Positions 1 to 64,000 of a stretch of 64,000 bases of DNA are shown here, one piece after another (within the stretch, counting starts at the first letter, position 1; each line of letters starts with the position of its first letter). The position numbers were made by a program, and so were the translations under genes. The DNA is from Arenicella xantha (GTDB taxonomy: Bacteria; Pseudomonadota; Gammaproteobacteria; Arenicellales; Arenicellaceae). The notes under the pieces are model-generated. The model made no database searches, was not told the origin of the DNA, and saw nothing but the letters and a program-made list of their open reading frames with translations. Location of the stretch: positions 1-64,000 of the forward strand of contig NZ_QNRT01000004.1 in assembly GCF_003315245.1 (NCBI RefSeq), given 5' to 3'.

Positions 1-48
1 GCCGATGGTAGTGCGGGATTCCCCGTGTGAGAGTAGGACATCGCCAGA
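1..48 (+). rRNA. rrf: 5S ribosomal RNA, 3' end (partial)
   Basis: The first ~48 bases match the 3' third of a bacterial 5S rRNA. They include the region reading GTGTGAGAGTAGGACATCGC followed by the closing CAG, which resembles the GCGAGAGTAGGGAACTGCCAG end of enterobacterial 5S rRNA. The rest of the gene, and presumably the 16S and 23S genes, lie left of the window. A strong intrinsic terminator follows within 15 bases, as expected for the end of an rRNA operon. The exact 3' end is uncertain by a few bases. Confidence 0.9.
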
Positions 49-59
49 TTTATATTAGA

Positions 60-91
60 AGCCCCAGCAGGAAACTGCTGGGGCTTTTTTA
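60..91 (+). terminator. rRNA operon intrinsic terminator
   Basis: A perfect 10-bp GC-rich stem (GCCCCAGCAG / CTGCTGGGGC, 61-70 and 75-84) closes a GAAA tetraloop and is followed by six T residues. It lies directly after the 5S rRNA end. Confidence 0.93.
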
Positions 92-696
92 TTGCATGAT
101 TGTTTTTATCGCATCCCTATTGCTGACGCTTAGTAGGCTTCGGTCTTATTTGTCGAATTCTTGGATCTAAAGTTATAGGTGCTATATCAAGTATTGAAGA
201 ATCTTCTACTTTTTCGCTTATATAACTGAATTACTGCTGCTGGAATTTGTGAAAGGATACTTGGATCATTGATGCGGATTAAATGAAGCATCATGTTCTA
301 CGTCTATGGTGGTGCTTCGATTAGCAGGTCTCACGGTTAATGTGCTGGGCTATAATCGATACCGTCTATCAATCGTGATTCTTTTTGTTGGAAGGGTTAC
401 TGAATTCGCCTTGGATTACATGGGAGAAGGTCGATTGCATTACTAAATAGAAAGCTTGAATCGTCCATCTCAAGCCGTTAAGTACCGAAAGGTTACGTAT
501 TCCCTATAATTTGGTTTGTCATCACATACCGCAACAAAGTTAAGCTTGCATACATGCGAAAGCACAGCCCAATGTTTTCCAAATGATTTTTGAGCTGACG
601 TAGAGAGCGCTAATCGCTATCTAAAACATGGAGATTTGTTGACGGTTATCTATTAAGTAGTCGTTTCTAAGTACTAAACTAGAATTTAAATTTACT
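92..696. other. Gene-free spacer after rRNA operon
   Basis: About 600 bases separate the rRNA terminator from the convergent acyltransferase gene. I see no convincing open reading frame, tRNA or mobile element in it. It is AT-rich and stops occur often in all frames. Only the short hexamer repeat at its right edge stands out. Confidence 0.5.
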
Positions 697-722
697 AATA
701 GGAATAGGAATAGGAATAGGAA
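697..722. repeat. (AATAGG)4 hexamer tandem repeat
   Basis: Four exact consecutive copies of AATAGG (697-720) are followed by AA. The array ends four bases before the stop codon of the minus-strand acyltransferase gene, so it lies just downstream of that gene. A hexamer array can change copy number by slippage, but here it is outside the coding region and would not switch the frame. Confidence 0.85.
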
Positions 723-726
723 ACGA

Positions 727-2661
727 TTAGTTATTTGAAACCGTAGATAAAAAGACTCTGATAGCGGCAAGCTCAATATCAGATATTTGATTTGCCAGTG
801 CGATCGATCCTGGCGGGCTTAAGTGATCTGAGTTTGCGTAAATTAGTTGCTCATCAAGAAAAGCGCTTGCTGGATTGGTGTTTGAGGATGTCATAACTAT
901 GGTATCTGGGAAGCGCGAAGATATCTGTAAGAGTCTTTCGTTGACAAGCTGAACCTCGGTTCGAGCTTTGAAATTTGGTATTCCTGGTTTGGTTGGGTTG
1001 AGCAAATTTCTCAGTTTCTCTATCGGTATACCTTGCCTATTTTGGTAAGTTTCGATTTGCCGATCAATAAACCAGGGTACTTGCGCCATGATCACAACCT
1101 TTTTGCCATGTGAATTAAGATAGGTTAATTGTCGTTCTAGCTGTTGAAAAAAGTTGAAAGTCCGAGGAGCTCGAGGTCCGTCGGTATAAATACTCCAACT
1201 TGCCGCTAGAATTATTATGTCGTAGTTATCAATTATATTTTCAATTAATTCTAAATGGGGCGGGCAGTTCACCTTATCCTTGATGCTCGGGTCGACTGAT
1301 GGTCGAGTTCTGTCTTGATCTATCATTGGGTAGCAGGTTTGTGCGGAAAATGCGTCAATAGCAATTCCCAAGCGTGTCCCGAGGCTATCCCAAAATGGTG
1401 TAAAGTGTCCTGCGTGCGAATCGCCGAAAAGAAGGGCTGTTGACTGGACATTCAAGTCGCCAAATTTGCATTCTGCCGAAATACCATGTTTGTAGCAAAA
1501 TGGCGTATAACGTTCGCTGTATGAAGTGGTGTCGTGACTGATACCTGAGTTTGGTACAAGGTTTCTGCAAGTAAGAATTAGTAGTAAGGCTACAGTCGGG
1601 AGGGCGAATAAATATAGTATCGCCCCACGCATTGAGAGGCTACTCTGGCGTATTGGTAGTTCAAGGTAGCGCCAACTCAAGTGGGATAGTAAAAATGCGA
1701 CGCTTACTAGACTGATCAGGGCTGAAATGCTTAGGTCGCCGTAGAGGTATCTCGGAAGAGCTAACAATGGCCAGTGCCATAAATACAGGGAATACGAAAT
1801 CTTCCCGATATATTGTGCGTAAGTGTTTCCAAGAATTGTGTGGTAGACAAATGACGACTTAGAAAATTGAGACAGTACCAGCACAACACCGAAACATGGG
1901 ATTAAAGCCGTGAGCCCGGGAAAGGTTGTGGAATGCGAATAGAGAACAAATGGTGCGAGTACAAACAGTAGGCCCAACCATCCAAGGGACGGTAATTGCC
2001 GCTGTTTTAACGCTGACTGTTGGTAGAATGCAAGGGTGCCTCCTATCATTAATTCGCCAGCCCTAGGAGGAAGAGAGTAAAACGCTGCGGTTTCAAACCT
2101 TCCTGTGCTTGCCATGAGGTGAGCACCGATGAAGGACAGAAGAGTGCTGCCAATTAAAATTAATAGCTTTAGGCGGTCATTGCATTCTATTTTGATACCG
2201 GCTAATAACAACAGTGGCCAGACTAAATAGAATTGTTCTTCTACCGATAGGCTCCATAGATGCAATAATATGCTGCTGTCACCGGGATTGTGAAAGTAGC
2301 TGGTGGTCGATGCAAAATAGTGATTTGCCGAGAATACCGTGGCACTGATTGCCGACCATGAAAATGATTTAAAATTTTCGGTATTAAAAAGCAACACTGC
2401 AGCGACCGCACAACATAAAATAACTGGCCACAGCGGTGGTAAGATTCGTTTAATTCTACGGGTATAAAAATGCTTAAACGAAAAGGCGCCAGTAGATTTT
2501 TTCTCGCTTAGAATTATGCTAGTGATAAGAAAGCCAGACAGGACGAAAAAAATATCTACGCCGATAAACCCCCCAGGAATTAGCTGCGCGCTCACATGGT
2601 AGGCCACCACCGATAATACGGCGACGGCCCGTAAACCATCTATCTCTGGTCTATATTGCAA
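727..2661 (-). CDS. OafA/YrhL-type O-acyltransferase with SGNH domain
   Basis: This is a membrane acyltransferase of the acyltransferase-3 family with a C-terminal SGNH esterase-like domain. Such proteins move acetyl or other acyl groups onto O-antigen, exopolysaccharide or peptidoglycan sugars. The 644-residue protein opens with YRPEIDGLRA and has the family R-x10-H motif (R11/H22), followed by about ten hydrophobic segments to roughly residue 370. The SGNH part begins with FGDSH at 412-416 and ends with a D-x-x-x-H-like SDHLSP stretch near 610, supplying the Asp-His pair. The start is a TTG placed exactly where the family normally begins; the ribosome site is weak. It lies 43 bases downstream of the FadH gene on the same strand. 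The acceptor sugar cannot be deduced. Confidence 0.88.
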   Translation of the reverse strand: MQYRPEIDGLRAVAVLSVVAYHVSAQLIPGGFIGVDIFFVLSGFLITSIILSEKKSTGAFSFKHFYTRRIKRILPPLWPVILCCAVAAVLLFNTENFKSFSWSAISATVFSANHYFASTTSYFHNPGDSSILLHLWSLSVEEQFYLVWPLLLLAGIKIECNDRLKLLILIGSTLLSFIGAHLMASTGRFETAAFYSLPPRAGELMIGGTLAFYQQSALKQRQLPSLGWLGLLFVLAPFVLYSHSTTFPGLTALIPCFGVVLVLSQFSKSSFVYHTILGNTYAQYIGKISYSLYLWHWPLLALPRYLYGDLSISALISLVSVAFLLSHLSWRYLELPIRQSSLSMRGAILYLFALPTVALLLILTCRNLVPNSGISHDTTSYSERYTPFCYKHGISAECKFGDLNVQSTALLFGDSHAGHFTPFWDSLGTRLGIAIDAFSAQTCYPMIDQDRTRPSVDPSIKDKVNCPPHLELIENIIDNYDIIILAASWSIYTDGPRAPRTFNFFQQLERQLTYLNSHGKKVVIMAQVPWFIDRQIETYQNRQGIPIEKLRNLLNPTKPGIPNFKARTEVQLVNERLLQISSRFPDTIVMTSSNTNPASAFLDEQLIYANSDHLSPPGSIALANQISDIELAAIRVFLSTVSNN

Positions 2662-2704
2662 CGGTCTTTATGCTGGTGGGGTAGATAATTAGACCATTCT
2701 CAAC

Positions 2705-4765
<2,061 letters not shown>

Positions 4766-4963
4766 TTATAACGATGTTATTTTCTAGTGGACACATTGTA
4801 TTGATTCGTCAGTTCGGCGCAACTCGTCACGTCAAATTTTGCGACAAATAGGAAATTAGCATTTAGATTCTAACTATTTTGGTTTCAGAATGATGCAGAT
4901 GTGGAGCAGTGATCCGTTATTGTTTATAGTCGGAGTAATACTGCCCTCGACTGGAGAACACAA

Positions 4964-6931
4964 TTGAAAATCCAACTTGTTACGCCCTTTATTATATTGG
5001 TCTTATTAGCGGCGTGTTCTGAATCTCCGAGGCCGGATACGAGTGAAGCGGAACTGCTGTTAACTGCGTCGCCTGAGGCTGAACCAAATGTGGTTAGCGA
5101 AACCACGGAAGTTACCTCCGCCGTCGAACCTTCTCTCGACCAAAATGCGGCATTTAACCAGTTCAAAGAAAATTTTCTTGAAAGAACTTGGGCGCTAAAT
5201 CCTAGCTATGGAGTCTATGTTGGTTTTTATAAATATGACGATGTTCTTATGGTACCTGACGGTGAGCTACGAGGCCGCCGCAGAGCTTTTTATGTGAATG
5301 AGCTTCGTGCTCTCAAGGCGTTCAATGCGAACCGCTTAACAGCATCCAACGCGACCGATTTAGCTATTATTGAAGGCCAGTTAAGATCAAGCTTGTGGTA
5401 TATCGACTCTTTCAGAAGCTTTGAATGGAATCCCGCTCAATATAATCCAGCTGGTGCGTTCGGTGTTATTTTGAATACCGATTATAAGCCGTTGAAAGAG
5501 CGTATCTTGACCATCTCGAAGCGTCTAGAGAATGTTCCAGCGTACTATTCGGCGGCGATTGCTAACTTAAAGGTTCCGACCGAACCACATTTGGGCTTGG
5601 CAATTCAGCAGACCAAGGGCGCACTTGGCATGTTTACCAAGCTAATACCTGAAAAGGCATCAGCCGTAGAGTTAAGCCCCGAAGAGTCAGCGGCATTTGA
5701 TACGAATTTAGCTGCAGCAGTTAGTGCTGTATCGAACTACGCGGAATGGTTAGATGCGAAACAGGCCGAACTCGCTGAAACTGGTGAAGTGAGAAGTTTT
5801 CGGATCGGCGCTGAGTTGTACGAAAAGAAGTTTAAGCACGATATAGCGTCTAGTTATACTGCCCAAGAACTCTACCAGCTCGCCGTCGCCAGTAAGACCG
5901 ACTTGCATAATAATATGATCGCGATTACCGAGGAATTGTGGCCTAAATATTTTGCCGAGGAAGCAATACCGGAGAATCGATTGGTCGCGGTTAAGCAGCT
6001 CATTGATCTCTTGGCAAAGCGGCACGTCGAGCGTGATCAATTTGTTGATGAAATTCGTCGTCAAATTCCAATTCTTCAAGCGTTCGTCGACGAGCATGAA
6101 TTGTTGGACTCCGACCCAACTCGTCCACTCGTGGTTAGACTGACACCAGAATACCAACGTGGTTTTGCCGGAGCTTCAGTTAACGCCCCAGGGCCGTATG
6201 ATGCTACTGCGAATACTTACTACAACGTATCGCCGCTTGACGATTATACCGAGGAGCAAGCTGAAAGTTATTTGCGTGAGTACAATCATTGGATATTGCA
6301 GATCTTGAATATCCATGAGGCGATTCCGGGACATTACACTCAGTTGATGCATGCAAATAAATCACCGAGCAAAATCAAATCGGTTTTTGGAAATGGTGCA
6401 ATGGTTGAAGGTTGGGCGGTCTATTCAGAGAGAATGATGCTGGAAGCCGGCTATGCTAACAACGAGCCAGAGATGTGGTTGATGTACAGCAAATGGAATC
6501 TGCGCGTGGTGGTCAATACTATTCTTGATTACAGTGTTCAGGTGCTTGGCATGGAGCGCGAAGCAGCACTCGACATGTTGATGAATGAAGCATTTCAAGA
6601 GCGTACCGAAGCTGAGGGGAAGTGGCGTAGAGCGACGGTTTCGCAAGTGCAGTTAACTAGCTATTTCACAGGATATTCAGAGATTTACGCGTTTCGTGAA
6701 GAGCTAAAAGCGAAGATGGGTGAGGCGTTTAATTTGCGCGATTTCCATAATAAATTTTTGAGTTATGGTAATGCGCCGGTGCCGGTGATCAAAAAGCTAA
6801 TGTTGAACGAGTTGGCCGCCTTACCTCAAAAATCAGCGAGTGATGTTGAGCAACCATTGCTTGATGACTCGGTGCAGTCGCTTAAAGTGGAGGCTGATAA
6901 GCTTGAGCAGCCGACTGACGCGATTGAATAA
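4964..6931 (+). CDS. DUF885-family exported lipoprotein, putative metallopeptidase
   Basis: The protein begins with a lipoprotein signal: hydrophobic core PFIILVLL and lipobox LAAC with the modified Cys at about residue 19, so it should be anchored in the outer membrane or periplasm. The rest matches the DUF885 family. The key motif HEAIPGH (H451, E452, H457) is the family's HExxPGH signature, and a downstream GWAVYSE supplies a possible third ligand Glu. This looks like a zinc peptidase, but substrates of the family are poorly known. The start is TTG at 4964, preceded by a good GGAG seven bases upstream. The C-terminal ~30 residues after the domain are acidic and low in complexity. It is divergent from fadH and ends 28 bases before the convergent sensor kinase gene. 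Confidence 0.85.
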   Translation: MKIQLVTPFIILVLLAACSESPRPDTSEAELLLTASPEAEPNVVSETTEVTSAVEPSLDQNAAFNQFKENFLERTWALNPSYGVYVGFYKYDDVLMVPDGELRGRRRAFYVNELRALKAFNANRLTASNATDLAIIEGQLRSSLWYIDSFRSFEWNPAQYNPAGAFGVILNTDYKPLKERILTISKRLENVPAYYSAAIANLKVPTEPHLGLAIQQTKGALGMFTKLIPEKASAVELSPEESAAFDTNLAAAVSAVSNYAEWLDAKQAELAETGEVRSFRIGAELYEKKFKHDIASSYTAQELYQLAVASKTDLHNNMIAITEELWPKYFAEEAIPENRLVAVKQLIDLLAKRHVERDQFVDEIRRQIPILQAFVDEHELLDSDPTRPLVVRLTPEYQRGFAGASVNAPGPYDATANTYYNVSPLDDYTEEQAESYLREYNHWILQILNIHEAIPGHYTQLMHANKSPSKIKSVFGNGAMVEGWAVYSERMMLEAGYANNEPEMWLMYSKWNLRVVVNTILDYSVQVLGMEREAALDMLMNEAFQERTEAEGKWRRATVSQVQLTSYFTGYSEIYAFREELKAKMGEAFNLRDFHNKFLSYGNAPVPVIKKLMLNELAALPQKSASDVEQPLLDDSVQSLKVEADKLEQPTDAIE

Positions 6932-6959
6932 ACACTTAATAGCCAATAAAGTTTGCTTG

Positions 6960-8702
6960 CTAGTGCCTCGGTGTCTGGGTTTTCAACAATGTTTGCATCA
7001 TTCGTTGTAACTGAGTTGCCGAGGCCGGTTTGTGTAAGAGCAATGCATCAGCTGACTGAGCCTCGATAATTCGCTCAGTTCCGGTGTCACCAGTAATAAT
7101 GATTGCGGGTACATGGTGACCTAAATGCAGGCGCAAATCGTGAATGGCTTCGCGTCCAGTGCGACCTTCACGTAGGCGATAGTCAACCAGTAACAAATCA
7201 ATAGGTTGCTCGCCGACTAGCTCAATCGCCTCAATTGCAGACTCAGCGTCGAGGCATGTGCAGCCCCAAGTTTGAATCAATGCGCGCATCGATGCTCTGA
7301 TGCGTGCGTCGTCATCAATGACTAAGACCTTGGCTCCACTAAAATCAACGGCGCGGTTATGGCGCGGCAAATCTTCAATTATTTCCGCAGTCGAGTATGG
7401 CAGGGCGAACCGAAACACGGTTCCACGTCCGAGTACTGAACTCACCTGGATCTCGCTATCGATCGTTTTTGCTAGACCTTGTGCAATCGCGAGCCCTAAT
7501 CCAAAGCCCTTATGAGCATCACGCTCGGGGTTGTCTAGCTGGTTGAATTCTCGAAAAATATCGTTAAGTTTGTCCGGTGCGATCCCAATGCCGGTATCCC
7601 ACACTTCAATAAGCAACGCGTCTCGCGGGCGGGTGCGGCAGGCTACAAGTAGGCCACCTTTAGTGGTGTATCGAATAGCGTTGGCAATAAGGTTGCGTAA
7701 TATGAGTTCGACAATAAATGGGTCTGAATGTGCTGCCGCAATGGTTTCTCGAGTTCGGTAGATTAAGTCATGTTCGTCGGCGGTTGGTGCGAGCTCAGCT
7801 TCGAGCTTAGAGAACAACGATTGCACGAGAAAGGGCTTAGGCTCCGAGGATATCGCGCCGGCGTCTAATTTGGAGATATTCAGTAGCGAGTCCAACATGG
7901 TTCTAGTCGAATCAATGGCGGACATCATATGTTGTTGAATTTCACTTTGCTGACTGTTCAAAGACGTCCCGCCAATGGTTTCAGTCAAAAGGCCGAGGGC
8001 ATGTAGAGGCTGACGAAGGTCATGGCTAGCGGAAGCGAGAAAGACTGACTTGGCGCGATTGGCTTCATCGGTTTGGGTAAGCGCCGATCGCAACTTGTGG
8101 ATTAGACCGTCGTTCTCGAACCTTAAAATGATCGCTTGGCGAATCGTGCTTTGCAAGTTCAGGGCAAACAGGCTTAAGGTCACTAGCAGCAACATCACGC
8201 CGACGGCGAGGCCTTGGTACACCGGTTCATCGCGGTGGTAGAGTGCATACGCCAGTGCACACATTTGGGTGATGTTAAAGCCAAGAAAAACTGGTAGCCA
8301 GCTGGACTGGGTAGCAATACTTCCAGCGGCCAATCCGGTGCAGGCGAAGACAATCCACATGGTGATTTCGGGCGTGGCATCCGGTACGACCATTAAGGGT
8401 AATAAGGCAAACAAGGTGCCATTGACAATGGCCATAATGGTTTCCCATACGCCGATCAAGCCCGGTTTAGTTAATGCGTCGTTGCGGTAAATAAAGGCGC
8501 GTGCAATGCCGAAGCAGTTGAGTAGCACAATAATACTTGCCCAAAGCACCACTCGGGTATCGCCTGACCAACGATACACCAGCCCTGCAGCCAGCACTAC
8601 GACTAAGGTAAAGGCTAAGATTTCTGGTAATAGATTGCGATGTAACTGCTTTAGCTGTTCGCGCAGTACCGTGTCGCGGATTGTCGACGAGAAAAATTTC
8701 AT
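6960..8702 (-). CDS. Hybrid sensor histidine kinase / response regulator
   Basis: This 580-residue hybrid kinase has a hydrophobic N-terminal region with about six membrane segments (roughly 25-185). No recognisable extracytoplasmic sensor domain is present. The dimerisation/phosphoacceptor helix contains SASHDLRQPLHAL with His227. An ATPase domain (N box around LRNLIANAIRYT; G boxes DTGIGI and GFGLGLAI) follows. A C-terminal receiver domain (about 457-575) has IDDD at its start and the phosphoacceptor Asp507 in LLLVDYRL. The SHDLRQPLHALGL form is typical of kinases paired with NarL/LuxR-type regulators. It is probably co-transcribed with the response regulator gene 43 bases upstream. The stimulus is unknown. 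Confidence 0.9.
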   Translation of the reverse strand: MKFFSSTIRDTVLREQLKQLHRNLLPEILAFTLVVVLAAGLVYRWSGDTRVVLWASIIVLLNCFGIARAFIYRNDALTKPGLIGVWETIMAIVNGTLFALLPLMVVPDATPEITMWIVFACTGLAAGSIATQSSWLPVFLGFNITQMCALAYALYHRDEPVYQGLAVGVMLLLVTLSLFALNLQSTIRQAIILRFENDGLIHKLRSALTQTDEANRAKSVFLASASHDLRQPLHALGLLTETIGGTSLNSQQSEIQQHMMSAIDSTRTMLDSLLNISKLDAGAISSEPKPFLVQSLFSKLEAELAPTADEHDLIYRTRETIAAAHSDPFIVELILRNLIANAIRYTTKGGLLVACRTRPRDALLIEVWDTGIGIAPDKLNDIFREFNQLDNPERDAHKGFGLGLAIAQGLAKTIDSEIQVSSVLGRGTVFRFALPYSTAEIIEDLPRHNRAVDFSGAKVLVIDDDARIRASMRALIQTWGCTCLDAESAIEAIELVGEQPIDLLLVDYRLREGRTGREAIHDLRLHLGHHVPAIIITGDTGTERIIEAQSADALLLHKPASATQLQRMMQTLLKTQTPRH

Positions 8703-8745
8703 TAGTTACCGGCTATGCTGATCAGCCAATCCATTAACGCGATCA

Positions 8746-9366
8746 TTAAGTCGTGAGGCCCTCGCGTTGAGCTATCAAGATGGCTTCGGAGCGGTTCGAG
8801 GCGCCTAATGCGGCTAAGATGGCAGAGACGTGGACTCGCACGGTGTTTTCAGACATCTCTAGCTCTCGGGCAATAAGTTTATTCGGTTTGCCCTCGCATA
8901 GGTAGATCAGTACCTCAACTTGGCGTGGCGTCAAAGACTTCCCGATGCCGGCCGGCGATACGTAGTGGCTTGCGTCAGTATCTTCTGGAAAACAGGTGCC
9001 ACCGTTTAGCACATGCGAAATAGACGATACCATTTCTTCAGCCAGCGCAGCCTTGTTCAGAAAGCCCGCTGCACCAAGGTGGCGGGCATCATTGATCGCC
9101 GAGTGCTCAGAGCTTGCCGAGAGAATGATGATCGGGACTCCCGAGAACTTTTCTCTAAGCGGTTTAATACCGTCGATCCCGTTTAGGCCCGGTAAGTGGA
9201 TGTCGAGCAGGATGAGGTCAACGCTGGATTCGCAAAAGTCAAAAGCATCGCGAATGGAGCTGGCTTCGGAAATTCCTCGAGCCTCTCCAACCTGTGTCAG
9301 TATCATTTGCATGCCGGTACGAAACAGAGCGTGGTCGTCAACAATTAGTATGTGGGAATCTTTCAT
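8746..9366 (-). CDS. NarL/LuxR-family response regulator
   Basis: A 206-residue two-domain regulator. The receiver domain (1-120) has the acidic pocket VDD at 9-11, phosphoacceptor Asp55 in LILLDIHLPG, and the conserved switch and Lys region near LNKAAL. The C-terminal LuxR-type helix-turn-helix (about 143-206) reads LTPRQVEVLIYLCEGKPNK and SENTVRVHVSAIL, the usual NarL-type DNA-binding segment. It lies immediately upstream of the hybrid kinase gene on the same strand, so the two probably form one phosphorelay. Targets are not visible. Confidence 0.92.
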   Translation of the reverse strand: MKDSHILIVDDHALFRTGMQMILTQVGEARGISEASSIRDAFDFCESSVDLILLDIHLPGLNGIDGIKPLREKFSGVPIIILSASSEHSAINDARHLGAAGFLNKAALAEEMVSSISHVLNGGTCFPEDTDASHYVSPAGIGKSLTPRQVEVLIYLCEGKPNKLIARELEMSENTVRVHVSAILAALGASNRSEAILIAQREGLTT

Positions 9367-9522
9367 GCGCTCTCCCGCGTCACAATAGGGTCAGGAGACT
9401 TGGAGGTCTCGAAGATTCGATTATAGAGCTTATGAAAATTTCCACTAGTCCAATTGTGCTACAGACAGTTTGTCGTTGGCACCATACACTGATCTCAATC
9501 AAACCAATATCGAATTCATGAC

Positions 9523-10335
9523 GTGAAGAATAATCAAACAACGATTGCTAGACCAAGCATCAATAGCGGGTCGCTATCGATGCCTGCTCAGCAAGAAATT
9601 GGGGTTACTTCCGATCATCGAGTCAGCAAACATTTTGATACGTCGGCAATTTTTGTCGTACCAAAAGGGGTCAGCGAGTTAAGGATATTCGCAGTGGGTG
9701 CTTCAGGAGGATCGGGAAATGGGTTTGGGGTCCTCTTGAACAACGGTGGTGAAGGAGGCACCGCTGTATCGAATGTCAGCGTTAGTCCGGGTGAGTCACT
9801 GGATGTTTTCGTCGGTATTCGCGGCATGGATGGCGGTCTGCCGGAAGGTGGTTCTGGTGGCTGTTCCGCTTCAGGGTTTGAGGGCGGAGCAGCTGCTTCA
9901 GGGACGGCCGGCGGTGGCGGTGGCGGTGGCGGTGCCAGTGGCGTTGTGCGCATTCGTGGCAATGAAGTATTAGTGGTCGCTGGCGGTGGTGGTGGCGGCA
10001 GCGGGGTTGGAAACGGTGGTTTGATTGGCCGCGGAGGTGCTGGTGGGTCATTTGGCACTAACGGGCGCGGTTTGTCGCCTGGCCGGGTGAAGCAAGGGCT
10101 CGGAACAAGAGGTGGTGATGGACCTGCCAATTCCACCGTCGGAAGTGGCGGCGGCGGTGGCGGTATCTATGGCGGCGGCGCTGGTTCGGAACTCAATAGT
10201 GCCATTGGTGGTGGTGGGGCCGGTGGAACCGGTACCCTCGAAGCCGGAAGTCTAAGTGCTGACGGTGGCGGCTCCAATTGTGGCAGCGTTAGTATTTCTT
10301 ATGATGCCCCATTGTTGGATAAGAATTCTAAATAG
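9523..10335 (+). CDS. Glycine-rich repeat protein of unknown function
   Basis: The 270-residue product has a short N-terminal region, a beta-rich segment around TFVVP-like residues (FVVPKGVSELRIFAVGASGG), and then about 190 residues dominated by Gly runs separated by Ser, Ala and Asn. This resembles the glycine-rich domains found in secreted adhesin-like proteins, where the opening strand is followed by Gly loops. No signal peptide is visible with the GTG start at 9523. An ATG at 9580 is an alternative, also without a signal. The codon pattern is strongly GGC/GGT biased, so the apparent long frames on the opposite strand are composition artefacts. Its 3' end overlaps the convergent alpha/beta hydrolase gene by 37 bases. 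The function is unknown. Confidence 0.7.
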   Translation: MKNNQTTIARPSINSGSLSMPAQQEIGVTSDHRVSKHFDTSAIFVVPKGVSELRIFAVGASGGSGNGFGVLLNNGGEGGTAVSNVSVSPGESLDVFVGIRGMDGGLPEGGSGGCSASGFEGGAAASGTAGGGGGGGGASGVVRIRGNEVLVVAGGGGGGSGVGNGGLIGRGGAGGSFGTNGRGLSPGRVKQGLGTRGGDGPANSTVGSGGGGGGIYGGGAGSELNSAIGGGGAGGTGTLEAGSLSADGGGSNCGSVSISYDAPLLDKNSK

Positions 10336-11207
10336 GCCGTGGTCACGGCGTCGGCGGCTTCGACGTGTGGATAATGCCCAATTGTATCAAGCGCTTTAAG
10401 GTGATCCAAACGACAGCCTAGTTCCTTATACCGGTCAACCAAATGTGACCCTGATACCGGATCAATTGAACCATTAATCAGCGATATCGGTATCTGTGCG
10501 TTTTGTAGCGCGGTGACCCAACGCTCTCGATGTTCACGTCGATCTAAGATGTAAGTGATTAAATTGTGGAATACATGTCGACCGTGATTGAAATTAATAA
10601 GCTCCCAGAATTCTTGTAGTTCGCGATCACTTGGCTTGGTTTGTGGCCCAAATACACTCGAAAATGATTGTTTAAACTGTTCAAAGCCGGTGAACTTATT
10701 GATGTATTTTCCTAACCGGCTAAGCATCAATTTTTGAATAATTAGCGCTCGGTGCGTCTCTGGGAATAGTCCACCGTTTAATAAGCACAGAGACTGCCAG
10801 CTGCCGATACCTGAGCCATCTAGTTGGCGAGCTAACAATTCCTGAGCTACCGATACGCCGTAATCGTGGGCTAGGACATGGTAATTTTCTATCCGCAATT
10901 GGCCAATCAATTCTTCAAATAAATCCGCTTGCTGATGTATGGAGTAGGTGCGGCTATCAGGCTTGTCGGAGAAACCAAAGCCGTGCATGTCTAAACTCAC
11001 GAGTCGATACTGTTTGACGAATGTGTCCCACATTGGTAGCCAGTCGAATGACGAGGTGGGAAATCCATGAATAAGAACAATCACCGGGAGCCGAGCGTCG
11101 CCCTCATCAATAGTAAAAATTGTTTTGCCTGCGAGTGTTCGGTAACGGCCGCGGTTAAACCAGTTTGCAACAGCTTCGCTGTGAAAGGTGTGAGGACTTG
11201 TAGACAT
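10299..11207 (-). CDS. Alpha/beta hydrolase, MEST-like, Asp nucleophile
   Basis: A 302-residue alpha/beta-hydrolase. The oxyanion-hole region is HGFPTSSFDW. The nucleophile elbow reads LAHDYGVSVAQELL, with Asp rather than Ser, as in haloalkane dehalogenases and epoxide hydrolases. The acid is probably the Asp in NGSIDPVSG, and the catalytic His lies in TIGHYPHVE near the C-terminus. From memory, several stretches (GFGFSDKP, HDYG..VAQELL, NGG.FPETHR, the VFGP segment, HYP) recur in the vertebrate MEST/PEG1 protein, a broader group of unknown substrate. It is transcribed away from the tetR gene across the 48-bp palindrome, so it is probably under TetR control. A dehalogenase or epoxide hydrolase role is possible but unproven. 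Confidence 0.82.
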   Translation of the reverse strand: MSTSPHTFHSEAVANWFNRGRYRTLAGKTIFTIDEGDARLPVIVLIHGFPTSSFDWLPMWDTFVKQYRLVSLDMHGFGFSDKPDSRTYSIHQQADLFEELIGQLRIENYHVLAHDYGVSVAQELLARQLDGSGIGSWQSLCLLNGGLFPETHRALIIQKLMLSRLGKYINKFTGFEQFKQSFSSVFGPQTKPSDRELQEFWELINFNHGRHVFHNLITYILDRREHRERWVTALQNAQIPISLINGSIDPVSGSHLVDRYKELGCRLDHLKALDTIGHYPHVEAADAVTTAYLEFLSNNGAS

Positions 11208-11238
11208 AGAGAGACCAAAGGCGAGTGATTATGCGACG

Positions 11239-11286
11239 AGTTTTATATAAACTGAACTTGACGTCAAGTTCAGTTTATATAAAACT
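11239..11286. promoter_or_regulatory. Perfect 48-bp palindrome, probable TetR operator
   Basis: The two 24-base arms (11239-11262 and 11263-11286) are exact reverse complements with no spacer. The centre reads TGAACTTGACGTCAAGTTCA and the flanks are AT-rich. It sits between the divergently transcribed alpha/beta hydrolase and tetR genes, 43 bases before the tetR ATG. TetR-family proteins bind as dimers to palindromes in this position, so it is likely an operator controlling both directions. It is unusually long and perfect, and two dimers could bind. Confidence 0.85.
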
Positions 11287-11328
11287 GTTGTCTTTAGTTC
11301 TAAAATCTTAAGTGCGTAATAATTTAGT

Positions 11329-11931
11329 ATGAAACAGTTACCAACTCAGCAGCGTGCATTGCGCAAGCGACAAGCGCTCATTGACGCCGCTGAACAGGAG
11401 TTTTCAGAGAGTGGTTTCGAAGTTGCAACGGCTAAGTCTATTGCTGCTCGAGCCGGTGTTGCGGTGGGAACGTTTTATCAATACTTTGATAATAAACACG
11501 ATATTTTACGCGAAATTGCTGAGCAAGGATTTGCTGAACTACATGCTCGCATCCCGTTACTTGATCTGCAGCTTGCGGATGGCTCACGAGATAGAATCGT
11601 CTCGTTATTTTCTGAAACCTTAGACTTTGTGTATCAGTACCATGCGCGACGCCCTGAGCTGCACCGAGTGTTGGAGCAACGTCGCGTGGTAGATGCTGAT
11701 TTGAGCGAGATAATGTGCCGCGGTGAGGGTGTGCTGCGTGCTCGCGTGCTTCAGTTTGTTCAGAGCTTTAACACGCCTCATGCCGAGATCGTCGCCAGTA
11801 ATTTGTTTGCTATGGCAGAAGGGCTTGTTCATCGCCATGTATTTGAGCCTAACCAGCATAATCCTCAACAGGTAATTCAGATTGGCGCTGAAATGCTGTC
11901 TAGTTATTTTTTAACCCATTACCCCCAATAA
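11329..11931 (+). CDS. TetR/AcrR-family transcriptional regulator
   Basis: A 200-residue regulator with a typical N-terminal TetR helix-turn-helix (about 15-60): LIDAAEQEFSESGFEVAT, then IAARAGVAVGTFYQYFDNK. The C-terminal ligand-binding helices are not specific enough to name an effector. It starts at an ATG 43 bases after the 48-bp palindrome and ends six bases before the amidohydrolase gene, so the two form an operon. The arrangement predicts autoregulation and control of the divergent hydrolase. The inducer is probably an acylated or amide substrate of the linked enzymes, but this is inference. Confidence 0.92.
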   Translation: MKQLPTQQRALRKRQALIDAAEQEFSESGFEVATAKSIAARAGVAVGTFYQYFDNKHDILREIAEQGFAELHARIPLLDLQLADGSRDRIVSLFSETLDFVYQYHARRPELHRVLEQRRVVDADLSEIMCRGEGVLRARVLQFVQSFNTPHAEIVASNLFAMAEGLVHRHVFEPNQHNPQQVIQIGAEMLSSYFLTHYPQ

Positions 11932-11937
11932 AATCTT

Positions 11938-13842
11938 ATGAAATTCGACACGCTTATTCAAAATGCTCGCGTATTCAATAACGGTGAGCCACCGGTTACC
12001 GAAGACATCGCTATTCTCGATGGAAAGATTGTAAAGCGGGGGCATAAATTGCCATCGGCTGAGGCGGGCCGTGTTATCGATGCAACCGGGTTGTGGGCCA
12101 TGCCTGGCTTGTTCGATATTCATACGCATTATGATTTGGAGTTAGAAGTTGCGCCCGGATTGCCCGAATCAACTCGGCATGGAACCACCACGGTGGTGAT
12201 TTCTAATTGCAGCTTAGGACTCGCATATGGCAATCAGCGAGAAGGTGCTATCGACCCAATTGTAGATTGTTATGCTAGGGTCGAAAATATGCCAAAGTCA
12301 GTTCTGCGTGCTTGTGCTGACAAGATCGATTGGTCTACGCCAGAAGGGTACTTAGAGCATCTTGATGCGCTTAATCTTGGGCCGAATGTGGTGACCATGA
12401 TTCCGCATTCAATGTTGAGAATTGAAGCGATGGGATTTGAAGCCAGCGTAACGCGCGACCCAACGTCGGACGAAGTTGAACAAATGCGTACTAGTTTGCG
12501 TGCTGGACTGCGGGCCGGCTACGTAGGCTTTTCGACCGACGCGCTCCCGTTTCACTATTTAGCGAATCAGCCGAACTGCCATAAAACTATACCGACTCAG
12601 TTTGCTAAATACGATGAAATTAAGCAGCTGACACAAGTTGTTCGCGAAGAGGACGGTATTTGGCAAGCTACACCACCAAAGGATCGCCCGCTCGAGGTAT
12701 TCAAAACTTTCTTGCTGTCGTCTGGCCGCTTGCACGGAAAACCACTGCGAACTACGGTAGTTGCCGCCCTTGATGTGGCGGCTAATCGCAATCTAATTAA
12801 GCTAACTCGGATTCTGAACGGAATAATTAACTCAAAATTCTTTCGTGGCGATTTTTACATGCAGGCGTTAGGTGCGCGATTTAAAATATGGTCGGACGGA
12901 GCTGTGACGCCAATTGCCGAGGAAATTCCTGAACTAAGAGCGTTAAACGAAACTGATCTGGAAGACCGTGCAGCTCGTCAAAAAATATTGACTGATCCCG
13001 ATTACATAAAGCTTTTTCGGGCCATGTGGATGAAAGGAAAAACCGGCTTTGGATTGGCTCGAATAAAGCGTTTGCTACGAGTTGAAGACTACGCGTTTGA
13101 TCGAGATATGGCAGGCATGACTGTTGACCTGTGTCCTTTGAAGGAATGGGAGGGCAAGACTTTTCAGGCTCTGTTTGAGCGCGTACTCAATGCTAATCGT
13201 GGCACGGCGACTGACGTCACTGAAGCTGAGCAATTAATCATCTCTAGGGATTTCTTCTGGGTGAGTGACGAAGCCGATTTTATGCTGCAAATTCTGCGTA
13301 CCTTTGACACTGAGTTGTCGTGGTATACCGTCACGGCTAATCGCGATATACGCACGGTTCGAAAGCTCTTGATGGACCCAGCATTGCTTCCGGGCTTTAA
13401 TGACAGCGGTGCTCATTTAACGAATATGGCGTTTTATGATGTTAACCTGCGCAGCCTCAAACTGGCCGCAGAAGGTGGTGAAGCGGATGCAAACTATATG
13501 GTAAAACGTCTAACCAAAGATGCGGCGGATGTATTTGGCGTGGCCCGCGGGACTATTTATCAGGGCGATATTGCCGATTTGATTTTGGTGGATCCTAAGC
13601 AGTTAGCTATGTATGACGGCGAGGCCCATGTGCAACGAATTTACCGTGATGAGTTTCAGCATCCACAACTGGTGAATCGATCTGATCAAGTTGTACCATT
13701 AGTGCTAATTAACGGTCAGGTTGCTTGGCAGAACGATGCATTTTCCAGTGAACTTGGGCGACGCAAAATGGGGTCTTTGCTAAAGCCGACTCATCTGCAG
13801 GAGTCACAGGCTCAGGTTGCTGCAGCCGCAGTCGCAGCATAA
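11938..13842 (+). CDS. Amidohydrolase, N-acyl-D-amino-acid deacylase type
   Basis: A 634-residue amidohydrolase-superfamily enzyme. It has the opening beta domain (FDTLIQNARVFNNG, then DGKIVKRG) and the first metal motif in PGLFDIHTHYDLE. The overall organisation and length match the D-aminoacylase branch, including the HGTTTVVISNCSLG stretch after the HxH motif and the late GFNDSGAHLTNM segment. Members hydrolyse N-acyl-D-amino acids or related cyclic amides. It follows tetR by six bases and is probably repressed by it. The last ~25 residues are Ala/Gln-rich and look like a disordered tail. The exact substrate is not predictable; dihydropyrimidinase-like activity is less likely from the sequence pattern. 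Confidence 0.82.
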   Translation: MKFDTLIQNARVFNNGEPPVTEDIAILDGKIVKRGHKLPSAEAGRVIDATGLWAMPGLFDIHTHYDLELEVAPGLPESTRHGTTTVVISNCSLGLAYGNQREGAIDPIVDCYARVENMPKSVLRACADKIDWSTPEGYLEHLDALNLGPNVVTMIPHSMLRIEAMGFEASVTRDPTSDEVEQMRTSLRAGLRAGYVGFSTDALPFHYLANQPNCHKTIPTQFAKYDEIKQLTQVVREEDGIWQATPPKDRPLEVFKTFLLSSGRLHGKPLRTTVVAALDVAANRNLIKLTRILNGIINSKFFRGDFYMQALGARFKIWSDGAVTPIAEEIPELRALNETDLEDRAARQKILTDPDYIKLFRAMWMKGKTGFGLARIKRLLRVEDYAFDRDMAGMTVDLCPLKEWEGKTFQALFERVLNANRGTATDVTEAEQLIISRDFFWVSDEADFMLQILRTFDTELSWYTVTANRDIRTVRKLLMDPALLPGFNDSGAHLTNMAFYDVNLRSLKLAAEGGEADANYMVKRLTKDAADVFGVARGTIYQGDIADLILVDPKQLAMYDGEAHVQRIYRDEFQHPQLVNRSDQVVPLVLINGQVAWQNDAFSSELGRRKMGSLLKPTHLQESQAQVAAAAVAA

Positions 13843-13965
13843 TCCAAGCCTGTATGGTGTAAATCTAAATATAAATGCGAATTATTCCTATTTGCGGTTG
13901 AGTGTGGAAATGTGTAACGGTATATTGCGGCCTATTCAAATAACCCACACTTTACCTTTACTTAC

Positions 13966-16182
13966 ATGCAAAAGAGGAATGTTGTGCTGGCGCTGGCGGC
14001 GATGTTGTGCCCAGTGCTGGCAAGTGCTGACGGTGCGTCCGAGGCGTTGGAAGAAGTTGTAACAATCGGTTCTAAAGCTGATATTGATACAATCACTGGT
14101 GCGGCTCACCTTATTGATGAGGCCACACTAGACAAGTTCGAGTACAGCGATATTCAGCGTATCTCGCGTGAGGTTCCTGGCGTCTCAATCCAGATCGAAG
14201 ATGGTTATGGCCTGCGACCCAATATCAGCATTCGCGGTGTGGCAACTGAACGCAGTGGCCGTATCACATTGCTTGAAGACAATGTGTTAATCGCACCAGC
14301 ACCGTATTCGGCACCTTCGGCCTATTATTTTCCGACCGCTGGACGCATGCAATCGTTCGAAGTAGTTAAAGGGCCTGCGGCGATCACGCAGGGCCCATAC
14401 ACTATCGGTGGTGCGTTAAACATGGTTTCAACAGCCATCCCTGCAGAGCGCAAAGGCAAGTTGATGATGGAAGTCGGGCAGGACAGCACCGCCCGTGTAC
14501 ATGCCGTCTATGGCGACCGTACTGACTCAGGCTTTGCGTACCTACTTGAGGCACACCAGTGGCAGTCTGACGGGTTTCAGCAAGTTGACCGCTCATCTAC
14601 TGATACCGGCTTGGATGTCACCGATTACATGGTAAAGCTTGCGTACGCTCCGGAAGGCAGTGCTCACTCGGTGGAGCTTAAATTGCAAAAAGCCGACCAA
14701 GATTCAAATCAGAGTTATTTAGGTTTGACTGACGCTGATTTCCGACGCGATGCTGATCGTCGCTACGGCCTCTCAGAATTAGATACAATCTCGACGGCTC
14801 ACGAACAGGCGATATTACGATATCGTTTTGAATTTTCCGAGTCACTCAGCTTCTCGGCTACCGCGTATAACAACACTCATGAGCGTGATTGGTTCAAGAC
14901 CGAGGGCATGGATCTAGATGGCAGCGATGATGCGCAAGCGTTTGCACAAACTAGCTGGTCAAATATCATTCAGGCTATCAATCTGAACGATGAAGTTGAT
15001 GGGTTTTCGAGTGACCAGCTGCAAGCCATACTCGACGGTAGTCTAGATACCGCAGCAGGTAGTATTCAACTACGCAGTAATGCGCGTGAATATTATTCAC
15101 GCGGTCTACAGTTAAACATGGATTGGGCGATCTTGACCGGTGAGGTTAAGCATACGCTCGAAGCTGGAATTCGTTACCACGAAGATGAAGAAGATCGTCT
15201 ACAACGTAATAGCACTTACCAACAATTGGCCGGTAAATTGGTTTTAAATGACGTTGGTGAGCTTGGTAATGCTGGCAATCGAGTGCAGCAGGCTGAAGCC
15301 GTTGCGTTATACGCTTATGATCGCATCGAGTTTGGTGATTGGGTGTTTACCCCGGGTTTCCGTTATGAATCGATTGACCAAAACCGGACGCGTTTTACCG
15401 GCGGTGTTGATCGAGTGGTGCGCGATGGCCGCGAGAATCATACTTCGGTTCTGTTGCCTGGGTTTGGCGCCATATATCGCCTAAACGACAGCTTGTCGCT
15501 AGTGGCTGGTGTGCACAAAGGCTTTACTGCGCCGAGTAATTCACCAGGCGTTCGTGAAGAGGAGGCAATTAATACTGAGTTTGGCTTGCGTTATGTGAAT
15601 GACAACACTCGACTCGAATTGATGGCCTTTATCAGTGATTATCAGAACTTGCTCGGCGAGTGCACAGCGTCATCCGGAACTGGTTGTGAAGTTGGTGATG
15701 CCTTTAACGGTGATGCTGCAAAAGTGCGCGGTATCGAAGCGCTTTTTAGCAACCGTGTGGCGCTGGCCAATGACCTTAATCTGACCACATTAATCTCCTA
15801 TACCTATATCGATGGTGAGTTTGATACGAATATCGCTGACACGGCTTTTTTTGGTGATGTAAGCGCAGGTGACCCTATTCCTTATATTCCGGAGAACCAG
15901 CTGCAGCTATCCCTTGGCATCGAAGGTGGTAAATGGCAAGTTAACGCAAACCTTAGTTATGTCGATGAGGTCTGTACTAGAGCTTCATGTGGAGACTTTG
16001 AACAGACCGAAAGCTCCTCCACTTTGGATTTGGCAGCCCAGTACTATTGGCAAGACAACATTAAACTATTTAGTCGTCTAGAAAATCTGACAGACGAGCG
16101 CGATATTATGGGGCGTCAACCATATGGTGCTAGGCCTAACAAAAGCCGAACTGCATCGATTGGGGTCGAATTAACGTTCTAA
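13966..16182 (+). CDS. TonB-dependent outer-membrane receptor, FecA-like
   Basis: A 738-residue TonB-dependent receptor. It has a signal peptide (MQKRNVVLALAAMLCPVLASA), a TonB-box-like EEVVTIGS just after it, a plug domain (about 45-160, with RISREVPGVSIQ, ISIRGV and GPYTIGGALNM), and a 22-strand barrel ending in a final aromatic Phe. The C-terminal block LENLTDERDIMGRQPYGARP is typical of FecA-type receptors. An internal GTG at 13984 has a better Shine-Dalgarno sequence (AGAGGA), but the ATG at 13966 gives the proper positively charged signal peptide. A terminator follows. The next genes are the lasso cyclase and precursor in the same direction. Proteobacterial lasso loci often carry such receptors for uptake or sensing of the product, so this one may bind the lasso peptide or a siderophore. 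Confidence 0.93.
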   Translation: MQKRNVVLALAAMLCPVLASADGASEALEEVVTIGSKADIDTITGAAHLIDEATLDKFEYSDIQRISREVPGVSIQIEDGYGLRPNISIRGVATERSGRITLLEDNVLIAPAPYSAPSAYYFPTAGRMQSFEVVKGPAAITQGPYTIGGALNMVSTAIPAERKGKLMMEVGQDSTARVHAVYGDRTDSGFAYLLEAHQWQSDGFQQVDRSSTDTGLDVTDYMVKLAYAPEGSAHSVELKLQKADQDSNQSYLGLTDADFRRDADRRYGLSELDTISTAHEQAILRYRFEFSESLSFSATAYNNTHERDWFKTEGMDLDGSDDAQAFAQTSWSNIIQAINLNDEVDGFSSDQLQAILDGSLDTAAGSIQLRSNAREYYSRGLQLNMDWAILTGEVKHTLEAGIRYHEDEEDRLQRNSTYQQLAGKLVLNDVGELGNAGNRVQQAEAVALYAYDRIEFGDWVFTPGFRYESIDQNRTRFTGGVDRVVRDGRENHTSVLLPGFGAIYRLNDSLSLVAGVHKGFTAPSNSPGVREEEAINTEFGLRYVNDNTRLELMAFISDYQNLLGECTASSGTGCEVGDAFNGDAAKVRGIEALFSNRVALANDLNLTTLISYTYIDGEFDTNIADTAFFGDVSAGDPIPYIPENQLQLSLGIEGGKWQVNANLSYVDEVCTRASCGDFEQTESSSTLDLAAQYYWQDNIKLFSRLENLTDERDIMGRQPYGARPNKSRTASIGVELTF

Positions 16183-16215
16183 GCGGCTGACAGTTTTAGG
16201 CCGCTGCGTCTATAT

Positions 16216-16247
16216 AAAAAGGGCCGGTTTCATATCGGCCCTTTTTT
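16216..16247 (+). terminator. Terminator after TonB-dependent receptor
   Basis: The inverted repeat GGGCCG / CGGCCC (16221-16226, 16236-16241) is extended by an A-run/T-run pairing and ends in six T residues. It separates the receptor gene from the lasso cyclase gene, so these are probably separate transcripts. Confidence 0.88.
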
Positions 16248-16287
16248 GTGCTTATCAGATTTTAAGCGCTGCTGTTACACTCACTAC

Positions 16288-18141
16288 ATGAGTGCATTTT
16301 TTGTAGCGATCAACCGTTCCGGTATTCCATTTAGTGAGCCTTGCGCTGCCCGCATGATGCAGCAAATTAAGGTGTTCGGTCACGATGCCGAACGTCTGGT
16401 TGTGTGTGACCATTATGCGCTTGGTTATCAAGCGCGGTGGTCGGTTCCCGAGGAGGTAGACGAAGTACAGCCACTCTACGACGCACAATCGCAGCAATGG
16501 TTCGTATTCGACGGTCGTGTCGATAATCGCGCCGCGTTAATTGCAGCCTTGAACGATCCGCAGTTAACTCAGCGTAGCGATGGTCAGCTGCTATTTCGGT
16601 TCTGCCAACAGTTTGGTGAGTCTCGGCTAAACGACGTGATCGGGTCATTTGTCTTTGTGTTGTTCGATGTGCGGCGTAATCAGGTCATTGCAGCGCGCGA
16701 CCCAATGGGCGGGCGTTATCTTTGTCATGCGCTGACCGACGAGCATCTGTTATTTGCCACCTATGAAATGGCTATCGTGGCCCACGGCAGCGTAAATTAT
16801 CATTTAAACCAAGAAAAAGTCGCGCGAACTGTCGTTAGTGAACTCGAGAGTGTGCCGAGCAGTACGATTGATGGCGTGATCCCGCTTAAGCCCGGTGAAT
16901 GCGTTACGACGACGACTCAAAATATAAGGTTTCAGCGCTTTTACAAAGCCCCTAAATCGTCTGTCGGAAAACCGCTAAGTGACGCAGAGTATGCGCGTGA
17001 ATTTCGGCGGCTGTTAATACAAGCAGTGCAGCGGCGAATGCGGAGCGTCGGTAAGGTTGGAAGCCTGCTCAGTGGTGGATTGGATTCTATTCCTGTCACC
17101 ATTGCGGCGCAAGGGTTGGTGAGTGAGCCGATCTATGCCTTTTCCTGGACCTTTGATGATTATCCTGATGTCGATGAACGGTGCTATTCAGAACCTATCT
17201 GTCGTCAATTTGGTATTCAACAAGTTCCGATTACCTGCGACCATACTTGGCCCCAACTCGACGCTTCGACCCTCACAAACCCAGTCTTTCCATTTGGTAT
17301 ACCGTATTCGGAATGGCAACAGGCGGCCTTTCAAGAGGCAAAAGCCGTTGGGGTGAAAACAATTCTCACTGGAATTCACGGTGATCTGCTCTATGGTCAC
17401 TTTCATACCCTGCTATTTGAGTTGGCGGCAGCAGGGCGACTTTCGGATGCATGGAGTGAGCTGCGGCGAATATGGCGGGCGGTACCTAATAAGTGGAGTG
17501 TTGTTAAATATTACTTGTTGTTACCGTTGCCCGGCATGGAGCGATTTGTGGCGTGGCGCGCACGGAGAAAAAACCATCAAAACCCAATTCTACAATCGTC
17601 GGTAGCTGCTTCAATTAAACATCGACGACACTGGCTCGCGGCGGAGAGTCGAGAAGCGCGGCGCTCTCAGCAGTGGCAGGTCGTATTTGATGGTTTTGCA
17701 GGCGAAGATGCGGCTTTAGGTCGCTATCTGGAGGCTAAGTATGGGATCGACCGCAGATACCCGTTCCGTGACCGTGACCTGTGTGAATTTATGATGTCGG
17801 TGCCGGCGGATCAGCTTTACTACAAAGGTATTAAACGACCGATAGTGAAGCGCGCGTTCGCACCAGAGCTTAGTGCGGAACTTCTGGCCCGTAACAATAA
17901 GACAAGCTTCGATAGTGTTATTCGTGACGGAATTTTGTCGGACACAGAGAACCATAAATGGTTCGCCCGCCCAGCGCCCGAGTGGTCTAAATATGTAAAA
18001 CAGTGTAACTTTAATGAGCTGGACCACGACAATGTTGACGTACTTACCTTAAAGTGGCGATGCGGATACTATGAATACTGGAAATCCGTATGCTACAATC
18101 CGATTTTCTGCGAGTTGGTGCAGAGTGACAAAAATGCGTAA
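16288..18141 (+). CDS. Lasso peptide macrolactam synthetase (C protein)
   Basis: A 617-residue asparagine-synthetase-like protein. The N-terminal class-II glutaminase-like domain keeps FDGRVDNRAALIAAL and RDPMGG, but position 2 is Ser, not the Cys nucleophile (MSAFFVA). This is typical of lasso cyclases that do not need glutaminase activity. The synthetase domain has the ATP-pyrophosphatase loop SGGLDS at 262-267 and TGIHGD at 361-366. It should adenylate the side-chain acid at ring position 7-9 and join it to the core N-terminus. The ATG at 16288 is chosen because an upstream TTG lies inside the preceding terminator; its ribosome site is weak. The precursor gene starts 25 bases after its stop. 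A role in another amide-forming pathway is possible, but the adjacent precursor makes lasso synthesis by far the best call. Confidence 0.88.
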   Translation: MSAFFVAINRSGIPFSEPCAARMMQQIKVFGHDAERLVVCDHYALGYQARWSVPEEVDEVQPLYDAQSQQWFVFDGRVDNRAALIAALNDPQLTQRSDGQLLFRFCQQFGESRLNDVIGSFVFVLFDVRRNQVIAARDPMGGRYLCHALTDEHLLFATYEMAIVAHGSVNYHLNQEKVARTVVSELESVPSSTIDGVIPLKPGECVTTTTQNIRFQRFYKAPKSSVGKPLSDAEYAREFRRLLIQAVQRRMRSVGKVGSLLSGGLDSIPVTIAAQGLVSEPIYAFSWTFDDYPDVDERCYSEPICRQFGIQQVPITCDHTWPQLDASTLTNPVFPFGIPYSEWQQAAFQEAKAVGVKTILTGIHGDLLYGHFHTLLFELAAAGRLSDAWSELRRIWRAVPNKWSVVKYYLLLPLPGMERFVAWRARRKNHQNPILQSSVAASIKHRRHWLAAESREARRSQQWQVVFDGFAGEDAALGRYLEAKYGIDRRYPFRDRDLCEFMMSVPADQLYYKGIKRPIVKRAFAPELSAELLARNNKTSFDSVIRDGILSDTENHKWFARPAPEWSKYVKQCNFNELDHDNVDVLTLKWRCGYYEYWKSVCYNPIFCELVQSDKNA

Positions 18142-18166
18142 GTTTATGAATAATAAAAGAGAAAAA

Positions 18167-18355
18167 ATGTCTGTTGCCTCGGTTGAGAAAACTGATGTTG
18201 CTTCGACAAATTCGGCTCGGAAGCCATACCAAAAGCCCGTTTTGACGTGCTATGGAGATGTGCGTGATGTCACACTTGGGCCAACATTCGGTGGTGGCGA
18301 GAGTGGATGCGAAGGCATATTCAAAGTTGGCCCCGGTGGTTGCCCTGGACCTTAA
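18167..18355 (+). CDS. Lasso peptide precursor (A protein)
   Basis: A 62-residue precursor. The leader (1-37) contains KPYQKPVLTCYGDVRDVT and matches the lasso leader pattern Y-x2-P-x-L-x3-G-x5-T-x: Y21, P24, L26, G30 and T36 at position -2. Cleavage after Leu37 would free a 25-residue core (18278-18352) starting GPTFGGGE. Gly1 can link to Glu8 for an eight-residue ring. Cys11 and Cys22 lie in the tail and could form a disulphide, and the core ends GCPGP. The ATG at 18167 has an AAGAG-type site five bases upstream; in-frame ATGs at 18134 and 18146 are less well placed. Order is cyclase then precursor, the reverse of most clusters. No B1 or B2 gene is adjacent. The sequence is not one I recognise as a characterised lasso peptide. 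Confidence 0.87.
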   Translation: MSVASVEKTDVASTNSARKPYQKPVLTCYGDVRDVTLGPTFGGGESGCEGIFKVGPGGCPGP

Positions 18356-18358
18356 TTG

Positions 18359-18388
18359 GACAAAGGCTCATCAGACAAAGGCTAATCA
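18359..18388. repeat. 15-bp tandem duplication after lasso precursor
   Basis: Two adjacent 15-base units, GACAAAGGCTCATCA (18359-18373) and GACAAAGGCTAATCA (18374-18388), differ at one base. They start four bases after the precursor stop codon. The role is unknown; it may be a simple slippage duplication. Confidence 0.75.
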
Positions 18389-18456
18389 ACGGTAATGAGC
18401 GGCGAATTTGGTAGCAAGATCTAATGGGCAAAACCCACAGAGCGTTTCGCCCCTAA

Positions 18457-18484
18457 GCTCTAAGCCAATCAAGCGGCTTAGAGC
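18457..18484. other. 10-bp perfect stem-loop between lasso precursor and PFK
   Basis: GCTCTAAGCC and GGCTTAGAGC pair perfectly around an eight-base loop. No T-run follows on either strand, so it is not a classical intrinsic terminator. It may end or stabilise one of the two convergent transcripts. Confidence 0.6.
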
Positions 18485-18572
18485 AGTCGGTAGCTAAAAC
18501 CTGGGTCACGCCTAACCTCTACGCGATACTCTATCGCGATTGCGTGGCTGCACACTGCATCTTACTAGCTGG

Positions 18573-19838
18573 TTATTCCGTTAACGTAAATGCTGGCAAC
18601 TTTTTAGCTACTTTGTATTTCTTCAGTACCACATACTCCGGCAGACCATTGCGATAACTTGGATAGTCCTCACCTTGGATTAGCGGCGCTAAGTAGCGAC
18701 GACAAGCTTCAGTTATAAAAAAGCCATCTTCTGAGATATAATCGGTCGGCATTTTTTCTTCGACATTAGCTACCTCGGCAAGCGGGGCTTTACCCAATTT
18801 CCACTCATAGGGTTCATCGCTGGTGCGCACAATTGTTGGCATGACCGCATTGTGACCTGAAACCGCCAGTTCAACTGCTTCGTGACCTAATGCATAGGCA
18901 TGTTCGACATCTGTTTTAGAGCCTATATGGCGTGCTGCTCGTTGCAAATAATCGCATACCGCCCAGTGACATTTAAAACCTAAGGATGCCTTTATTAAGC
19001 CGGTTACCACGGGGGCAACGCCGCCTAGTTGAGCATGCCCAAAGGCATCGCGCACGCCGGAATCGGCTAGAAAACGACCGTCAGGATACGCCGCTCCCTC
19101 TGAGACCACGATGCTGCATTGGCCTTTGTTTTTGACTGTCTCGGCGACTTTAGCGAGGAACGCAGCTTCATCGAAAGGCACTTCCGGAAACAATATAATA
19201 TCGGGGCCTAAGCCGCGCTCGTCAGCGGCTAAGCCGGCTGCAGCGGCGATCCATCCTGCATGGCGCCCCATTACTTCCATCACAAATACTTTGGTGGAAG
19301 TTGAACTCATTGACGCTACATCCATCGACGCCTCTAAAATAGAAATAGCAACGTATTTCGCGACAGATCCAAACCCAGGTGAGCAGTCGGTGAATGGCAG
19401 GTCATTGTCGATGGTTTTAGGCACGCCGACGCAAGTAATTGGGTAGCCCATGGAGTCGGATAGTTGCGACACTTTGTGTGCTGTGTCTTGTGAGTCGCCT
19501 CCACCATTGTAGAAAAAATAGCGAATATCATGCGCTTTAAAAACGTCAATTAAGCGCTCGTACTCGGCACGCTGTTCTTCAATCGATTTGAGTTTGTAGC
19601 GGCATGAACCAAACGCACCAGACGGCGTCATTTTGAGAGCTTCGATGTCAGCTTCAGATTCCATGCTGGTGTCGATAAGTTCTTCGAATAGAGCGCCTAA
19701 TATGCCATCCTCGCCAGCGTAAACCTTGTTGATCTTATCTGGGTGCTGACTGGCGGCTTGAATTACCCCAGCAGCTGATGCGTTGATGACAGGGGTGACG
19801 CCACCAGATTGGGCGTAAAAGGCGTTGTAAGCAGTCAT
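18573..19838 (-). CDS. pfp: 6-phosphofructokinase, pyrophosphate-dependent type
   Basis: A 421-residue phosphofructokinase converting fructose-6-phosphate to the 1,6-bisphosphate. Family motifs are NGGGDSQDTA, the catalytic PKTIDNDL loop and GRHAGW. The Asp after the glycine run and the Lys before TIDND are the residues that in PFKs favour pyrophosphate over ATP, so a reversible PPi-dependent enzyme is most likely. The ATG at 19838 is preferred over a longer frame to 19922 because MTAYNAFYAQSGG is where the family begins. It is convergent with the lasso genes and divergent from the ferredoxin gene. Proof of phosphoryl donor would need biochemistry. Confidence 0.88.
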   Translation of the reverse strand: MTAYNAFYAQSGGVTPVINASAAGVIQAASQHPDKINKVYAGEDGILGALFEELIDTSMESEADIEALKMTPSGAFGSCRYKLKSIEEQRAEYERLIDVFKAHDIRYFFYNGGGDSQDTAHKVSQLSDSMGYPITCVGVPKTIDNDLPFTDCSPGFGSVAKYVAISILEASMDVASMSSTSTKVFVMEVMGRHAGWIAAAAGLAADERGLGPDIILFPEVPFDEAAFLAKVAETVKNKGQCSIVVSEGAAYPDGRFLADSGVRDAFGHAQLGGVAPVVTGLIKASLGFKCHWAVCDYLQRAARHIGSKTDVEHAYALGHEAVELAVSGHNAVMPTIVRTSDEPYEWKLGKAPLAEVANVEEKMPTDYISEDGFFITEACRRYLAPLIQGEDYPSYRNGLPEYVVLKKYKVAKKLPAFTLTE

Positions 19839-19995
19839 GGTCTTCTCAAAGTAAAGGAAAGTGATGGGTTTGATCAATCTTTCGGTTGCCCCGTAAGGAG
19901 CTTGAATGCGAGTATATCGCATGTGCTGAAGAAGGACATTTGCTTTGACGGCATAGCGTTATAATTCCTTAGAATGAGAATATGAGAGAGTAGAC

Positions 19996-20316
19996 ATGAG
20001 TAAAATTTTGGTGACTGACTTACACGGCGAAACCCGTCAGGTGGAAATCAAATCGGGCTGGAGCTTAATGGAAGTTCTACGTGACGAAGGATATGACGAC
20101 ATTCTTGCAATGTGTGGTGGTTCATGTTCTTGCGCTACCTGCCATGTGCATGTACAGAATGGTGGAGAATTCGATTTGCCGCCGATTGAGGAAGACGAAG
20201 AAATGTTGATTATCGACTCCGATGCGTATCATCCTGAGCGCTCACGTTTATCTTGCCAAATAGAGTTGGATGATGAGCTCGACGGCTTGGAAGTAACGTT
20301 GGTTTCTCTTGATTGA
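19996..20316 (+). CDS. 2Fe-2S ferredoxin, adrenodoxin/putidaredoxin type
   Basis: A 106-residue electron carrier with the vertebrate-type pattern C-x5-C-x2-C...C: C40, C46, C49 and C87, plus an extra C44 in CGGSCSCATCHV. The acidic helix around IEEDEEMLIIDSDAYHPERSRLSC is typical of ferredoxins serving P450s or Rieske oxygenases. No partner reductase or oxygenase is next to it here. The start ATG follows GAGAGTAGAC, an acceptable ribosome site. Confidence 0.92.
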   Translation: MSKILVTDLHGETRQVEIKSGWSLMEVLRDEGYDDILAMCGGSCSCATCHVHVQNGGEFDLPPIEEDEEMLIIDSDAYHPERSRLSCQIELDDELDGLEVTLVSLD

Positions 20317-20364
20317 GCAATCGGTGATCAAGTTGAACTCAGTGACTAAAGACGATGATTTAAT

Positions 20365-21387
20365 ATGGATCCGTTAACTCAAGGCATTGTCGGGGTTTCG
20401 GCATCTCAATTGGTTACTCGGCGAGCTGAGGCTGGGTTGGCTGCGGCGCTAGGTTTTTTGTCTGGCATGGCGGCGGATCTTGATGTGTTGATTAGCTCGA
20501 CAACCGATCCGTTGTTGTTTCTTGAGTATCATCGTCACTTTACCCATGCGCTGGTTTTTATTCCGGTCGGCGCTTTGATTTGTGCTATCGGCTTGAGATT
20601 TTTGTTGTCTCGATTTGTGCGGCGTGCTCAATTGAGTTGGGCTCGAACCTATTTATATTGTTTTGCTGGGTATGCAACGCATGCTGTATTGGATGCCTGT
20701 ACAACTTACGGTACACAATTATTCTGGCCTTTTAGTGATGCACGAGTTGCGTGGAATACGGTGTCGGTGATTGATCCACTTTTCACCGTACCATTGCTGA
20801 TTTTTATGTGCGTGGCGGTGCTGCGCCGATCTAGAGTTGCGGCGGTCATCGGTGCCACATATGCAGTCGCGTATCTTGGGGCTGGCTTACTGCAAGAACA
20901 GCGAGCAACATTGGTCGCTGCAAGTTTAGCTGAACAGCGCGGACATCAGCCGACGCAGCTGGGGGTTAAACCAAGCTTCGCCAATTTGTTGGTTTGGAAA
21001 AGCGTTTATCTTCACGACGGTCAGTATTATATCGATGCCGTACGCGTGGGATTTAACGTCAAGGTTTACCCTGGTGTCGCGACCGCTAAGGTCGTGCTGG
21101 ATCAACACTTTCCGTGGTTGCTGAAGGATAGCCAGCAAGCTAGAGATGTCGAGCGTTTCGCTTGGTTTTCAAATGATCATTTGGGCATTGACCCAGCTAA
21201 TTCAGCGCGGATTATTGATGTGCGCTACTCATTGATTCCGAACCAAGTGACGGGAATGTGGGGCATTGTATTAGATCCAAGCGCCGCGAATAATCAGCAC
21301 GTAACGTGGACTACAAATCGGCCAAAGGGTGATGAAGCGCGCGTAAAAGGTAGAGAGCTGTGGCAAATGATAAGAGGGCAAGACTAA
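20365..21387 (+). CDS. YdjM-like membrane-bound putative metal-dependent hydrolase
   Basis: A 340-residue membrane protein beginning MDPLTQGIVGVSASQL. It contains AADLDVL and YHRHFTHALVF, the conserved Asp/His motifs of the DUF457/YdjM family of putative metal-dependent hydrolases. There are about five hydrophobic segments in the first 180 residues. The C-terminal ~150 residues are soluble and not otherwise recognised. The family's substrate is unknown. It follows the ferredoxin gene by 48 bases on the same strand and ends just before a terminator hairpin. Confidence 0.82.
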   Translation: MDPLTQGIVGVSASQLVTRRAEAGLAAALGFLSGMAADLDVLISSTTDPLLFLEYHRHFTHALVFIPVGALICAIGLRFLLSRFVRRAQLSWARTYLYCFAGYATHAVLDACTTYGTQLFWPFSDARVAWNTVSVIDPLFTVPLLIFMCVAVLRRSRVAAVIGATYAVAYLGAGLLQEQRATLVAASLAEQRGHQPTQLGVKPSFANLLVWKSVYLHDGQYYIDAVRVGFNVKVYPGVATAKVVLDQHFPWLLKDSQQARDVERFAWFSNDHLGIDPANSARIIDVRYSLIPNQVTGMWGIVLDPSAANNQHVTWTTNRPKGDEARVKGRELWQMIRGQD

Positions 21388-21390
21388 TTG

Positions 21391-21448
21391 CAGGCTCAAT
21401 CAGTAGAGGTTGCAATTAGGCGCTACTTTCTTATTGAGCCTGATTTTT
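21391..21448. terminator. Hairpin terminator between convergent genes
   Basis: CAGGCTCAAT (21391-21400) pairs perfectly with ATTGAGCCTG (21433-21442), and ATTTTTAA follows. The loop is long (32 bases). It lies between the YdjM-like gene and the convergent SLC13 gene. Confidence 0.7.
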
Positions 21449-21468
21449 AATTAGTCTCCGACGCCGAG

Positions 21469-23289
21469 CTAAAAGCCATACATTATCGGTACGATAAAGC
21501 TAAACGCTAACCACACTATCAACGTCAACGGGACGCCGGCTTTAACAAAGTCCATAAACGTATAACCACCAGCGTTCATTACCAGTAGGTTGGTTTGGTA
21601 CGCCATGGGGGTTGCGTAGCTCATGTTTGCGCCAAACAACACTGCCAGCACGAATGCTTCGGGTGGTAGGCCTAATTGGGTCGCGATACTGATTGCAATC
21701 GGGGTTCCAATTACCGCTGCGGCGTTATTAGACACGATGTTGGTCAGCACCGCCATCAGTAGCATTAAGCCGGAGAAAATAACCCGGTCTGACATACCCG
21801 CCGTGAGACTAACAAATTCATGTGCAACATAGACAGTGGCACCAGTTTGAGTGAGCGCGGTGCCGAGTGCCAAACTTGCGGCCACAATAAGAATCACCTG
21901 AGCGCTCAGTGCTCGCTGAATGTCTTGCCACTTTAAGCAATTGGTTAATACCATTGCCAATGCCCCAGCTACCGCGCTGATTGCAATTGGCACAATGCCC
22001 AAACCGGCCATTAAAATGGTTAAACCCATAATGCCGATCGCGGTATTGGCGTATTTAGTTGAAGGCAGTGCTGTGGTTGCGTCGAGCACTAGAAAATGGC
22101 CGCGCCGCTTTACTTCCTCAATGCTTTCGTTTGAGCCTTGAACCAATAATATATCGCCCAAACGTAACGGTGTGCGAGCGATGCCTTGCGGCATATTCTC
22201 GAGCACTTTACCTTTGCGGTGAATCGCTAGCGTTACTAATTGGTAGACGTCTGAAAAGTGAACTTCGTTCAAGCTTCGGTGAATCATCGGTGAGCCGCGG
22301 TCGATTACCAATTCGGCCAAATGTTGCTCTTCTTCGGATAAAGGATTGTCGTCACTAACCTCATGTCCTTTGGAATAGAGCGTCGCGCCTAGCACGCGTT
22401 CATATTCTTTTAATTGTGCCGGAGTGTCGCGCACTAGCAGGCGATCACCAGCTCGGATTTTGGCGTCTGGCAGCGGTACGGTGAAAGTGTTTTCCGAACG
22501 TCGAATACCAGATACTTGGATCGCGCCCTCGGTTTTTTCAATAATATCCGTTAGGGTTTTTCCATCGGCAAAAGACCCTGATTTGACATGTAGGTGAGCG
22601 GTAAAAATGCGCGGACCGCTATCTTCCAAGTTAGGGGTTCGGTTGGGTAATAACTTTGGTGCGATCAACCACAAGTAGAGAATCCCAATTGAGCCCGCCA
22701 TTGCCGCGGGCAAGAAAAAGTCAAACATGCCGATTTCTTCTAAGCCCATGTCCGCTGCGACGCTAACCACTAGTAAATTGGTGGAGGTGCCGATAGTCGT
22801 TGTCATGCCGCCGAGTAGCGTCGCTAGCCCCATTGGCATCAAGATACCTGAAGGGGAGTTCTTGGTGCGAACGGCCACATTCAGCATGATTGGTAACAGC
22901 AGTACGACAATAGGTGTGTTGTTAACAAAGGCGCTGAGAATAGCTGAGACCACTAACGTTATGAGTACCGATAACATCGGACTAAAGCTCCATAACTTGG
23001 CTAGGCCGCGTCCGATCGGGTCAAGAGCGCCGGTGCGCACTAATGCATAGCCTGCCACCATTAAGCCGCAGACGGCAATCAATGCTTCGTGCGCGAAACC
23101 AGCGAAGAAAACAATCGGGCTTAGGGTTTGTCCAGCGCTATTGTGATACGGAAAAACCTGAAAGCTAATCGCTAACAGCACTATCACCATTAAACTTGAC
23201 GTCTCAAGAGGTATTCGTTCGCGAGTAAATAGAACTAAGGCAAAAACGGTTAGCCCGAGAGCCCAGATCGCATGAGGGTCAAGATGCAT
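21469..23289 (-). CDS. SLC13-family permease with two TrkA-C domains
   Basis: A 606-residue anion transporter. Two blocks of membrane helices (about 1-215 and 400-606) flank a soluble region with two RCK-C/TrkA-C domains (RAGDRLLVRDTPAQL and RLGDILLVQGSNESI). Family signatures are NNTPIVVLLLPIM, GTSTNLLVV and SNNAAAVIGTPI. Relatives move sulphate, dicarboxylates or similar anions with Na+ or H+. The gene is divergent from a paralogue that begins 208 bases away. No ligand residues allow a substrate call. Confidence 0.88.
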   Translation of the reverse strand: MHLDPHAIWALGLTVFALVLFTRERIPLETSSLMVIVLLAISFQVFPYHNSAGQTLSPIVFFAGFAHEALIAVCGLMVAGYALVRTGALDPIGRGLAKLWSFSPMLSVLITLVVSAILSAFVNNTPIVVLLLPIMLNVAVRTKNSPSGILMPMGLATLLGGMTTTIGTSTNLLVVSVAADMGLEEIGMFDFFLPAAMAGSIGILYLWLIAPKLLPNRTPNLEDSGPRIFTAHLHVKSGSFADGKTLTDIIEKTEGAIQVSGIRRSENTFTVPLPDAKIRAGDRLLVRDTPAQLKEYERVLGATLYSKGHEVSDDNPLSEEEQHLAELVIDRGSPMIHRSLNEVHFSDVYQLVTLAIHRKGKVLENMPQGIARTPLRLGDILLVQGSNESIEEVKRRGHFLVLDATTALPSTKYANTAIGIMGLTILMAGLGIVPIAISAVAGALAMVLTNCLKWQDIQRALSAQVILIVAASLALGTALTQTGATVYVAHEFVSLTAGMSDRVIFSGLMLLMAVLTNIVSNNAAAVIGTPIAISIATQLGLPPEAFVLAVLFGANMSYATPMAYQTNLLVMNAGGYTFMDFVKAGVPLTLIVWLAFSFIVPIMYGF

Positions 23290-23497
23290 AAGATGAGTCT
23301 TACTATTTTTGTGGAACCGTCATTATAAGAGCAAGCATACGGTATGTTTCAAGCGCTATATTTTCTTTCTCGGCTTGCAAATTTGCTAAATGTTTGAATG
23401 GCAGGTCAGACTTTTTACGGATAGTTACACTTGCAAAAGCGAGCCTATGTTAGTATTTGAAACGTAATCAACCACAAATTAAATTTAAATAAATAGC

Positions 23498-25351
23498 ATG
23501 TTAGAAGTCGCGCTAACGCCAGAAATAATTGCCGTTCTTGGGATTCTTGGGTTTGCCGTGACGATGTTTGTGTTTGAGGTTGTTCGCGTTGATGTGGTGG
23601 CATTGATGGTGTTGGTCTTGCTGGGGCTCTCGTCGCAAATTGAGGCGTTTAATGGTGGCCTAGTGCCGACCTATCAGCTGTTTGAAGGATTTTCCAGTAA
23701 TGCTGTGATGTCTATTATCGCGGTTATGATTATTGGCGCTGGACTCGATAAGACTGGCGTAATGGGCGTGATGGCGGCGCAAATTCTAAAGCGCGCGGGC
23801 AAAACTGAATCACGTATCACTTTCGTGTTGTCGGTCTGCGTTGCGTATATTTCGAGCTTTATGCAGAACATCGGTGCGGCCGCTTTATTTCTACCGGTCG
23901 CTAGTCGTATTTCACGGCGTACAGCGATCCCTCTATCCCGTCTGTTGATGCCAATGGGCTTTTGCGCGATCTTGGGCGGCACCATGACGATGGTTGGGTC
24001 CAGTCCGCTGATTCTACTCAACGACCTAATTGAAAGCGCTAATCTGCATTTTCCCGACAATGCCATTCCAATGGAGCAGTTTGGGCTGTTTTCAGTCACG
24101 CCCGTTGGTCTCGCTCTAGTAACCACCGGTATCGCTTACTTTCTGTTATTCGGCAAAAAAATTCTGCCTACGGCTGAGAAGCAAGCTTTGACAACGGAAA
24201 ATCTGCAACATTACCGTGATGTTTATGGCATTGATGGCCGTATCTTTGAAGTCACCGTGACGCCCGACAGCGACTTAGCTGGGTTACGGCTCGGTGAAGT
24301 GCAAGCGCATGGCCGGTCCGGCTGGATTCTGGGCATTAAGAACAGTGAGTCGATTCAAATTATTCCAGCTCAAGACGCGTTGATATCGAAAGGTTCGGTG
24401 CTGGCGATTATGGGCGCGCGTGAGGAAATAGCGAATTACGCCGACGTTCATCATCTCGAGATTAGTCCGTTTTTAAATGAGTTCGCTGACGCACTCAATC
24501 CCACCACCGCGGGTATTGCCGAAATCGTAATACCGCCAGATTCAGACCTAATAAATAAGACCATCTCTGAATATGACATTCGGAAGCGATTTGGGATGCG
24601 AGTATTAGCGGTGTTTAGAATTGATACGGTGATCGACGATCAGCTTTCTGCGCTGAAGCTACAAGCTGGTGACACCATGGTGGTGCATAGTCGTTGGCAA
24701 GACATGATTTCAGTCGCCAAAGATAAACGCTTTGCGGTGGTGACGGATTTTCCTAAGGAAGAGTTTCGCACTAATAAGTTACGTAATGCCTCGGTGGCGT
24801 TTGTGATTGCGCTTGGTTTAGTGTTGTTCAGCAATTTACCATTAGCATTGTCATTAATGGTCGGTGCTGTTGGCATGGTGTTGGGACGAGTGCTCGACAT
24901 GGAAGAAGCCTATGAAGCGGTTTCTTGGCAAACCGTATTTCTGCTGGCATGTTTGATTCCATTAGGAATGGCAATGCAGCAATCTGGCGCGGCGGCGTAT
25001 TTAGCGTCGCTCGCGTTGGCAGTCATGGATGGCTTACCTATTTGGGTGATACAGTTGTTCTTGGCGGTTATCGCGACGGTCTTCACCTTGGTGATGTCTA
25101 ATGTGGGAGCGACGGTATTGCTGGTGCCATTGGCGATTCAGATGGCCCTTGGCGTAGGCGCTAACCCGGCGATCTTTGCACTCACTGTGGCGCTGGCGAC
25201 GTCGAACTCTTTTCTGATACCAACGCATCAAGTTAATGCGCTGATTATGGGCCCAGCTGGCTATAAAGTTAAAGATTTTATGCGAGCAGGTATTGGTATG
25301 ACAGTGCTGTTTTTAACAGTGATGCTGATAATGCTGAACCTGTTTTATTAA
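23498..25351 (+). CDS. SLC13-family permease with TrkA-C domains, second copy
   Basis: A 617-residue transporter of the same architecture as the divergent neighbour: membrane helices about 1-215 and 425-617, with two TrkA-C domains between (LISKGSVLAIMG and LQAGDTMVVHS). Its helix motifs are MQNIGAAALFLPVA, GSSPLILLNDL and MSNVGATVLLVPLA. It is clearly diverged from the neighbour, so this is not a recent duplication. The two may handle different anions or be expressed under different conditions. The ATG lies after an AT-rich leader with no strong Shine-Dalgarno sequence. Confidence 0.88.
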   Translation: MLEVALTPEIIAVLGILGFAVTMFVFEVVRVDVVALMVLVLLGLSSQIEAFNGGLVPTYQLFEGFSSNAVMSIIAVMIIGAGLDKTGVMGVMAAQILKRAGKTESRITFVLSVCVAYISSFMQNIGAAALFLPVASRISRRTAIPLSRLLMPMGFCAILGGTMTMVGSSPLILLNDLIESANLHFPDNAIPMEQFGLFSVTPVGLALVTTGIAYFLLFGKKILPTAEKQALTTENLQHYRDVYGIDGRIFEVTVTPDSDLAGLRLGEVQAHGRSGWILGIKNSESIQIIPAQDALISKGSVLAIMGAREEIANYADVHHLEISPFLNEFADALNPTTAGIAEIVIPPDSDLINKTISEYDIRKRFGMRVLAVFRIDTVIDDQLSALKLQAGDTMVVHSRWQDMISVAKDKRFAVVTDFPKEEFRTNKLRNASVAFVIALGLVLFSNLPLALSLMVGAVGMVLGRVLDMEEAYEAVSWQTVFLLACLIPLGMAMQQSGAAAYLASLALAVMDGLPIWVIQLFLAVIATVFTLVMSNVGATVLLVPLAIQMALGVGANPAIFALTVALATSNSFLIPTHQVNALIMGPAGYKVKDFMRAGIGMTVLFLTVMLIMLNLFY

Positions 25352-25527
25352 CACCCTGAATAACAACGTTTTTTTGCCTTAAAAAGCACGCTAAATTTTG
25401 TTAGGCTTGCTTCTTCTGTCATTTCTTAAAGCCCAACTCGGCGCCGTTTTTGGGCTTACACTAAAGCCGGTTGCGCTTAGGCCTAACTTTAAACTCTAAG
25501 AGACCTAATTCCGTTTCAAAACTACCT

Positions 25528-25998
25528 ATGAAAAAATTATTAATTACCTTCTTGTCGTGTCTTTTATTGTCTGCCTGCGATGATGGCGATAGCGATTCTG
25601 GCGGAATGCCTGATCCAACCAATCCAGAGACTCCTGGTAGCAGTTTTCCGGCTGAATTTGTTGGGGTTTATGCGGGGTCATTGAATGTCACGGCCGAAGC
25701 GCTCGGAATTACTGAACGTGATTCGTTCGATATAACCATAACCGTGAATTCAGATGCTACGATACGCTTTGATGGCGACAGCCCAGAAGAAACCTCAACG
25801 GCCAATGTCGGTAACGATGGCGCGTTTACTGGTAACCTAGACATCAATGTGGATGAGTGTACTGGTTCGGTTGTTTACACCGGCACAGTTGACGGTACCA
25901 CGGCGACGGGCACTATTTCGGGTGATGGCAATTGTACTAGCGGTGGACTTAATTTTGACGTCACGTTAAATGGAGATTTTAACGCGACTAAAGGTTAG
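25528..25998 (+). CDS. Small exported lipoprotein, unknown function
   Basis: A 156-residue protein with a clear lipoprotein signal, MKKLLITFLSCLLLSAC, the Cys at residue 17. A short acidic Pro/Gly linker (DDGDSDSGG...) precedes a domain of about 110 residues rich in alternating Thr, Asp, Gly and Val, as in small beta-barrel or lipocalin-like domains. Two Cys in that domain may pair. The ATG at 25528 is chosen because it opens the signal peptide; the frame extends upstream without stops but with no signal. A strong terminator follows. I do not recognise the family. Confidence 0.78.
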   Translation: MKKLLITFLSCLLLSACDDGDSDSGGMPDPTNPETPGSSFPAEFVGVYAGSLNVTAEALGITERDSFDITITVNSDATIRFDGDSPEETSTANVGNDGAFTGNLDINVDECTGSVVYTGTVDGTTATGTISGDGNCTSGGLNFDVTLNGDFNATKG

Positions 25999-26021
25999 GC
26001 GCTCTCTAGGACTTACGACTT

Positions 26022-26060
26022 AAACAAAAAAGGGGTGCTTAATGTGCCCCTTTTTTGTTT
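26022..26060. terminator. Strong intrinsic terminator
   Basis: AAACAAAAAAGGGG pairs with CCCCTTTTTTGTTT around an 11-base loop. The A-run on one side and T-run on the other make it potentially bidirectional, serving the lipoprotein gene and the convergent ispG. Confidence 0.9.
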
Positions 26061-26146
26061 TAAGTATTGGCTATTGAAGTGAGGTTGCCGGTTCGAATCT
26101 CGATTTATGAGCCTATGCTTAATGCTAGTGCTTTGGTTTCGTGATG

Positions 26147-27289
26147 TTATTTAGGCAATTGGTTCTCAATTAATGCATCCAATTCCAATTTTAATTTACC
26201 GAGAATCTTGTCATAGCCAAATGCGCCAAGTTTTTCGCCCCGTCGCTTAAGGTTGACTTGTCGAGGTCCGCACCATAAGCCTAAGTCGGCATCGTCGGTT
26301 TCACCGGGGCCATTGACGCGGCAACCCATTACCGCGATGGTGATTTTGTGTTCTTCGGCATAGGCCGTCATTTCTTTGACGTCTTGCGCCAACTCAATAA
26401 AGGCTTCGTTTTCAACGCGCGAGCAACTAGGGCAGCTAATAATATTTAGCTTGTTTGGGTCGAACGCGACAACGCTACGAACTCTACCAGCGTAGATATC
26501 GTCGATGATCTCGTGGCCAGCATCTACTTCATCGGCTTTGATGTTATTGGGCAGGGTTAACGACACGCGTACCGTATCGCCGATTCCGCGGCTGATAAGT
26601 TGCTCAAATGCGATGCGGGTTTTAATTATCCCCATCGGTGGCATGCCGGCCTCAGTAACACCTAGATGCAGAGGGATATCAGGACGTGACTCAGCGAATC
26701 GAATGTTCGCGCTAATTACCTTTTGAGGGTCTGAATCTTTTAGTGATACGCAGTAGCGAGTAAAGCCAATTGAATCAAGAAAGTCGCAATGTTCCAGTGC
26801 GCTATGTAGCATTGGCGAGACCGAATCACGCGGATCATATTTCGATAATTTTTCTGGATCAACGGAGCCACAGTTTACCCCGACCCGCATAGCGCAATCA
26901 TTGTTATCAGCAACCTCGGCTAGATACTGAACTTTCTCCTGCCAGGTTTTGCTTTTTTCGTGGTGAAATAGGTGCCCAGGGTTGTAGCGTATTTTGTCTA
27001 CGTGCGGTGCAACTAGTTCAGCCATTCGGTAGTTCTCTTGTAGATCTACCGACAATGTGGCGTTAGTGGCTTTACGTACTTCAGCTAATGCCGCAGCATC
27101 GGCTTTATTGTCCACGGCAATCCGAACAACTCCGGCCTTGCGTTCATGCAATGCGTTGGTTTGCGCGATGGTGGCGTCAATGTCTTGAGTGCGAGTTGCG
27201 CACATGCTTTGCACCAAAATTGGGTGGTTATTCCCAATAAAACGCGTGCCAATGGCAACTTCACGGGTCGGATTTCGAGTGATTTTCAC
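26147..27289 (-). CDS. ispG: 4-hydroxy-3-methylbut-2-enyl diphosphate synthase
   Basis: IspG catalyses the penultimate step of the non-mevalonate isoprenoid pathway, the reductive ring opening of the cyclodiphosphate. The 380-residue protein has the TIM-barrel start ([19 protein letters not shown]) and the 4Fe-4S ligands in SCPSCSR (C286, C289) and GCRVNGPGE (C323). The length matches E. coli IspG (372). It lies downstream of ypjD on the same strand, 44 bases apart. ispD and ispF, acting earlier in the pathway, are also in this window near 44 kb. Confidence 0.97.
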
Positions 27290-27333
27290 AGCTAATTAAT
27301 TGCTTGGTCGAGTTCGTATGAATGCGCGCTAGT

Positions 27334-28188
27334 TTACTGTACTGCCAACAGTTCCGACACAATTTTGGTGCCAAAATAACCAATTTGTATTAATAGAAAG
27401 CCGCCCATGGTCCACGTCACGGCCTGAGCGCCGCGTAAGCCGAAGCGTAGTCGCTTGTAGAGCAAAATGGCGAATACGATCCAGCCAAGGTATGCGAACA
27501 CGGTATGGTGCTTGAACGCAAATGCGTAGCCAAAGATCTGCTGACTAAAAAATACGCCGCTGGCAAGTGTCAGTGTTAGCAGTGCAAAACCCATTGCGAC
27601 GAGTCTGAACCATAATATTTCCATGGTTTGCAACGGCGGTAAGGCCATTAGCATTGCGGGGTTTGCGCGATGCTTAATCTGTCGCTCTTGATATGCATAC
27701 AGTAACGCCTGCACCGAGGCGATGGCCAGTAGTGCGTATGCGGAGATTGATATCAATATATGCAGTGTAAACGCTTTGCCGCGTGATGCTATCGCGCTAG
27801 GGGCTTCATCCCACAATAAGGCAAATACCAAGCATAGGATGGTCAACGGGAAAACTAAGACCCCGAGTCGACGTATTGGTAGTGCGAGACCGCCGAGAAT
27901 AAAAATGGAGACGACGAATGCGCTCACTACTAAGGTCATTGAATGCAAACTTACATTTAACGAGCCGCTTTGATAGCCGACTTGAAACGCCGCAGCTGCA
28001 TGTAATGCGCAAGCGACCAATGCCAGAGCGAACGCGGCGCGTATTCTGCCGGTTGAGGAATCTTGTGCTGGAAGTGGGCGTGTCGTACGAATATGCGACG
28101 CAATCAGTAACGTGGCTACTGAATAGAAGGCAATGGCGACATAGATTAGCCAAGAAGAATACATTTGCGCGTGGTTTAAGTAGTTCAA
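27334..28188 (-). CDS. ypjD: YpjD/CcsA-like inner-membrane cytochrome assembly protein
   Basis: A 284-residue protein with eight hydrophobic segments. It carries the CcsA/HemX-type haem-handling features, including LHILISISAYALLAIASVQALLY-like helices (each under 20 residues) with conserved His, and a WDEAPS loop resembling the WWD-type segment. In many gammaproteobacteria ypjD is divergent from ffh, exactly as here. The precise role of YpjD is not settled; a part in cytochrome maturation is inferred from the family. The ispG gene lies downstream. Confidence 0.88.
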   Translation of the reverse strand: MNYLNHAQMYSSWLIYVAIAFYSVATLLIASHIRTTRPLPAQDSSTGRIRAAFALALVACALHAAAAFQVGYQSGSLNVSLHSMTLVVSAFVVSIFILGGLALPIRRLGVLVFPLTILCLVFALLWDEAPSAIASRGKAFTLHILISISAYALLAIASVQALLYAYQERQIKHRANPAMLMALPPLQTMEILWFRLVAMGFALLTLTLASGVFFSQQIFGYAFAFKHHTVFAYLGWIVFAILLYKRLRFGLRGAQAVTWTMGGFLLIQIGYFGTKIVSELLAVQ

Positions 28189-28252
28189 TGGGTGCGATTT
28201 GCAGTTAGTCCGAGTAGAATATCACACCTGTTTCCGTAGCCAATGATTAACT

Positions 28253-29644
28253 ATGTTTGAGCAATTAGGTGACCGCCTTCAAGGCACCTTTAAAAAAATT
28301 CGTGGCCAAGCGCGCCTGACTGAAGACAATATCGCTGATGCTATGCGCGAAGTTAGAATCGCATTGCTTGAGGCTGATGTGTCCTTGCCGGTGGTCAAAA
28401 CGTTTATCGGTAAGGTGAAGCAACGCGCTGTCGGCGTCGATGTTTCAAAGAGCCTGAATCCTGGTCAAATGGTGATCAAGATTGTTCAGGATGAACTGGT
28501 TGACCTAATGGGCGCGGCCAATGATGCATTGAATCTTGCACAAACTCCGCCCGCCGTAATTTTGGTGGCAGGCCTGCAAGGAGCAGGTAAAACCACCACT
28601 GTTGGAAAGTTAGCGAATCTTCTTAAGCAGCGCGAAGGCAAGCGAGTGATGGTGGTGAGCGCCGACATTTATCGTCCCGCGGCGATTGAACAATTAAAGA
28701 CCTTGGCTGATTCGATTGATGTGGCCTATCATCCGAGTTCGGTTGATCAGAACCCAGTCGACATTGTTAATGGCGCAAAAACGGCGGCTAAAAATGCCGT
28801 TATGGATGTGCTAATCATTGACACCGCTGGTCGTTTGCACGTTGATGCTGAGTTGATGACGGAGATTCAACGCGTGCATGCTGCGGCCAATCCGATTGAG
28901 ACACTGTTCGTGGTCGACAGTATGACTGGGCAAGACGCGGTAGTTTCCGCGAAGGCGTTTAATGATGCCTTGCCGTTAACCGGTGTGATTTTGACCAAGA
29001 CTGATGGTGATGCGCGAGGTGGTGCTGCGCTGTCAATTCGAGAAGTAACCGGTAAGCCGATTAAGTTCCTTGGTATAGGTGAAAAGATCGACGGGATTGA
29101 AGCTTTTCATCCGGACAGGATTGCATCGCGCATTCTTGGTATGGGTGATGTGATGACCCTTATCGAAGAAGCTGAGCAAAAGGTTGATAAAGATAAGGCG
29201 GAAAAATTAGTTAATAAGCTCAAAAAAGGTAAGGGCTTTGATTTAGAAGATTACCGCGATCAAGTTTCGCAGATGAACAATATGGGCGGCATTGAAAGCC
29301 TTATGGGCAAGCTGCCTGGCATGGGAAATCTTAATCTTCCAACTGGCGCAATGGGCGGCATGATGGGGGATATGAATAAAAGTGTGGCGATCATCAATTC
29401 AATGACACCTAAAGAGCGGCAATTCCCGGCCTTGATTAAGGGTGGGCGAAAGAAACGGATCGCGCTTGGGTCGGGTACCCAAATTCAAGACGTGAATAAA
29501 ACGCTTAAGCAGTTTACGCAAATGCAGAAGATGATGAAAAAAATGGGTAGCAAAGGAAAGATGATGAAAATGATGCGTGGTATGGGCAACATGCCGGGCA
29601 TGGGCGGTAAGTTTCCACCGGGTGGTGGCGGAATGCCATTTTAG
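28253..29644 (+). CDS. ffh: Signal recognition particle protein Ffh
   Basis: Ffh is the SRP54 GTPase that binds 4.5S RNA and signal sequences and delivers ribosomes to FtsY. The 463-residue protein has the N domain (1-90), the G domain with GLQGAGKTTTVGKL, DTAGR and TKTDGDARGGAAL, and a Met-rich M domain from about 300. That domain includes MTPKERQFP and ends with a GMGGKFPPGG-type tail. The rpsP operon normally follows ffh directly, but here it is about 2.7 kb away because a DoxX-like gene and a SulP gene lie between on the opposite strand. A terminator follows at 29762. Confidence 0.98.
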   Translation: MFEQLGDRLQGTFKKIRGQARLTEDNIADAMREVRIALLEADVSLPVVKTFIGKVKQRAVGVDVSKSLNPGQMVIKIVQDELVDLMGAANDALNLAQTPPAVILVAGLQGAGKTTTVGKLANLLKQREGKRVMVVSADIYRPAAIEQLKTLADSIDVAYHPSSVDQNPVDIVNGAKTAAKNAVMDVLIIDTAGRLHVDAELMTEIQRVHAAANPIETLFVVDSMTGQDAVVSAKAFNDALPLTGVILTKTDGDARGGAALSIREVTGKPIKFLGIGEKIDGIEAFHPDRIASRILGMGDVMTLIEEAEQKVDKDKAEKLVNKLKKGKGFDLEDYRDQVSQMNNMGGIESLMGKLPGMGNLNLPTGAMGGMMGDMNKSVAIINSMTPKERQFPALIKGGRKKRIALGSGTQIQDVNKTLKQFTQMQKMMKKMGSKGKMMKMMRGMGNMPGMGGKFPPGGGGMPF

Positions 29645-29761
29645 AAGTCGGGATAGGTTTATGCATGCTCGAACACTGTGTGTTTCAGTTATTGCATAGG
29701 TTTGGAAGCCAAGCTTGCTAATAAACTAAGCGATAAAGGATATCCGTTAAAACTAGTCGAA

Positions 29762-29799
29762 AAAAGCCGGTTTGGCATTTGTTCCAAACCGGCTTTTAT
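29762..29799. terminator. Intrinsic terminator downstream of ffh
   Basis: A 14-bp perfect stem AAAAGCCGGTTTGG / CCAAACCGGCTTTT closes an eight-base loop. T residues follow the ffh side, and an A-rich stretch precedes it, so it may act in both directions. Confidence 0.9.
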
Positions 29800-29938
29800 A
29801 CCCAGCAAGTTAACCTCTATGTTGATTTGCATCGTCCTGATGCCTTGCTGTTGAAGTAATAATAGGTAAGTGCTAACCGGTCTGCCTCACCCTGTGGGGT
29901 GATTTTGACAATAATTTTTCCAGAGCTGAAATTTGTTG

Positions 29939-30376
29939 TTAGGCTTTATTTGGCCGCTTACTCAAAGCAAGGATCAGTACGCAGCTAAGCCAAACGCCGC
30001 AAGCCATATAAAACAAAACTCCGCCATCGGTGTCACCAGCTTGGTTAATAACTCGATCTACGCCCAATGGCGTGCCCAGGTGGAAAAAGATTGCGCCTGA
30101 AATCACGCCAAGCCCAGTAAGCGCTCCGAGTCTTCGGGTTTTAGGGTGTAATAACAACGCGCTGGCAATTAACTCAACAGTGCCGACTATATACGCGCCG
30201 TATTTTTCAAAAGTCGGTGCTATCGCGCCTAAGCCAATCGAACTCATCCAATTGGCGATCGTCGAAAAGATGATTTCAGTTTCCGGCGAGCCACTAAACT
30301 TGAAGAACAGTGATTGAACAAAAACGAAGACCACGAACGCAATTAGTAGGTAAATAAAGCCTTGTTTAGCTGTCAT
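29939..30376 (-). CDS. DoxX-like small membrane protein
   Basis: A 145-residue membrane protein with four hydrophobic segments. The FVQSLFFKFSGSPET start, GTVELIASALLL and GAIFFHLGTPLG resemble the DoxX/DoxD-like family. Roles of such proteins are diverse and mostly undefined. The start at 30376 is chosen because it has TTGAGG nine bases upstream, whereas the longer start at 30391 does not. It follows the SulP gene on the same strand with 67 bases between. Confidence 0.8.
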   Translation of the reverse strand: MTAKQGFIYLLIAFVVFVFVQSLFFKFSGSPETEIIFSTIANWMSSIGLGAIAPTFEKYGAYIVGTVELIASALLLHPKTRRLGALTGLGVISGAIFFHLGTPLGVDRVINQAGDTDGGVLFYMACGVWLSCVLILALSKRPNKA

Positions 30377-30443
30377 ATATAAATGCCTCAAGTTTGCTTA
30401 TAAATGTTTAATGGTAAAGCAATCTGTCGCTTAGCGTTGCTGC

Positions 30444-32033
30444 TTAATTCACCATTGGTTCATCGCCCCAGTCGGCATCTTCAATTGCAACGAAGTAATT
30501 TGGGTCTTCAACCACATTAACTTCAACCATGTCACCAGCCTTTTTAAGTAGTTTTTTACATTCGCGGCTGAGGTGAATTAGGTGGAGGCTGCGGCCGTTC
30601 TTTTTATAGCGCATGGCAAGCGCATCAATTGCTTCGATCCCAGAATGGTCCACCACGCGTGAATCGGCAAAGTCGATGATGACATCGTTATTGTCATCGC
30701 GAGGCGTGAACTGCTCAGAAAATTTTGCAGTTGAGCCAAAGAATAATGGTCCATGTACTGTGTAGTAATGCGAACCATAGCGATTCTCGCGTTTTTCTAC
30801 GCGTACCTCTTTAGCGTGATTCCATGCGAATACGAGGGCTGAAATAATCACGCCGACGACCACTGCCACCGCTAAGTCAGTAAACACGGTTACTGCCGAT
30901 ACTGTGATGAGCACGAATGCGTCTTGTTTTGGGACGCGTCGGATAATTCGAAAACTACTCCACTCAAACGTGCCGATCACAACAATAAACATAACGCCGA
31001 CTAATGCTGCAATCGGTATTTGTTCGATCAGGCTCGAGGCAAAGAGAATGAATGCGAGTAAAGACAAGGCGGCAGTAATGCCAGAGAGTCGTCCGCGACC
31101 GCCAGAATTAACGTTAATCATGCTTTGTCCAATCATTGCGCAACCGCCCATGCCGCCGAAAAAGCCGGTGACAGTATTGGCTAAGCCTTGGCCTATACAC
31201 TCTCGGTTGCCGTTGCCGCGGGTTTCGGTAATCTCATCGATTAAGCGTAGCGTTAATAAAGACTCAATCAGGCCAATTGCCGCTAACACCACTGCATAAG
31301 GAAAGATTACCCTGAGTGTTTCGAATGACATCGGCACTGCTGGGATATGCAATGTAGGGAAGCCGCCGGCGATGGAGGCAATGTCACCAACGACTCTTGT
31401 ATCTATATTAAGACCTACTACGGCCAGCGAGACAACCAGAATAGCGACCAGTGACGAAGGAATAGATGTGGTCAACTTTGGGAGAAAGTGGATGATAGCC
31501 ATGGTCAAGAATACTAAGCCGAACATCATGGTAAGTTGGTTGGTTGGCAACCAAGCGACGTCTAGAATGCTACCTTCCAAGAATGTGCCTGCGGCCCAGC
31601 CGATTTCGCCTGGTTGTCCGAACTGTCCAAGTTGTGCTAACAGGATTACGATCGCCAAACCGTTTACAAAACCCAACATAACCGGGTGTGGAACTAAGCG
31701 AATAAAGCGTGCAATACGCAGTACGCCGGCGGCAAGCTGAATTATGCCGGTGAGCACAACGGCGGCGAATAAGTATTCAACGCCATGGCTAGCTACTAAT
31801 GCGACCATTACCACGGCCATGGCGCCTGTTGCACCTGAAATCATGCCAGGCCTGCCGCCGAATATCGACGTAATTAGACCTACCATAAAGGCTGCATACA
31901 GGCCAACCAATGGTTCGACTCCAGCAATGATCGCGAATGCAACGGCTTCGGGCACCAGTGCCAACGCAACGGTTAATCCGGATAAAATATCATTTTTCAA
32001 GCTGCTGCGCAGAGCAGAGGAGTTTTCAAACAT
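30444..32033 (-). CDS. SulP-family anion transporter with STAS domain
   Basis: A 529-residue SulP transporter. The opening [19 protein letters not shown] matches the family, followed by about ten to twelve membrane helices and [15 protein letters not shown] in the middle. A C-terminal STAS domain (about 430-520) contains [19 protein letters not shown]. SulP proteins carry sulphate, bicarbonate or dicarboxylates. Short loops and the [12 protein letters not shown] pattern are shared with bacterial bicarbonate-type members, but the substrate is not settled by sequence. It is divergent from the rpsP operon. Confidence 0.9.
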
Positions 32034-32388
32034 AGGAGTTCCGACGTAATCTGAGGTAATAAGCAGTAAACAGCGCTTAGTGGCCGCGAATTCTATGAGG
32101 CTGTTGCTATCAACACAAGGTCATGTCAGTCAAATTGTGAAATTTCTTATTCCTATTAATCGCTTACGTGATAGGGTTCGGCTCATCTAAGCGGAACAGG
32201 GCTAATCTGTTAGATATTTGGCGATTTTACTGTAAAAGCCTTTTCTTTCGATGCAGTAAGGGCTAAAATCGCGCGCCTTGTGAGGGTTAACACTTATGTT
32301 GAATCCTGCACAATTAGAACGTTTAACATTTGCTGGCTGATATAAATCAAGTCGGCGAGCATTTTAAGACAACAGAGCATTTATTATT
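32034..32388. other. Divergent spacer upstream of rpsP, with a stem-loop
   Basis: A 355-base region between the SulP gene and rpsP. The clearest structure is GCGATTTTA (32221-32229) paired with TAAAATCGC (32264-32272), with an inner AGCC/GGCT pairing. This could be an mRNA leader structure for the ribosomal operon or part of the promoter. I see no reading frame. Promoters for both directions must be here but cannot be fixed confidently. Confidence 0.5.
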
Positions 32389-32823
32389 ATGGTAACAATT
32401 CGTTTAGCACGTGGCGGCGCCAAAAAACGTCCTTTCTACGGCATTATGGTTGCAGATTCACGTCGTTCACCACGCGGCCGTTTTATCGAGCGTGTTGGTT
32501 TTTTCAACCCTCGCGCCGTTGGTGGCGAAGAGCGGTTACGCATCGACACTGATCGTGTTGAGCATTGGATTAGCAAAGGTGCACAGCCTTCAGACCGTGT
32601 TGCCAACTTATTAAAGCAATTTGCTAAAGGTCCTGAAGCAATCGAAGCTGAGAAAGCTAAATTGACTGCCGCAGCTGACGCCAAAAAAGCGGCTGCAGAG
32701 AAAGCTGAAGCCGAAGGCGTGAAAGCTAAAGAAGCGGCCGCAGCTGAAGCAAAAAAAGCAGCTGACGCAGAGGCTGCTGAAGAAGCGGCACCTGCTGCTG
32801 AAGAAGAAGCAGCAGCTGAGTAA
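32389..32823 (+). CDS. rpsP: 30S ribosomal protein S16 with extended Ala/Glu/Lys tail
   Basis: Residues 1-84 are a normal S16 ([20 protein letters not shown], then [19 protein letters not shown]), a small-subunit assembly protein. The product continues to 144 residues with a low-complexity tail of Ala, Glu and Lys (for example [18 protein letters not shown]), ending in acidic EEEAAAE. E. coli S16 has 82 residues, so the extension is about 60. The tail is predicted to be helical or disordered and is in the same frame with no stop. It is the first gene of the rpsP-rimM-trmD-rplS operon. Confidence 0.96.
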
Positions 32824-32882
32824 TAGTTAATTAAAGACACTGACTTTGTGTCATTAACGCTGATTGATCTGGTGCTAAAACG

Positions 32883-33401
32883 ATGTATGTCGAGCTCGGA
32901 AAAATAGTTGGCGTCTGGGGTGTTAAGGGTTGGATTAAGCTTCACTCTTACACTCGACAGCGCGCTGATATAGGTCAGTATGAGACGTGGTACTTGCAGG
33001 CGCCACGCTCTAAAGACGAACCAAGCCCTATCTCAGTATTAAATTGCCGAGAGCAGGGGCAAGGTATGGTGGCTCAGTTTGACGGTGTTAATGATCGTGA
33101 CCAAGCGCAGGCCTTCAATGGTCAGCGCATACTGGTTAAGCAGAGCGATTTACCACCGCTGCCGGATGGTGAGTATTATTGGCAACAACTTATCGGTTTA
33201 ACCGTAAGCAATGCCGACAATACCATTGGCACGATAAAGTCGATTCTTGAAACCGGTGCCAATGACGTATTGGTTTGCAAGAGTATCAATGACGGTGAAC
33301 CCGAAATACTCATTCCTTATACTGATGAGGTTGTGTTGGAGGTTGATCTTGGGCAAGGCACAATGACGGTTGACTGGGATCCAAGTTACTTACTTGACTA
33401 A
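32883..33401 (+). CDS. rimM: 16S rRNA processing protein RimM
   Basis: RimM assists 30S maturation by binding S19 and the 16S 3' domain. The 172-residue protein starts MYVELGKIVGVWGVKGWIKL, the usual beta-barrel opening, and has the PRC-barrel part with YYWQQLIGLTVSN and ILIPYTDEVVLEVDL. It lies 60 bases after rpsP and 34 before trmD, the standard order. Confidence 0.96.
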   Translation: MYVELGKIVGVWGVKGWIKLHSYTRQRADIGQYETWYLQAPRSKDEPSPISVLNCREQGQGMVAQFDGVNDRDQAQAFNGQRILVKQSDLPPLPDGEYYWQQLIGLTVSNADNTIGTIKSILETGANDVLVCKSINDGEPEILIPYTDEVVLEVDLGQGTMTVDWDPSYLLD

Positions 33402-33434
33402 GTCGTTCGAGTAACGCAACGAGGGCCTGGAATA

Positions 33435-34190
33435 GTGGATTGTCATGTTATATCGATTTTTCCAGACATGTTTAGAGCGATTTCTGAGCATGGTGTGATA
33501 GGTCGAGCAATTGGTCAAAGCATATTGTCGCTGACTATCCATAATCCACGAGATTATGCTGATGATAAGCACAATACGGTCGACGCAAGACCATTTGGTG
33601 GTGGACCGGGTATGGTGATGAAGCCAGAACCCATGAGCAAAGTGATCAATGCAGCGAAAGCTGCAGCAGGACCAGAGGCTAAGGTTATTTACTTGAGCCC
33701 ACAGGGTAAGCAATTTGATCACGCTGCGGCACAAGATTTTGCATCACGCCAGTCTTTAGTGTTACTGGCGGGGCGCTATGAAGGAATTGATGAACGAGTG
33801 CTAGATTCGTTGGTTGATGAAGAATGGTCGATTGGTGACTATGTGCTTTCAGGTGGGGAGCTTCCCGCTATGGTGATGATTGACGCAGTAGCGCGTTTGT
33901 TGCCGGAGAGTTTAGGTAATAGTGCTTCGGCACAGCAAGATTCTTTTGTAAAAGGCTTGTTAGATTGCCCGCATTACACCAAGCCACGCGAGTTTGGTGG
34001 CAAAGTCGTTCCAGATGTGTTGCTAAGTGGTGACCATCAAGCCATTGAGCGATGGCGTGAGCAACAGGCGTTAGGCCGTACATGGCAGCGACGACCTGAA
34101 TTGCTTGAAGAATTAGAGCTAACAGATGAACAGGTTCGTTTGTTGGATGAATATAAGCGTAATTTAGACGGTACTTCCTTTGAGCAATAA
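33435..34190 (+). CDS. trmD: tRNA (guanine37-N1)-methyltransferase
   Basis: TrmD puts the N1-methyl on G37 of tRNAs and prevents frameshifting. The 251-residue SPOUT protein has [17 protein letters not shown], then the trefoil-knot segments [13 protein letters not shown] and [11 protein letters not shown]. The start is GTG, reading [13 protein letters not shown], the family N-terminus. It lies between rimM and rplS. Confidence 0.97.
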
Positions 34191-34219
34191 CGCGTCAAAC
34201 AGTATCGCCGGAGATTGAA

Positions 34220-34567
34220 ATGACTAACATAATTGACGAAATCAACAACGAACAGATGAGCACCAACATCCCTGACTTCGGTCCAGGCGATACAGTTGTG
34301 GTTCAAGTGAAAATTAAGGAAGGCACTCGCGAGCGTTTGCAAGCCTATGAAGGTGTGGTTATCGCTAAGCGTAATCGTGGCCTGCATTCTGCATTTACGG
34401 TACGTAAAATTTCCTACGGTGAAGGTGTTGAGCGAGTATTTCAAACACATAGCCCAATGATTGATTCTGTGACTGTTAAGCGTCGCGGTGCGGTTCGTCG
34501 TGCCAAGCTATATTACTTGCGCGAGTTGACTGGTCGTGCAGCACGCATCAAAGAAAAGTTGAACTAA
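34220..34567 (+). CDS. rplS: 50S ribosomal protein L19
   Basis: L19 lies at the 30S-50S interface. The 115-residue protein contains [14 protein letters not shown], the Arg/Lys-rich [12 protein letters not shown] and the C-terminal [16 protein letters not shown]. It is the last gene of the operon and is followed by a terminator. Confidence 0.97.
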
Positions 34568-34585
34568 GCTCTCTTTGACGTGATT

Positions 34586-34620
34586 AAAAGCCCGTATGCG
34601 GAAACGCTACGGGCTTTTTT
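34586..34620 (+). terminator. Terminator of rpsP-rimM-trmD-rplS operon
   Basis: AGCCCGTATGCG / CGCTACGGGCT pair around GAAA with one bulged T, and a run of six T residues follows. It lies 18 bases after the rplS stop. Confidence 0.9.
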
Positions 34621-34726
34621 AATGGCTTAGGTGAATGGCTGGAAGTGACTAGGTATTTCTCTTTTATACTTGGATGGTGTTTAGAGCGAAGCCTGTCACC
34701 TGCCTGCGGCTAGGTAATATGCGTGC

Positions 34727-36457
34727 TTAATTAGCGCTGTCGACAGGTCGTTTTTCGCCACGTAGTACCACGCCCCAAATGCCAATATCTTTCCATTTTG
34801 CGGCGGCGACTGACAGAGGGTTGTCCGCCACTATTGTGAAGTCAGCTTGCTTGCCAAGCGAAATTGAGCCCAACTCTTTTTCCAGCCCCAGCGCCCATGC
34901 GGCATCAATGGTGATCGCTTGCAACGCCTGGTACGGCGTAAGGGCCTCACTGTCAGTTGATACATTGTTATGTCTTGTTTCGCGCGTTATATGTACCGCA
35001 GCGGCCTGCAATGGTGATGGTGGCGCCAATGGCGCGTCAGAGTGGAGCGATGATGGAACCGACGCTCGCTTTAGTGACGCAAGCGGGGTGATTTGTGCCA
35101 CGCGATCGCCCAATGCCTCTCGGTAGTCATCGCCCATGTAATACACGTAATGGCTAGCGGCAGATACTCCGCCGTTAAGACGTGAAATTGACTTGATGTG
35201 TGACGGGTTGAGAAGCCCGGCATGTTCGATGACAAAGCGTTGCTTAGGCATTGGCGAGCGTTGCTGTAATTCGGAAAAGGCCTGTAAGGTAGCGGACTGG
35301 GCAGCATCACCGTTCGAATGAATACGGATTTGAATTCCTGCCTTCCAATAGGGATTCATAGCCTCGGCTAAACCCGGCTGGGGAGTGACCCACAGTCCTT
35401 GAGTCCCAGCTGATTGACCACTTAGGTACCCCGGTTCATCGAGTCGCATCGTCTGTGAGTAGAATGCGGCGTCGGTAAAAAATTTCACTTGTGGCAAGAC
35501 TTGCGGCGTACCGCTTGACTCAGTATTACTGGCAAGGTCAGTGATAGTGGCGACGGTATCTTCTTGGTAGGCGTCATAAAACGCTCGATGCTCGGGCACT
35601 AGGTACAAGCGATAAGGGTCACTTTCCGTGTATTCAAGAAAGTAGTAGATGTCTTCAAGTCGTCGGCCAAATAAGCCATACCCTAACTCGGCCACCGTTG
35701 TGACACCGGAACGCGCTAGCATCTTCTCGAATCCAGTGAACCCGCGACCAATGTTGTTTGGCGTCAATATATGCATGGCGAGTTTATTGAACAGGTATTT
35801 TGGCGCATCCTCGTATAAGCGTCCGGTTAATTCTCCGTTGTCGTCTAGGTCAATGCCAACAAATTGTTCGCTCAGAGATTTGTCAACATCGGCCCATTTA
35901 AGGGCTGCGCTATTTAAATAGAAGTCGTGTCCTGAGTAATGCCATATAAGGATCGGTCTAGTGCTGGAAACAGTGTCTAGGTCTTGCTTGGTTAAGTCAC
36001 CGTGCACTAAATTATGATAACCATAGGTTATTAGCGGGTCGCCTTCTGCTAGTTCCGCATCTAATTCGCGTAATCGTGCAAGTAGGCTCGCCTTGTTGGG
36101 TAGGCCGGCAACCAAGCCATCTGGCGTTGGCATATCCCATGGTGGAGTGAAGGGGCGTGAGTAAATCATCGCGCCTAGAATCATATGCACGTGCGGGTCT
36201 ATTAAGCCGGGCAGGATTACTTGGTTTTCAAATGTGTTATCCACGGTTGCGCTGGGGTAATCAAGCTGCAGTTGAGCCAGACTGCCCAGTGCAGCGATTT
36301 TTTGGTCCTTAACGTAAACTGCCTGTGCCGAAGGGTTTGACGTATCCATTGTGACTATCTCTCGAGCCAGATAGATCGTCTCCGCTGGCTCAGTGGAGCA
36401 ACTATTTAAGCTAAGCACGCCTATTAAAATTGTAAGAGCTCTGAATAACTTAGGCAT
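34727..36457 (-). CDS. YtcJ-like amidohydrolase lipoprotein
   Basis: A 576-residue exported amidohydrolase. The N-terminus is a lipoprotein signal (ALTILIGVLSLNSC; Cys about residue 20). The catalytic part has GLIDPHVHM, the first metal motif, the later HSNGDAAQS and EHAGLL segments, and HSDAPLAPPSPL near the end. This is the amidohydrolase-3/YtcJ group, whose members hydrolyse varied amides, often unknown. The C-terminal LGKQADFTIV is a typical composite-domain signature. The product is probably periplasmic. It has no obvious partner; the gene is convergent with rplS. Confidence 0.85.
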   Translation of the reverse strand: MPKLFRALTILIGVLSLNSCSTEPAETIYLAREIVTMDTSNPSAQAVYVKDQKIAALGSLAQLQLDYPSATVDNTFENQVILPGLIDPHVHMILGAMIYSRPFTPPWDMPTPDGLVAGLPNKASLLARLRELDAELAEGDPLITYGYHNLVHGDLTKQDLDTVSSTRPILIWHYSGHDFYLNSAALKWADVDKSLSEQFVGIDLDDNGELTGRLYEDAPKYLFNKLAMHILTPNNIGRGFTGFEKMLARSGVTTVAELGYGLFGRRLEDIYYFLEYTESDPYRLYLVPEHRAFYDAYQEDTVATITDLASNTESSGTPQVLPQVKFFTDAAFYSQTMRLDEPGYLSGQSAGTQGLWVTPQPGLAEAMNPYWKAGIQIRIHSNGDAAQSATLQAFSELQQRSPMPKQRFVIEHAGLLNPSHIKSISRLNGGVSAASHYVYYMGDDYREALGDRVAQITPLASLKRASVPSSLHSDAPLAPPSPLQAAAVHITRETRHNNVSTDSEALTPYQALQAITIDAAWALGLEKELGSISLGKQADFTIVADNPLSVAAAKWKDIGIWGVVLRGEKRPVDSAN

Positions 36458-36553
36458 GATGAATTCTCGAGTTTGCCACGGAGTGACTAGTTATCTTAAG
36501 CCACACGCACTAAATAGACATTGTGAAATGGGCCATCGAGGGTTTAAATAAAA

Positions 36554-37432
36554 TTAGTCAAAGCTAGCAGTCATGTCAGCCTTGCTGGCAAACAGCTTGT
36601 CTTTCTCCGACCAGCGCTGGTTTAACCAAATCTCGACATCATCAATTTCTCGTAGTTGAAAATGGCTGAGTGTGATGGTGATAATGCGCGGGTCACCATG
36701 CAAGCAATTCCATATATTGACATTCTGCTGATGGTAGTCAATTGTTATATCGATCAAAGGGGTGTCTGGTGCAACGTGTTGCTTAATGATTTTTAGCCCC
36801 CCCGACTTAGGTAGTAGAAGATGTTGATATGTAACCTGCTGGGCATCTTTCTTGGCCTTTGTGTACCGTGTTCCTTCCGGAAAGACCAACAGCGCACCTT
36901 GAGATTGAGAATGCTTTTGCGTGGCTTTTTGGATAATTGAGAAATCATTCTCGCGACTGCTGCTGTCCTTATTGCGTCGCACGCGAGGGAAGTTTAATGC
37001 TAAACAAATCCAGCCAACGATTGGTAGCCACACTAATTCACGTTTAACCAGAAACTTAACAATTGGTCCGTGGCCGGTAATGACTTCTTGCACGAGCGGA
37101 ATATCAAACCATGATTGGTGGTTACAGATAACAATCGGTGCTGGGTGAGCGTTAAACTCTCCGTTAATCACTAGCCTGATACCGACCACGCGTTGCATCC
37201 AAAAACTGTCCATCCATACTGCATAGCGATAGATTCGATCTACCAAGTAATCGCAGCCGCGAACCACTGGTTGCGCCGGGCAGAGCGCTCGAATAATTGA
37301 AACCGGAATCAACACGACTACACCAAGCAGCAGGCTGCTAATGACCCAGATAGCCGAGGCGGTGCTGATTAGATGTTTAAGCATGTATGTCGGTTTTAGG
37401 GGCTTGTTTCTCTTGCTTATAATAATACTCAT
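36554..37432 (-). CDS. PlsC/YihG-type lysophospholipid acyltransferase
   Basis: A 292-residue membrane acyltransferase with the HxxxxD motif NHQSWFD and the FPEGTR glycerophosphate-binding motif, after a hydrophobic N-terminus (SAIWVISSLLLGVVVLIPV). The long form and the PRVRRNKD stretch resemble YihG and related acyltransferases rather than the short PlsC. Members acylate lysophosphatidic acid or other lysophospholipids. The start at 37432 is uncertain because neither it nor the in-frame ATG at 37384 has a clear ribosome site. It follows nadC on the same strand. Confidence 0.85.
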   Translation of the reverse strand: MSIIISKRNKPLKPTYMLKHLISTASAIWVISSLLLGVVVLIPVSIIRALCPAQPVVRGCDYLVDRIYRYAVWMDSFWMQRVVGIRLVINGEFNAHPAPIVICNHQSWFDIPLVQEVITGHGPIVKFLVKRELVWLPIVGWICLALNFPRVRRNKDSSSRENDFSIIQKATQKHSQSQGALLVFPEGTRYTKAKKDAQQVTYQHLLLPKSGGLKIIKQHVAPDTPLIDITIDYHQQNVNIWNCLHGDPRIITITLSHFQLREIDDVEIWLNQRWSEKDKLFASKADMTASFD

Positions 37433-37538
37433 GCAAGCATGAGCAGTCGCATGGCTGGGGCGATCTCTGTTGAGATAGGTTTTGAGCTCCCAACCAAGTA
37501 ACTAGTATGAAAGAACCCTAGTAAAGAAACTGTCGTTA

Positions 37539-38402
37539 CTATTGATAATCGAACAGCATCGATAAATCTAACGCGCGAACGTGCTTGGTAATTGACCCCG
37601 ACGAGATAAAATCTACCCCAGTTTCCGCGATCGCGGCGATGCTACTTAAGGTTACTCCGCCGGAAGCTTCGAGGTCGGCTTGGTTGCCGGTAAGGTTTAC
37701 CGCTTCGCGCATATCGTCCAAACTGAAATCATCCAACATGATGCGTTTGGCGCCCGCATGTAGACCACGCTTTAGCTCTTCCATATTCTCAACTTCAAGC
37801 TCAACCAAGGTGCCTTCAGGCATTGATGCAATGGCGTCGGCAACAATACGTTCTAAGCTTTTGCCGCTTCGTAGGTGATTTTCTTTAATGATAATGCCGT
37901 CGTATAGGCCCATGCGGTGATTAACGCCACCACCACATAATACTGCGTATTTCTGTGCCTCACGCATCATTGGTAAGGTCTTGCGTGTGTCTAATAAGCG
38001 AGCTTTGGTGTGGGCTATAGCGTCGGCATAGGTTCGAGCAATAGTGGCTGTGCCGGACAGTGTTTGTAATATATTCAGTGCGGTGCGCTCGCCGGATAGT
38101 ATGGGATGCGCGCGGCCTTCGAACCGACACAGAACCTGATTGGGTTCAACTTGGTCGCCGTCGGCCACTTTCCAATCGATTTTGATCTCGGTCTTATGTC
38201 GTTTTCCGACTTTGCGAAATACTTCGTCTACCCAAGCTGTTCCGCATACAACGCCGACTTCACGTGTAATGATTTTACCGTCAATCAAGCTTTTCTTCGG
38301 GGTTAGTCGAGCGGTCAAATCGCCGCTTCCAATGTCCTCGCGAAGTGCATATTTCACGAGTCGTTTTATTACTTTTTGGTTTGGTAGCGGGTGTTGCATC
38401 AA
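37539..38402 (-). CDS. nadC: Nicotinate-nucleotide pyrophosphorylase (carboxylating)
   Basis: NadC converts quinolinate and PRPP to nicotinate mononucleotide in de novo NAD synthesis. The 287-residue protein starts with the N-terminal domain (ALREDIGSGDLTA) and has GERTALNILQTLSGTAT, the catalytic LLDTRKTLPMMR and the substrate-binding GGGVNHRMGLYD. VELEVENMEEL and MLDDFSLDDM complete the barrel. Length is normal for the family. It is divergent from clpB. Confidence 0.97.
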   Translation of the reverse strand: MMQHPLPNQKVIKRLVKYALREDIGSGDLTARLTPKKSLIDGKIITREVGVVCGTAWVDEVFRKVGKRHKTEIKIDWKVADGDQVEPNQVLCRFEGRAHPILSGERTALNILQTLSGTATIARTYADAIAHTKARLLDTRKTLPMMREAQKYAVLCGGGVNHRMGLYDGIIIKENHLRSGKSLERIVADAIASMPEGTLVELEVENMEELKRGLHAGAKRIMLDDFSLDDMREAVNLTGNQADLEASGGVTLSSIAAIAETGVDFISSGSITKHVRALDLSMLFDYQ

Positions 38403-38523
38403 GAGGCCTCTATGAAAAAAAGTTCGGTGGTGATCATTAGGCGTATTCTAAGCTTAGCCGTGTCGTTGTCTCACCGTGCTCACGCAGAATACCAGAAAGC
38501 CAGACCGCGTCACAAACCGAGCG

Positions 38524-38550
38524 CTTGCTTTTTGCTGAATCTGCCTTAAA
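38524..38550 (+). promoter_or_regulatory. Possible heat-shock (sigma-32-like) promoter of clpB
   Basis: CTTGCTT (38524-38530) and CCTTAAA (38544-38550) are 13 bases apart. This resembles the sigma-32 pattern of CTTGAAA, a 13-14 base gap and CCCCATNT, but with mismatches in the -10 box. clpB is heat-shock controlled in relatives. This is a weak match and needs mapping of the transcript start. Confidence 0.3.
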
Positions 38551-38586
38551 TAAAGTACAGAGAATTTAACCTAACAGAGGTGCTCC

Positions 38587-41172
38587 ATGAGAATGGATAA
38601 ACTGACTTCAAAATTTCAACTTGCGTTAGCGGATGCGCAAAGTATGGCGGTGGGTAAAGACCACCAATTCATCGAGCCAATTCATGTGTTGGCCGCAATG
38701 TTCCAGCAAGATGGCGGCAGTGTTCGACCGTTACTGGCTCGTGTTGGTGTACAAGACCGAGCACTAAGCGATCTTATTAATAAGGGCTTATCTGAGTTGC
38801 CGCAAGTTCAAGGGCAAGATGGCGACGTACATTTGTCGCAACAAACTGCGAGAATCATTAATGTGGCTGACAAATTGTCACAAGAGCGCGGTGATTCGTT
38901 TATCTCCAGTGACTTGTTTTTATTGGCGCTGATTCGAGACAAAGATAAAGCTGGAGTATTGTTGCGCGAGGCCGGAGCGACCAAGGAATCGCTTGAAAAG
39001 GCGGTGGAAGACGTGCGCGGGGGTTCCAATATCGATGATGCGAACTCAGAAGACACTATGCAAGCGTTGGAAAAGTACACGATTGACCTCACCGAGCGAG
39101 CCGAACGCGGCAAGCTAGACCCGGTAATCGGCCGCGATGATGAAATTCGTCGCACCATCCAGGTGCTACAACGACGTACCAAGAATAACCCAGTGCTGAT
39201 CGGAGAGCCCGGTGTCGGTAAAACGGCGATTGTCGAGGGTTTGGCGCAACGAATTATTAATGGTGAAGTACCCGAGGGCATCAAAAATAAACGTTTATTA
39301 TCATTGGACTTGGGCGCGCTGATCGCCGGTGCTAAGTTTCGTGGCGAGTTTGAAGAGCGTCTCAAAGCAGTGCTCAAGGATCTGTCTAAACAAGAAGGTC
39401 AGATTATTTTATTTATTGATGAGCTGCATACCATGGTCGGTGCTGGCAAGGCCGAAGGTGCGATGGATGCCGGTAATATGCTTAAACCGGCATTAGCGCG
39501 AGGTGAGTTACATTGCGTTGGCGCAACCACTTTAAACGAATATCGCCAATTTATTGAGAAGGATGCGGCATTGGAGCGGCGTTTTCAGAAGATCGTCGTG
39601 GACGAGCCATCGGTGGAAGACACCATTGCTATTCTGCGTGGATTAAAGGAAAAGTATGAGGTTCATCACGGCGTCGATATCACTGACCCAGCGATAGTGT
39701 CGGCCGCAACGTTGTCGCACCGATACATTACTGACCGAAACCTGCCGGATAAGGCGATTGATTTGATCGATGAAGCGGCCAGTCGTATCCGTATGGAGAT
39801 CGACTCCAAGCCGGAGTCAATGGACAAGCTTGAGCGGCAGATCATTCGGCGCAAAATTGAACGTGAAGCGATGCGCAAAGAAAGTGATGATGCATCTAAG
39901 AAGCGCCTAAAAGATCTAGAATCTGAAATTGACGAGTTCGAAAAAGAGTTCGGTGAGCTGAACGAAATTTGGATGGCTGAAAAATCCGCGGTGCATGGCG
40001 CCCAGCATATTAAAGAAGAGCTTGAGTCTGCGCGTCTTGAAATGGATGTCGCTCAGCGTGCAGGAAACTTAGCCAAGATGTCAGAGCTGCAATACGCTGT
40101 GATCCCCGAGCTAGAGTTGCAACTCAAACAAGCGCAGAGTAATGAGCGCAGTGGCGAGCCAAATCAGTTATTGCGTAGCAATGTAACCGAAGAGGAGATC
40201 GCCGAGGTGGTGGCAAATTGGACCGGTATACCGGTCGCCAAAATGCTTCAAGGCGAACGCGAGAAACTTCTGCAAATTGAAGATAATTTGCATCAACGTG
40301 TTATCGGGCAGAATGAGGCGATTAGTGCCGTCGCGGATGCGTTACGTCGGTCGCGTGCGGGATTGTCTGACCCAGACCGTCCGTCTGGTTCCTTCCTGTT
40401 TTTAGGCCCAACGGGTGTCGGTAAAACTGAGCTTACTAAGGCTTTAGCCGAGTTTATGTTTGATACTGATGACGCAATGGTGCGAATTGATATGTCTGAG
40501 TTTATGGAAAAACATTCTGTAGCTCGCTTGATTGGGGCGCCTCCCGGTTATGTCGGTTATGAGGAGGGTGGCTATTTAACCGAAGCGGTTCGACGTAAGC
40601 CTTATTCCGTAATTTTGCTCGACGAGGTAGAGAAGGCGCATCCCGATGTGTTTAATATTCTGTTACAGGTATTGGATGACGGTCGGCTTACTGATGGGCA
40701 AGGCCGCACGGTTGACTTCAAAAACTGCGTGATCATTATGACCTCAAACCTTGGCTCTCAGAGTATTCATGATCATGAAGGTGATTATGCGTCGATGAAA
40801 GAGCGGGTTATGGAAAGTGTGAGAGCGCACTTTAGACCCGAGTTTATCAATCGAGTGGATGATATTGTGGTGTTCCATAGTCTTGATCGGTCGCATGTAC
40901 GCAAGATCTCGATTATTCAAGTAGATATTTTGCGGCGTCGCTTGGAGCAACAAAATATTAAGTTGGATATCACTGATGAGGCTCTTGATATTGTTGGTGC
41001 GGCTGGGTTTGACCCCGTATATGGTGCTCGGCCATTGAAGCGTAGCATTCAAACAATGCTTGAGAATCCGCTGGCGCAACGCTTGCTAGCTGGTGAATTC
41101 ATGCCTGGCGATGTTGTGCAGGTAGATGCAAAGGATGGTGAGTTGTGCTTTCAAAAAGCCGTCGCGCATTAG
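38587..41172 (+). CDS. clpB: ATP-dependent disaggregase ClpB
   Basis: ClpB is a hexameric AAA+ chaperone that pulls proteins from aggregates with DnaK. The 861-residue protein has the N domain (1-150, [11 protein letters not shown]), AAA1 with Walker [10 protein letters not shown], the coiled-coil middle domain (about 410-530, heptad-rich) and AAA2 with GPTGVGKTE and [13 protein letters not shown]. Strong resemblance to E. coli ClpB continues from [14 protein letters not shown], so the first ATG is used. AGAGG lies six bases upstream. The product is cytoplasmic. Confidence 0.98.
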
Positions 41173-41198
41173 ATAATGTGCTTTAACTAAGGTGATTA

Positions 41199-41235
41199 CC
41201 CTATGGGCAATCCATATTTGCCCGTAGGGTCTTTG
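41199..41235 (+). terminator. Terminator-like hairpin after clpB
   Basis: CCCTATGGGCAA (41199-41210) pairs with TTGCCCGTAGGG (41218-41229) with one G-T wobble and a seven-base loop. A T-rich TCTTTGTCT follows. It lies 27 bases after the clpB stop and just before the next gene's best start. Confidence 0.65.
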
Positions 41236-41238
41236 TCT

Positions 41239-42183
41239 ATGCTGCTCTCAAATAGTTTTTTACGCCAACATCTTGTTACATTTTTCGCGATTTTCACGCT
41301 ATTTTGGCTTACCGCGGTTCCTGCGGCGCAAGTGGTGTACATACACGGCGGTGTGAGTGATGAGGGTATTGTGCTCGATGAAGGCCAAGGCGAGGCTTAT
41401 GATCCCATGTTGCTAAGTGACTCAGGCCCTAAAGGGCTCTCTGAATTCAAGGCGACGATTGAAGCGGCTGGCCATTCGATAAGTTCGGTGCGAGACAAAG
41501 ATACGCAATTGTCAGCCAGCCTTTTAAGCGATATTGATGTATTAGTTTTCGGTCTGCATCAGAAGATTTGGTCAAGTTCGGAGAAAGCCGTGCTCGACAC
41601 CTGGTTACGTGATGGCGGTGGCATGTTGATCTACAGTGACTCAGCCGCTGGTGGCAATTATCGTGAGGTTGGTGCACAAAACCCTCGTGGGCAAACGGTC
41701 ACCAATAACTTGATTTCGGCTTATGGTATGCAAGTGACCGTTGACCAAGCTGATGGCGTAAAGCTAAGCAACGTTGCCGCGACGTCGTCAATTCAATCAA
41801 TCGCCAACAAGGTGCTAGAGGGCGAGGGCGTATCGCCTGTCGCTATTGCTGATGGTGATAGTCTAGTCGAGATATTGGTTCCGTACACCGGAACCGTTTC
41901 GAAACGCCAAGGGCTGACTATTTCAGATCCCGTGTTCGCAGCGCTCGTACTAAGACCTATTGGCGCTGGCCATATCGTTGTGATGTTTGATCGACAGCCG
42001 ATGTGGAATGGCGGTCCGGGTTCTGACATTGATCGTCAAGACAATCGGTTAATACTCAATGAGGTGATTGGGTTCTTGGCGCAACCGGTGACAACTCCAA
42101 CTCCGACTCCAACAGGGCCTATCGGTCAATCTGGTTTGCCTGTGCCCAGCGTAATCCATTTTTTGATTAGCGACGACGAGTAG
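41239..42183 (+). CDS. Exported protein with GATase/ThuA-like fold, unknown function
   Basis: A 314-residue exported protein. The start at 41239 gives a signal peptide (LVTFFAIFTLFWLTAVPAAQ); the upstream ATG at 41203 lies inside the clpB terminator hairpin. The mature part opens VVYIHGGV and has LLSDIDVLVFGLH, then WLRDGGGMLIYSDS, a layout like glutamine-amidotransferase-like or ThuA-type domains. No catalytic Cys is evident. A short Thr/Pro linker (TPTPTPTGP) precedes the C-terminus. I see no clear homologue. It may be a surface or periplasmic binding protein. Confidence 0.7.
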   Translation: MLLSNSFLRQHLVTFFAIFTLFWLTAVPAAQVVYIHGGVSDEGIVLDEGQGEAYDPMLLSDSGPKGLSEFKATIEAAGHSISSVRDKDTQLSASLLSDIDVLVFGLHQKIWSSSEKAVLDTWLRDGGGMLIYSDSAAGGNYREVGAQNPRGQTVTNNLISAYGMQVTVDQADGVKLSNVAATSSIQSIANKVLEGEGVSPVAIADGDSLVEILVPYTGTVSKRQGLTISDPVFAALVLRPIGAGHIVVMFDRQPMWNGGPGSDIDRQDNRLILNEVIGFLAQPVTTPTPTPTGPIGQSGLPVPSVIHFLISDDE

Positions 42184-42269
42184 CCAGACCAGCATTGGTC
42201 TGCCAATCACCGTAAAAAAACGCTAGAATAGCAAGCCTAACTAACCGCGCTACCGCGTAAAAGGACCTC

Positions 42270-43388
42270 ATGAAAGCAATGATATTGGCAGCGGGTAAAG
42301 GGACCCGTGTACGACCGCTTACCAACGAAATGCCCAAACCGATGATTCCGATTGTTGGCAAGCCGGTGATGGAATACTTAATCGAAGAACTGGCACGGCA
42401 TGGGTTCGACGAAATCATGATTAATGTCAGTCATTTGCCAGAGAAAATTGAAAGTTATTTCGGTCATGGTGAGCGACTCGGGGTTCAAATAGGCTATTCA
42501 TTTGAAGGCCATATCGAAGACGCTGAAATTGTTTCGGAGGCGCTAGGCTCAGCTGGCGGACTTAAACGAATTCAAGAGTTTGGCGGCTTTTTCGATGACA
42601 CCTTCTTGGTGGTTTGTGGTGACGCTCTAATTGACTTGGATCTCACCAAAGCCGTTCGAGAGCACTGGAAGAGTGGCGCGGTTGCGAGTATCTGTACTCT
42701 TGCTGTGGAGCCCGAAGACGTATCTGATTACGGTGTAGTGGTGTCTGATGAAAACGGCCAGATAACCTCGTTTCAGGAGAAGCCTCGGGTAGAAGATGCA
42801 TTGTCGAATAAGGTCAACACCGGAATCTATATTTTTGAACCACAAGTCTTAGACTTAATACCGGAAGGCCAGGAATACGATATTGGGGGCGATTTATTTC
42901 CCAAAATAGTTGAAGCGGGTTTGCCTTTTCATGCCATCGACATCCCTTTCAATTGGATTGATATTGGCCGTATCAGGGATTACTGGGAAGCTAATCAGAA
43001 AATCATGAAGGGGGAGTTACGTACTATTCCAATGCCGGGCACTCAAGTGCGTCCGGGCGTTTGGGTTGGTTTAAATACCAGCATCGATTGGGAGCATTGC
43101 GAAATTCAAGGGCCGGTTTATATTGGTAGCGGAACGCGAATCGAGGCCGGCGCGATGATTATTGGGCCGACGTGGATTGGTCACGGCTGCCATATTCGAG
43201 AGAATGCGCGCATCTCAAAAAGCATTATTTTTGAATACACACGTATTGGCTCCGCCAGTATCGTGAAAAACTCAGTGGCGTTTGGTCGCTTCTTTGTCGA
43301 TAAAGACGGCAACAGCTTTGAAAGTGAAGATATGCACCTCGACTGGGTAACAGATTCTCGCATTCCGGCAGAAGCGCTACAGAATTGA
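42270..43388 (+). CDS. NDP-sugar pyrophosphorylase (sugar-1-phosphate nucleotidyltransferase)
   Basis: A 372-residue nucleotidyltransferase. The N-terminal domain has the signature LAAGKGTRVRPLT and PKPMIPIVGKPVMEY. VVCGDALIDLD provides the metal-binding Asp, followed by FQEKPRVED and NTGIYIFEP. The C-terminal ~110 residues form a left-handed beta-helix (hexapeptide-like VYIGSGTRIEAGAMIIGP). This layout fits mannose-1-phosphate guanylyltransferase or glucose-1-phosphate uridylyl/thymidylyltransferase relatives; the sugar is not settled. The gene opens a run ending in ispF and beyond, and the shikimate kinase follows 10 bases later. Confidence 0.88.
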   Translation: MKAMILAAGKGTRVRPLTNEMPKPMIPIVGKPVMEYLIEELARHGFDEIMINVSHLPEKIESYFGHGERLGVQIGYSFEGHIEDAEIVSEALGSAGGLKRIQEFGGFFDDTFLVVCGDALIDLDLTKAVREHWKSGAVASICTLAVEPEDVSDYGVVVSDENGQITSFQEKPRVEDALSNKVNTGIYIFEPQVLDLIPEGQEYDIGGDLFPKIVEAGLPFHAIDIPFNWIDIGRIRDYWEANQKIMKGELRTIPMPGTQVRPGVWVGLNTSIDWEHCEIQGPVYIGSGTRIEAGAMIIGPTWIGHGCHIRENARISKSIIFEYTRIGSASIVKNSVAFGRFFVDKDGNSFESEDMHLDWVTDSRIPAEALQN

Positions 43389-43398
43389 ATCAAGCTCG

Positions 43399-43929
43399 AT
43401 GAAAACCAGATCTAACTTAGTGTTGATCGGTATGCCTGGATGCGGTAAGAGCACGTTGGGCCGACGGTTGGCAGCAATGCGCGGACTCCGCTTTATCGAT
43501 ACCGATAAATTAATCGAGGCGGATCAAAACCTGCCGATCCAACAGATCGTTAATTTACGCGGTGTGGCGTACCTACGTGAGGTTGAGGCCTCTGTGCTGA
43601 ATCGTCTGGATGTACAGAACTCGATAATCGCTACTGGCGGCAGTGCTGTTTACAGTCAAATAGCGATGCAGCATCTTGCTGAACAAGGTGTTTGCATCTA
43701 CTTGGAAATAAGTCTCGCTACCTTGATGCGTCGCGTTAAGCCTTCGCAGAACCGTGGTTTAGCGAAGTTGCCGCAGCATCCACTGCCGAGACTTTATTAT
43801 GAAAGGCTTCCGTTGTATCAAGCTGTGGCAGACATTACTGTGAATAATAATTGGCCGCTGACCGCCGTACGTTTGTCAATCCTGAACCGTCGTATCAATG
43901 ACTACATCAAGCACACGAGCATTAACTAG
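43399..43929 (+). CDS. Shikimate kinase-like protein
   Basis: A 176-residue P-loop kinase with GMPGCGKSTLGRRLA, the shikimate-binding DTDKLIE, a RxxE-like LREVEASVL and GGSAVYS, as in AroK/AroL. Shikimate kinase phosphorylates shikimate at O3 in aromatic amino acid synthesis. No other aro gene is nearby, so a duplicated or repurposed kinase is possible. The 3' end overlaps the ispD start. Confidence 0.82.
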   Translation: MKTRSNLVLIGMPGCGKSTLGRRLAAMRGLRFIDTDKLIEADQNLPIQQIVNLRGVAYLREVEASVLNRLDVQNSIIATGGSAVYSQIAMQHLAEQGVCIYLEISLATLMRRVKPSQNRGLAKLPQHPLPRLYYERLPLYQAVADITVNNNWPLTAVRLSILNRRINDYIKHTSIN

Positions 43930-44653
43930 TAAGCCTCGCTATTGGTGTGTGGTGCCTGCGGGAGGGGTCGGATCGCGCATGCGCAGTGTCACGCCGAAAC
44001 AATATCTCAATATCAACGGCCGGCCTATAATTGAACACACACTCCAGCGATTTCTCGATCACTCCTCGATTAGTGGCGTCGTCGTTTGTGTTGCCGCCGA
44101 CGATCAAGTTTGGTCGACGTTGGAAATTGGTAACCATCCAAAGGTATCGCTGGCTGACGGAGGCCAGACTCGGGCTGATAGCGTGCTTAATGGGTTGAAA
44201 GTCTTGCAGGCGAAGGTAGGGCCGGATGATTGGGTATTGGTGCATGATGCGGCGCGGCCTTGTTTGCCCAAGGGTTCGATTGATTCTTTGATTGATACGT
44301 TGACGGGTGACCCGGTTGGCGGGATTCTAGCTATACCGGCACACGATACGCTGAAGCGTGCGATTACTAGCGCCAAAGAGGGCTTTGAAAATACCCCGCG
44401 CGTTGAATCTACGATTGATCGGTCTACCGTTTGGTTAGCGCAAACTCCGCAAATGTTTCGTTTTCAATTGCTGTTAGAGTGTTTAAGTCAGGCCCTCGAG
44501 CAAGGCATTGCGATCACTGATGAAGCCTCAGCATTAGAATGGGCTGGGCACGCGCCACGATTGGTGCCTGGATTAACGCGCAATATTAAGGTAACAACCC
44601 CCGATGATTTAGCATTGGCTACGTTTTTGCTTGGCCAAAAAGCAGTACAATAG
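43898..44653 (+). CDS. ispD: 2-C-methyl-D-erythritol 4-phosphate cytidylyltransferase
   Basis: IspD attaches CMP to methylerythritol phosphate, the third step of non-mevalonate isoprenoid synthesis. The 251-residue protein has VVPAGGVGSRMRSVTPKQYL, the CTP-binding motif, then LVHDAARPCLP and TPQMFRFQLL. It begins with ATG in the frame overlapping the shikimate kinase 3' end by 32 bases; a slightly later start is possible. ispF follows 27 bases after the stop. Confidence 0.95.
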   Translation: MTTSSTRALTSKPRYWCVVPAGGVGSRMRSVTPKQYLNINGRPIIEHTLQRFLDHSSISGVVVCVAADDQVWSTLEIGNHPKVSLADGGQTRADSVLNGLKVLQAKVGPDDWVLVHDAARPCLPKGSIDSLIDTLTGDPVGGILAIPAHDTLKRAITSAKEGFENTPRVESTIDRSTVWLAQTPQMFRFQLLLECLSQALEQGIAITDEASALEWAGHAPRLVPGLTRNIKVTTPDDLALATFLLGQKAVQ

Positions 44654-44680
44654 ATACTCAGTAGTTTGATGGAGCGGAAA

Positions 44681-45172
44681 ATGAGAATAGGCCATGGCTA
44701 TGATGTTCACCGTTTAGTTGCGGATCGGAAACTGATATTGGGTGGCGTGGAAATCGATCACTCACTTGGCTTACTTGGCCATTCTGATGCCGATGTGCTG
44801 TTGCACGCCATTTGTGATGCAATTTTAGGTGCGCTCGCCTTGGGCGATATTGGTAAACACTTTCCGGATACTGATTCTGCTTATGCTGGAGCTGATAGTC
44901 GAGTTTTACTGCGTCATGTAGCGACCTTGATGCGCGGTAAACATGCATGTATTGGTAATCTAGATTGCACGATTGTGGCACAGGCGCCAAAATTAGCACC
45001 GCACATCGAGCAAATGCGTCAACATGTTGCGGGCGATTTAGTCTGCGAATTGGATCGCATAAACATAAAGGCGACAACCACTGAGCAGTTAGGCTTCGCG
45101 GGTCGCGAAGAAGGTATAGAAGCGCACGCAATGGTGTTGCTTGAACTAAGAAATGGCACTGGCGGCCAATGA
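44681..45172 (+). CDS. ispF: 2-C-methyl-D-erythritol 2,4-cyclodiphosphate synthase
   Basis: IspF closes the cyclodiphosphate ring. The protein starts [11 protein letters not shown], the zinc-binding D-x-H motif, and contains [13 protein letters not shown] and the C-terminal [18 protein letters not shown]. The ATG at 44681 is used because it opens the family sequence and has GGAG six bases upstream; an in-frame start 15 bases earlier lacks this. The next gene starts four bases after its stop. Confidence 0.96.
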
Positions 45173-45176
45173 AAAT

Positions 45177-46610
45177 ATGACCGAAATTAATTTAGAAAAT
45201 CGTAAGAACCGTAAGTTAACCCAGGAGAAAGCGCTCAAGGTTAACCTTGATAGTCGCATCTATGGCACGATCGTCGAAATTGGTGCAGGACAAGAAACTG
45301 CACGCCAATTTTTTAACGCTGGAGCTGCCGCCGGAACTGTTGCAAAAACAATGTCTGCCTATGACATGCAATTTAGTGACGATGTCTACGGTAAGGCTGG
45401 GCGCTATGTCAGTCGAGAACGCTGTGAGCAGATGCTACAACATGAGTATGCACTGCTGATCAAGCGTTTAGATCAGTCGCGCGGTGAAGAGAGTTGTTTC
45501 TTTTCATATGCGGCGACCGTTACGGCGCGAAGTTACAGTCAAAAGAATGAATGTCATGGTTGGATCGGAGTGCGTCGTCAACTTACACCGCATGCTGAAC
45601 CAAGCGAGATTATCTTGCATGTGCGGATGCTTGACGACACCAACCGTCAACAGTCGGAAGCACTCGGTATTCTCGGCGTGAACTTAGTGCACGGCGCTTA
45701 TTACCATGCTGATGACCCCAAGGCGATTATTGATAATTTGCAAGATGGCATGGGGCATGACAAGCGTATCGAGATTGATTTGATTCATTTTTCAGGGCCA
45801 GATTTTGCCAAGGTGGAGAACCGACTAATGAATTTGCATCTAATTCATAGTTGGTCTTGTCGCGCCGTGATGTTTGCGCCTAGCGGTGAGTCAATTGTGC
45901 CCGCTGCGGCTCTTCGCAAAAAAGATACTGTGGTTATTCGTGGCTCATTTAAGCCACCAACGAAAGTGCACATGGACATGAAAGAAGTGGCGGTGAAGCA
46001 CTTCTCGCAGGAAGAGGGCGTTGAGCTGGATAAAATTCTGGTGGTCGCTGAGATCACTATGAACGAATTGTCTGGCAGAGGCGAAGACGCTGACTCAGAC
46101 TTTTTGGCGAGAGTTGATTTACTTAATGAATTGGGATTTTCGGTGCTAATCTCAGATTACTTGCGATTCTTTAGACTGCGTTCTTGGATTCGTCGTTATA
46201 CCCAAAGTCGTATTGGCATTGTGTTAAGCGTACTCGACTTTGATTACTTATTTGCCGAAGAGTATTACGAGGGTTTAGAGGGCGGCATTCTTGAAGCATT
46301 TGGTAAGTTGTTCTCGGATAATACCAACGTGTATGTGTATCCCAGTATCCGTAATGGCAAGCTGATCACCTTAGATAGCGTCGATGTTGGTGATGACCTT
46401 AGCTATTTATTGAAGCATTTAACGCATAACCGAGCCATGGTCTCGGCCGATATTCAAGATGTTACTAATCTGCAGATTTCAGCTCGAGAAGTCATTAAAC
46501 AGATTCCGCACGGACGGGGAGACTGGGAGAATTGTGTACCCGAGGTGGTAGCCAAACGAATTGTCGAACGTAAGTTGTTCGGATACCAAGACGACGTTTC
46601 TGAGAAGTAG
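45177..46610 (+). CDS. Conserved protein of unrecognised function
   Basis: A 477-residue soluble-looking protein. It contains ARQFFNAGAAAGTVAKTMSA, a central EIDLIHFSGPDFAKVENR, MFAPSGESIVPAAALRK and, later, LDFDYLFAEEYYEGLEGGIL with the acidic C-terminal ELFSDN-like stretch. I recall a family of similar length in bacteria that has been given inconsistent names (including nucleotide adenylyltransferase and TonB-related), so I will not name it. The start at 45177 is four bases after ispF, in an overlapping-operon style; an ATG at 45153 inside ispF is the alternative. It is probably co-transcribed with ispD and ispF. Confidence 0.6.
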   Translation: MTEINLENRKNRKLTQEKALKVNLDSRIYGTIVEIGAGQETARQFFNAGAAAGTVAKTMSAYDMQFSDDVYGKAGRYVSRERCEQMLQHEYALLIKRLDQSRGEESCFFSYAATVTARSYSQKNECHGWIGVRRQLTPHAEPSEIILHVRMLDDTNRQQSEALGILGVNLVHGAYYHADDPKAIIDNLQDGMGHDKRIEIDLIHFSGPDFAKVENRLMNLHLIHSWSCRAVMFAPSGESIVPAAALRKKDTVVIRGSFKPPTKVHMDMKEVAVKHFSQEEGVELDKILVVAEITMNELSGRGEDADSDFLARVDLLNELGFSVLISDYLRFFRLRSWIRRYTQSRIGIVLSVLDFDYLFAEEYYEGLEGGILEAFGKLFSDNTNVYVYPSIRNGKLITLDSVDVGDDLSYLLKHLTHNRAMVSADIQDVTNLQISAREVIKQIPHGRGDWENCVPEVVAKRIVERKLFGYQDDVSEK

Positions 46611-46613
46611 GTT

Positions 46614-47261
46614 TTGAGGGCTCAAGAAACCCTGCCAATACTCTATTCGTTCAGACGTTGCCCATATGCCATGCGGGCGCGCATGGCCATCAAGCGAGCG
46701 GGCTTGCAATGTGAATTGCGTGAAGTCATGTTAAAACAGAAGCCTGATGCGTTATTACAGGCTTCGCCAAAAGGTACTGTGCCGGTTTTAATCACTAGCG
46801 ATTGCGTAATCGACGAGAGTTTAGAAATCATGCGGTTCGCTTTAGTGCACGGCAAGGCCGACGATTGGCAGTTGCAAGAGCTCTCGCACCCATTGGTACA
46901 GTACAACGACGGCGAATTCAAACATTACCTAGATCGTTATAAATATTTTGATCGCTACCCTGAGTGCAGTCAGTCGGAATACTTTGCTGAGGCAGTGAAA
47001 TTTCTTGCGCTATTAGACTCGGCCTTGATTGACGATGAACGTGCACAGCCGTTTCTTGTGTCGCCTCAGTTAAGCACGATTGATTTGGCGGTGTTCCCAT
47101 TTGTTCGTCAGTTTGCTTTTGTTGATAAAGCTGCTTTTGATGCATTGCCCTATGTACGCTTACAACTGTGGTTGGAATGCTTGTTAAGCGCTGAGGTGTT
47201 TTTGTCGGTAATGCAAAAATATCCTCAGTGGGTAGAGCACCGTGAACCTATTGTTTTTTGA
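46614..47261 (+). CDS. Glutathione S-transferase-like protein
   Basis: A 215-residue GST-fold protein. The thioredoxin-like N-terminus has RRCPYAMRARMAI, a CPY site where many glutathione transferases keep the catalytic Ser/Cys, and GTVPVLI, the cis-Pro region for glutathione. The helical C-terminal domain follows from about 85. The start is TTG, three bases after the previous stop, typical of an operon. Substrate unknown. Confidence 0.8.
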   Translation: MRAQETLPILYSFRRCPYAMRARMAIKRAGLQCELREVMLKQKPDALLQASPKGTVPVLITSDCVIDESLEIMRFALVHGKADDWQLQELSHPLVQYNDGEFKHYLDRYKYFDRYPECSQSEYFAEAVKFLALLDSALIDDERAQPFLVSPQLSTIDLAVFPFVRQFAFVDKAAFDALPYVRLQLWLECLLSAEVFLSVMQKYPQWVEHREPIVF

Positions 47262-47385
47262 GTTAAGTAACCGCGCTGCGACTATCTATTTAGTGAAGAG
47301 CTGATGCGGCGAGCTTTGCTCTGATAATTTTAAAACCAATGAGTTCTGTCGTAGACTACTACGGCAAACTCAAGTGAGAATCCAA

Positions 47386-47661
47386 ATGTCAAACTATAAA
47401 ATTGAACACCAACCTGAAGAGAGTCTGTTTTATGTACAGCTTGATGATGGTCAACGCGCCTTTTTAAAGTATCACCGCTCTGGGGACAAGTCAGCGTCGT
47501 CCGAAGTGGATTTTTGGAGTACTTTCGTGCCAGATAGCCACCGCAGCTTAGGTTTAGCCGCCGAACTGGTTGAACATGGATTCGCCTGGGCGGAAAAAAA
47601 CGGATTGCATATCAACACATCCTGTTGGTATGCGGCCAAAAAAATGGAGCAGCGAGGGTAA
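47386..47661 (+). CDS. Small GNAT-like acetyltransferase (YjdJ type)
   Basis: A 91-residue protein with the compact GNAT-like pattern of the YjdJ group: SSEVDFWSTFVPDSHRSLGLAAELVEHGF, split here as EVDFWSTFVPD and GLAAELVEHGFAWAE. Only a short acetyl-CoA-binding loop is present. It lies directly before glnE. Acetyl acceptor unknown. Confidence 0.75.
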   Translation: MSNYKIEHQPEESLFYVQLDDGQRAFLKYHRSGDKSASSEVDFWSTFVPDSHRSLGLAAELVEHGFAWAEKNGLHINTSCWYAAKKMEQRG

Positions 47662-47667
47662 TTTCCA

Positions 47668-50415
47668 ATGACCGATGCCGATTCTTTGATTCTTGCTTCA
47701 CCTTATTTGAATCGTTTACAGAGTCGCGTCTCGGTAGATGTTTCGGCTACTCAAGATGGGCTTATAGCTGGTTTGAAACAAATTAGAGAGCGCTTGAATA
47801 CTCTCTCGCAAGATGATCCAGACGTCAGTGAGCAAGTGTTACTGCAGGCAAAGATAGATTACTCCTTTCTTTGGGCCAATCTAGAACTACAGCAATTTGG
47901 TACGGCAGCGCAAAGGGGCAAGCTCTGGACTGAATTTGCTGATTGCACAATTGAATTTGCCTTGAGGCTTGCATGGCAGATCGTCGCACGTAAGGAGAAG
48001 TCGGTTGCTGCCAAGGTCGTTGAGTACGAAGGGAGGGTCCCTGGTTTAGTGGTGCTTGGCATGGGGAAGTTGGGTGGCTGTGACTTGAACGTATCGAGTG
48101 ATGTCGACCTGGTTGCGTATTTTGATCCAGATGTGTTGCCGGTGCCAGATGTTGTCGGTAAGAGTTACGTTTGTCATCGTGTGTTGCAAGCGCTCACTCG
48201 GTTGCTCTCGCAGAATGAGCAAACCGACTTTGTCTGGCGAGTTGATTGGCGTTTACGTCCGAATGCGTCGGCAACCACGCTAGCGATGTCGACTAAGGCG
48301 GCTAGAGACTATTATTTTTATCGAGCATCGCCGTGGCATCGGCTCGCGCTGATGAAGGCGCGTGTAGTGGCTGGTGACCGAACGCTGGGTAGTCGCTTCC
48401 TAGCAGAACTGTCGCCTTTTATCTGGCGCCAGAATTTGGACTACCGCGCGCTAGACGAGCTTGCTGAAATTAAGCAGCGAATAAATCTCGAGCATCCAGG
48501 GCTGCGTACCCAGCGGCAATGGCGCGAACCGATAGGCGAGGAAATCGCGGGGTTTAATGTAAAGCTCGGAAGTGGCGGAATTCGTGAAGTTGAATTCGTC
48601 GCGAATGCACTGCAATTAGTTTGGGGTGGCCGAATGCATTCTCTGCGACAGCCGAATACGGTGAAAGCGTTGAGCGCATTGGCTGACGAGCAACGCTTAG
48701 ATCGAAATGATGCAAATAACTTAATTGAGAGTTATCAGACGCTGCGTAGAATTGAGAATGCGATTCAGCTGCTAGGCAATCAACAGTCACATCAGATTCC
48801 TTCAGAGCCGGTAAGGCAACAGCAGCTATTGACCTTATTGGGGATCGCTGAGTGGAACCAGTTAGTGTCGCAGATCAATCCAGCGCGGCGTTGGGTGAAT
48901 GACTACTTTTCCGAATTGTTTGCGGAGCAGTCATCGTCGCACCAAGAGCCAATCATTTGGCCCGAAGGGTTGTCCGCTCAAGCCGATGAGATTGTTGAGG
49001 CGTGGGAGAATGGCTATTATTTATATGGCGTGTCGAACCAGGTACGTCACCGCTTAGTACCTTTGACCCGCGGTATTGCGAGTTTTCTGAATGAAAACAG
49101 CGAGCCCAACAATCAAACTGCTAGCGAAATAATTGTGCGACTGCATGACTTCTTTCGCTCTCTGCCGAGTGGCGAGCAGTATTTTAGATTACTTGCTGAG
49201 TCTCCTGCTCTGTTGCGGAGCATTGTGCCCCCGTTATTGTATTCGCCGCCAATGGTGTCATTGCTGCGTCAGTCGCCACATATCATTGATTGCTATGTCC
49301 AGGAGGATTGGCGGTACCCTGACCCGTTTGACGGTGACTATGTTTTGCAGGCCGAAGGTTATGAAGAGCAACTGGAACGGATGCGTCGATTTGTGAACGA
49401 ATATCTGTACCAGCTGTATCTTAGTTTTTTACAAGGCGCTATCACGGTACCGGACTTTCAGGAAGCGCTTACTCGTCTCGCTGAGCAGTCGATTGAGTTA
49501 GCCGTGCAGTCGGTGACCCAGAATATGGGCTTAACCGAGTCACCAGTGTCGATTATTGGCATGGGAAAAGTGGCGATGCGTCGTATGTCTCCGATGTCTG
49601 ATCTAGATTTAATTTTTGTGTTCGATCAGAGCGCGGCAGATATTGATTCGGCTTCACGATTTGTGAGTCGCTTGCAAACCGCTATCTCGACGCCAATGCG
49701 TGAGGGTATTTTATATGAGCTTGATACGCGCCTGCGCCCCTCTGGTCGTTCAGGTGCGCCCACGGTAAGCATTGAAAGCTTTGCAAACCACCATCGACAG
49801 CGAGCGCACACATGGGAACATATTGCTTTGGTACCAAGTCGCGTTGTGGTGGGTAATCATCAGGCCGAAAAGCGAATCGAAAACATTAAGTTGGAGATGA
49901 TTAATGCCGAACGCAGTCACGATCAATTATTACGCGACGCGTTAAAAATGTGGACTAGGATTGCTGACCATCGGATTGGTGATACCCCTATGCAAAATTT
50001 GAATAGTAAATTGCGTACCGGGGGCTTAATGCAAGCCGAGTATTTAGCCTCGTGCATGATCCTGATTAATGGCCATGATAAACAATTCACCAACGGTAGT
50101 TTTGATGCAATGTTGGCGGAATGTTTGACCGAGTCTGGGCTTGAAGAGTTGCCTGAAGTTCTACAGTTTTGGCGAATCCAACAGTTGTGGGAGCGTTTAT
50201 TAGGCAAGACAGATCAACCATTGAGTAGTCTGCGGGATGTCTACTTCTCTCGTCTCTTAGAGCACTCGGAAGTCGGCAGTATGGATGAACTGCTAGCCAA
50301 AAAGAAGCGTTACTCAGAGCTGATTGAAAGCAGCTTAAATGATCTCTTTGCTGGTCTAAAAATGACTCGAAAGGAAATCGATGATTGGCACGAGCAGCAA
50401 GTTATTTGGAAATAG
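47668..50415 (+). CDS. glnE: Glutamine synthetase adenylyltransferase/deadenylase
   Basis: GlnE switches glutamine synthetase off by adding AMP and on by removing it, in response to PII. The 915-residue protein (E. coli 946) has two nucleotidyltransferase-like domains. The N-terminal one has VVLGMGKLGGCDLNVSSDVD and the C-terminal one has IIGMGKVAMRRMSPMSDLDL, each with the paired Asp of the catalytic site. ATG follows TTTCC with a weak ribosome site. Its last 14 bases overlap the convergent LysR gene. Confidence 0.95.
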   Translation: MTDADSLILASPYLNRLQSRVSVDVSATQDGLIAGLKQIRERLNTLSQDDPDVSEQVLLQAKIDYSFLWANLELQQFGTAAQRGKLWTEFADCTIEFALRLAWQIVARKEKSVAAKVVEYEGRVPGLVVLGMGKLGGCDLNVSSDVDLVAYFDPDVLPVPDVVGKSYVCHRVLQALTRLLSQNEQTDFVWRVDWRLRPNASATTLAMSTKAARDYYFYRASPWHRLALMKARVVAGDRTLGSRFLAELSPFIWRQNLDYRALDELAEIKQRINLEHPGLRTQRQWREPIGEEIAGFNVKLGSGGIREVEFVANALQLVWGGRMHSLRQPNTVKALSALADEQRLDRNDANNLIESYQTLRRIENAIQLLGNQQSHQIPSEPVRQQQLLTLLGIAEWNQLVSQINPARRWVNDYFSELFAEQSSSHQEPIIWPEGLSAQADEIVEAWENGYYLYGVSNQVRHRLVPLTRGIASFLNENSEPNNQTASEIIVRLHDFFRSLPSGEQYFRLLAESPALLRSIVPPLLYSPPMVSLLRQSPHIIDCYVQEDWRYPDPFDGDYVLQAEGYEEQLERMRRFVNEYLYQLYLSFLQGAITVPDFQEALTRLAEQSIELAVQSVTQNMGLTESPVSIIGMGKVAMRRMSPMSDLDLIFVFDQSAADIDSASRFVSRLQTAISTPMREGILYELDTRLRPSGRSGAPTVSIESFANHHRQRAHTWEHIALVPSRVVVGNHQAEKRIENIKLEMINAERSHDQLLRDALKMWTRIADHRIGDTPMQNLNSKLRTGGLMQAEYLASCMILINGHDKQFTNGSFDAMLAECLTESGLEELPEVLQFWRIQQLWERLLGKTDQPLSSLRDVYFSRLLEHSEVGSMDELLAKKKRYSELIESSLNDLFAGLKMTRKEIDDWHEQQVIWK

Positions 50416-51337
50416 CATCGCTGTCATTGAGGGGTTTGATTTCGTCAATGATGAGCGTGCGTAACCAACTTAACGCCGCGTCTTGTTCGGTGTTGGCATG
50501 CCAATAGAGGTTGGTTGAGAGCTCAGGGATTGCGTATGGCGAATCAACCACACAAAGCTGATCATTTAGCAGTTGCTCTGACATCGCCAGAGACACCGTT
50601 AGCAATTGATCTGAGGTTTTTAAAATCGTTGCCGCGGCCACATAGTTTTGGCAGCGAATCGTCATGTGGCGCACTAATCCGCGCTGTTGAAAATAGGTGT
50701 CTTCCATCGTCATGCCGAGCGGCCTGTTAGACACGCTGATGTGCGTAGCGGCAAGATAATTGCGTTTGTTAAGCTTGCCGGCAAGCGGATGATCGACTCG
50801 CATCATTACACAAAACGGACTCGACCAAAGCGTGCGATGGTGCACCGGTGGTTTGGCCGGAATTGCAACGTCCAAGGCTAGATCCAGATGTCCCGATGCG
50901 AGCTCACGAGTCAAGTTGTTACGTTCAACCTTCACGCTGGCAATGCTGGTGTTTGGCGCTCGCTTAGCGAGGACCGACGATAAGATCGGCAATACCGATG
51001 CTTCTAACGCATCATGCATACCAATTCGAAATGTCTGCTCACTCTGCTGCGGGTCGAAGTCGCCCCATTGTTGCAAAATTTGTTGTAAGCGCGTGAGTGT
51101 GTCGATAATCAACGGCGCCATGCGCTGACAAGCGGGAGTGGGCACCATTTTTTGCTGCGCCCGCACGAACAACGGATCGTTCAGAACATCTCTAAGCCGC
51201 CGAATCGCATGGCTTACCGCGGACGGAGTTATGTGTAAGCTCTCGGCCGCTTTGGTCATGTTTTGTTCCACGTAAAGGCTTTGGAACACCTTGAGCAAGT
51301 TGAGATCTAATTGCTGAATACGTTTTAAGTCGACCAT
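50402..51337 (-). CDS. LysR-family transcriptional regulator
   Basis: A 311-residue LysR regulator. The N-terminal winged helix (about 5-65) reads LNLLKVFQSLYVEQNMTKAA, then LHITPSAVSHAIRRLRD. The C-terminal inducer-binding domain is less conserved. It is divergent from the acyl-CoA dehydrogenase operon and probably controls it. The final 14 bases overlap the 3' end of glnE. Confidence 0.9.
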   Translation of the reverse strand: MVDLKRIQQLDLNLLKVFQSLYVEQNMTKAAESLHITPSAVSHAIRRLRDVLNDPLFVRAQQKMVPTPACQRMAPLIIDTLTRLQQILQQWGDFDPQQSEQTFRIGMHDALEASVLPILSSVLAKRAPNTSIASVKVERNNLTRELASGHLDLALDVAIPAKPPVHHRTLWSSPFCVMMRVDHPLAGKLNKRNYLAATHISVSNRPLGMTMEDTYFQQRGLVRHMTIRCQNYVAAATILKTSDQLLTVSLAMSEQLLNDQLCVVDSPYAIPELSTNLYWHANTEQDAALSWLRTLIIDEIKPLNDSDAISK

Positions 51338-51406
51338 TTAATTAACGGTTTTAAGTTGAATTCTATTCATATGTACGACTTAGTATATTTCATTTTGTTC
51401 ATTAGT

Positions 51407-51446
51407 AAATGGCGTATTCTATTCTCAACAATTAACCACGCCATTT
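51407..51446. promoter_or_regulatory. Inverted repeat in LysR-acyl-CoA dehydrogenase spacer
   Basis: AAATGGCGT (51407-51415) and ACGCCATTT (51438-51446) are exact reverse complements with a 22-base spacer. It lies ten bases before the acyl-CoA dehydrogenase ATG, in the divergent spacer. It may be an operator for the LysR protein or an RNA hairpin in the leader. Confidence 0.55.
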
Positions 51447-51455
51447 GCCATTGCT

Positions 51456-52682
51456 ATGAATTTTGAACACAGTCAGAAAACCCAAGATTATATTTCGCGT
51501 GTAAAAGCATTTATGCGCGAGCACGTCGAGCCAGTCGAAGGATTGATCTATCGTGAGATGCAAGAGATGAATCCAGATGGTAACTGGCGTAACTGGAAGT
51601 TGCATCCTTTACTTACAGAGTTCAAGCAGCAGGCTAAAAGCGAAGGTTTATGGAATCTATTCCTGCCCGATGCGGAACTAGGTAAAGGCTTAACCACCTT
51701 AGAGTATGCGCCGTTGGCGGAAGAAATGGGGCGCATGTTATTTGCACCTGAAATATTTAATTGTAATGCGCCTGACACTGGCAATATGGAAGTGCTTTAT
51801 CACTTTGGTAATGAGCAGCAGAAACAACAATGGTTAACCCCCTTGTTGGCCGGTGAAATTCGTTCGGTGTTCGGCATGACCGAGCCTGATGTGGCGTCAT
51901 CAGATGCCACCAATATGCAAGCTACGATTGAAGAGGACGGCGACCATGTTGTTGTCAATGGTAAGAAATGGTGGAGTACCGGCTTGGGTCATCCGAATGC
52001 TAAGTTCACCATTTTTATGGGTTTATCAAATCCAGGGAATGATCGTCATAATCGCCATGCGATGGTGATTGTGCCACTTGATAGCGAAGGCTTAGAAATC
52101 AAGCGAATGCTGACGGCCTATGGTGACTACGATGCTCCTTACGGACATGGCGAAATGCATTTATCTAATGTGCGAGTACCCAAAGAGAATTTAATTATGG
52201 GTATGGGTAAAGGGTTTGCAATAGCGCAAGGCCGGCTTGGCCCAGGTCGAATTCACCATTGCATGCGGACCATCGGTTTGGCTGAGAAAGCTCTCGAATT
52301 AGCAATTCATCGCGGCTTGCAGCGTGAAGCATTTGGTAAACCTATTATTAAGCTTGGCGGCAACGGTGAGCGTATTGCGCAAGCGCGGATAGCGATCGAT
52401 CAAGCGCGCTTATTGACCCTAAATGCGGCTTGGAAAATTGACAATGTTGGAGTCAAAGCGGCGATGACTGAGATTTCGGCTATCAAGGTAGCGGTTCCGC
52501 GGATGGCACAAGATGTCGTGGATATGGCGATTCAGATTCACGGCGGCGCCGGGATGTGCGAAGATTTCCCCCTCGCACACTTTGCCGCCGGAGTGCGCGC
52601 GTTACGTCTTGCCGATGGCCCTGATGAGGTGCATATGGGCATGGTTACTCGGCTGGAAATGAAAAAATATATGAGTCGCTAA
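51456..52682 (+). CDS. Acyl-CoA dehydrogenase (ACAD family)
   Basis: A 408-residue FAD-dependent acyl-CoA dehydrogenase. Signatures are VFGMTEPDVASSDATNM, KWWSTGLGHP and IHGGAGMCEDFPLA near the C-terminus. The layout is close to the ACAD11/CaiA-like branch. It catalyses removal of two hydrogens from an acyl-CoA or a related step. The next gene's ATG overlaps the stop by one base, so the operon is tightly coupled. Confidence 0.9.
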   Translation: MNFEHSQKTQDYISRVKAFMREHVEPVEGLIYREMQEMNPDGNWRNWKLHPLLTEFKQQAKSEGLWNLFLPDAELGKGLTTLEYAPLAEEMGRMLFAPEIFNCNAPDTGNMEVLYHFGNEQQKQQWLTPLLAGEIRSVFGMTEPDVASSDATNMQATIEEDGDHVVVNGKKWWSTGLGHPNAKFTIFMGLSNPGNDRHNRHAMVIVPLDSEGLEIKRMLTAYGDYDAPYGHGEMHLSNVRVPKENLIMGMGKGFAIAQGRLGPGRIHHCMRTIGLAEKALELAIHRGLQREAFGKPIIKLGGNGERIAQARIAIDQARLLTLNAAWKIDNVGVKAAMTEISAIKVAVPRMAQDVVDMAIQIHGGAGMCEDFPLAHFAAGVRALRLADGPDEVHMGMVTRLEMKKYMSR

Positions 52683-53494
52683 TGAAAAAAGTTTTAATTA
52701 CTGGGGCTGGGTCTGGTTTGGGCCGAGCCTTGGCATTACGTTATGGTCAGGCTGGTGCCGATGTTTGTGTCGCCGATGTAAACCAAGAAGGTGGGCAGGA
52801 AACCGTCAGCCAAATCGAAGCGGCTGGTGGGTCGGCGTTCTTTCAGGGCTGCGACATTACGCAGCAATGGGATGTCGACAAGCTTGCCATCGCCTTGGCC
52901 GAGCGATGGCAGTCGCTGGATGTGTTGGTCAACAACGCCGGTGTCGCATCGGCCGGTTCTATTGAGTCTGAGCGCCTAGAGCAGTGGCAATGGGTACTAG
53001 AAATCAATTTATTAGGCCAAGTGCGGATGACTAAAGCCATGCTGCCTTTGCTACGTAAAAGCACAGCGGATAATCGTGACATCATCAATATTGCATCGCA
53101 AGCCGGTTTAACGCCAGCGCCGGGCATGGGTAGCTATTCTGTTACTAAAGCGGCCATGGTTAGCTTTGCTGAGACTGCGCATCTGGAATTCGCCCATGAA
53201 GGCATCCACGTTAGTGTTGTTTGTCCGTCCTTTTTCGACACCAATCTCAACCAATCTCTACGCAGCGACGACGCGGGAATGCAAGCTGTGGTCACCAAGA
53301 TGATTAAAAAGTCAGGTGTTAGCGCGGACTCAATTGCCGAACAAGTAATAAAAGATGTGCATGCACGTAAGTTTATGGTTATCACGCACAAAGAGGGGCG
53401 TAAGGCTCACCGTTTAAAGCGATTTTTACCGATCGAACGTTATCTGAAGATAGTCAAAGATCGAACTAAAAAGTTTGTTAAAGCCAATGACTAG
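52682..53494 (+). CDS. Short-chain dehydrogenase/reductase
   Basis: A 270-residue SDR with the Rossmann motif TGAGSGLGRALALRY, the NNAGVA motif and the catalytic Y-x3-K in SYSVTKAAM, with Ser in NIASQAG. It is probably an NAD(P)-dependent oxidoreductase of a hydroxyacyl or ketoacyl substrate in this operon. It starts on the stop codon of the dehydrogenase gene. Confidence 0.9.
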   Translation: MKKVLITGAGSGLGRALALRYGQAGADVCVADVNQEGGQETVSQIEAAGGSAFFQGCDITQQWDVDKLAIALAERWQSLDVLVNNAGVASAGSIESERLEQWQWVLEINLLGQVRMTKAMLPLLRKSTADNRDIINIASQAGLTPAPGMGSYSVTKAAMVSFAETAHLEFAHEGIHVSVVCPSFFDTNLNQSLRSDDAGMQAVVTKMIKKSGVSADSIAEQVIKDVHARKFMVITHKEGRKAHRLKRFLPIERYLKIVKDRTKKFVKAND

Positions 53495-54566
53495 TTCGTC
53501 AGCGCTGAGTGACAAGGGTGGTGCTGTCAGAGATGGTGAAGAGCTGGACCTATCGACTCTAAACCCTTGGTTAAAGTCTAAGGTTGAGGGGCTGTCTGGC
53601 GAACCTGCTGTGACGCAATACGCTGGTGGTGCCTCCAATTGGACGTATTGCTTAAGCTACCCTGAGCGTGACGTGGTATTGCGCCGAGCTCCAGCTGGAA
53701 CCAAAGCTAAGGGCGCACATGACATGGGGCGCGAGTATCGATTACAAGCGGCATTGAAACCAGTGTATTCGTATGTGCCAACGATGCTGGCGCATTCTGA
53801 CGATGTGTCGATTGTTGGCGCTGAATTCTATGTTATGGAAAAGGTGGTGGGGTTAATTCCCCGTACCAATTTGCCGCGCAACCTTAGCATGAGTGTGGAG
53901 CAACACGCCGCGCTTTGCCATAATGCGCTGGATAGCTTGATTGAACTGCATCAAGTCGATTATCAGTCGGCTGGCTTAGATACGCTTGCAAAGGGCGCTG
54001 GCTATACTCAGCGGCAGATCGAGGGATGGTCGCATCGCTACCAAAAAGCCAAGACTTGGAATGTGCCTAGCGGGCAAAATGTTATGCGTTGGTTAAGTGA
54101 TCACTTGCCTGCTGATGAACGAATTTGTTTAACCCACAATGATTTTCGCTTAGATAATTTGGTGCTTGATACGCAAGACCCCACGCGAATTATTGGTGTG
54201 CTTGACTGGGAGCTTGCTACGTTGGGCGACCCCCTGATGGATCTAGGGAATACTTTGGCGTATTGGGTTGAAGCTGATGATGACTTCTTTGCGCAAAAGA
54301 CACGGCGTCAGCCAACTCACTTGCCTGGCATGTTGAGCCGCCAACAAGTGGTCGACTACTACACGCAGAAAACTGGGTTTAGCTACGAGAACTTCAGCTT
54401 TTACGAAGTCTATGGGCTATTTCGTCTTGCCGGTATTGTGCAGCAAATATACTACCGCTATCACCATAAGCAGACTCGTAATCCTGCCTTTAAACAGCTG
54501 TGGGTATTTGTACACTATCTACTGCATCGCTGTCGCAAAATCATCAACCGTTCAGGACTAGCATGA
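53487..54566 (+). CDS. Aminoglycoside-phosphotransferase-fold kinase (ACAD10/11, LvaA-like)
   Basis: A 359-residue phosphotransferase-fold protein. The nucleotide loop is GGASNWTYCL, the catalytic loop is THNDFRLDNLVLD and the metal-binding DWELAT follows. In animals ACAD10/ACAD11 fuse a similar kinase to an acyl-CoA dehydrogenase, and in Pseudomonas putida LvaA phosphorylates 4-hydroxyvaleryl-CoA. The ATG at 53487 overlaps the SDR stop by eight bases; an upstream TTG at 53475 is less likely. The neighbour dehydrogenase supports a role in 4-hydroxyacyl-CoA catabolism, but this is inference. Confidence 0.82.
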   Translation: MTSSSALSDKGGAVRDGEELDLSTLNPWLKSKVEGLSGEPAVTQYAGGASNWTYCLSYPERDVVLRRAPAGTKAKGAHDMGREYRLQAALKPVYSYVPTMLAHSDDVSIVGAEFYVMEKVVGLIPRTNLPRNLSMSVEQHAALCHNALDSLIELHQVDYQSAGLDTLAKGAGYTQRQIEGWSHRYQKAKTWNVPSGQNVMRWLSDHLPADERICLTHNDFRLDNLVLDTQDPTRIIGVLDWELATLGDPLMDLGNTLAYWVEADDDFFAQKTRRQPTHLPGMLSRQQVVDYYTQKTGFSYENFSFYEVYGLFRLAGIVQQIYYRYHHKQTRNPAFKQLWVFVHYLLHRCRKIINRSGLA

Positions 54567-55264
54567 GTAGTATTTATTTGATTCGTCACGGTCAAGCTTC
54601 GTTTGGCCAAGAAAATTATGATCAGCTGTCGGAGCTTGGGCAGCGTCAAGCGTCACGCCTCGGTGAGGTTGTCGGTTCCCGCTTGGGTTCAATCAACCGA
54701 GTGGTATTAGGCACTATGCACCGACATCGCCAAACCGCAGAAAACTGTCTGATTGGGTTTGGGCTCGACTTAGGCTCAGTGGACACTGAGTTTGATGCAG
54801 GCTGGAACGAATACGATCACCAAGACATATTGGCGCAATTCAGGCCTGAGTTTGCTACAGCCGCAGGCATGACTGAGTTTATTCGGCAACAGCCTAATCC
54901 GAAACAAGCGTTTGAGCAAGATTTCAACGCTGCAATGAATCGCTGGATTGCTGGTGAACATGACGATTATGTAGAGTCATGGCATGACTATCGAGCGCGA
55001 GTTCAACAAGCGCTGGCACGCACTGTGGAGCGGCATGCGGCGTCAACCCGCACGCTGGTTTTCACCTCAGGCGGACCGATTTCCTTAGTTAGCCAACAAT
55101 TATTGGGTGTGCCTTCTGAGGCGATTATGCGCATGAATTGGACTTTGATGAATTGCGCCGTGACCAAATTAGTTAGTACCAAAGACCGGCTGTTTTTATC
55201 GTCTCTCAATGAGCATTCTCATTTTGAGGGCGACGCGTTTAAGCACTTTATAACCTATACCTAA
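54563..55264 (+). CDS. Histidine phosphatase family protein
   Basis: A 233-residue phosphoglycerate-mutase-like phosphatase: the catalytic LIRHGQASFG and the second His in FTSGGPISLV-type residues follow the usual order. The start ATG overlaps the kinase TGA (ATGA). It may dephosphorylate a pathway intermediate or a nucleotide. A housekeeping phosphatase is the alternative. Confidence 0.82.
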   Translation: MSSIYLIRHGQASFGQENYDQLSELGQRQASRLGEVVGSRLGSINRVVLGTMHRHRQTAENCLIGFGLDLGSVDTEFDAGWNEYDHQDILAQFRPEFATAAGMTEFIRQQPNPKQAFEQDFNAAMNRWIAGEHDDYVESWHDYRARVQQALARTVERHAASTRTLVFTSGGPISLVSQQLLGVPSEAIMRMNWTLMNCAVTKLVSTKDRLFLSSLNEHSHFEGDAFKHFITYT

Positions 55265-55308
55265 GCAAACGTTATGCGCGTTTTGTTTGGGGTTGATAAC
55301 CATTAGCT

Positions 55309-56064
55309 ATGAGTATGAATAGACAAAATATTTTGATTACTGGTGCCAGCTCGGGCCTAGGTTTTATGATGGCAAAGCTCTATGCAGCGCAAGGTAAAAA
55401 CCTCGCGCTGTGTGCTCGCCGAGTCGACAAACTTAAGCTGTTGAAAACGGAAATCGAGGCCGCCAACCCTAATGTGAAGGTATTCGTTCGCGAACTCGAT
55501 GTGAATAATCATGAGCAGGTATTCGACGTTTTCAAAAGGTTTGCTGAGGACTTAGGTCACATTGATCGAGTGATTGTGAATGCCGGAATGGGTAAGGGCG
55601 CATCATTGGGTACCGGTTATTTTAATGCCAATAAGCAAACTGCGATCACTAATTTTGTGTCGGCCATTGCTCAATGTGAAGCGGCATTGGAATTGTTTAG
55701 GGCGCAGAATCACGGGCATTTAGTGACTATTTCATCAGTCAGTGCCGTGCGTGGTTTTCGTCGAGCGATGACGGTGTATGCCGCTACCAAGGCGGCGATT
55801 ACTTCGCTTACTGAAGGTATTCGAATCGATTTATTGGGAACGCCGATCAAGGCAACCACGATTCACCCTGGGTTTATCCGCAGCGAGATCAATGAAAAAG
55901 TTAAAACGGTTCCGTTTATTGTGGATACTGAAACTGGTTGCAAAGCCATATTGAAAGCAATTGATAAGGAGGGCGCGAATTACTATGTGCCTTCATGGCC
56001 TTGGGCGGTTATGTGTCGTCTGATGAAAATCGCGCCATTGAGACTGTTGGCGAAAATGAGCTAA
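55309..56064 (+). CDS. Short-chain dehydrogenase/reductase, second
   Basis: A 251-residue SDR with ITGASSGLGFMMAKLYA, VNAGMGKGAS and the Y-x3-K motif YAATKAAITS after SSVSAVRG. It resembles fatty-acid-type oxidoreductases. It is the last gene of the operon, 44 bases after the phosphatase. Substrate unknown. Confidence 0.88.
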   Translation: MSMNRQNILITGASSGLGFMMAKLYAAQGKNLALCARRVDKLKLLKTEIEAANPNVKVFVRELDVNNHEQVFDVFKRFAEDLGHIDRVIVNAGMGKGASLGTGYFNANKQTAITNFVSAIAQCEAALELFRAQNHGHLVTISSVSAVRGFRRAMTVYAATKAAITSLTEGIRIDLLGTPIKATTIHPGFIRSEINEKVKTVPFIVDTETGCKAILKAIDKEGANYYVPSWPWAVMCRLMKIAPLRLLAKMS

Positions 56065-56395
56065 GGAGCTTGCTGTTCGAATCTCTAACCAAGGCCGCAC
56101 GCTATTCATTGTGCGGTCATTAAGTGAGCAATCAATGCAGCTAGAATCGATGGCTTTACTCGGTATTACTCGTTTAGATATTTACGCCAGCGAAGAATTT
56201 ACCTTGCATACCCGCTGAGCAACGTGTTTTTACGACCTTTGTCCATTATTCCGCGACTATAGTCCACTTGTTTGCTTTGCCTGTTCTCCGTAGTCTGTTA
56301 ATCAATAACAGACAAGTAGTCTTGTTTGACTGGTAGTCTGCTTATTTAGTACAGGGTGTACGATGAATTCTGGAAGGAGAGGGTAGCTAGGAACA
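56065..56395. other. Spacer with short hairpins, no gene seen
   Basis: Within these 331 bases are two small stems, CCGCAC/GTGCGG (56095-56116) and GTCTGTTA/TAACAGAC (56293-56313). Neither is followed by a strong T-run. I see no convincing coding region. Confidence 0.45.
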
Positions 56396-56773
56396 GTGGG
56401 TTTGCGAATGAAAGTAACGGATGAGTTAACTGATTTGGTTGTCGAGCTTGGCGAGTTAGAAAGTTTTGAACTCGCGGGGATGTTAATCAACCAGAATGGC
56501 GTATCAGTCAAAGGGTTGCTCCAGTTATTTAATCAGACAGATAATCTACGTTCTAAACAGGTCGTCAGAGAAATATTCGATGAAATGGGTTACGGGTGGT
56601 TCGTCGAACTCGATGAGATGACTTTTAGATCAGCCGCTGGTTTGAAAAAAATAAAAACCAAACAAACCAGCGGTTGTGATACCCATATTGTTGCTAGAGC
56701 CATCTCAGAGGATGAGATATTAAGCGATCAAGAGTTTCTTGAGCTAATTCCGATTAATCAATATTTTCATTAA
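56396..56773 (+). CDS. Small protein of unknown function
   Basis: A 125-residue acidic protein beginning with a helical segment (DELTDLVVELGELESFELA) and ending EFLELIPINQYFH. There is no signal peptide, membrane segment or motif I recognise. It has one Cys. The start is GTG at 56396; ATG at 56408 is the alternative. It stands alone between the SDR operon and the propeller gene. Confidence 0.5.
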   Translation: MGLRMKVTDELTDLVVELGELESFELAGMLINQNGVSVKGLLQLFNQTDNLRSKQVVREIFDEMGYGWFVELDEMTFRSAAGLKKIKTKQTSGCDTHIVARAISEDEILSDQEFLELIPINQYFH

Positions 56774-56865
56774 AGGAAAAGTCTCCGCCAGACAGGTATC
56801 CCAATATGTCCATCTTCGTTACCTCTTGTGTCTAAGACGGATTTCCCTTTTTATTGATTTATTAG

Positions 56866-58487
56866 CTATAAGCAAATGACCGCGACCGCACCATTATGTG
56901 CCTTAATCGGAAGGCGCATTTCATCTTCCTCTGTGATGCCTACCGCAAAAAGCTCAATATCTTGGAATACATCTTGGTCCGCCGTATACACCACCACATC
57001 ATTATTGGGGCTTATGCTAAAAGTGTATGTATTGGCGCCAAAAGGTAGGGACGCATTTAATTTTGTTACCGTGCCGCCGGCTAACGGCACACGGTATAAC
57101 TCATAAACGTCATCGCTGTCTTGATTACCGTAATATACAACTTGGTTTGAGTCGGCGCTAATCGCCATGTAAAAAATGTCACCGCCAAGTGTCAAGTCTG
57201 AATTTAATTGAGTTGTTGATCCGCTATTTATCGGTACATGATAGATATTCGCTTCAGCAAACACATCCTGGTCAGCCCTGTACACCACCGATTTTGAGTC
57301 TTGACTTATTTCAAAACTGTACACCTTAGAGGAGAACGGCAAACGAGGATTGAGCTTAGTCGCATGAACGTCGGCAGATGATGCTCCGGTAATCGGCGCG
57401 CTGTAAAGTTCCAACACATCGTCCGTGCTTTGATCCGCCCTGTAAACAACGCGTTGACTGTCAGGACTAATGGTAAATAAAGCAACTTCTGACCCTAACG
57501 CGGCCCCGCTTGAAGGGTAAATCTCAATCGGCGTTCCGCCGTTTAAGGGTACCGTATATAGTATTTTGCGACCAAAGATCTCCTCCGCGTTGAACACCAC
57601 ACGTTGCGAGTCGGGGCTTACTTTAAAACCATTTTCGTCAACATTGGTTGCGGAACCATCGAAACTTATACGCACCGACGCACCACCACCATCGGCGTGC
57701 TATAAAGCTCCGTTGTACTGGCATCATTATTCTTAATTGCATATACCACAGTCTGACTGTTCGGGCTGATTGCTGGAAAGCGGGTAACCTTCTCGCTTGG
57801 GCTTGTTGTTAGCGGTCGATTCAAGTTAACTATAGTGCCCCCAGCGACGGGCACACTAAATAACTCCGGTTGACCACCATTAACCCTCACGGTGAATATC
57901 ACGCGTTGGTCATCAGGGCTTATAAAAAAAGTTAAATTGAACAGACTGGGGTTTATCTCAGAGCTGGGGGTAATATTAACTGGCGTTCCGCCGGTTATTC
58001 GCAAACTGAAAAGTGCAGCATCCGAGGTCGCGTTATACGCTAGGTAAACCACTCGCTGGCCATCATTTGTGATCCTGTAGTCTGAAAGGTCGTAAGTGTG
58101 GTTGTTGGTATTGAGTTGAACTGCTGCGCCACCTTGAATAGGCACAGAAAACAAATTTCGTTTGCCAGTAGAATCATTGCGCGTTCGATATACGACGTAT
58201 TTACTGTCCGAGCTGATTAAAAATGCCTTCACATTAAAACCCATTGGTAAAACTGAGTTTAATTTTGTCACCACGCCACCCTTGAGCGAAACGCTATAGA
58301 GTTCTTCAATATTATCCGTGTCTTGGTCAGCGGTATACACAACCCTTTTATTGTCAGGGCTAATGGTATTGAGATACGTTGCATCGCCAAACGGCACCAT
58401 GGGCGCACTCAGTTGATAAGGTGTTTGTGCCTGCGCACCCATACTGAAGAACGCTAGGAGCATAACCGTTGAGATTGACGTTCGCAT
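56866..58487 (-). pseudogene. TolB-like beta-propeller protein, frameshifted
   Basis: A secreted beta-propeller of WD40/TolB-like repeats, read as two overlapping frames. The 5' part starts at 58487 with a signal peptide (MRTSISTVMLLAFFSMGAQA) and carries repeats such as SPDNKRVVYTADQDTDN and LYSVSLKGG. It runs off frame at about 57680-57693, where a GTGGTGGTG run makes ...TPMVVVRR. The 3' part continues in another frame as GGASVRISFDG and then more repeats. A one-base change there would join them into a single ~540-residue protein. Each repeat holds SPD.RVVY and LYSVP-like blade motifs. It may be a true frameshift, a sequencing error, or slippage-regulated. Confidence 0.75.
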
Positions 58488-59033
58488 GTTTGAAAAATTC
58501 CTACGTACATTAACTGCAGCTGTTACTACAACACCGAGTTGATGTTCTATTTGATTAAGTTTTATCACTGTTTATTTTTCCTTTATTCACTCTTTTTAGC
58601 GCAAGCAAACCTTTTTGAAAATGCACTTGTAGCCGCTTAGCAACAAACGCTCGGGTTAGTATTTGCTCTATTTTTCAAACATATTGGGGATGCTTGGCAT
58701 CGCGGCTAATTCTTGCGTAGTCGCTGGCACGGAACCGCTTTTAGCGAGCATCAATAGCTCACCTGAGTGGTTACTAACTTTGCGATTGGTGGTAGTCGTG
58801 TCTAACGCTTAAGTCATCTATCTTTGTTACGCTTTCAGAGCGTAAATTAGAAGATATCTGTTCACACACTTCCCGATGTCATCTAATTAGGTGGGAATTA
58901 TTAGTAGAAACTCGGAACCAGTAATCTTTAAAAACAGTAGCACTGTCTTCGAGTTAGTCATGTTTTCTATATAATTAATATTTTTTGATAATATAGAATT
59001 TCATCACTGAATGAGATCCCCTAAACAGGGTAG

Positions 59034-59126
59034 ATGTCCGAACAAAGTGAAACACCTAGCACATTAAAGCAGCCAGTGCCGAGGTCCGCTAACCTCACCT
59101 ATCCACATCGAAGATTGTTGGGCTAG
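59034..59126 (+). CDS. Possible 30-residue peptide, uncertain
   Basis: A 30-codon frame, beginning MSEQSETPSTLKQP and ending YPHRRLLG, with an AGGG three bases upstream and its stop codon inside the following terminator-like stem. No similarity is recognised. Short frames occur by chance, so this is only a candidate. Confidence 0.2.
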   Translation: MSEQSETPSTLKQPVPRSANLTYPHRRLLG

Positions 59127-59142
59127 ACTAGCCCAGTTTTGT
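59117..59142 (+). terminator. Terminator-like hairpin in gene-poor region
   Basis: TGGGCTA / TAGCCCA pair around a three-base loop, followed by GTTTTGTT. It would end a plus-strand transcript starting in this region. Confidence 0.5.
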
Positions 59143-59510
59143 TGGAGTGATCACGCGTAAGTAGAGTGAAAACGCGTCTAGATGTTGACTAATTTAATTG
59201 GGATTAAACTAGATCGGTCTGTCTAGCGGCGAGGTTGTTGTGTTGTATAAATTTCAATAGTAGGCCTATCGAAAAGTGATTTACGTCAGGCGAAAGAAAA
59301 CAAAAGGGCAATCACTCTAGCAAAGAATGGTAGCTGGGTTTTTCCGACTGATCAGCCAGTGTTTTAGTGTTATGAGACACGGCGTTTGAATCAATAGTTG
59401 GTTACTTAGGGGAAACCTCAATCGAGTTGGTGAGTAAGGGTCTGGCTAGTGTAAAAGAGTGTTGCTACGCGCAGTCTGTGTTGGTGAAGGATGATGCGGA
59501 ATAGAAGATG

Positions 59511-60683
59511 TTAGGTTTTGCTTCCTTGTTGCATTAATAACTCAATTAATCGTTCTCTTTCAAGCAAGCTGCTGCTGGTATTCTGGCTGATTTGTTTCAC
59601 GAGTTGGATTGGCGAATCACAAGCGTGCACGGTTTGCGCCATGACTGCGTCGATGCAGTAGCGCCACTCCTCAATCTCGGGAGAGTCTGATTTAGTTAAC
59701 AAGGAGCCTCTGTACATCGCCATCGCGTCGTTAATGCGTTGCTCGTTCAAGGCTTGCCAAATGTGTATAAAATCAGCCCAAACGGGCAGTGTTAATCGGT
59801 AAGGTCGAGAACCGATTTCACCGTCTAAGTAACGGCGTAGATGCGACACATCGGCTTTCAGTGTTGAGGTCGAGACTGCGGCGTCGCCGTAGAGGCGCAT
59901 ATGTAATTGTTGCAAACTGAGACCATCTGGATTTAACGCTAGCAAACACAGTATCTCAATCTGTCTTGGCGGCAAGCACAGAGCTTTGCCATGCAGTAAC
60001 ACCCTAGGCTGACCCATTGCATAAATTTCCAAGTCGGCACGATTATCGACAGCGGGCAAACACTGCGCGATCGAGTGCGCTAACTGGGTTGTCGCGCTCT
60101 GGCCGAGAGCGGTGTGCTTGTTCCAGGTAGTAGAAATATCCAGCGCCCCCATACATTCACCGGACACTGGGTGAATAATCGGTGCGGCATAGCAGACCCA
60201 GTCTTGAATATAAGGTGAATAGTGTTCTGATGAAAATACTGTTACAGCGCGCTTGAGTTTGAGTGACAGCCCCACGGCGTTTGTGCCAACTTCGCGCTCT
60301 GACCAATGTCCGCCTGAGATGAAGTTGAGGTTTTCGGCTAGTTTGCTCATATAACCACTAGCGCAGGTCCAGAGTAAACGGCCACATGGGTCTGCAATCG
60401 CCGCCACGAGCTGGCCTTCTTTGACTAACTGCTCCATGTTCGATTGCTCTTTTTTTGCTGCTATCGAGAGTGGTGATTCCTTCCAGAGTTCAGTGGTTAC
60501 CCAATGCTCATCTCGGGGGGCACATGCTGGCGAGCCATTAACTGCCTGTGCGCTGCGTTTCCACGATTGAAGTATTTCGTTCGAGACTGCGTGCGGCTTG
60601 GGCAAAGCTGCCTGCGCATCAAATTGATCTCTTTGATGCTCGATGGCGCCTCGTCGCTGCCGTAAATTAGTGTCTTCTCTCAT
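59511..60683 (-). CDS. GAF-domain transcriptional regulator with winged helix
   Basis: A 390-residue regulator. The N-terminal part (about 20-225) resembles AcoR-type sensors: SNEILQSWKRSAQAV, then the GAF region with VAAIADPCGRLLWT, GGHWSEREVGTNAVG and CYAAPIIHPVSGE. There is no sigma-54 AAA+ domain. The C-terminal part (about 235-300) is an OmpR-like winged helix (LPPRQIEILCLLAL, TLKADVSHLRRYLDG). The combination suggests a ligand-sensing activator. The aldehyde dehydrogenase gene lies two genes upstream, and similar regulators are linked to such genes elsewhere, so control of it is plausible. Confidence 0.82.
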   Translation of the reverse strand: MREDTNLRQRRGAIEHQRDQFDAQAALPKPHAVSNEILQSWKRSAQAVNGSPACAPRDEHWVTTELWKESPLSIAAKKEQSNMEQLVKEGQLVAAIADPCGRLLWTCASGYMSKLAENLNFISGGHWSEREVGTNAVGLSLKLKRAVTVFSSEHYSPYIQDWVCYAAPIIHPVSGECMGALDISTTWNKHTALGQSATTQLAHSIAQCLPAVDNRADLEIYAMGQPRVLLHGKALCLPPRQIEILCLLALNPDGLSLQQLHMRLYGDAAVSTSTLKADVSHLRRYLDGEIGSRPYRLTLPVWADFIHIWQALNEQRINDAMAMYRGSLLTKSDSPEIEEWRYCIDAVMAQTVHACDSPIQLVKQISQNTSSSLLERERLIELLMQQGSKT

Positions 60684-60922
60684 ACCTGCTTGTTATGCAA
60701 CTACATTGAGTGTTATGCGGATTTAAGCTTCTGTTACCCTCTGCCATGCCCCGCACCTTGACAACATGCTCGCGACTCATCAATCGTTCAACCGCGCACG
60801 TGCTAAGTTTAATAGTATAGGTTTCTTAGCTTGGCATACAGTTAGTAAACTAAATATTCACAAATGGTCTAATACCGCTACGTTTCATGTTTCAAAGCGA
60901 CGCAGGGAGCGTTTGATAGGGG

Positions 60923-61921
60923 CTATGAATTGAGATGTTTTAAAAAGTTGGCTTCATATTTCATTAAAGACTGTGTTAGCTTTTCTTCGGCGACCAAAGG
61001 TGACAGTGCTTTGGCTAACACATTGCAGCTCCATAAACCAACCACTGGCTGCGCGCCGAATGCGTAGCGACCTGTATGATCGATTGCGCTGGCGACGTAA
61101 CTGTCGTCGCGCGGTTCAATGAACTGCGAAGAGCCGAGATCTAAGGTTACTCCGACGATTGACAGGTTATCGGTGTTCATCATGCCGTGCACAAACCCAG
61201 TGTTTTGCCAAGATGCAATTAGTGTGGCGGTTCGTGTTACAACTTCTTGAAAGAACAGCGCGTACTTTGTTTGTGGGTTTGTGGAGTCTACTAGCAGGTT
61301 GGGGAAATGGTGTTTTATCACGTAGTCTGCGAGTGTCGTCAATGCAGCGATATCGCGCCGGAAATAACATGCCTCAAATGAACCAAAGCGCACGAAACTA
61401 GGTGCTGTGCGCGCCAGTACGCCCACACGTTCCGAACGGCCATTTTGATACAGTTGATCACTTCCTGCGATAATCGACAAACAGCGTGTGGTTGGAATGC
61501 CATGCGCAGCGAGTTGTTCGCTGATGCTGTATTCGTGCAAACAACAGGAAAGGGTTGCGCGCCCATGCGATGAGAACGTAAAAGGCGTTTTGCCAGAACC
61601 TTTAAGGGCTAGGTCGATGCTGCCAACGGCTGTCGCTAACTCGCCAAGCAATACTGAGCGACCATCTCCTAGAAACGGGTTGAATTTCCCAAATTGGTGG
61701 CCAGCATAGGCTTGGGCAACAGGGTTAGAGCCAGGTAGTATTTTCCGGCCGCTCAAAATATTTAGACCATCATCGTCGAGAAAAATCTGCGGCGATATAC
61801 GTAAAGACTCGGCGAGCGATTTATTTCGTTTAATCCATTGCGGCTGTCGAATACCCTGGGGGTTACTGGGAACCGATAAACCTGCTCCGATTCTGTGAAA
61901 CTTGTTGTCTAACGTAAGCAT
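60923..61921 (-). CDS. SelO-like protein, C-terminally short
   Basis: SelO (YdiU) is a pseudokinase-fold enzyme that transfers AMP to proteins. This 332-residue protein matches the first two thirds of the family: AYAGHQFGKFNPFLGDGR, KGSGKTPFT and HGMMNTDNLSI (N249, D251), then the DFG-like DLGSSQF (D261). It ends in ...LKHLNS, while E. coli SelO has about 478 residues, so some 145 C-terminal residues are missing. Downstream in frame I see no more SelO-like sequence. Also SSHGRATLS replaces the usual DGRAVLR, a departure near the active region. It is either a shortened variant or a decaying gene. Confidence 0.75.
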   Translation of the reverse strand: MLTLDNKFHRIGAGLSVPSNPQGIRQPQWIKRNKSLAESLRISPQIFLDDDGLNILSGRKILPGSNPVAQAYAGHQFGKFNPFLGDGRSVLLGELATAVGSIDLALKGSGKTPFTFSSHGRATLSCCLHEYSISEQLAAHGIPTTRCLSIIAGSDQLYQNGRSERVGVLARTAPSFVRFGSFEACYFRRDIAALTTLADYVIKHHFPNLLVDSTNPQTKYALFFQEVVTRTATLIASWQNTGFVHGMMNTDNLSIVGVTLDLGSSQFIEPRDDSYVASAIDHTGRYAFGAQPVVGLWSCNVLAKALSPLVAEEKLTQSLMKYEANFLKHLNS

Positions 61922-61935
61922 GCTAATTGATCGCC

Positions 61936-61978
61936 AAAAAAGAGCCTAGATTGTGCAAAATCAGCACACAACCTAGGC
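61936..61978 (-). terminator. Terminator after aldehyde dehydrogenase
   Basis: On the minus strand GCCTAGGTTGTGTGC pairs with GCACAATCTAGGC with one mismatch and a bulge, and TCTTTTTT follows. It ends the aldehyde dehydrogenase transcript. Confidence 0.8.
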
Positions 61979-62020
61979 CCTAAAACTTCAAAAACACCTA
62001 GGAGCTCGAAGTGTTAACGG

Positions 62021-63541
62021 TTAGAAGAATCCTAGCGGATTTGTGTCGTAGCTCACTAGCAGGTTTTTGGTTTGTTGGTAGTGCTCCAAAGCAACTTTAT
62101 GCGTGTAACGACCAATTCCTGATTTTTTGTAGCCACCAAATGCAGCATGGGCGGGGTATAGGTGGTAGCAATTTGTCCAGACCCGACCAGCTTGAATGCC
62201 TCTGCCCATTCGATACGATAAATTCATATCGCGGGTCCATACACCGGCACCTAAACCAAAGTCACTGTCGTTAGCTATTTCTAATGCTTCTTCCGGCGTT
62301 TTAAATGTGGTTACTGATACCACAGGCCCAAATATTTCTTCTTGAAACACTCGCATGTTGTTGCTGCCTTTTAATAAGGTCGGCTCTACGTAATAGCCTG
62401 CTTCACAGCCGTCACCAATGTTTGCTGCGTTGCCGCCGGTAATGACCTCGGCGCCTTCTTCAAGGCCAATTTTTATATAATCTAGGATTCGATCAAACTG
62501 CTCTTGCGATACTTGCGCGCCCACCATGACATCCGTATCGAGCGGGCTGCCACGCTTGATTTGACTCGCGCGGTCAATCACCATACCGATAAATTCGTCG
62601 TAAATTGATTCTTCAATTAGCAACCGAGATGGGCAGGTGCATACTTCGCCTTGGTTAAAGAATGCCAGCACGGCGCCTTCGACACACTTGCTGACAAACT
62701 CATCTTCTTGGTTGAGTATATCGGCAAAAAACACATTCGGAGACTTGCCGCCTAGTTCGACCGAAGAGGGGATTAAGCTGGCGGCAGCACATCTTAATAT
62801 GTGTTGGCCGACGGGGGTTGACCCAGTGAAGGCAATCTTGGCAATTCGATCGCTAGTGGCTAACGCATTGCCAGCCTCTTCGCCAAACCCGTTAACTACG
62901 TTAAGCACGCCTTTTGGCATTATGTCGCCAACTAGTTCCATTAGCATTAAGATTGTTGCCGGCGTTTGTTCTGCTGGTTTTAGCACCACACAATTGCCTG
63001 CTGCTATCGCTGGCGTCAAATTCCAGATAGCCATTAGTAGCGGGAAATTCCATGGAATGATTTGCCCGACCACACCGAGCGGTTCATGGAAGTGATAGGC
63101 CACAGTGTTGTTGTCTAGCTCGCTAATAGAGCCTTCTTGCGCACGCAAACAGCCAGCGTAGTATCGTAGATGGTCGATACAAAGGGGTACATCGGCGTTC
63201 AAAGTTTCTCTAATAGCTTTGCCATTGTCCCACGTTTCGGCCACGGCAAGCGCTTCTAGATGCTGTTCCATCCGGTCAGCAATCTTGAGTAAGATATTCG
63301 ATCGCTCACTAACCGAGGTGCTGCCCCAGGCATCTTTGGCTTCATGTGCCGCATCTAAAGCCAGGTTTATGTCCTGCTCGTCAGACCTAGGTATCTCGCA
63401 GAACGCTTTCCCATTAACAGGCGAGATATTGTCAAAGTATTTCCCATTGACGGGTTTGACCCATTCACCGCCAATGTAATTTTCATAACGTTGTTTGAAA
63501 GAGACAATGGCTCCTTCAGTATTTGGATTTTGATATTGCAT
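62021..63541 (-). CDS. NAD-dependent aldehyde dehydrogenase (ExaC/AcoD type)
   Basis: A 506-residue aldehyde dehydrogenase. Catalytic features are [11 protein letters not shown] with the general-base Glu, and [14 protein letters not shown] with the nucleophile Cys. The Rossmann GSTPVGQHI stretch and the end NPLGFF match the acetaldehyde dehydrogenase group used in ethanol and aldehyde oxidation. The GAF regulator downstream may control it. Length is normal. Confidence 0.93.
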
Positions 63542-63779
63542 TACTGCGCTCCTTTGATAACTCTATTGATTATTATGGTCAAGGTAAACGGCCTTAACGT
63601 AGTCAGAGTAACGCAGCTAGGGTTGGTAGAAGGTTGGTGCAAAATTGACGCCCGTTTCCGATACGCACAATGATATAGGAGGCGCCAAAACTCGACACGT
63701 GAAGGAGAGAGAGGATACTACGCGTTGAGGAATCGGCAGCTCTTCAGCATGGGTTATCGAGCGCACTTGTTGCAGTGCG

Positions 63780-64000
63780 CTAACTGGATGGTTTTAATCT
63801 GAGAGCGTCGTGTATTACCGCGAGCAATTGTTCAGGGCTCACTGGCTTGTGTAAGAGTTGAAAGCCGCTGTTCACAACTTGCTGCAGTCGTTCTGGGGAG
63901 GTGTCTCCAGTAACAATGATTGATGGAATTTCTTGGTTAAATTCTTCTTGTATTCGTTGGCAGGCATCAGTGCCAACTTTGTCGTTACGTAACCGATAAT
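63780..64000 (-). CDS. Response-regulator receiver domain, C-terminal end (partial)
   Basis: A frame open at the right edge, ending at a TAG at 63780-63782. The visible ~73 residues read YRLRNDKVGTDACQRI, PSIIVTGDTSPERLQ and LLHKPVSPEQLLAVIHDAL, a receiver-domain second half with the Thr/Ser and Lys signature. It resembles the receiver of the hybrid kinase at 6960-8702, so it is probably the end of another hybrid histidine kinase. The rest lies outside the window. Confidence 0.75.
   Translation of the reverse strand, partial: YRLRNDKVGTDACQRIQEEFNQEIPSIIVTGDTSPERLQQVVNSGFQLLHKPVSPEQLLAVIHDALRLKPSS

Follow-up and report, generated by a model that had tools for sequence, protein, structure and literature searches.

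Lasso peptides with a YxxPxL leader and discrete processing proteins, i.e. a separate RRE (PqqD) protein, B1, and a leader protease, B2, form a described group, and TbiB1 and TfuB1 are lasso peptide RREs of this kind (PMC13381572, in the text available). Class IV is defined, in the accessible parts of PMC9266682 and PMC13352647, by one disulphide whose two cysteines both lie in the tail, with LP2006, pandonodin and the felipeptins as examples. In clusters of the paeninodin/pseudomycoidin type, B1 comes with a kinase and a nucleotidyltransferase (PMC9266682, within the same limits). For the cebulassopins, a split lasso operon was reported in 2026 (Am. Chem. Soc. journal; known by its title), and maturation proteases encoded away from their precursors are described for lanthipeptides in the available portion of PMC8960859.

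The lasso precursor described in the current study comes from a 64,000-nt stretch of the Arenicella xantha genome (hereafter, the window), and its pathway is probably scattered over three chromosomal loci. The gene identities, their conservation, their genus-wide co-occurrence and the kinship of a kinase were read directly from the genomes. Clustering, which is usual for lasso genes but not strictly defining, is lacking: a profile search of the 64-kb window for B1 and B2 gave no match, and the RRE and the transglutaminase-like protease are found elsewhere in the genome, on C8 and C3, respectively. Lanthipeptide maturation proteases are of a type other than B2, and lanthipeptides are another RiPP class; it is the remoteness of the protease from the precursor that Arenicella has in common with the systems outlined in PMC8960859. 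The likeness to the cebulassopin system, a lasso pathway with split genes as proposed here, is drawn from its title. Compared with the TbiB1/TfuB1-type systems, as far as the available text of PMC13381572 describes them, the leader motif, RRE type, cyclase family and Gly1-Glu8 spacing are the same, but in Arenicella the enzymes are unclustered, the cyclase gene precedes the precursor gene and the cyclase is divergent. As a peptide it adds a new member to a kind already known, and the proposed three-locus scatter, kept across the genus, is a variant arrangement. A literature search on split or unclustered lasso genes returned nothing relevant beyond the cebulassopin citation, and none of the papers searched combined 'Arenicella' with 'lasso peptide', most subscription papers lying outside the search. 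A genome search built on clustered genes would turn up only an A-C (precursor-cyclase) pair with no protease, or might overlook it, in a lasso pathway that apparently occupies three loci and is retained so in many species.

The precursor gene (nt 18167–18355, + strand) encodes 62 aa, MSVASVEKTDVASTNSARKPYQKPVLTCYGDVRDVTLGPTFGGGESGCEGIFKVGPGGCPGP. Two upstream in-frame ATG codons (+ strand), one at 18134 that overlaps the stop of the cyclase gene and one at 18146, are possible alternatives that leave the true start open, although the core is the same with either. The leader scores 22.4 bits against NCBIfam model NF033521 (lasso_leader_L3), above its cut-off of 19, and a Pfam search of the precursor gave zero matches. 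Its recognition stretch, YQKPVLTCYGDVRDVTL (nt 18227–18277, +), ends in Thr(-2)-Leu(-1) and is followed by a core of 25 aa, GPTFGGGESGCEGIFKVGPGGCPGP (nt 18278–18352, +), which begins at Gly38 of the precursor and has a predicted ring from Gly1 to Glu8, with Cys11 and Cys22 in the tail. In an alignment of 18 precursors, 16 from Arenicella and two from another family of the same order, the leader Tyr, Pro, Gly-Asp-Val-Arg-Asp and Thr are invariant, so that Y-x2-P and GDVRD-x-T occur in 18/18, as are Gly1, Gly5, Glu8 and Ser9 of the core; the tails vary in both length and sequence. This conservation rules out a chance ORF, and the invariant Glu8 falls within positions 7–9, where a lasso core has its ring-forming Asp or Glu. 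The preliminary description had claimed a lasso precursor at these coordinates, with Gly1 and Glu8 spaced for a ring and two cysteines in a 25-residue core, and all of this is borne out by the leader model, by the genus-wide conservation and by the ORF translation. Its masses, calculated by hand (2245.0 and 2243.0 Da), agree with the recomputed monoisotopic values, 2244.993 Da (lasso) and 2242.978 Da (lasso plus disulphide). It had also proposed expression with B1 and B2 from a relative, having missed that B1, B2 and a kinase seem to be encoded at other places in this genome; with these candidates available, enzymes from a relative may not be needed. That nt 18167–18355 encode a lasso precursor is therefore supported, its product being predicted.

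Just upstream lies the gene for a predicted lasso (macrolactam) cyclase of 617 aa, an asparagine-synthetase homologue (nt 16288–18141, +). Its best NCBIfam match is NF033535 (E = 2.7e-67, 227.8 bits), yet this score is below the curated 525-bit cut-off of the model, which suggests a divergent lasso cyclase; Pfam domains PF00733 and PF13537 are both above cut-off. The SGGLDS ATP loop is present, SGG-DS being invariant in 17 aligned cyclases, and the N-terminus is Met-Ser, without the Cys2 that is the catalytic residue of glutaminases. In the single pair of genomes compared (G005/G015), dN/dS was 0.089 for the cyclase (dS 2.0, near saturation) and 0.079 for the precursor (dS 0.55), values that indicate purifying selection on both genes in that pair. 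A TonB-dependent receptor gene (nt 13966–16182) precedes the cyclase gene and was considered as a part of the system. It adjoins the cyclase in at least 4 of 16 A-C loci (the window, L040, L041 and L052; a lower bound, as several loci end at contig ends). A terminator-like hairpin (nt 16216–16246, +; -19.1 kcal/mol by ViennaRNA for 16216–16250, followed by a T-run; not in the consensus scan) lies between the two genes and suggests separate transcripts, and the receptor was rejected. Elsewhere in the window, a glycine-rich ORF (nt 9523–10335) finds no counterpart in Pfam or NCBIfam at E ≤ 1; it is conserved in G015 (71%) and G010 (70%), in the vicinity of the same genes.

Cyclase matches at E ≤ 1e-40 were found in 24 of the 145 genomes searched, the window's own included. 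Within Arenicella, an orthologue is present in this genome and in 15 of 17 others, and in all 15 a precursor that shares the leader and the 8-residue ring stands next to it, so that the absence of similar leader-core pairs from related genomes, which the preliminary description had named as a refutation, was not observed; a phosphofructokinase gene (PF00365) also adjoins each of these 15 pairs. Contig ends truncate the cyclases of G003 and G011, and the match in G011 is interrupted by two stops. The pair was not found in G001 and G012, and neither was the phosphofructokinase gene, so that an assembly gap is likely in these two genomes; that gene is present in three genomes of sister genera (G018–G020). 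Profile and homology matches in the sister genera, where the rpsF loci were not read, gave no A-C pair, no lone B2 and no PqqD of the rpsF-linked type; G018 has two PqqD genes of other kinds, G019 none and G020 two in long frames. Arenicella appears to hold a genus-wide family of predicted proteobacterial lasso peptides, and the combination of a conserved ring with a variable tail across the genus suggests a native role.

There are four PqqD matches above cut-off in the window's genome. The candidate B1 (C8:11340-11540) lies beside rpsF, together with a nucleotidyltransferase (PF14907) and an HPr-kinase-like protein, and was found beside rpsF in all 18 Arenicella genomes. In G003, G008, G010 and G014, all of which have the A-C pair, it is the only PqqD at E ≤ 0.001. 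A PqqD linked to trmB (L058) was rejected as B1, as it is not universal and is absent from these same four genomes despite the A-C pair. The best solved relatives of the rpsF-linked B1 are TbiB1 (E = 1.5e-10) and TfuB1. All 17 rpsF-linked B1 proteins read in the right frame retain the RRE residues for a Tyr leader (Asn/Asp; the row for L238, in a wrong reading frame, was left out), but these residues also occur in most trmB-linked PqqDs and in part of the second-cluster B1s (see below), and so do not discriminate between candidates as proof of pairing. In the dN/dS comparison, the dS of B1 is saturated.

The kinase accompanies the rpsF-linked B1 in the window's genome and in 15 of 17 relatives, none being seen in the stretches from G013 and G016. 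As in the paeninodin/pseudomycoidin-type clusters (PMC9266682, available text), a kinase and a nucleotidyltransferase stand with B1, but here they are at a separate locus from the precursor, and none of the 18 cores has the C-terminal Ser. The protein keeps a P-loop (AESGAGKST), an SDD and an LHAG motif, which resemble the His-Lys-Asp-Asp residues that the same partly available source gives for lasso kinases. Pfam yields no kinase match for it, and for its homologues in L004 and L141 the matches to Hpr_kinase_C fall below cut-off. The name HPr-kinase-like combines these two sub-cut-off matches with the P-loop and recognition of the protein, and is weaker than the names gspC-like, mgtE, rpsF, trmB and phosphofructokinase, each of which has support from Pfam or NCBIfam. 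Known lasso kinases modify a C-terminal Ser. The cores end in Pro in 14/18 and in Ser in 0/18, so that a site other than the C-terminus is likely; our guess is Ser9, which is invariant and sits beside the ring.

Two Transglut_core3 matches occur in the window's genome, one in a second lasso cluster (L004, C3) and the other in a lone gene between gspC-like (T2SS-C-like) and mgtE genes (match at C3:59953-60291). The lone protein passes NCBIfam model NF033537 (lasso_biosyn_B2), and a comparison with solved structures gave no informative match. A lone B2 beside gspC-like and/or mgtE genes is present in 13 of 18 Arenicella genomes; in G012 it adjoins gspC, mgtE being located on a different contig. 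The gene is disrupted in G006 and was not found in G002, G003 and G011. Another B2 type occurs in all four genomes that lack an intact lone B2 (G002, G003, G006 and G011) vs 1 of the 13 that have it (p = 0.0021 if the genomes are independent, a value that ignores phylogeny); G016, in which neither the lone B2 nor mgtE was found, was left out of this count. At the position that we take to be the acid of the putative protease triad, 13/13 lone B2s have Glu, in contrast to Asp in the B2s of relatives in the order (alignment by eye).

Evidence that the scattered genes belong together comes from loci in other bacteria. A search of contigs with the cyclase alignment gave 148 relatives, of which the best 80 were kept (78 loci); 14 of these loci are of the Arenicella type (L117–L130) and 64 are others. 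Among the 64, 15 carry a precursor that, read by eye, has Gly1, Glu/Asp8 and Ser/Thr9. These 15 were picked by precursor residues, ahead of the kinase comparison, as an A-C subfamily, from which L148 was omitted since it lacks this type of precursor, although its cyclase E-value is equally good. They derive from Gammaproteobacteria, Thermoanaerobaculia and other Acidobacteriota, Anaerolineae and a deltaproteobacterium. Three of these loci (L139, L141 and L171) have the gene order cyclase, precursor, kinase, B1 and B2 (with B2 on the opposite strand in L139). Five gammaproteobacterial contigs (L131, L133, L134, L136 and L142) have a cyclase-precursor-kinase module, with B1 and B2 about 8–10 kb away in a second cluster, an arrangement of two modules, one of them with B1/B2, that suggests shared processing enzymes. 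Neither B1 nor B2 was found by profile in about 10 kb on each side of L132 and L138.

The rpsF-linked kinase scores 57–92 bits against the kinases of 12 of the 15 subfamily loci and at most 33.5 bits against those of 26 other matched loci (L132 has no kinase by profile, and L140 and L143 have an unmatched kinase on the opposite strand). In a tree of 56 kinases, restricted to proteins of 181–479 aa, it forms a clade with all 12 of the kinases directly downstream of the modules and with no others (support 0.979), and on the two-module contigs the related kinase is the module's own and not that of the neighbouring cluster. Of the links that tie the rpsF locus to the genes of the window, this kinship is the strongest. 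Scores for B1 and B2 do not differ overall between the subfamily and other lasso loci (Mann-Whitney p = 0.10 and 0.14), and trees of these short proteins were too poorly resolved to be used as evidence of linkage. The five best B1 hits and the five best B2 hits are all in A-C subfamily loci; all five of the former, and several of the latter, belong to the neighbouring clusters of the gammaproteobacterial relatives, and kinship of the organisms possibly explains them.

Given what these families are established to do, RRE binding to YxxP, cleavage after Leu37 and formation of the Gly1-Glu8 lactam would be expected. The B1 protein beside rpsF would bind the YxxP leader, the lone B2 protease would cleave after Thr36-Leu37, and the cyclase would activate Glu8 and join it to the freed amine of Gly1 around the tail, giving the 8-residue ring. 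Cys11 and Cys22 would then be oxidised to form a tail-tail disulphide, a step that probably follows export to the periplasm, and the HPr-kinase-like protein beside B1 is probably part of the same pathway. We infer each of the enzymatic steps, as well as the threading, the disulphide and the export. No ABC transporter was seen among the genes read beside the parts (a reading of neighbours only).

For the product itself, two departures from this scheme have to be weighed. Threading cannot be read from sequence, and the ring is rich in Gly with few bulky residues, as might suit a peptide that is cleaved and lactam-cyclised but unthreaded (branched-cyclic). Characterised members of the lasso cyclase family give threaded products, however, and Phe15 followed by Lys/Arg16 is retained in the four closest cores, which makes the unthreaded form very unlikely. 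A ring with no disulphide, its cysteines being reduced or metal-binding, is somewhat less remote but still improbable. Cysteines are dispensable in the family, since 10 of the 18 cores have none, but the remaining eight have two and a single cysteine is never seen. The pairs lie at different tail positions among the species (11/22, 11/24, 11/25, 16/25 and 15/21), and the two-or-none pattern has a permutation p of 4e-5, or 7e-4 with four near-duplicate rows removed. This parity indirectly supports a predicted tail-tail, class IV-like bond, and some Arenicella peptides probably carry this rare disulphide. Known class IV lasso peptides come from other hosts. A Cys11-Cys22 bond, if formed, would place the peptide in class IV by the definitions cited above, since the two tail cysteines are shared with LP2006, pandonodin and the felipeptins (PMC9266682 and PMC13352647, as far as available), the differences being that the bond in Arenicella is predicted from sequence and that the pair is unconserved in the family.

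The assignment of B1 and B2 also has competitors. Since a second cluster in the window's genome (L004, C3) encodes B1 and B2 as well as a cyclase and a kinase, a true lasso precursor could be processed by that set and not by the scattered genes. The B2 type of this cluster is above the Pfam cut-off only in the window's genome among the 13 with a lone B2, so that most relatives with the A-C pair would lack it, and sub-cut-off matches in G007 and G015 match neither B2 by tblastn. Furthermore, the likely precursor of the second cluster carries a WxxP leader, and the B1 of that cluster most resembles the paeninodin-type RRE PbaB1 (9x90), in contrast to the rpsF-linked B1, which is closest to TbiB1 (leader types WxxP and YxxP of these RREs from the available text of PMC13381572), and processing by the second cluster has only a slim chance of being correct. 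A similarly small probability attaches to the idea that the scattered B1 and B2 serve a different RiPP and that the A-C pair is a relic. G001 and G012 do keep the lone B2 and the rpsF-linked B1 with no visible A-C pair, and the cyclase match with two stops in G011 points the same way, although it lies at a contig end. Against a relic are the absence from the G001 and G012 assemblies of the gene adjoining the pair as well, the purifying selection seen in the one pair compared, and the kinase at the B1 locus, which is of the A-C type. The three-locus pathway is thus the preferred reading.

A broader proposal, which we consider rather doubtful, is that A-C(-kinase) modules with no B1/B2 of their own represent dispersed lasso biosynthesis, in which the single unlinked B1/B2 set of Arenicella would be a genome-wide hub for every YxxP-GDVRD precursor, including that of a second A-C module in G005 and G015, and the unlinked HPr-kinase-like enzyme of the lineage would phosphorylate the invariant Ser9 and not a C-terminal Ser. 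The second module has a YGDVRD-leader precursor with a Gly1...Asp8 core beside a different cyclase, at 9320–9529 (-) of L230 in G015 and at 5993–6247 (+) of L231 in G005; profile searches found no B1 or B2 in the stretches of 19 kb and 10 kb that contain them, respectively.

Two further loci of the window's genome were recorded. The second lasso cluster, L004 (C3:358000-375000), extends from 6944 to 15715 and has a sulfotransferase gene (PF00685) between those for an HPr-like kinase and B1. Its likely precursor (15563–15715, minus strand) has a C-terminal Ser and matches no NCBIfam lasso model, and the gene set, precursor included, is also found in G002 (L235). At L058 (C1; 5726–9643), genes for an HPr-like kinase, a PqqD protein and a nucleotidyltransferase lie by trmB with an ORF of 526 aa that has no Pfam match; the ORFs read at this locus included no cyclase or B2. 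Several relatives also have its set of kinase, PqqD and nucleotidyltransferase genes.
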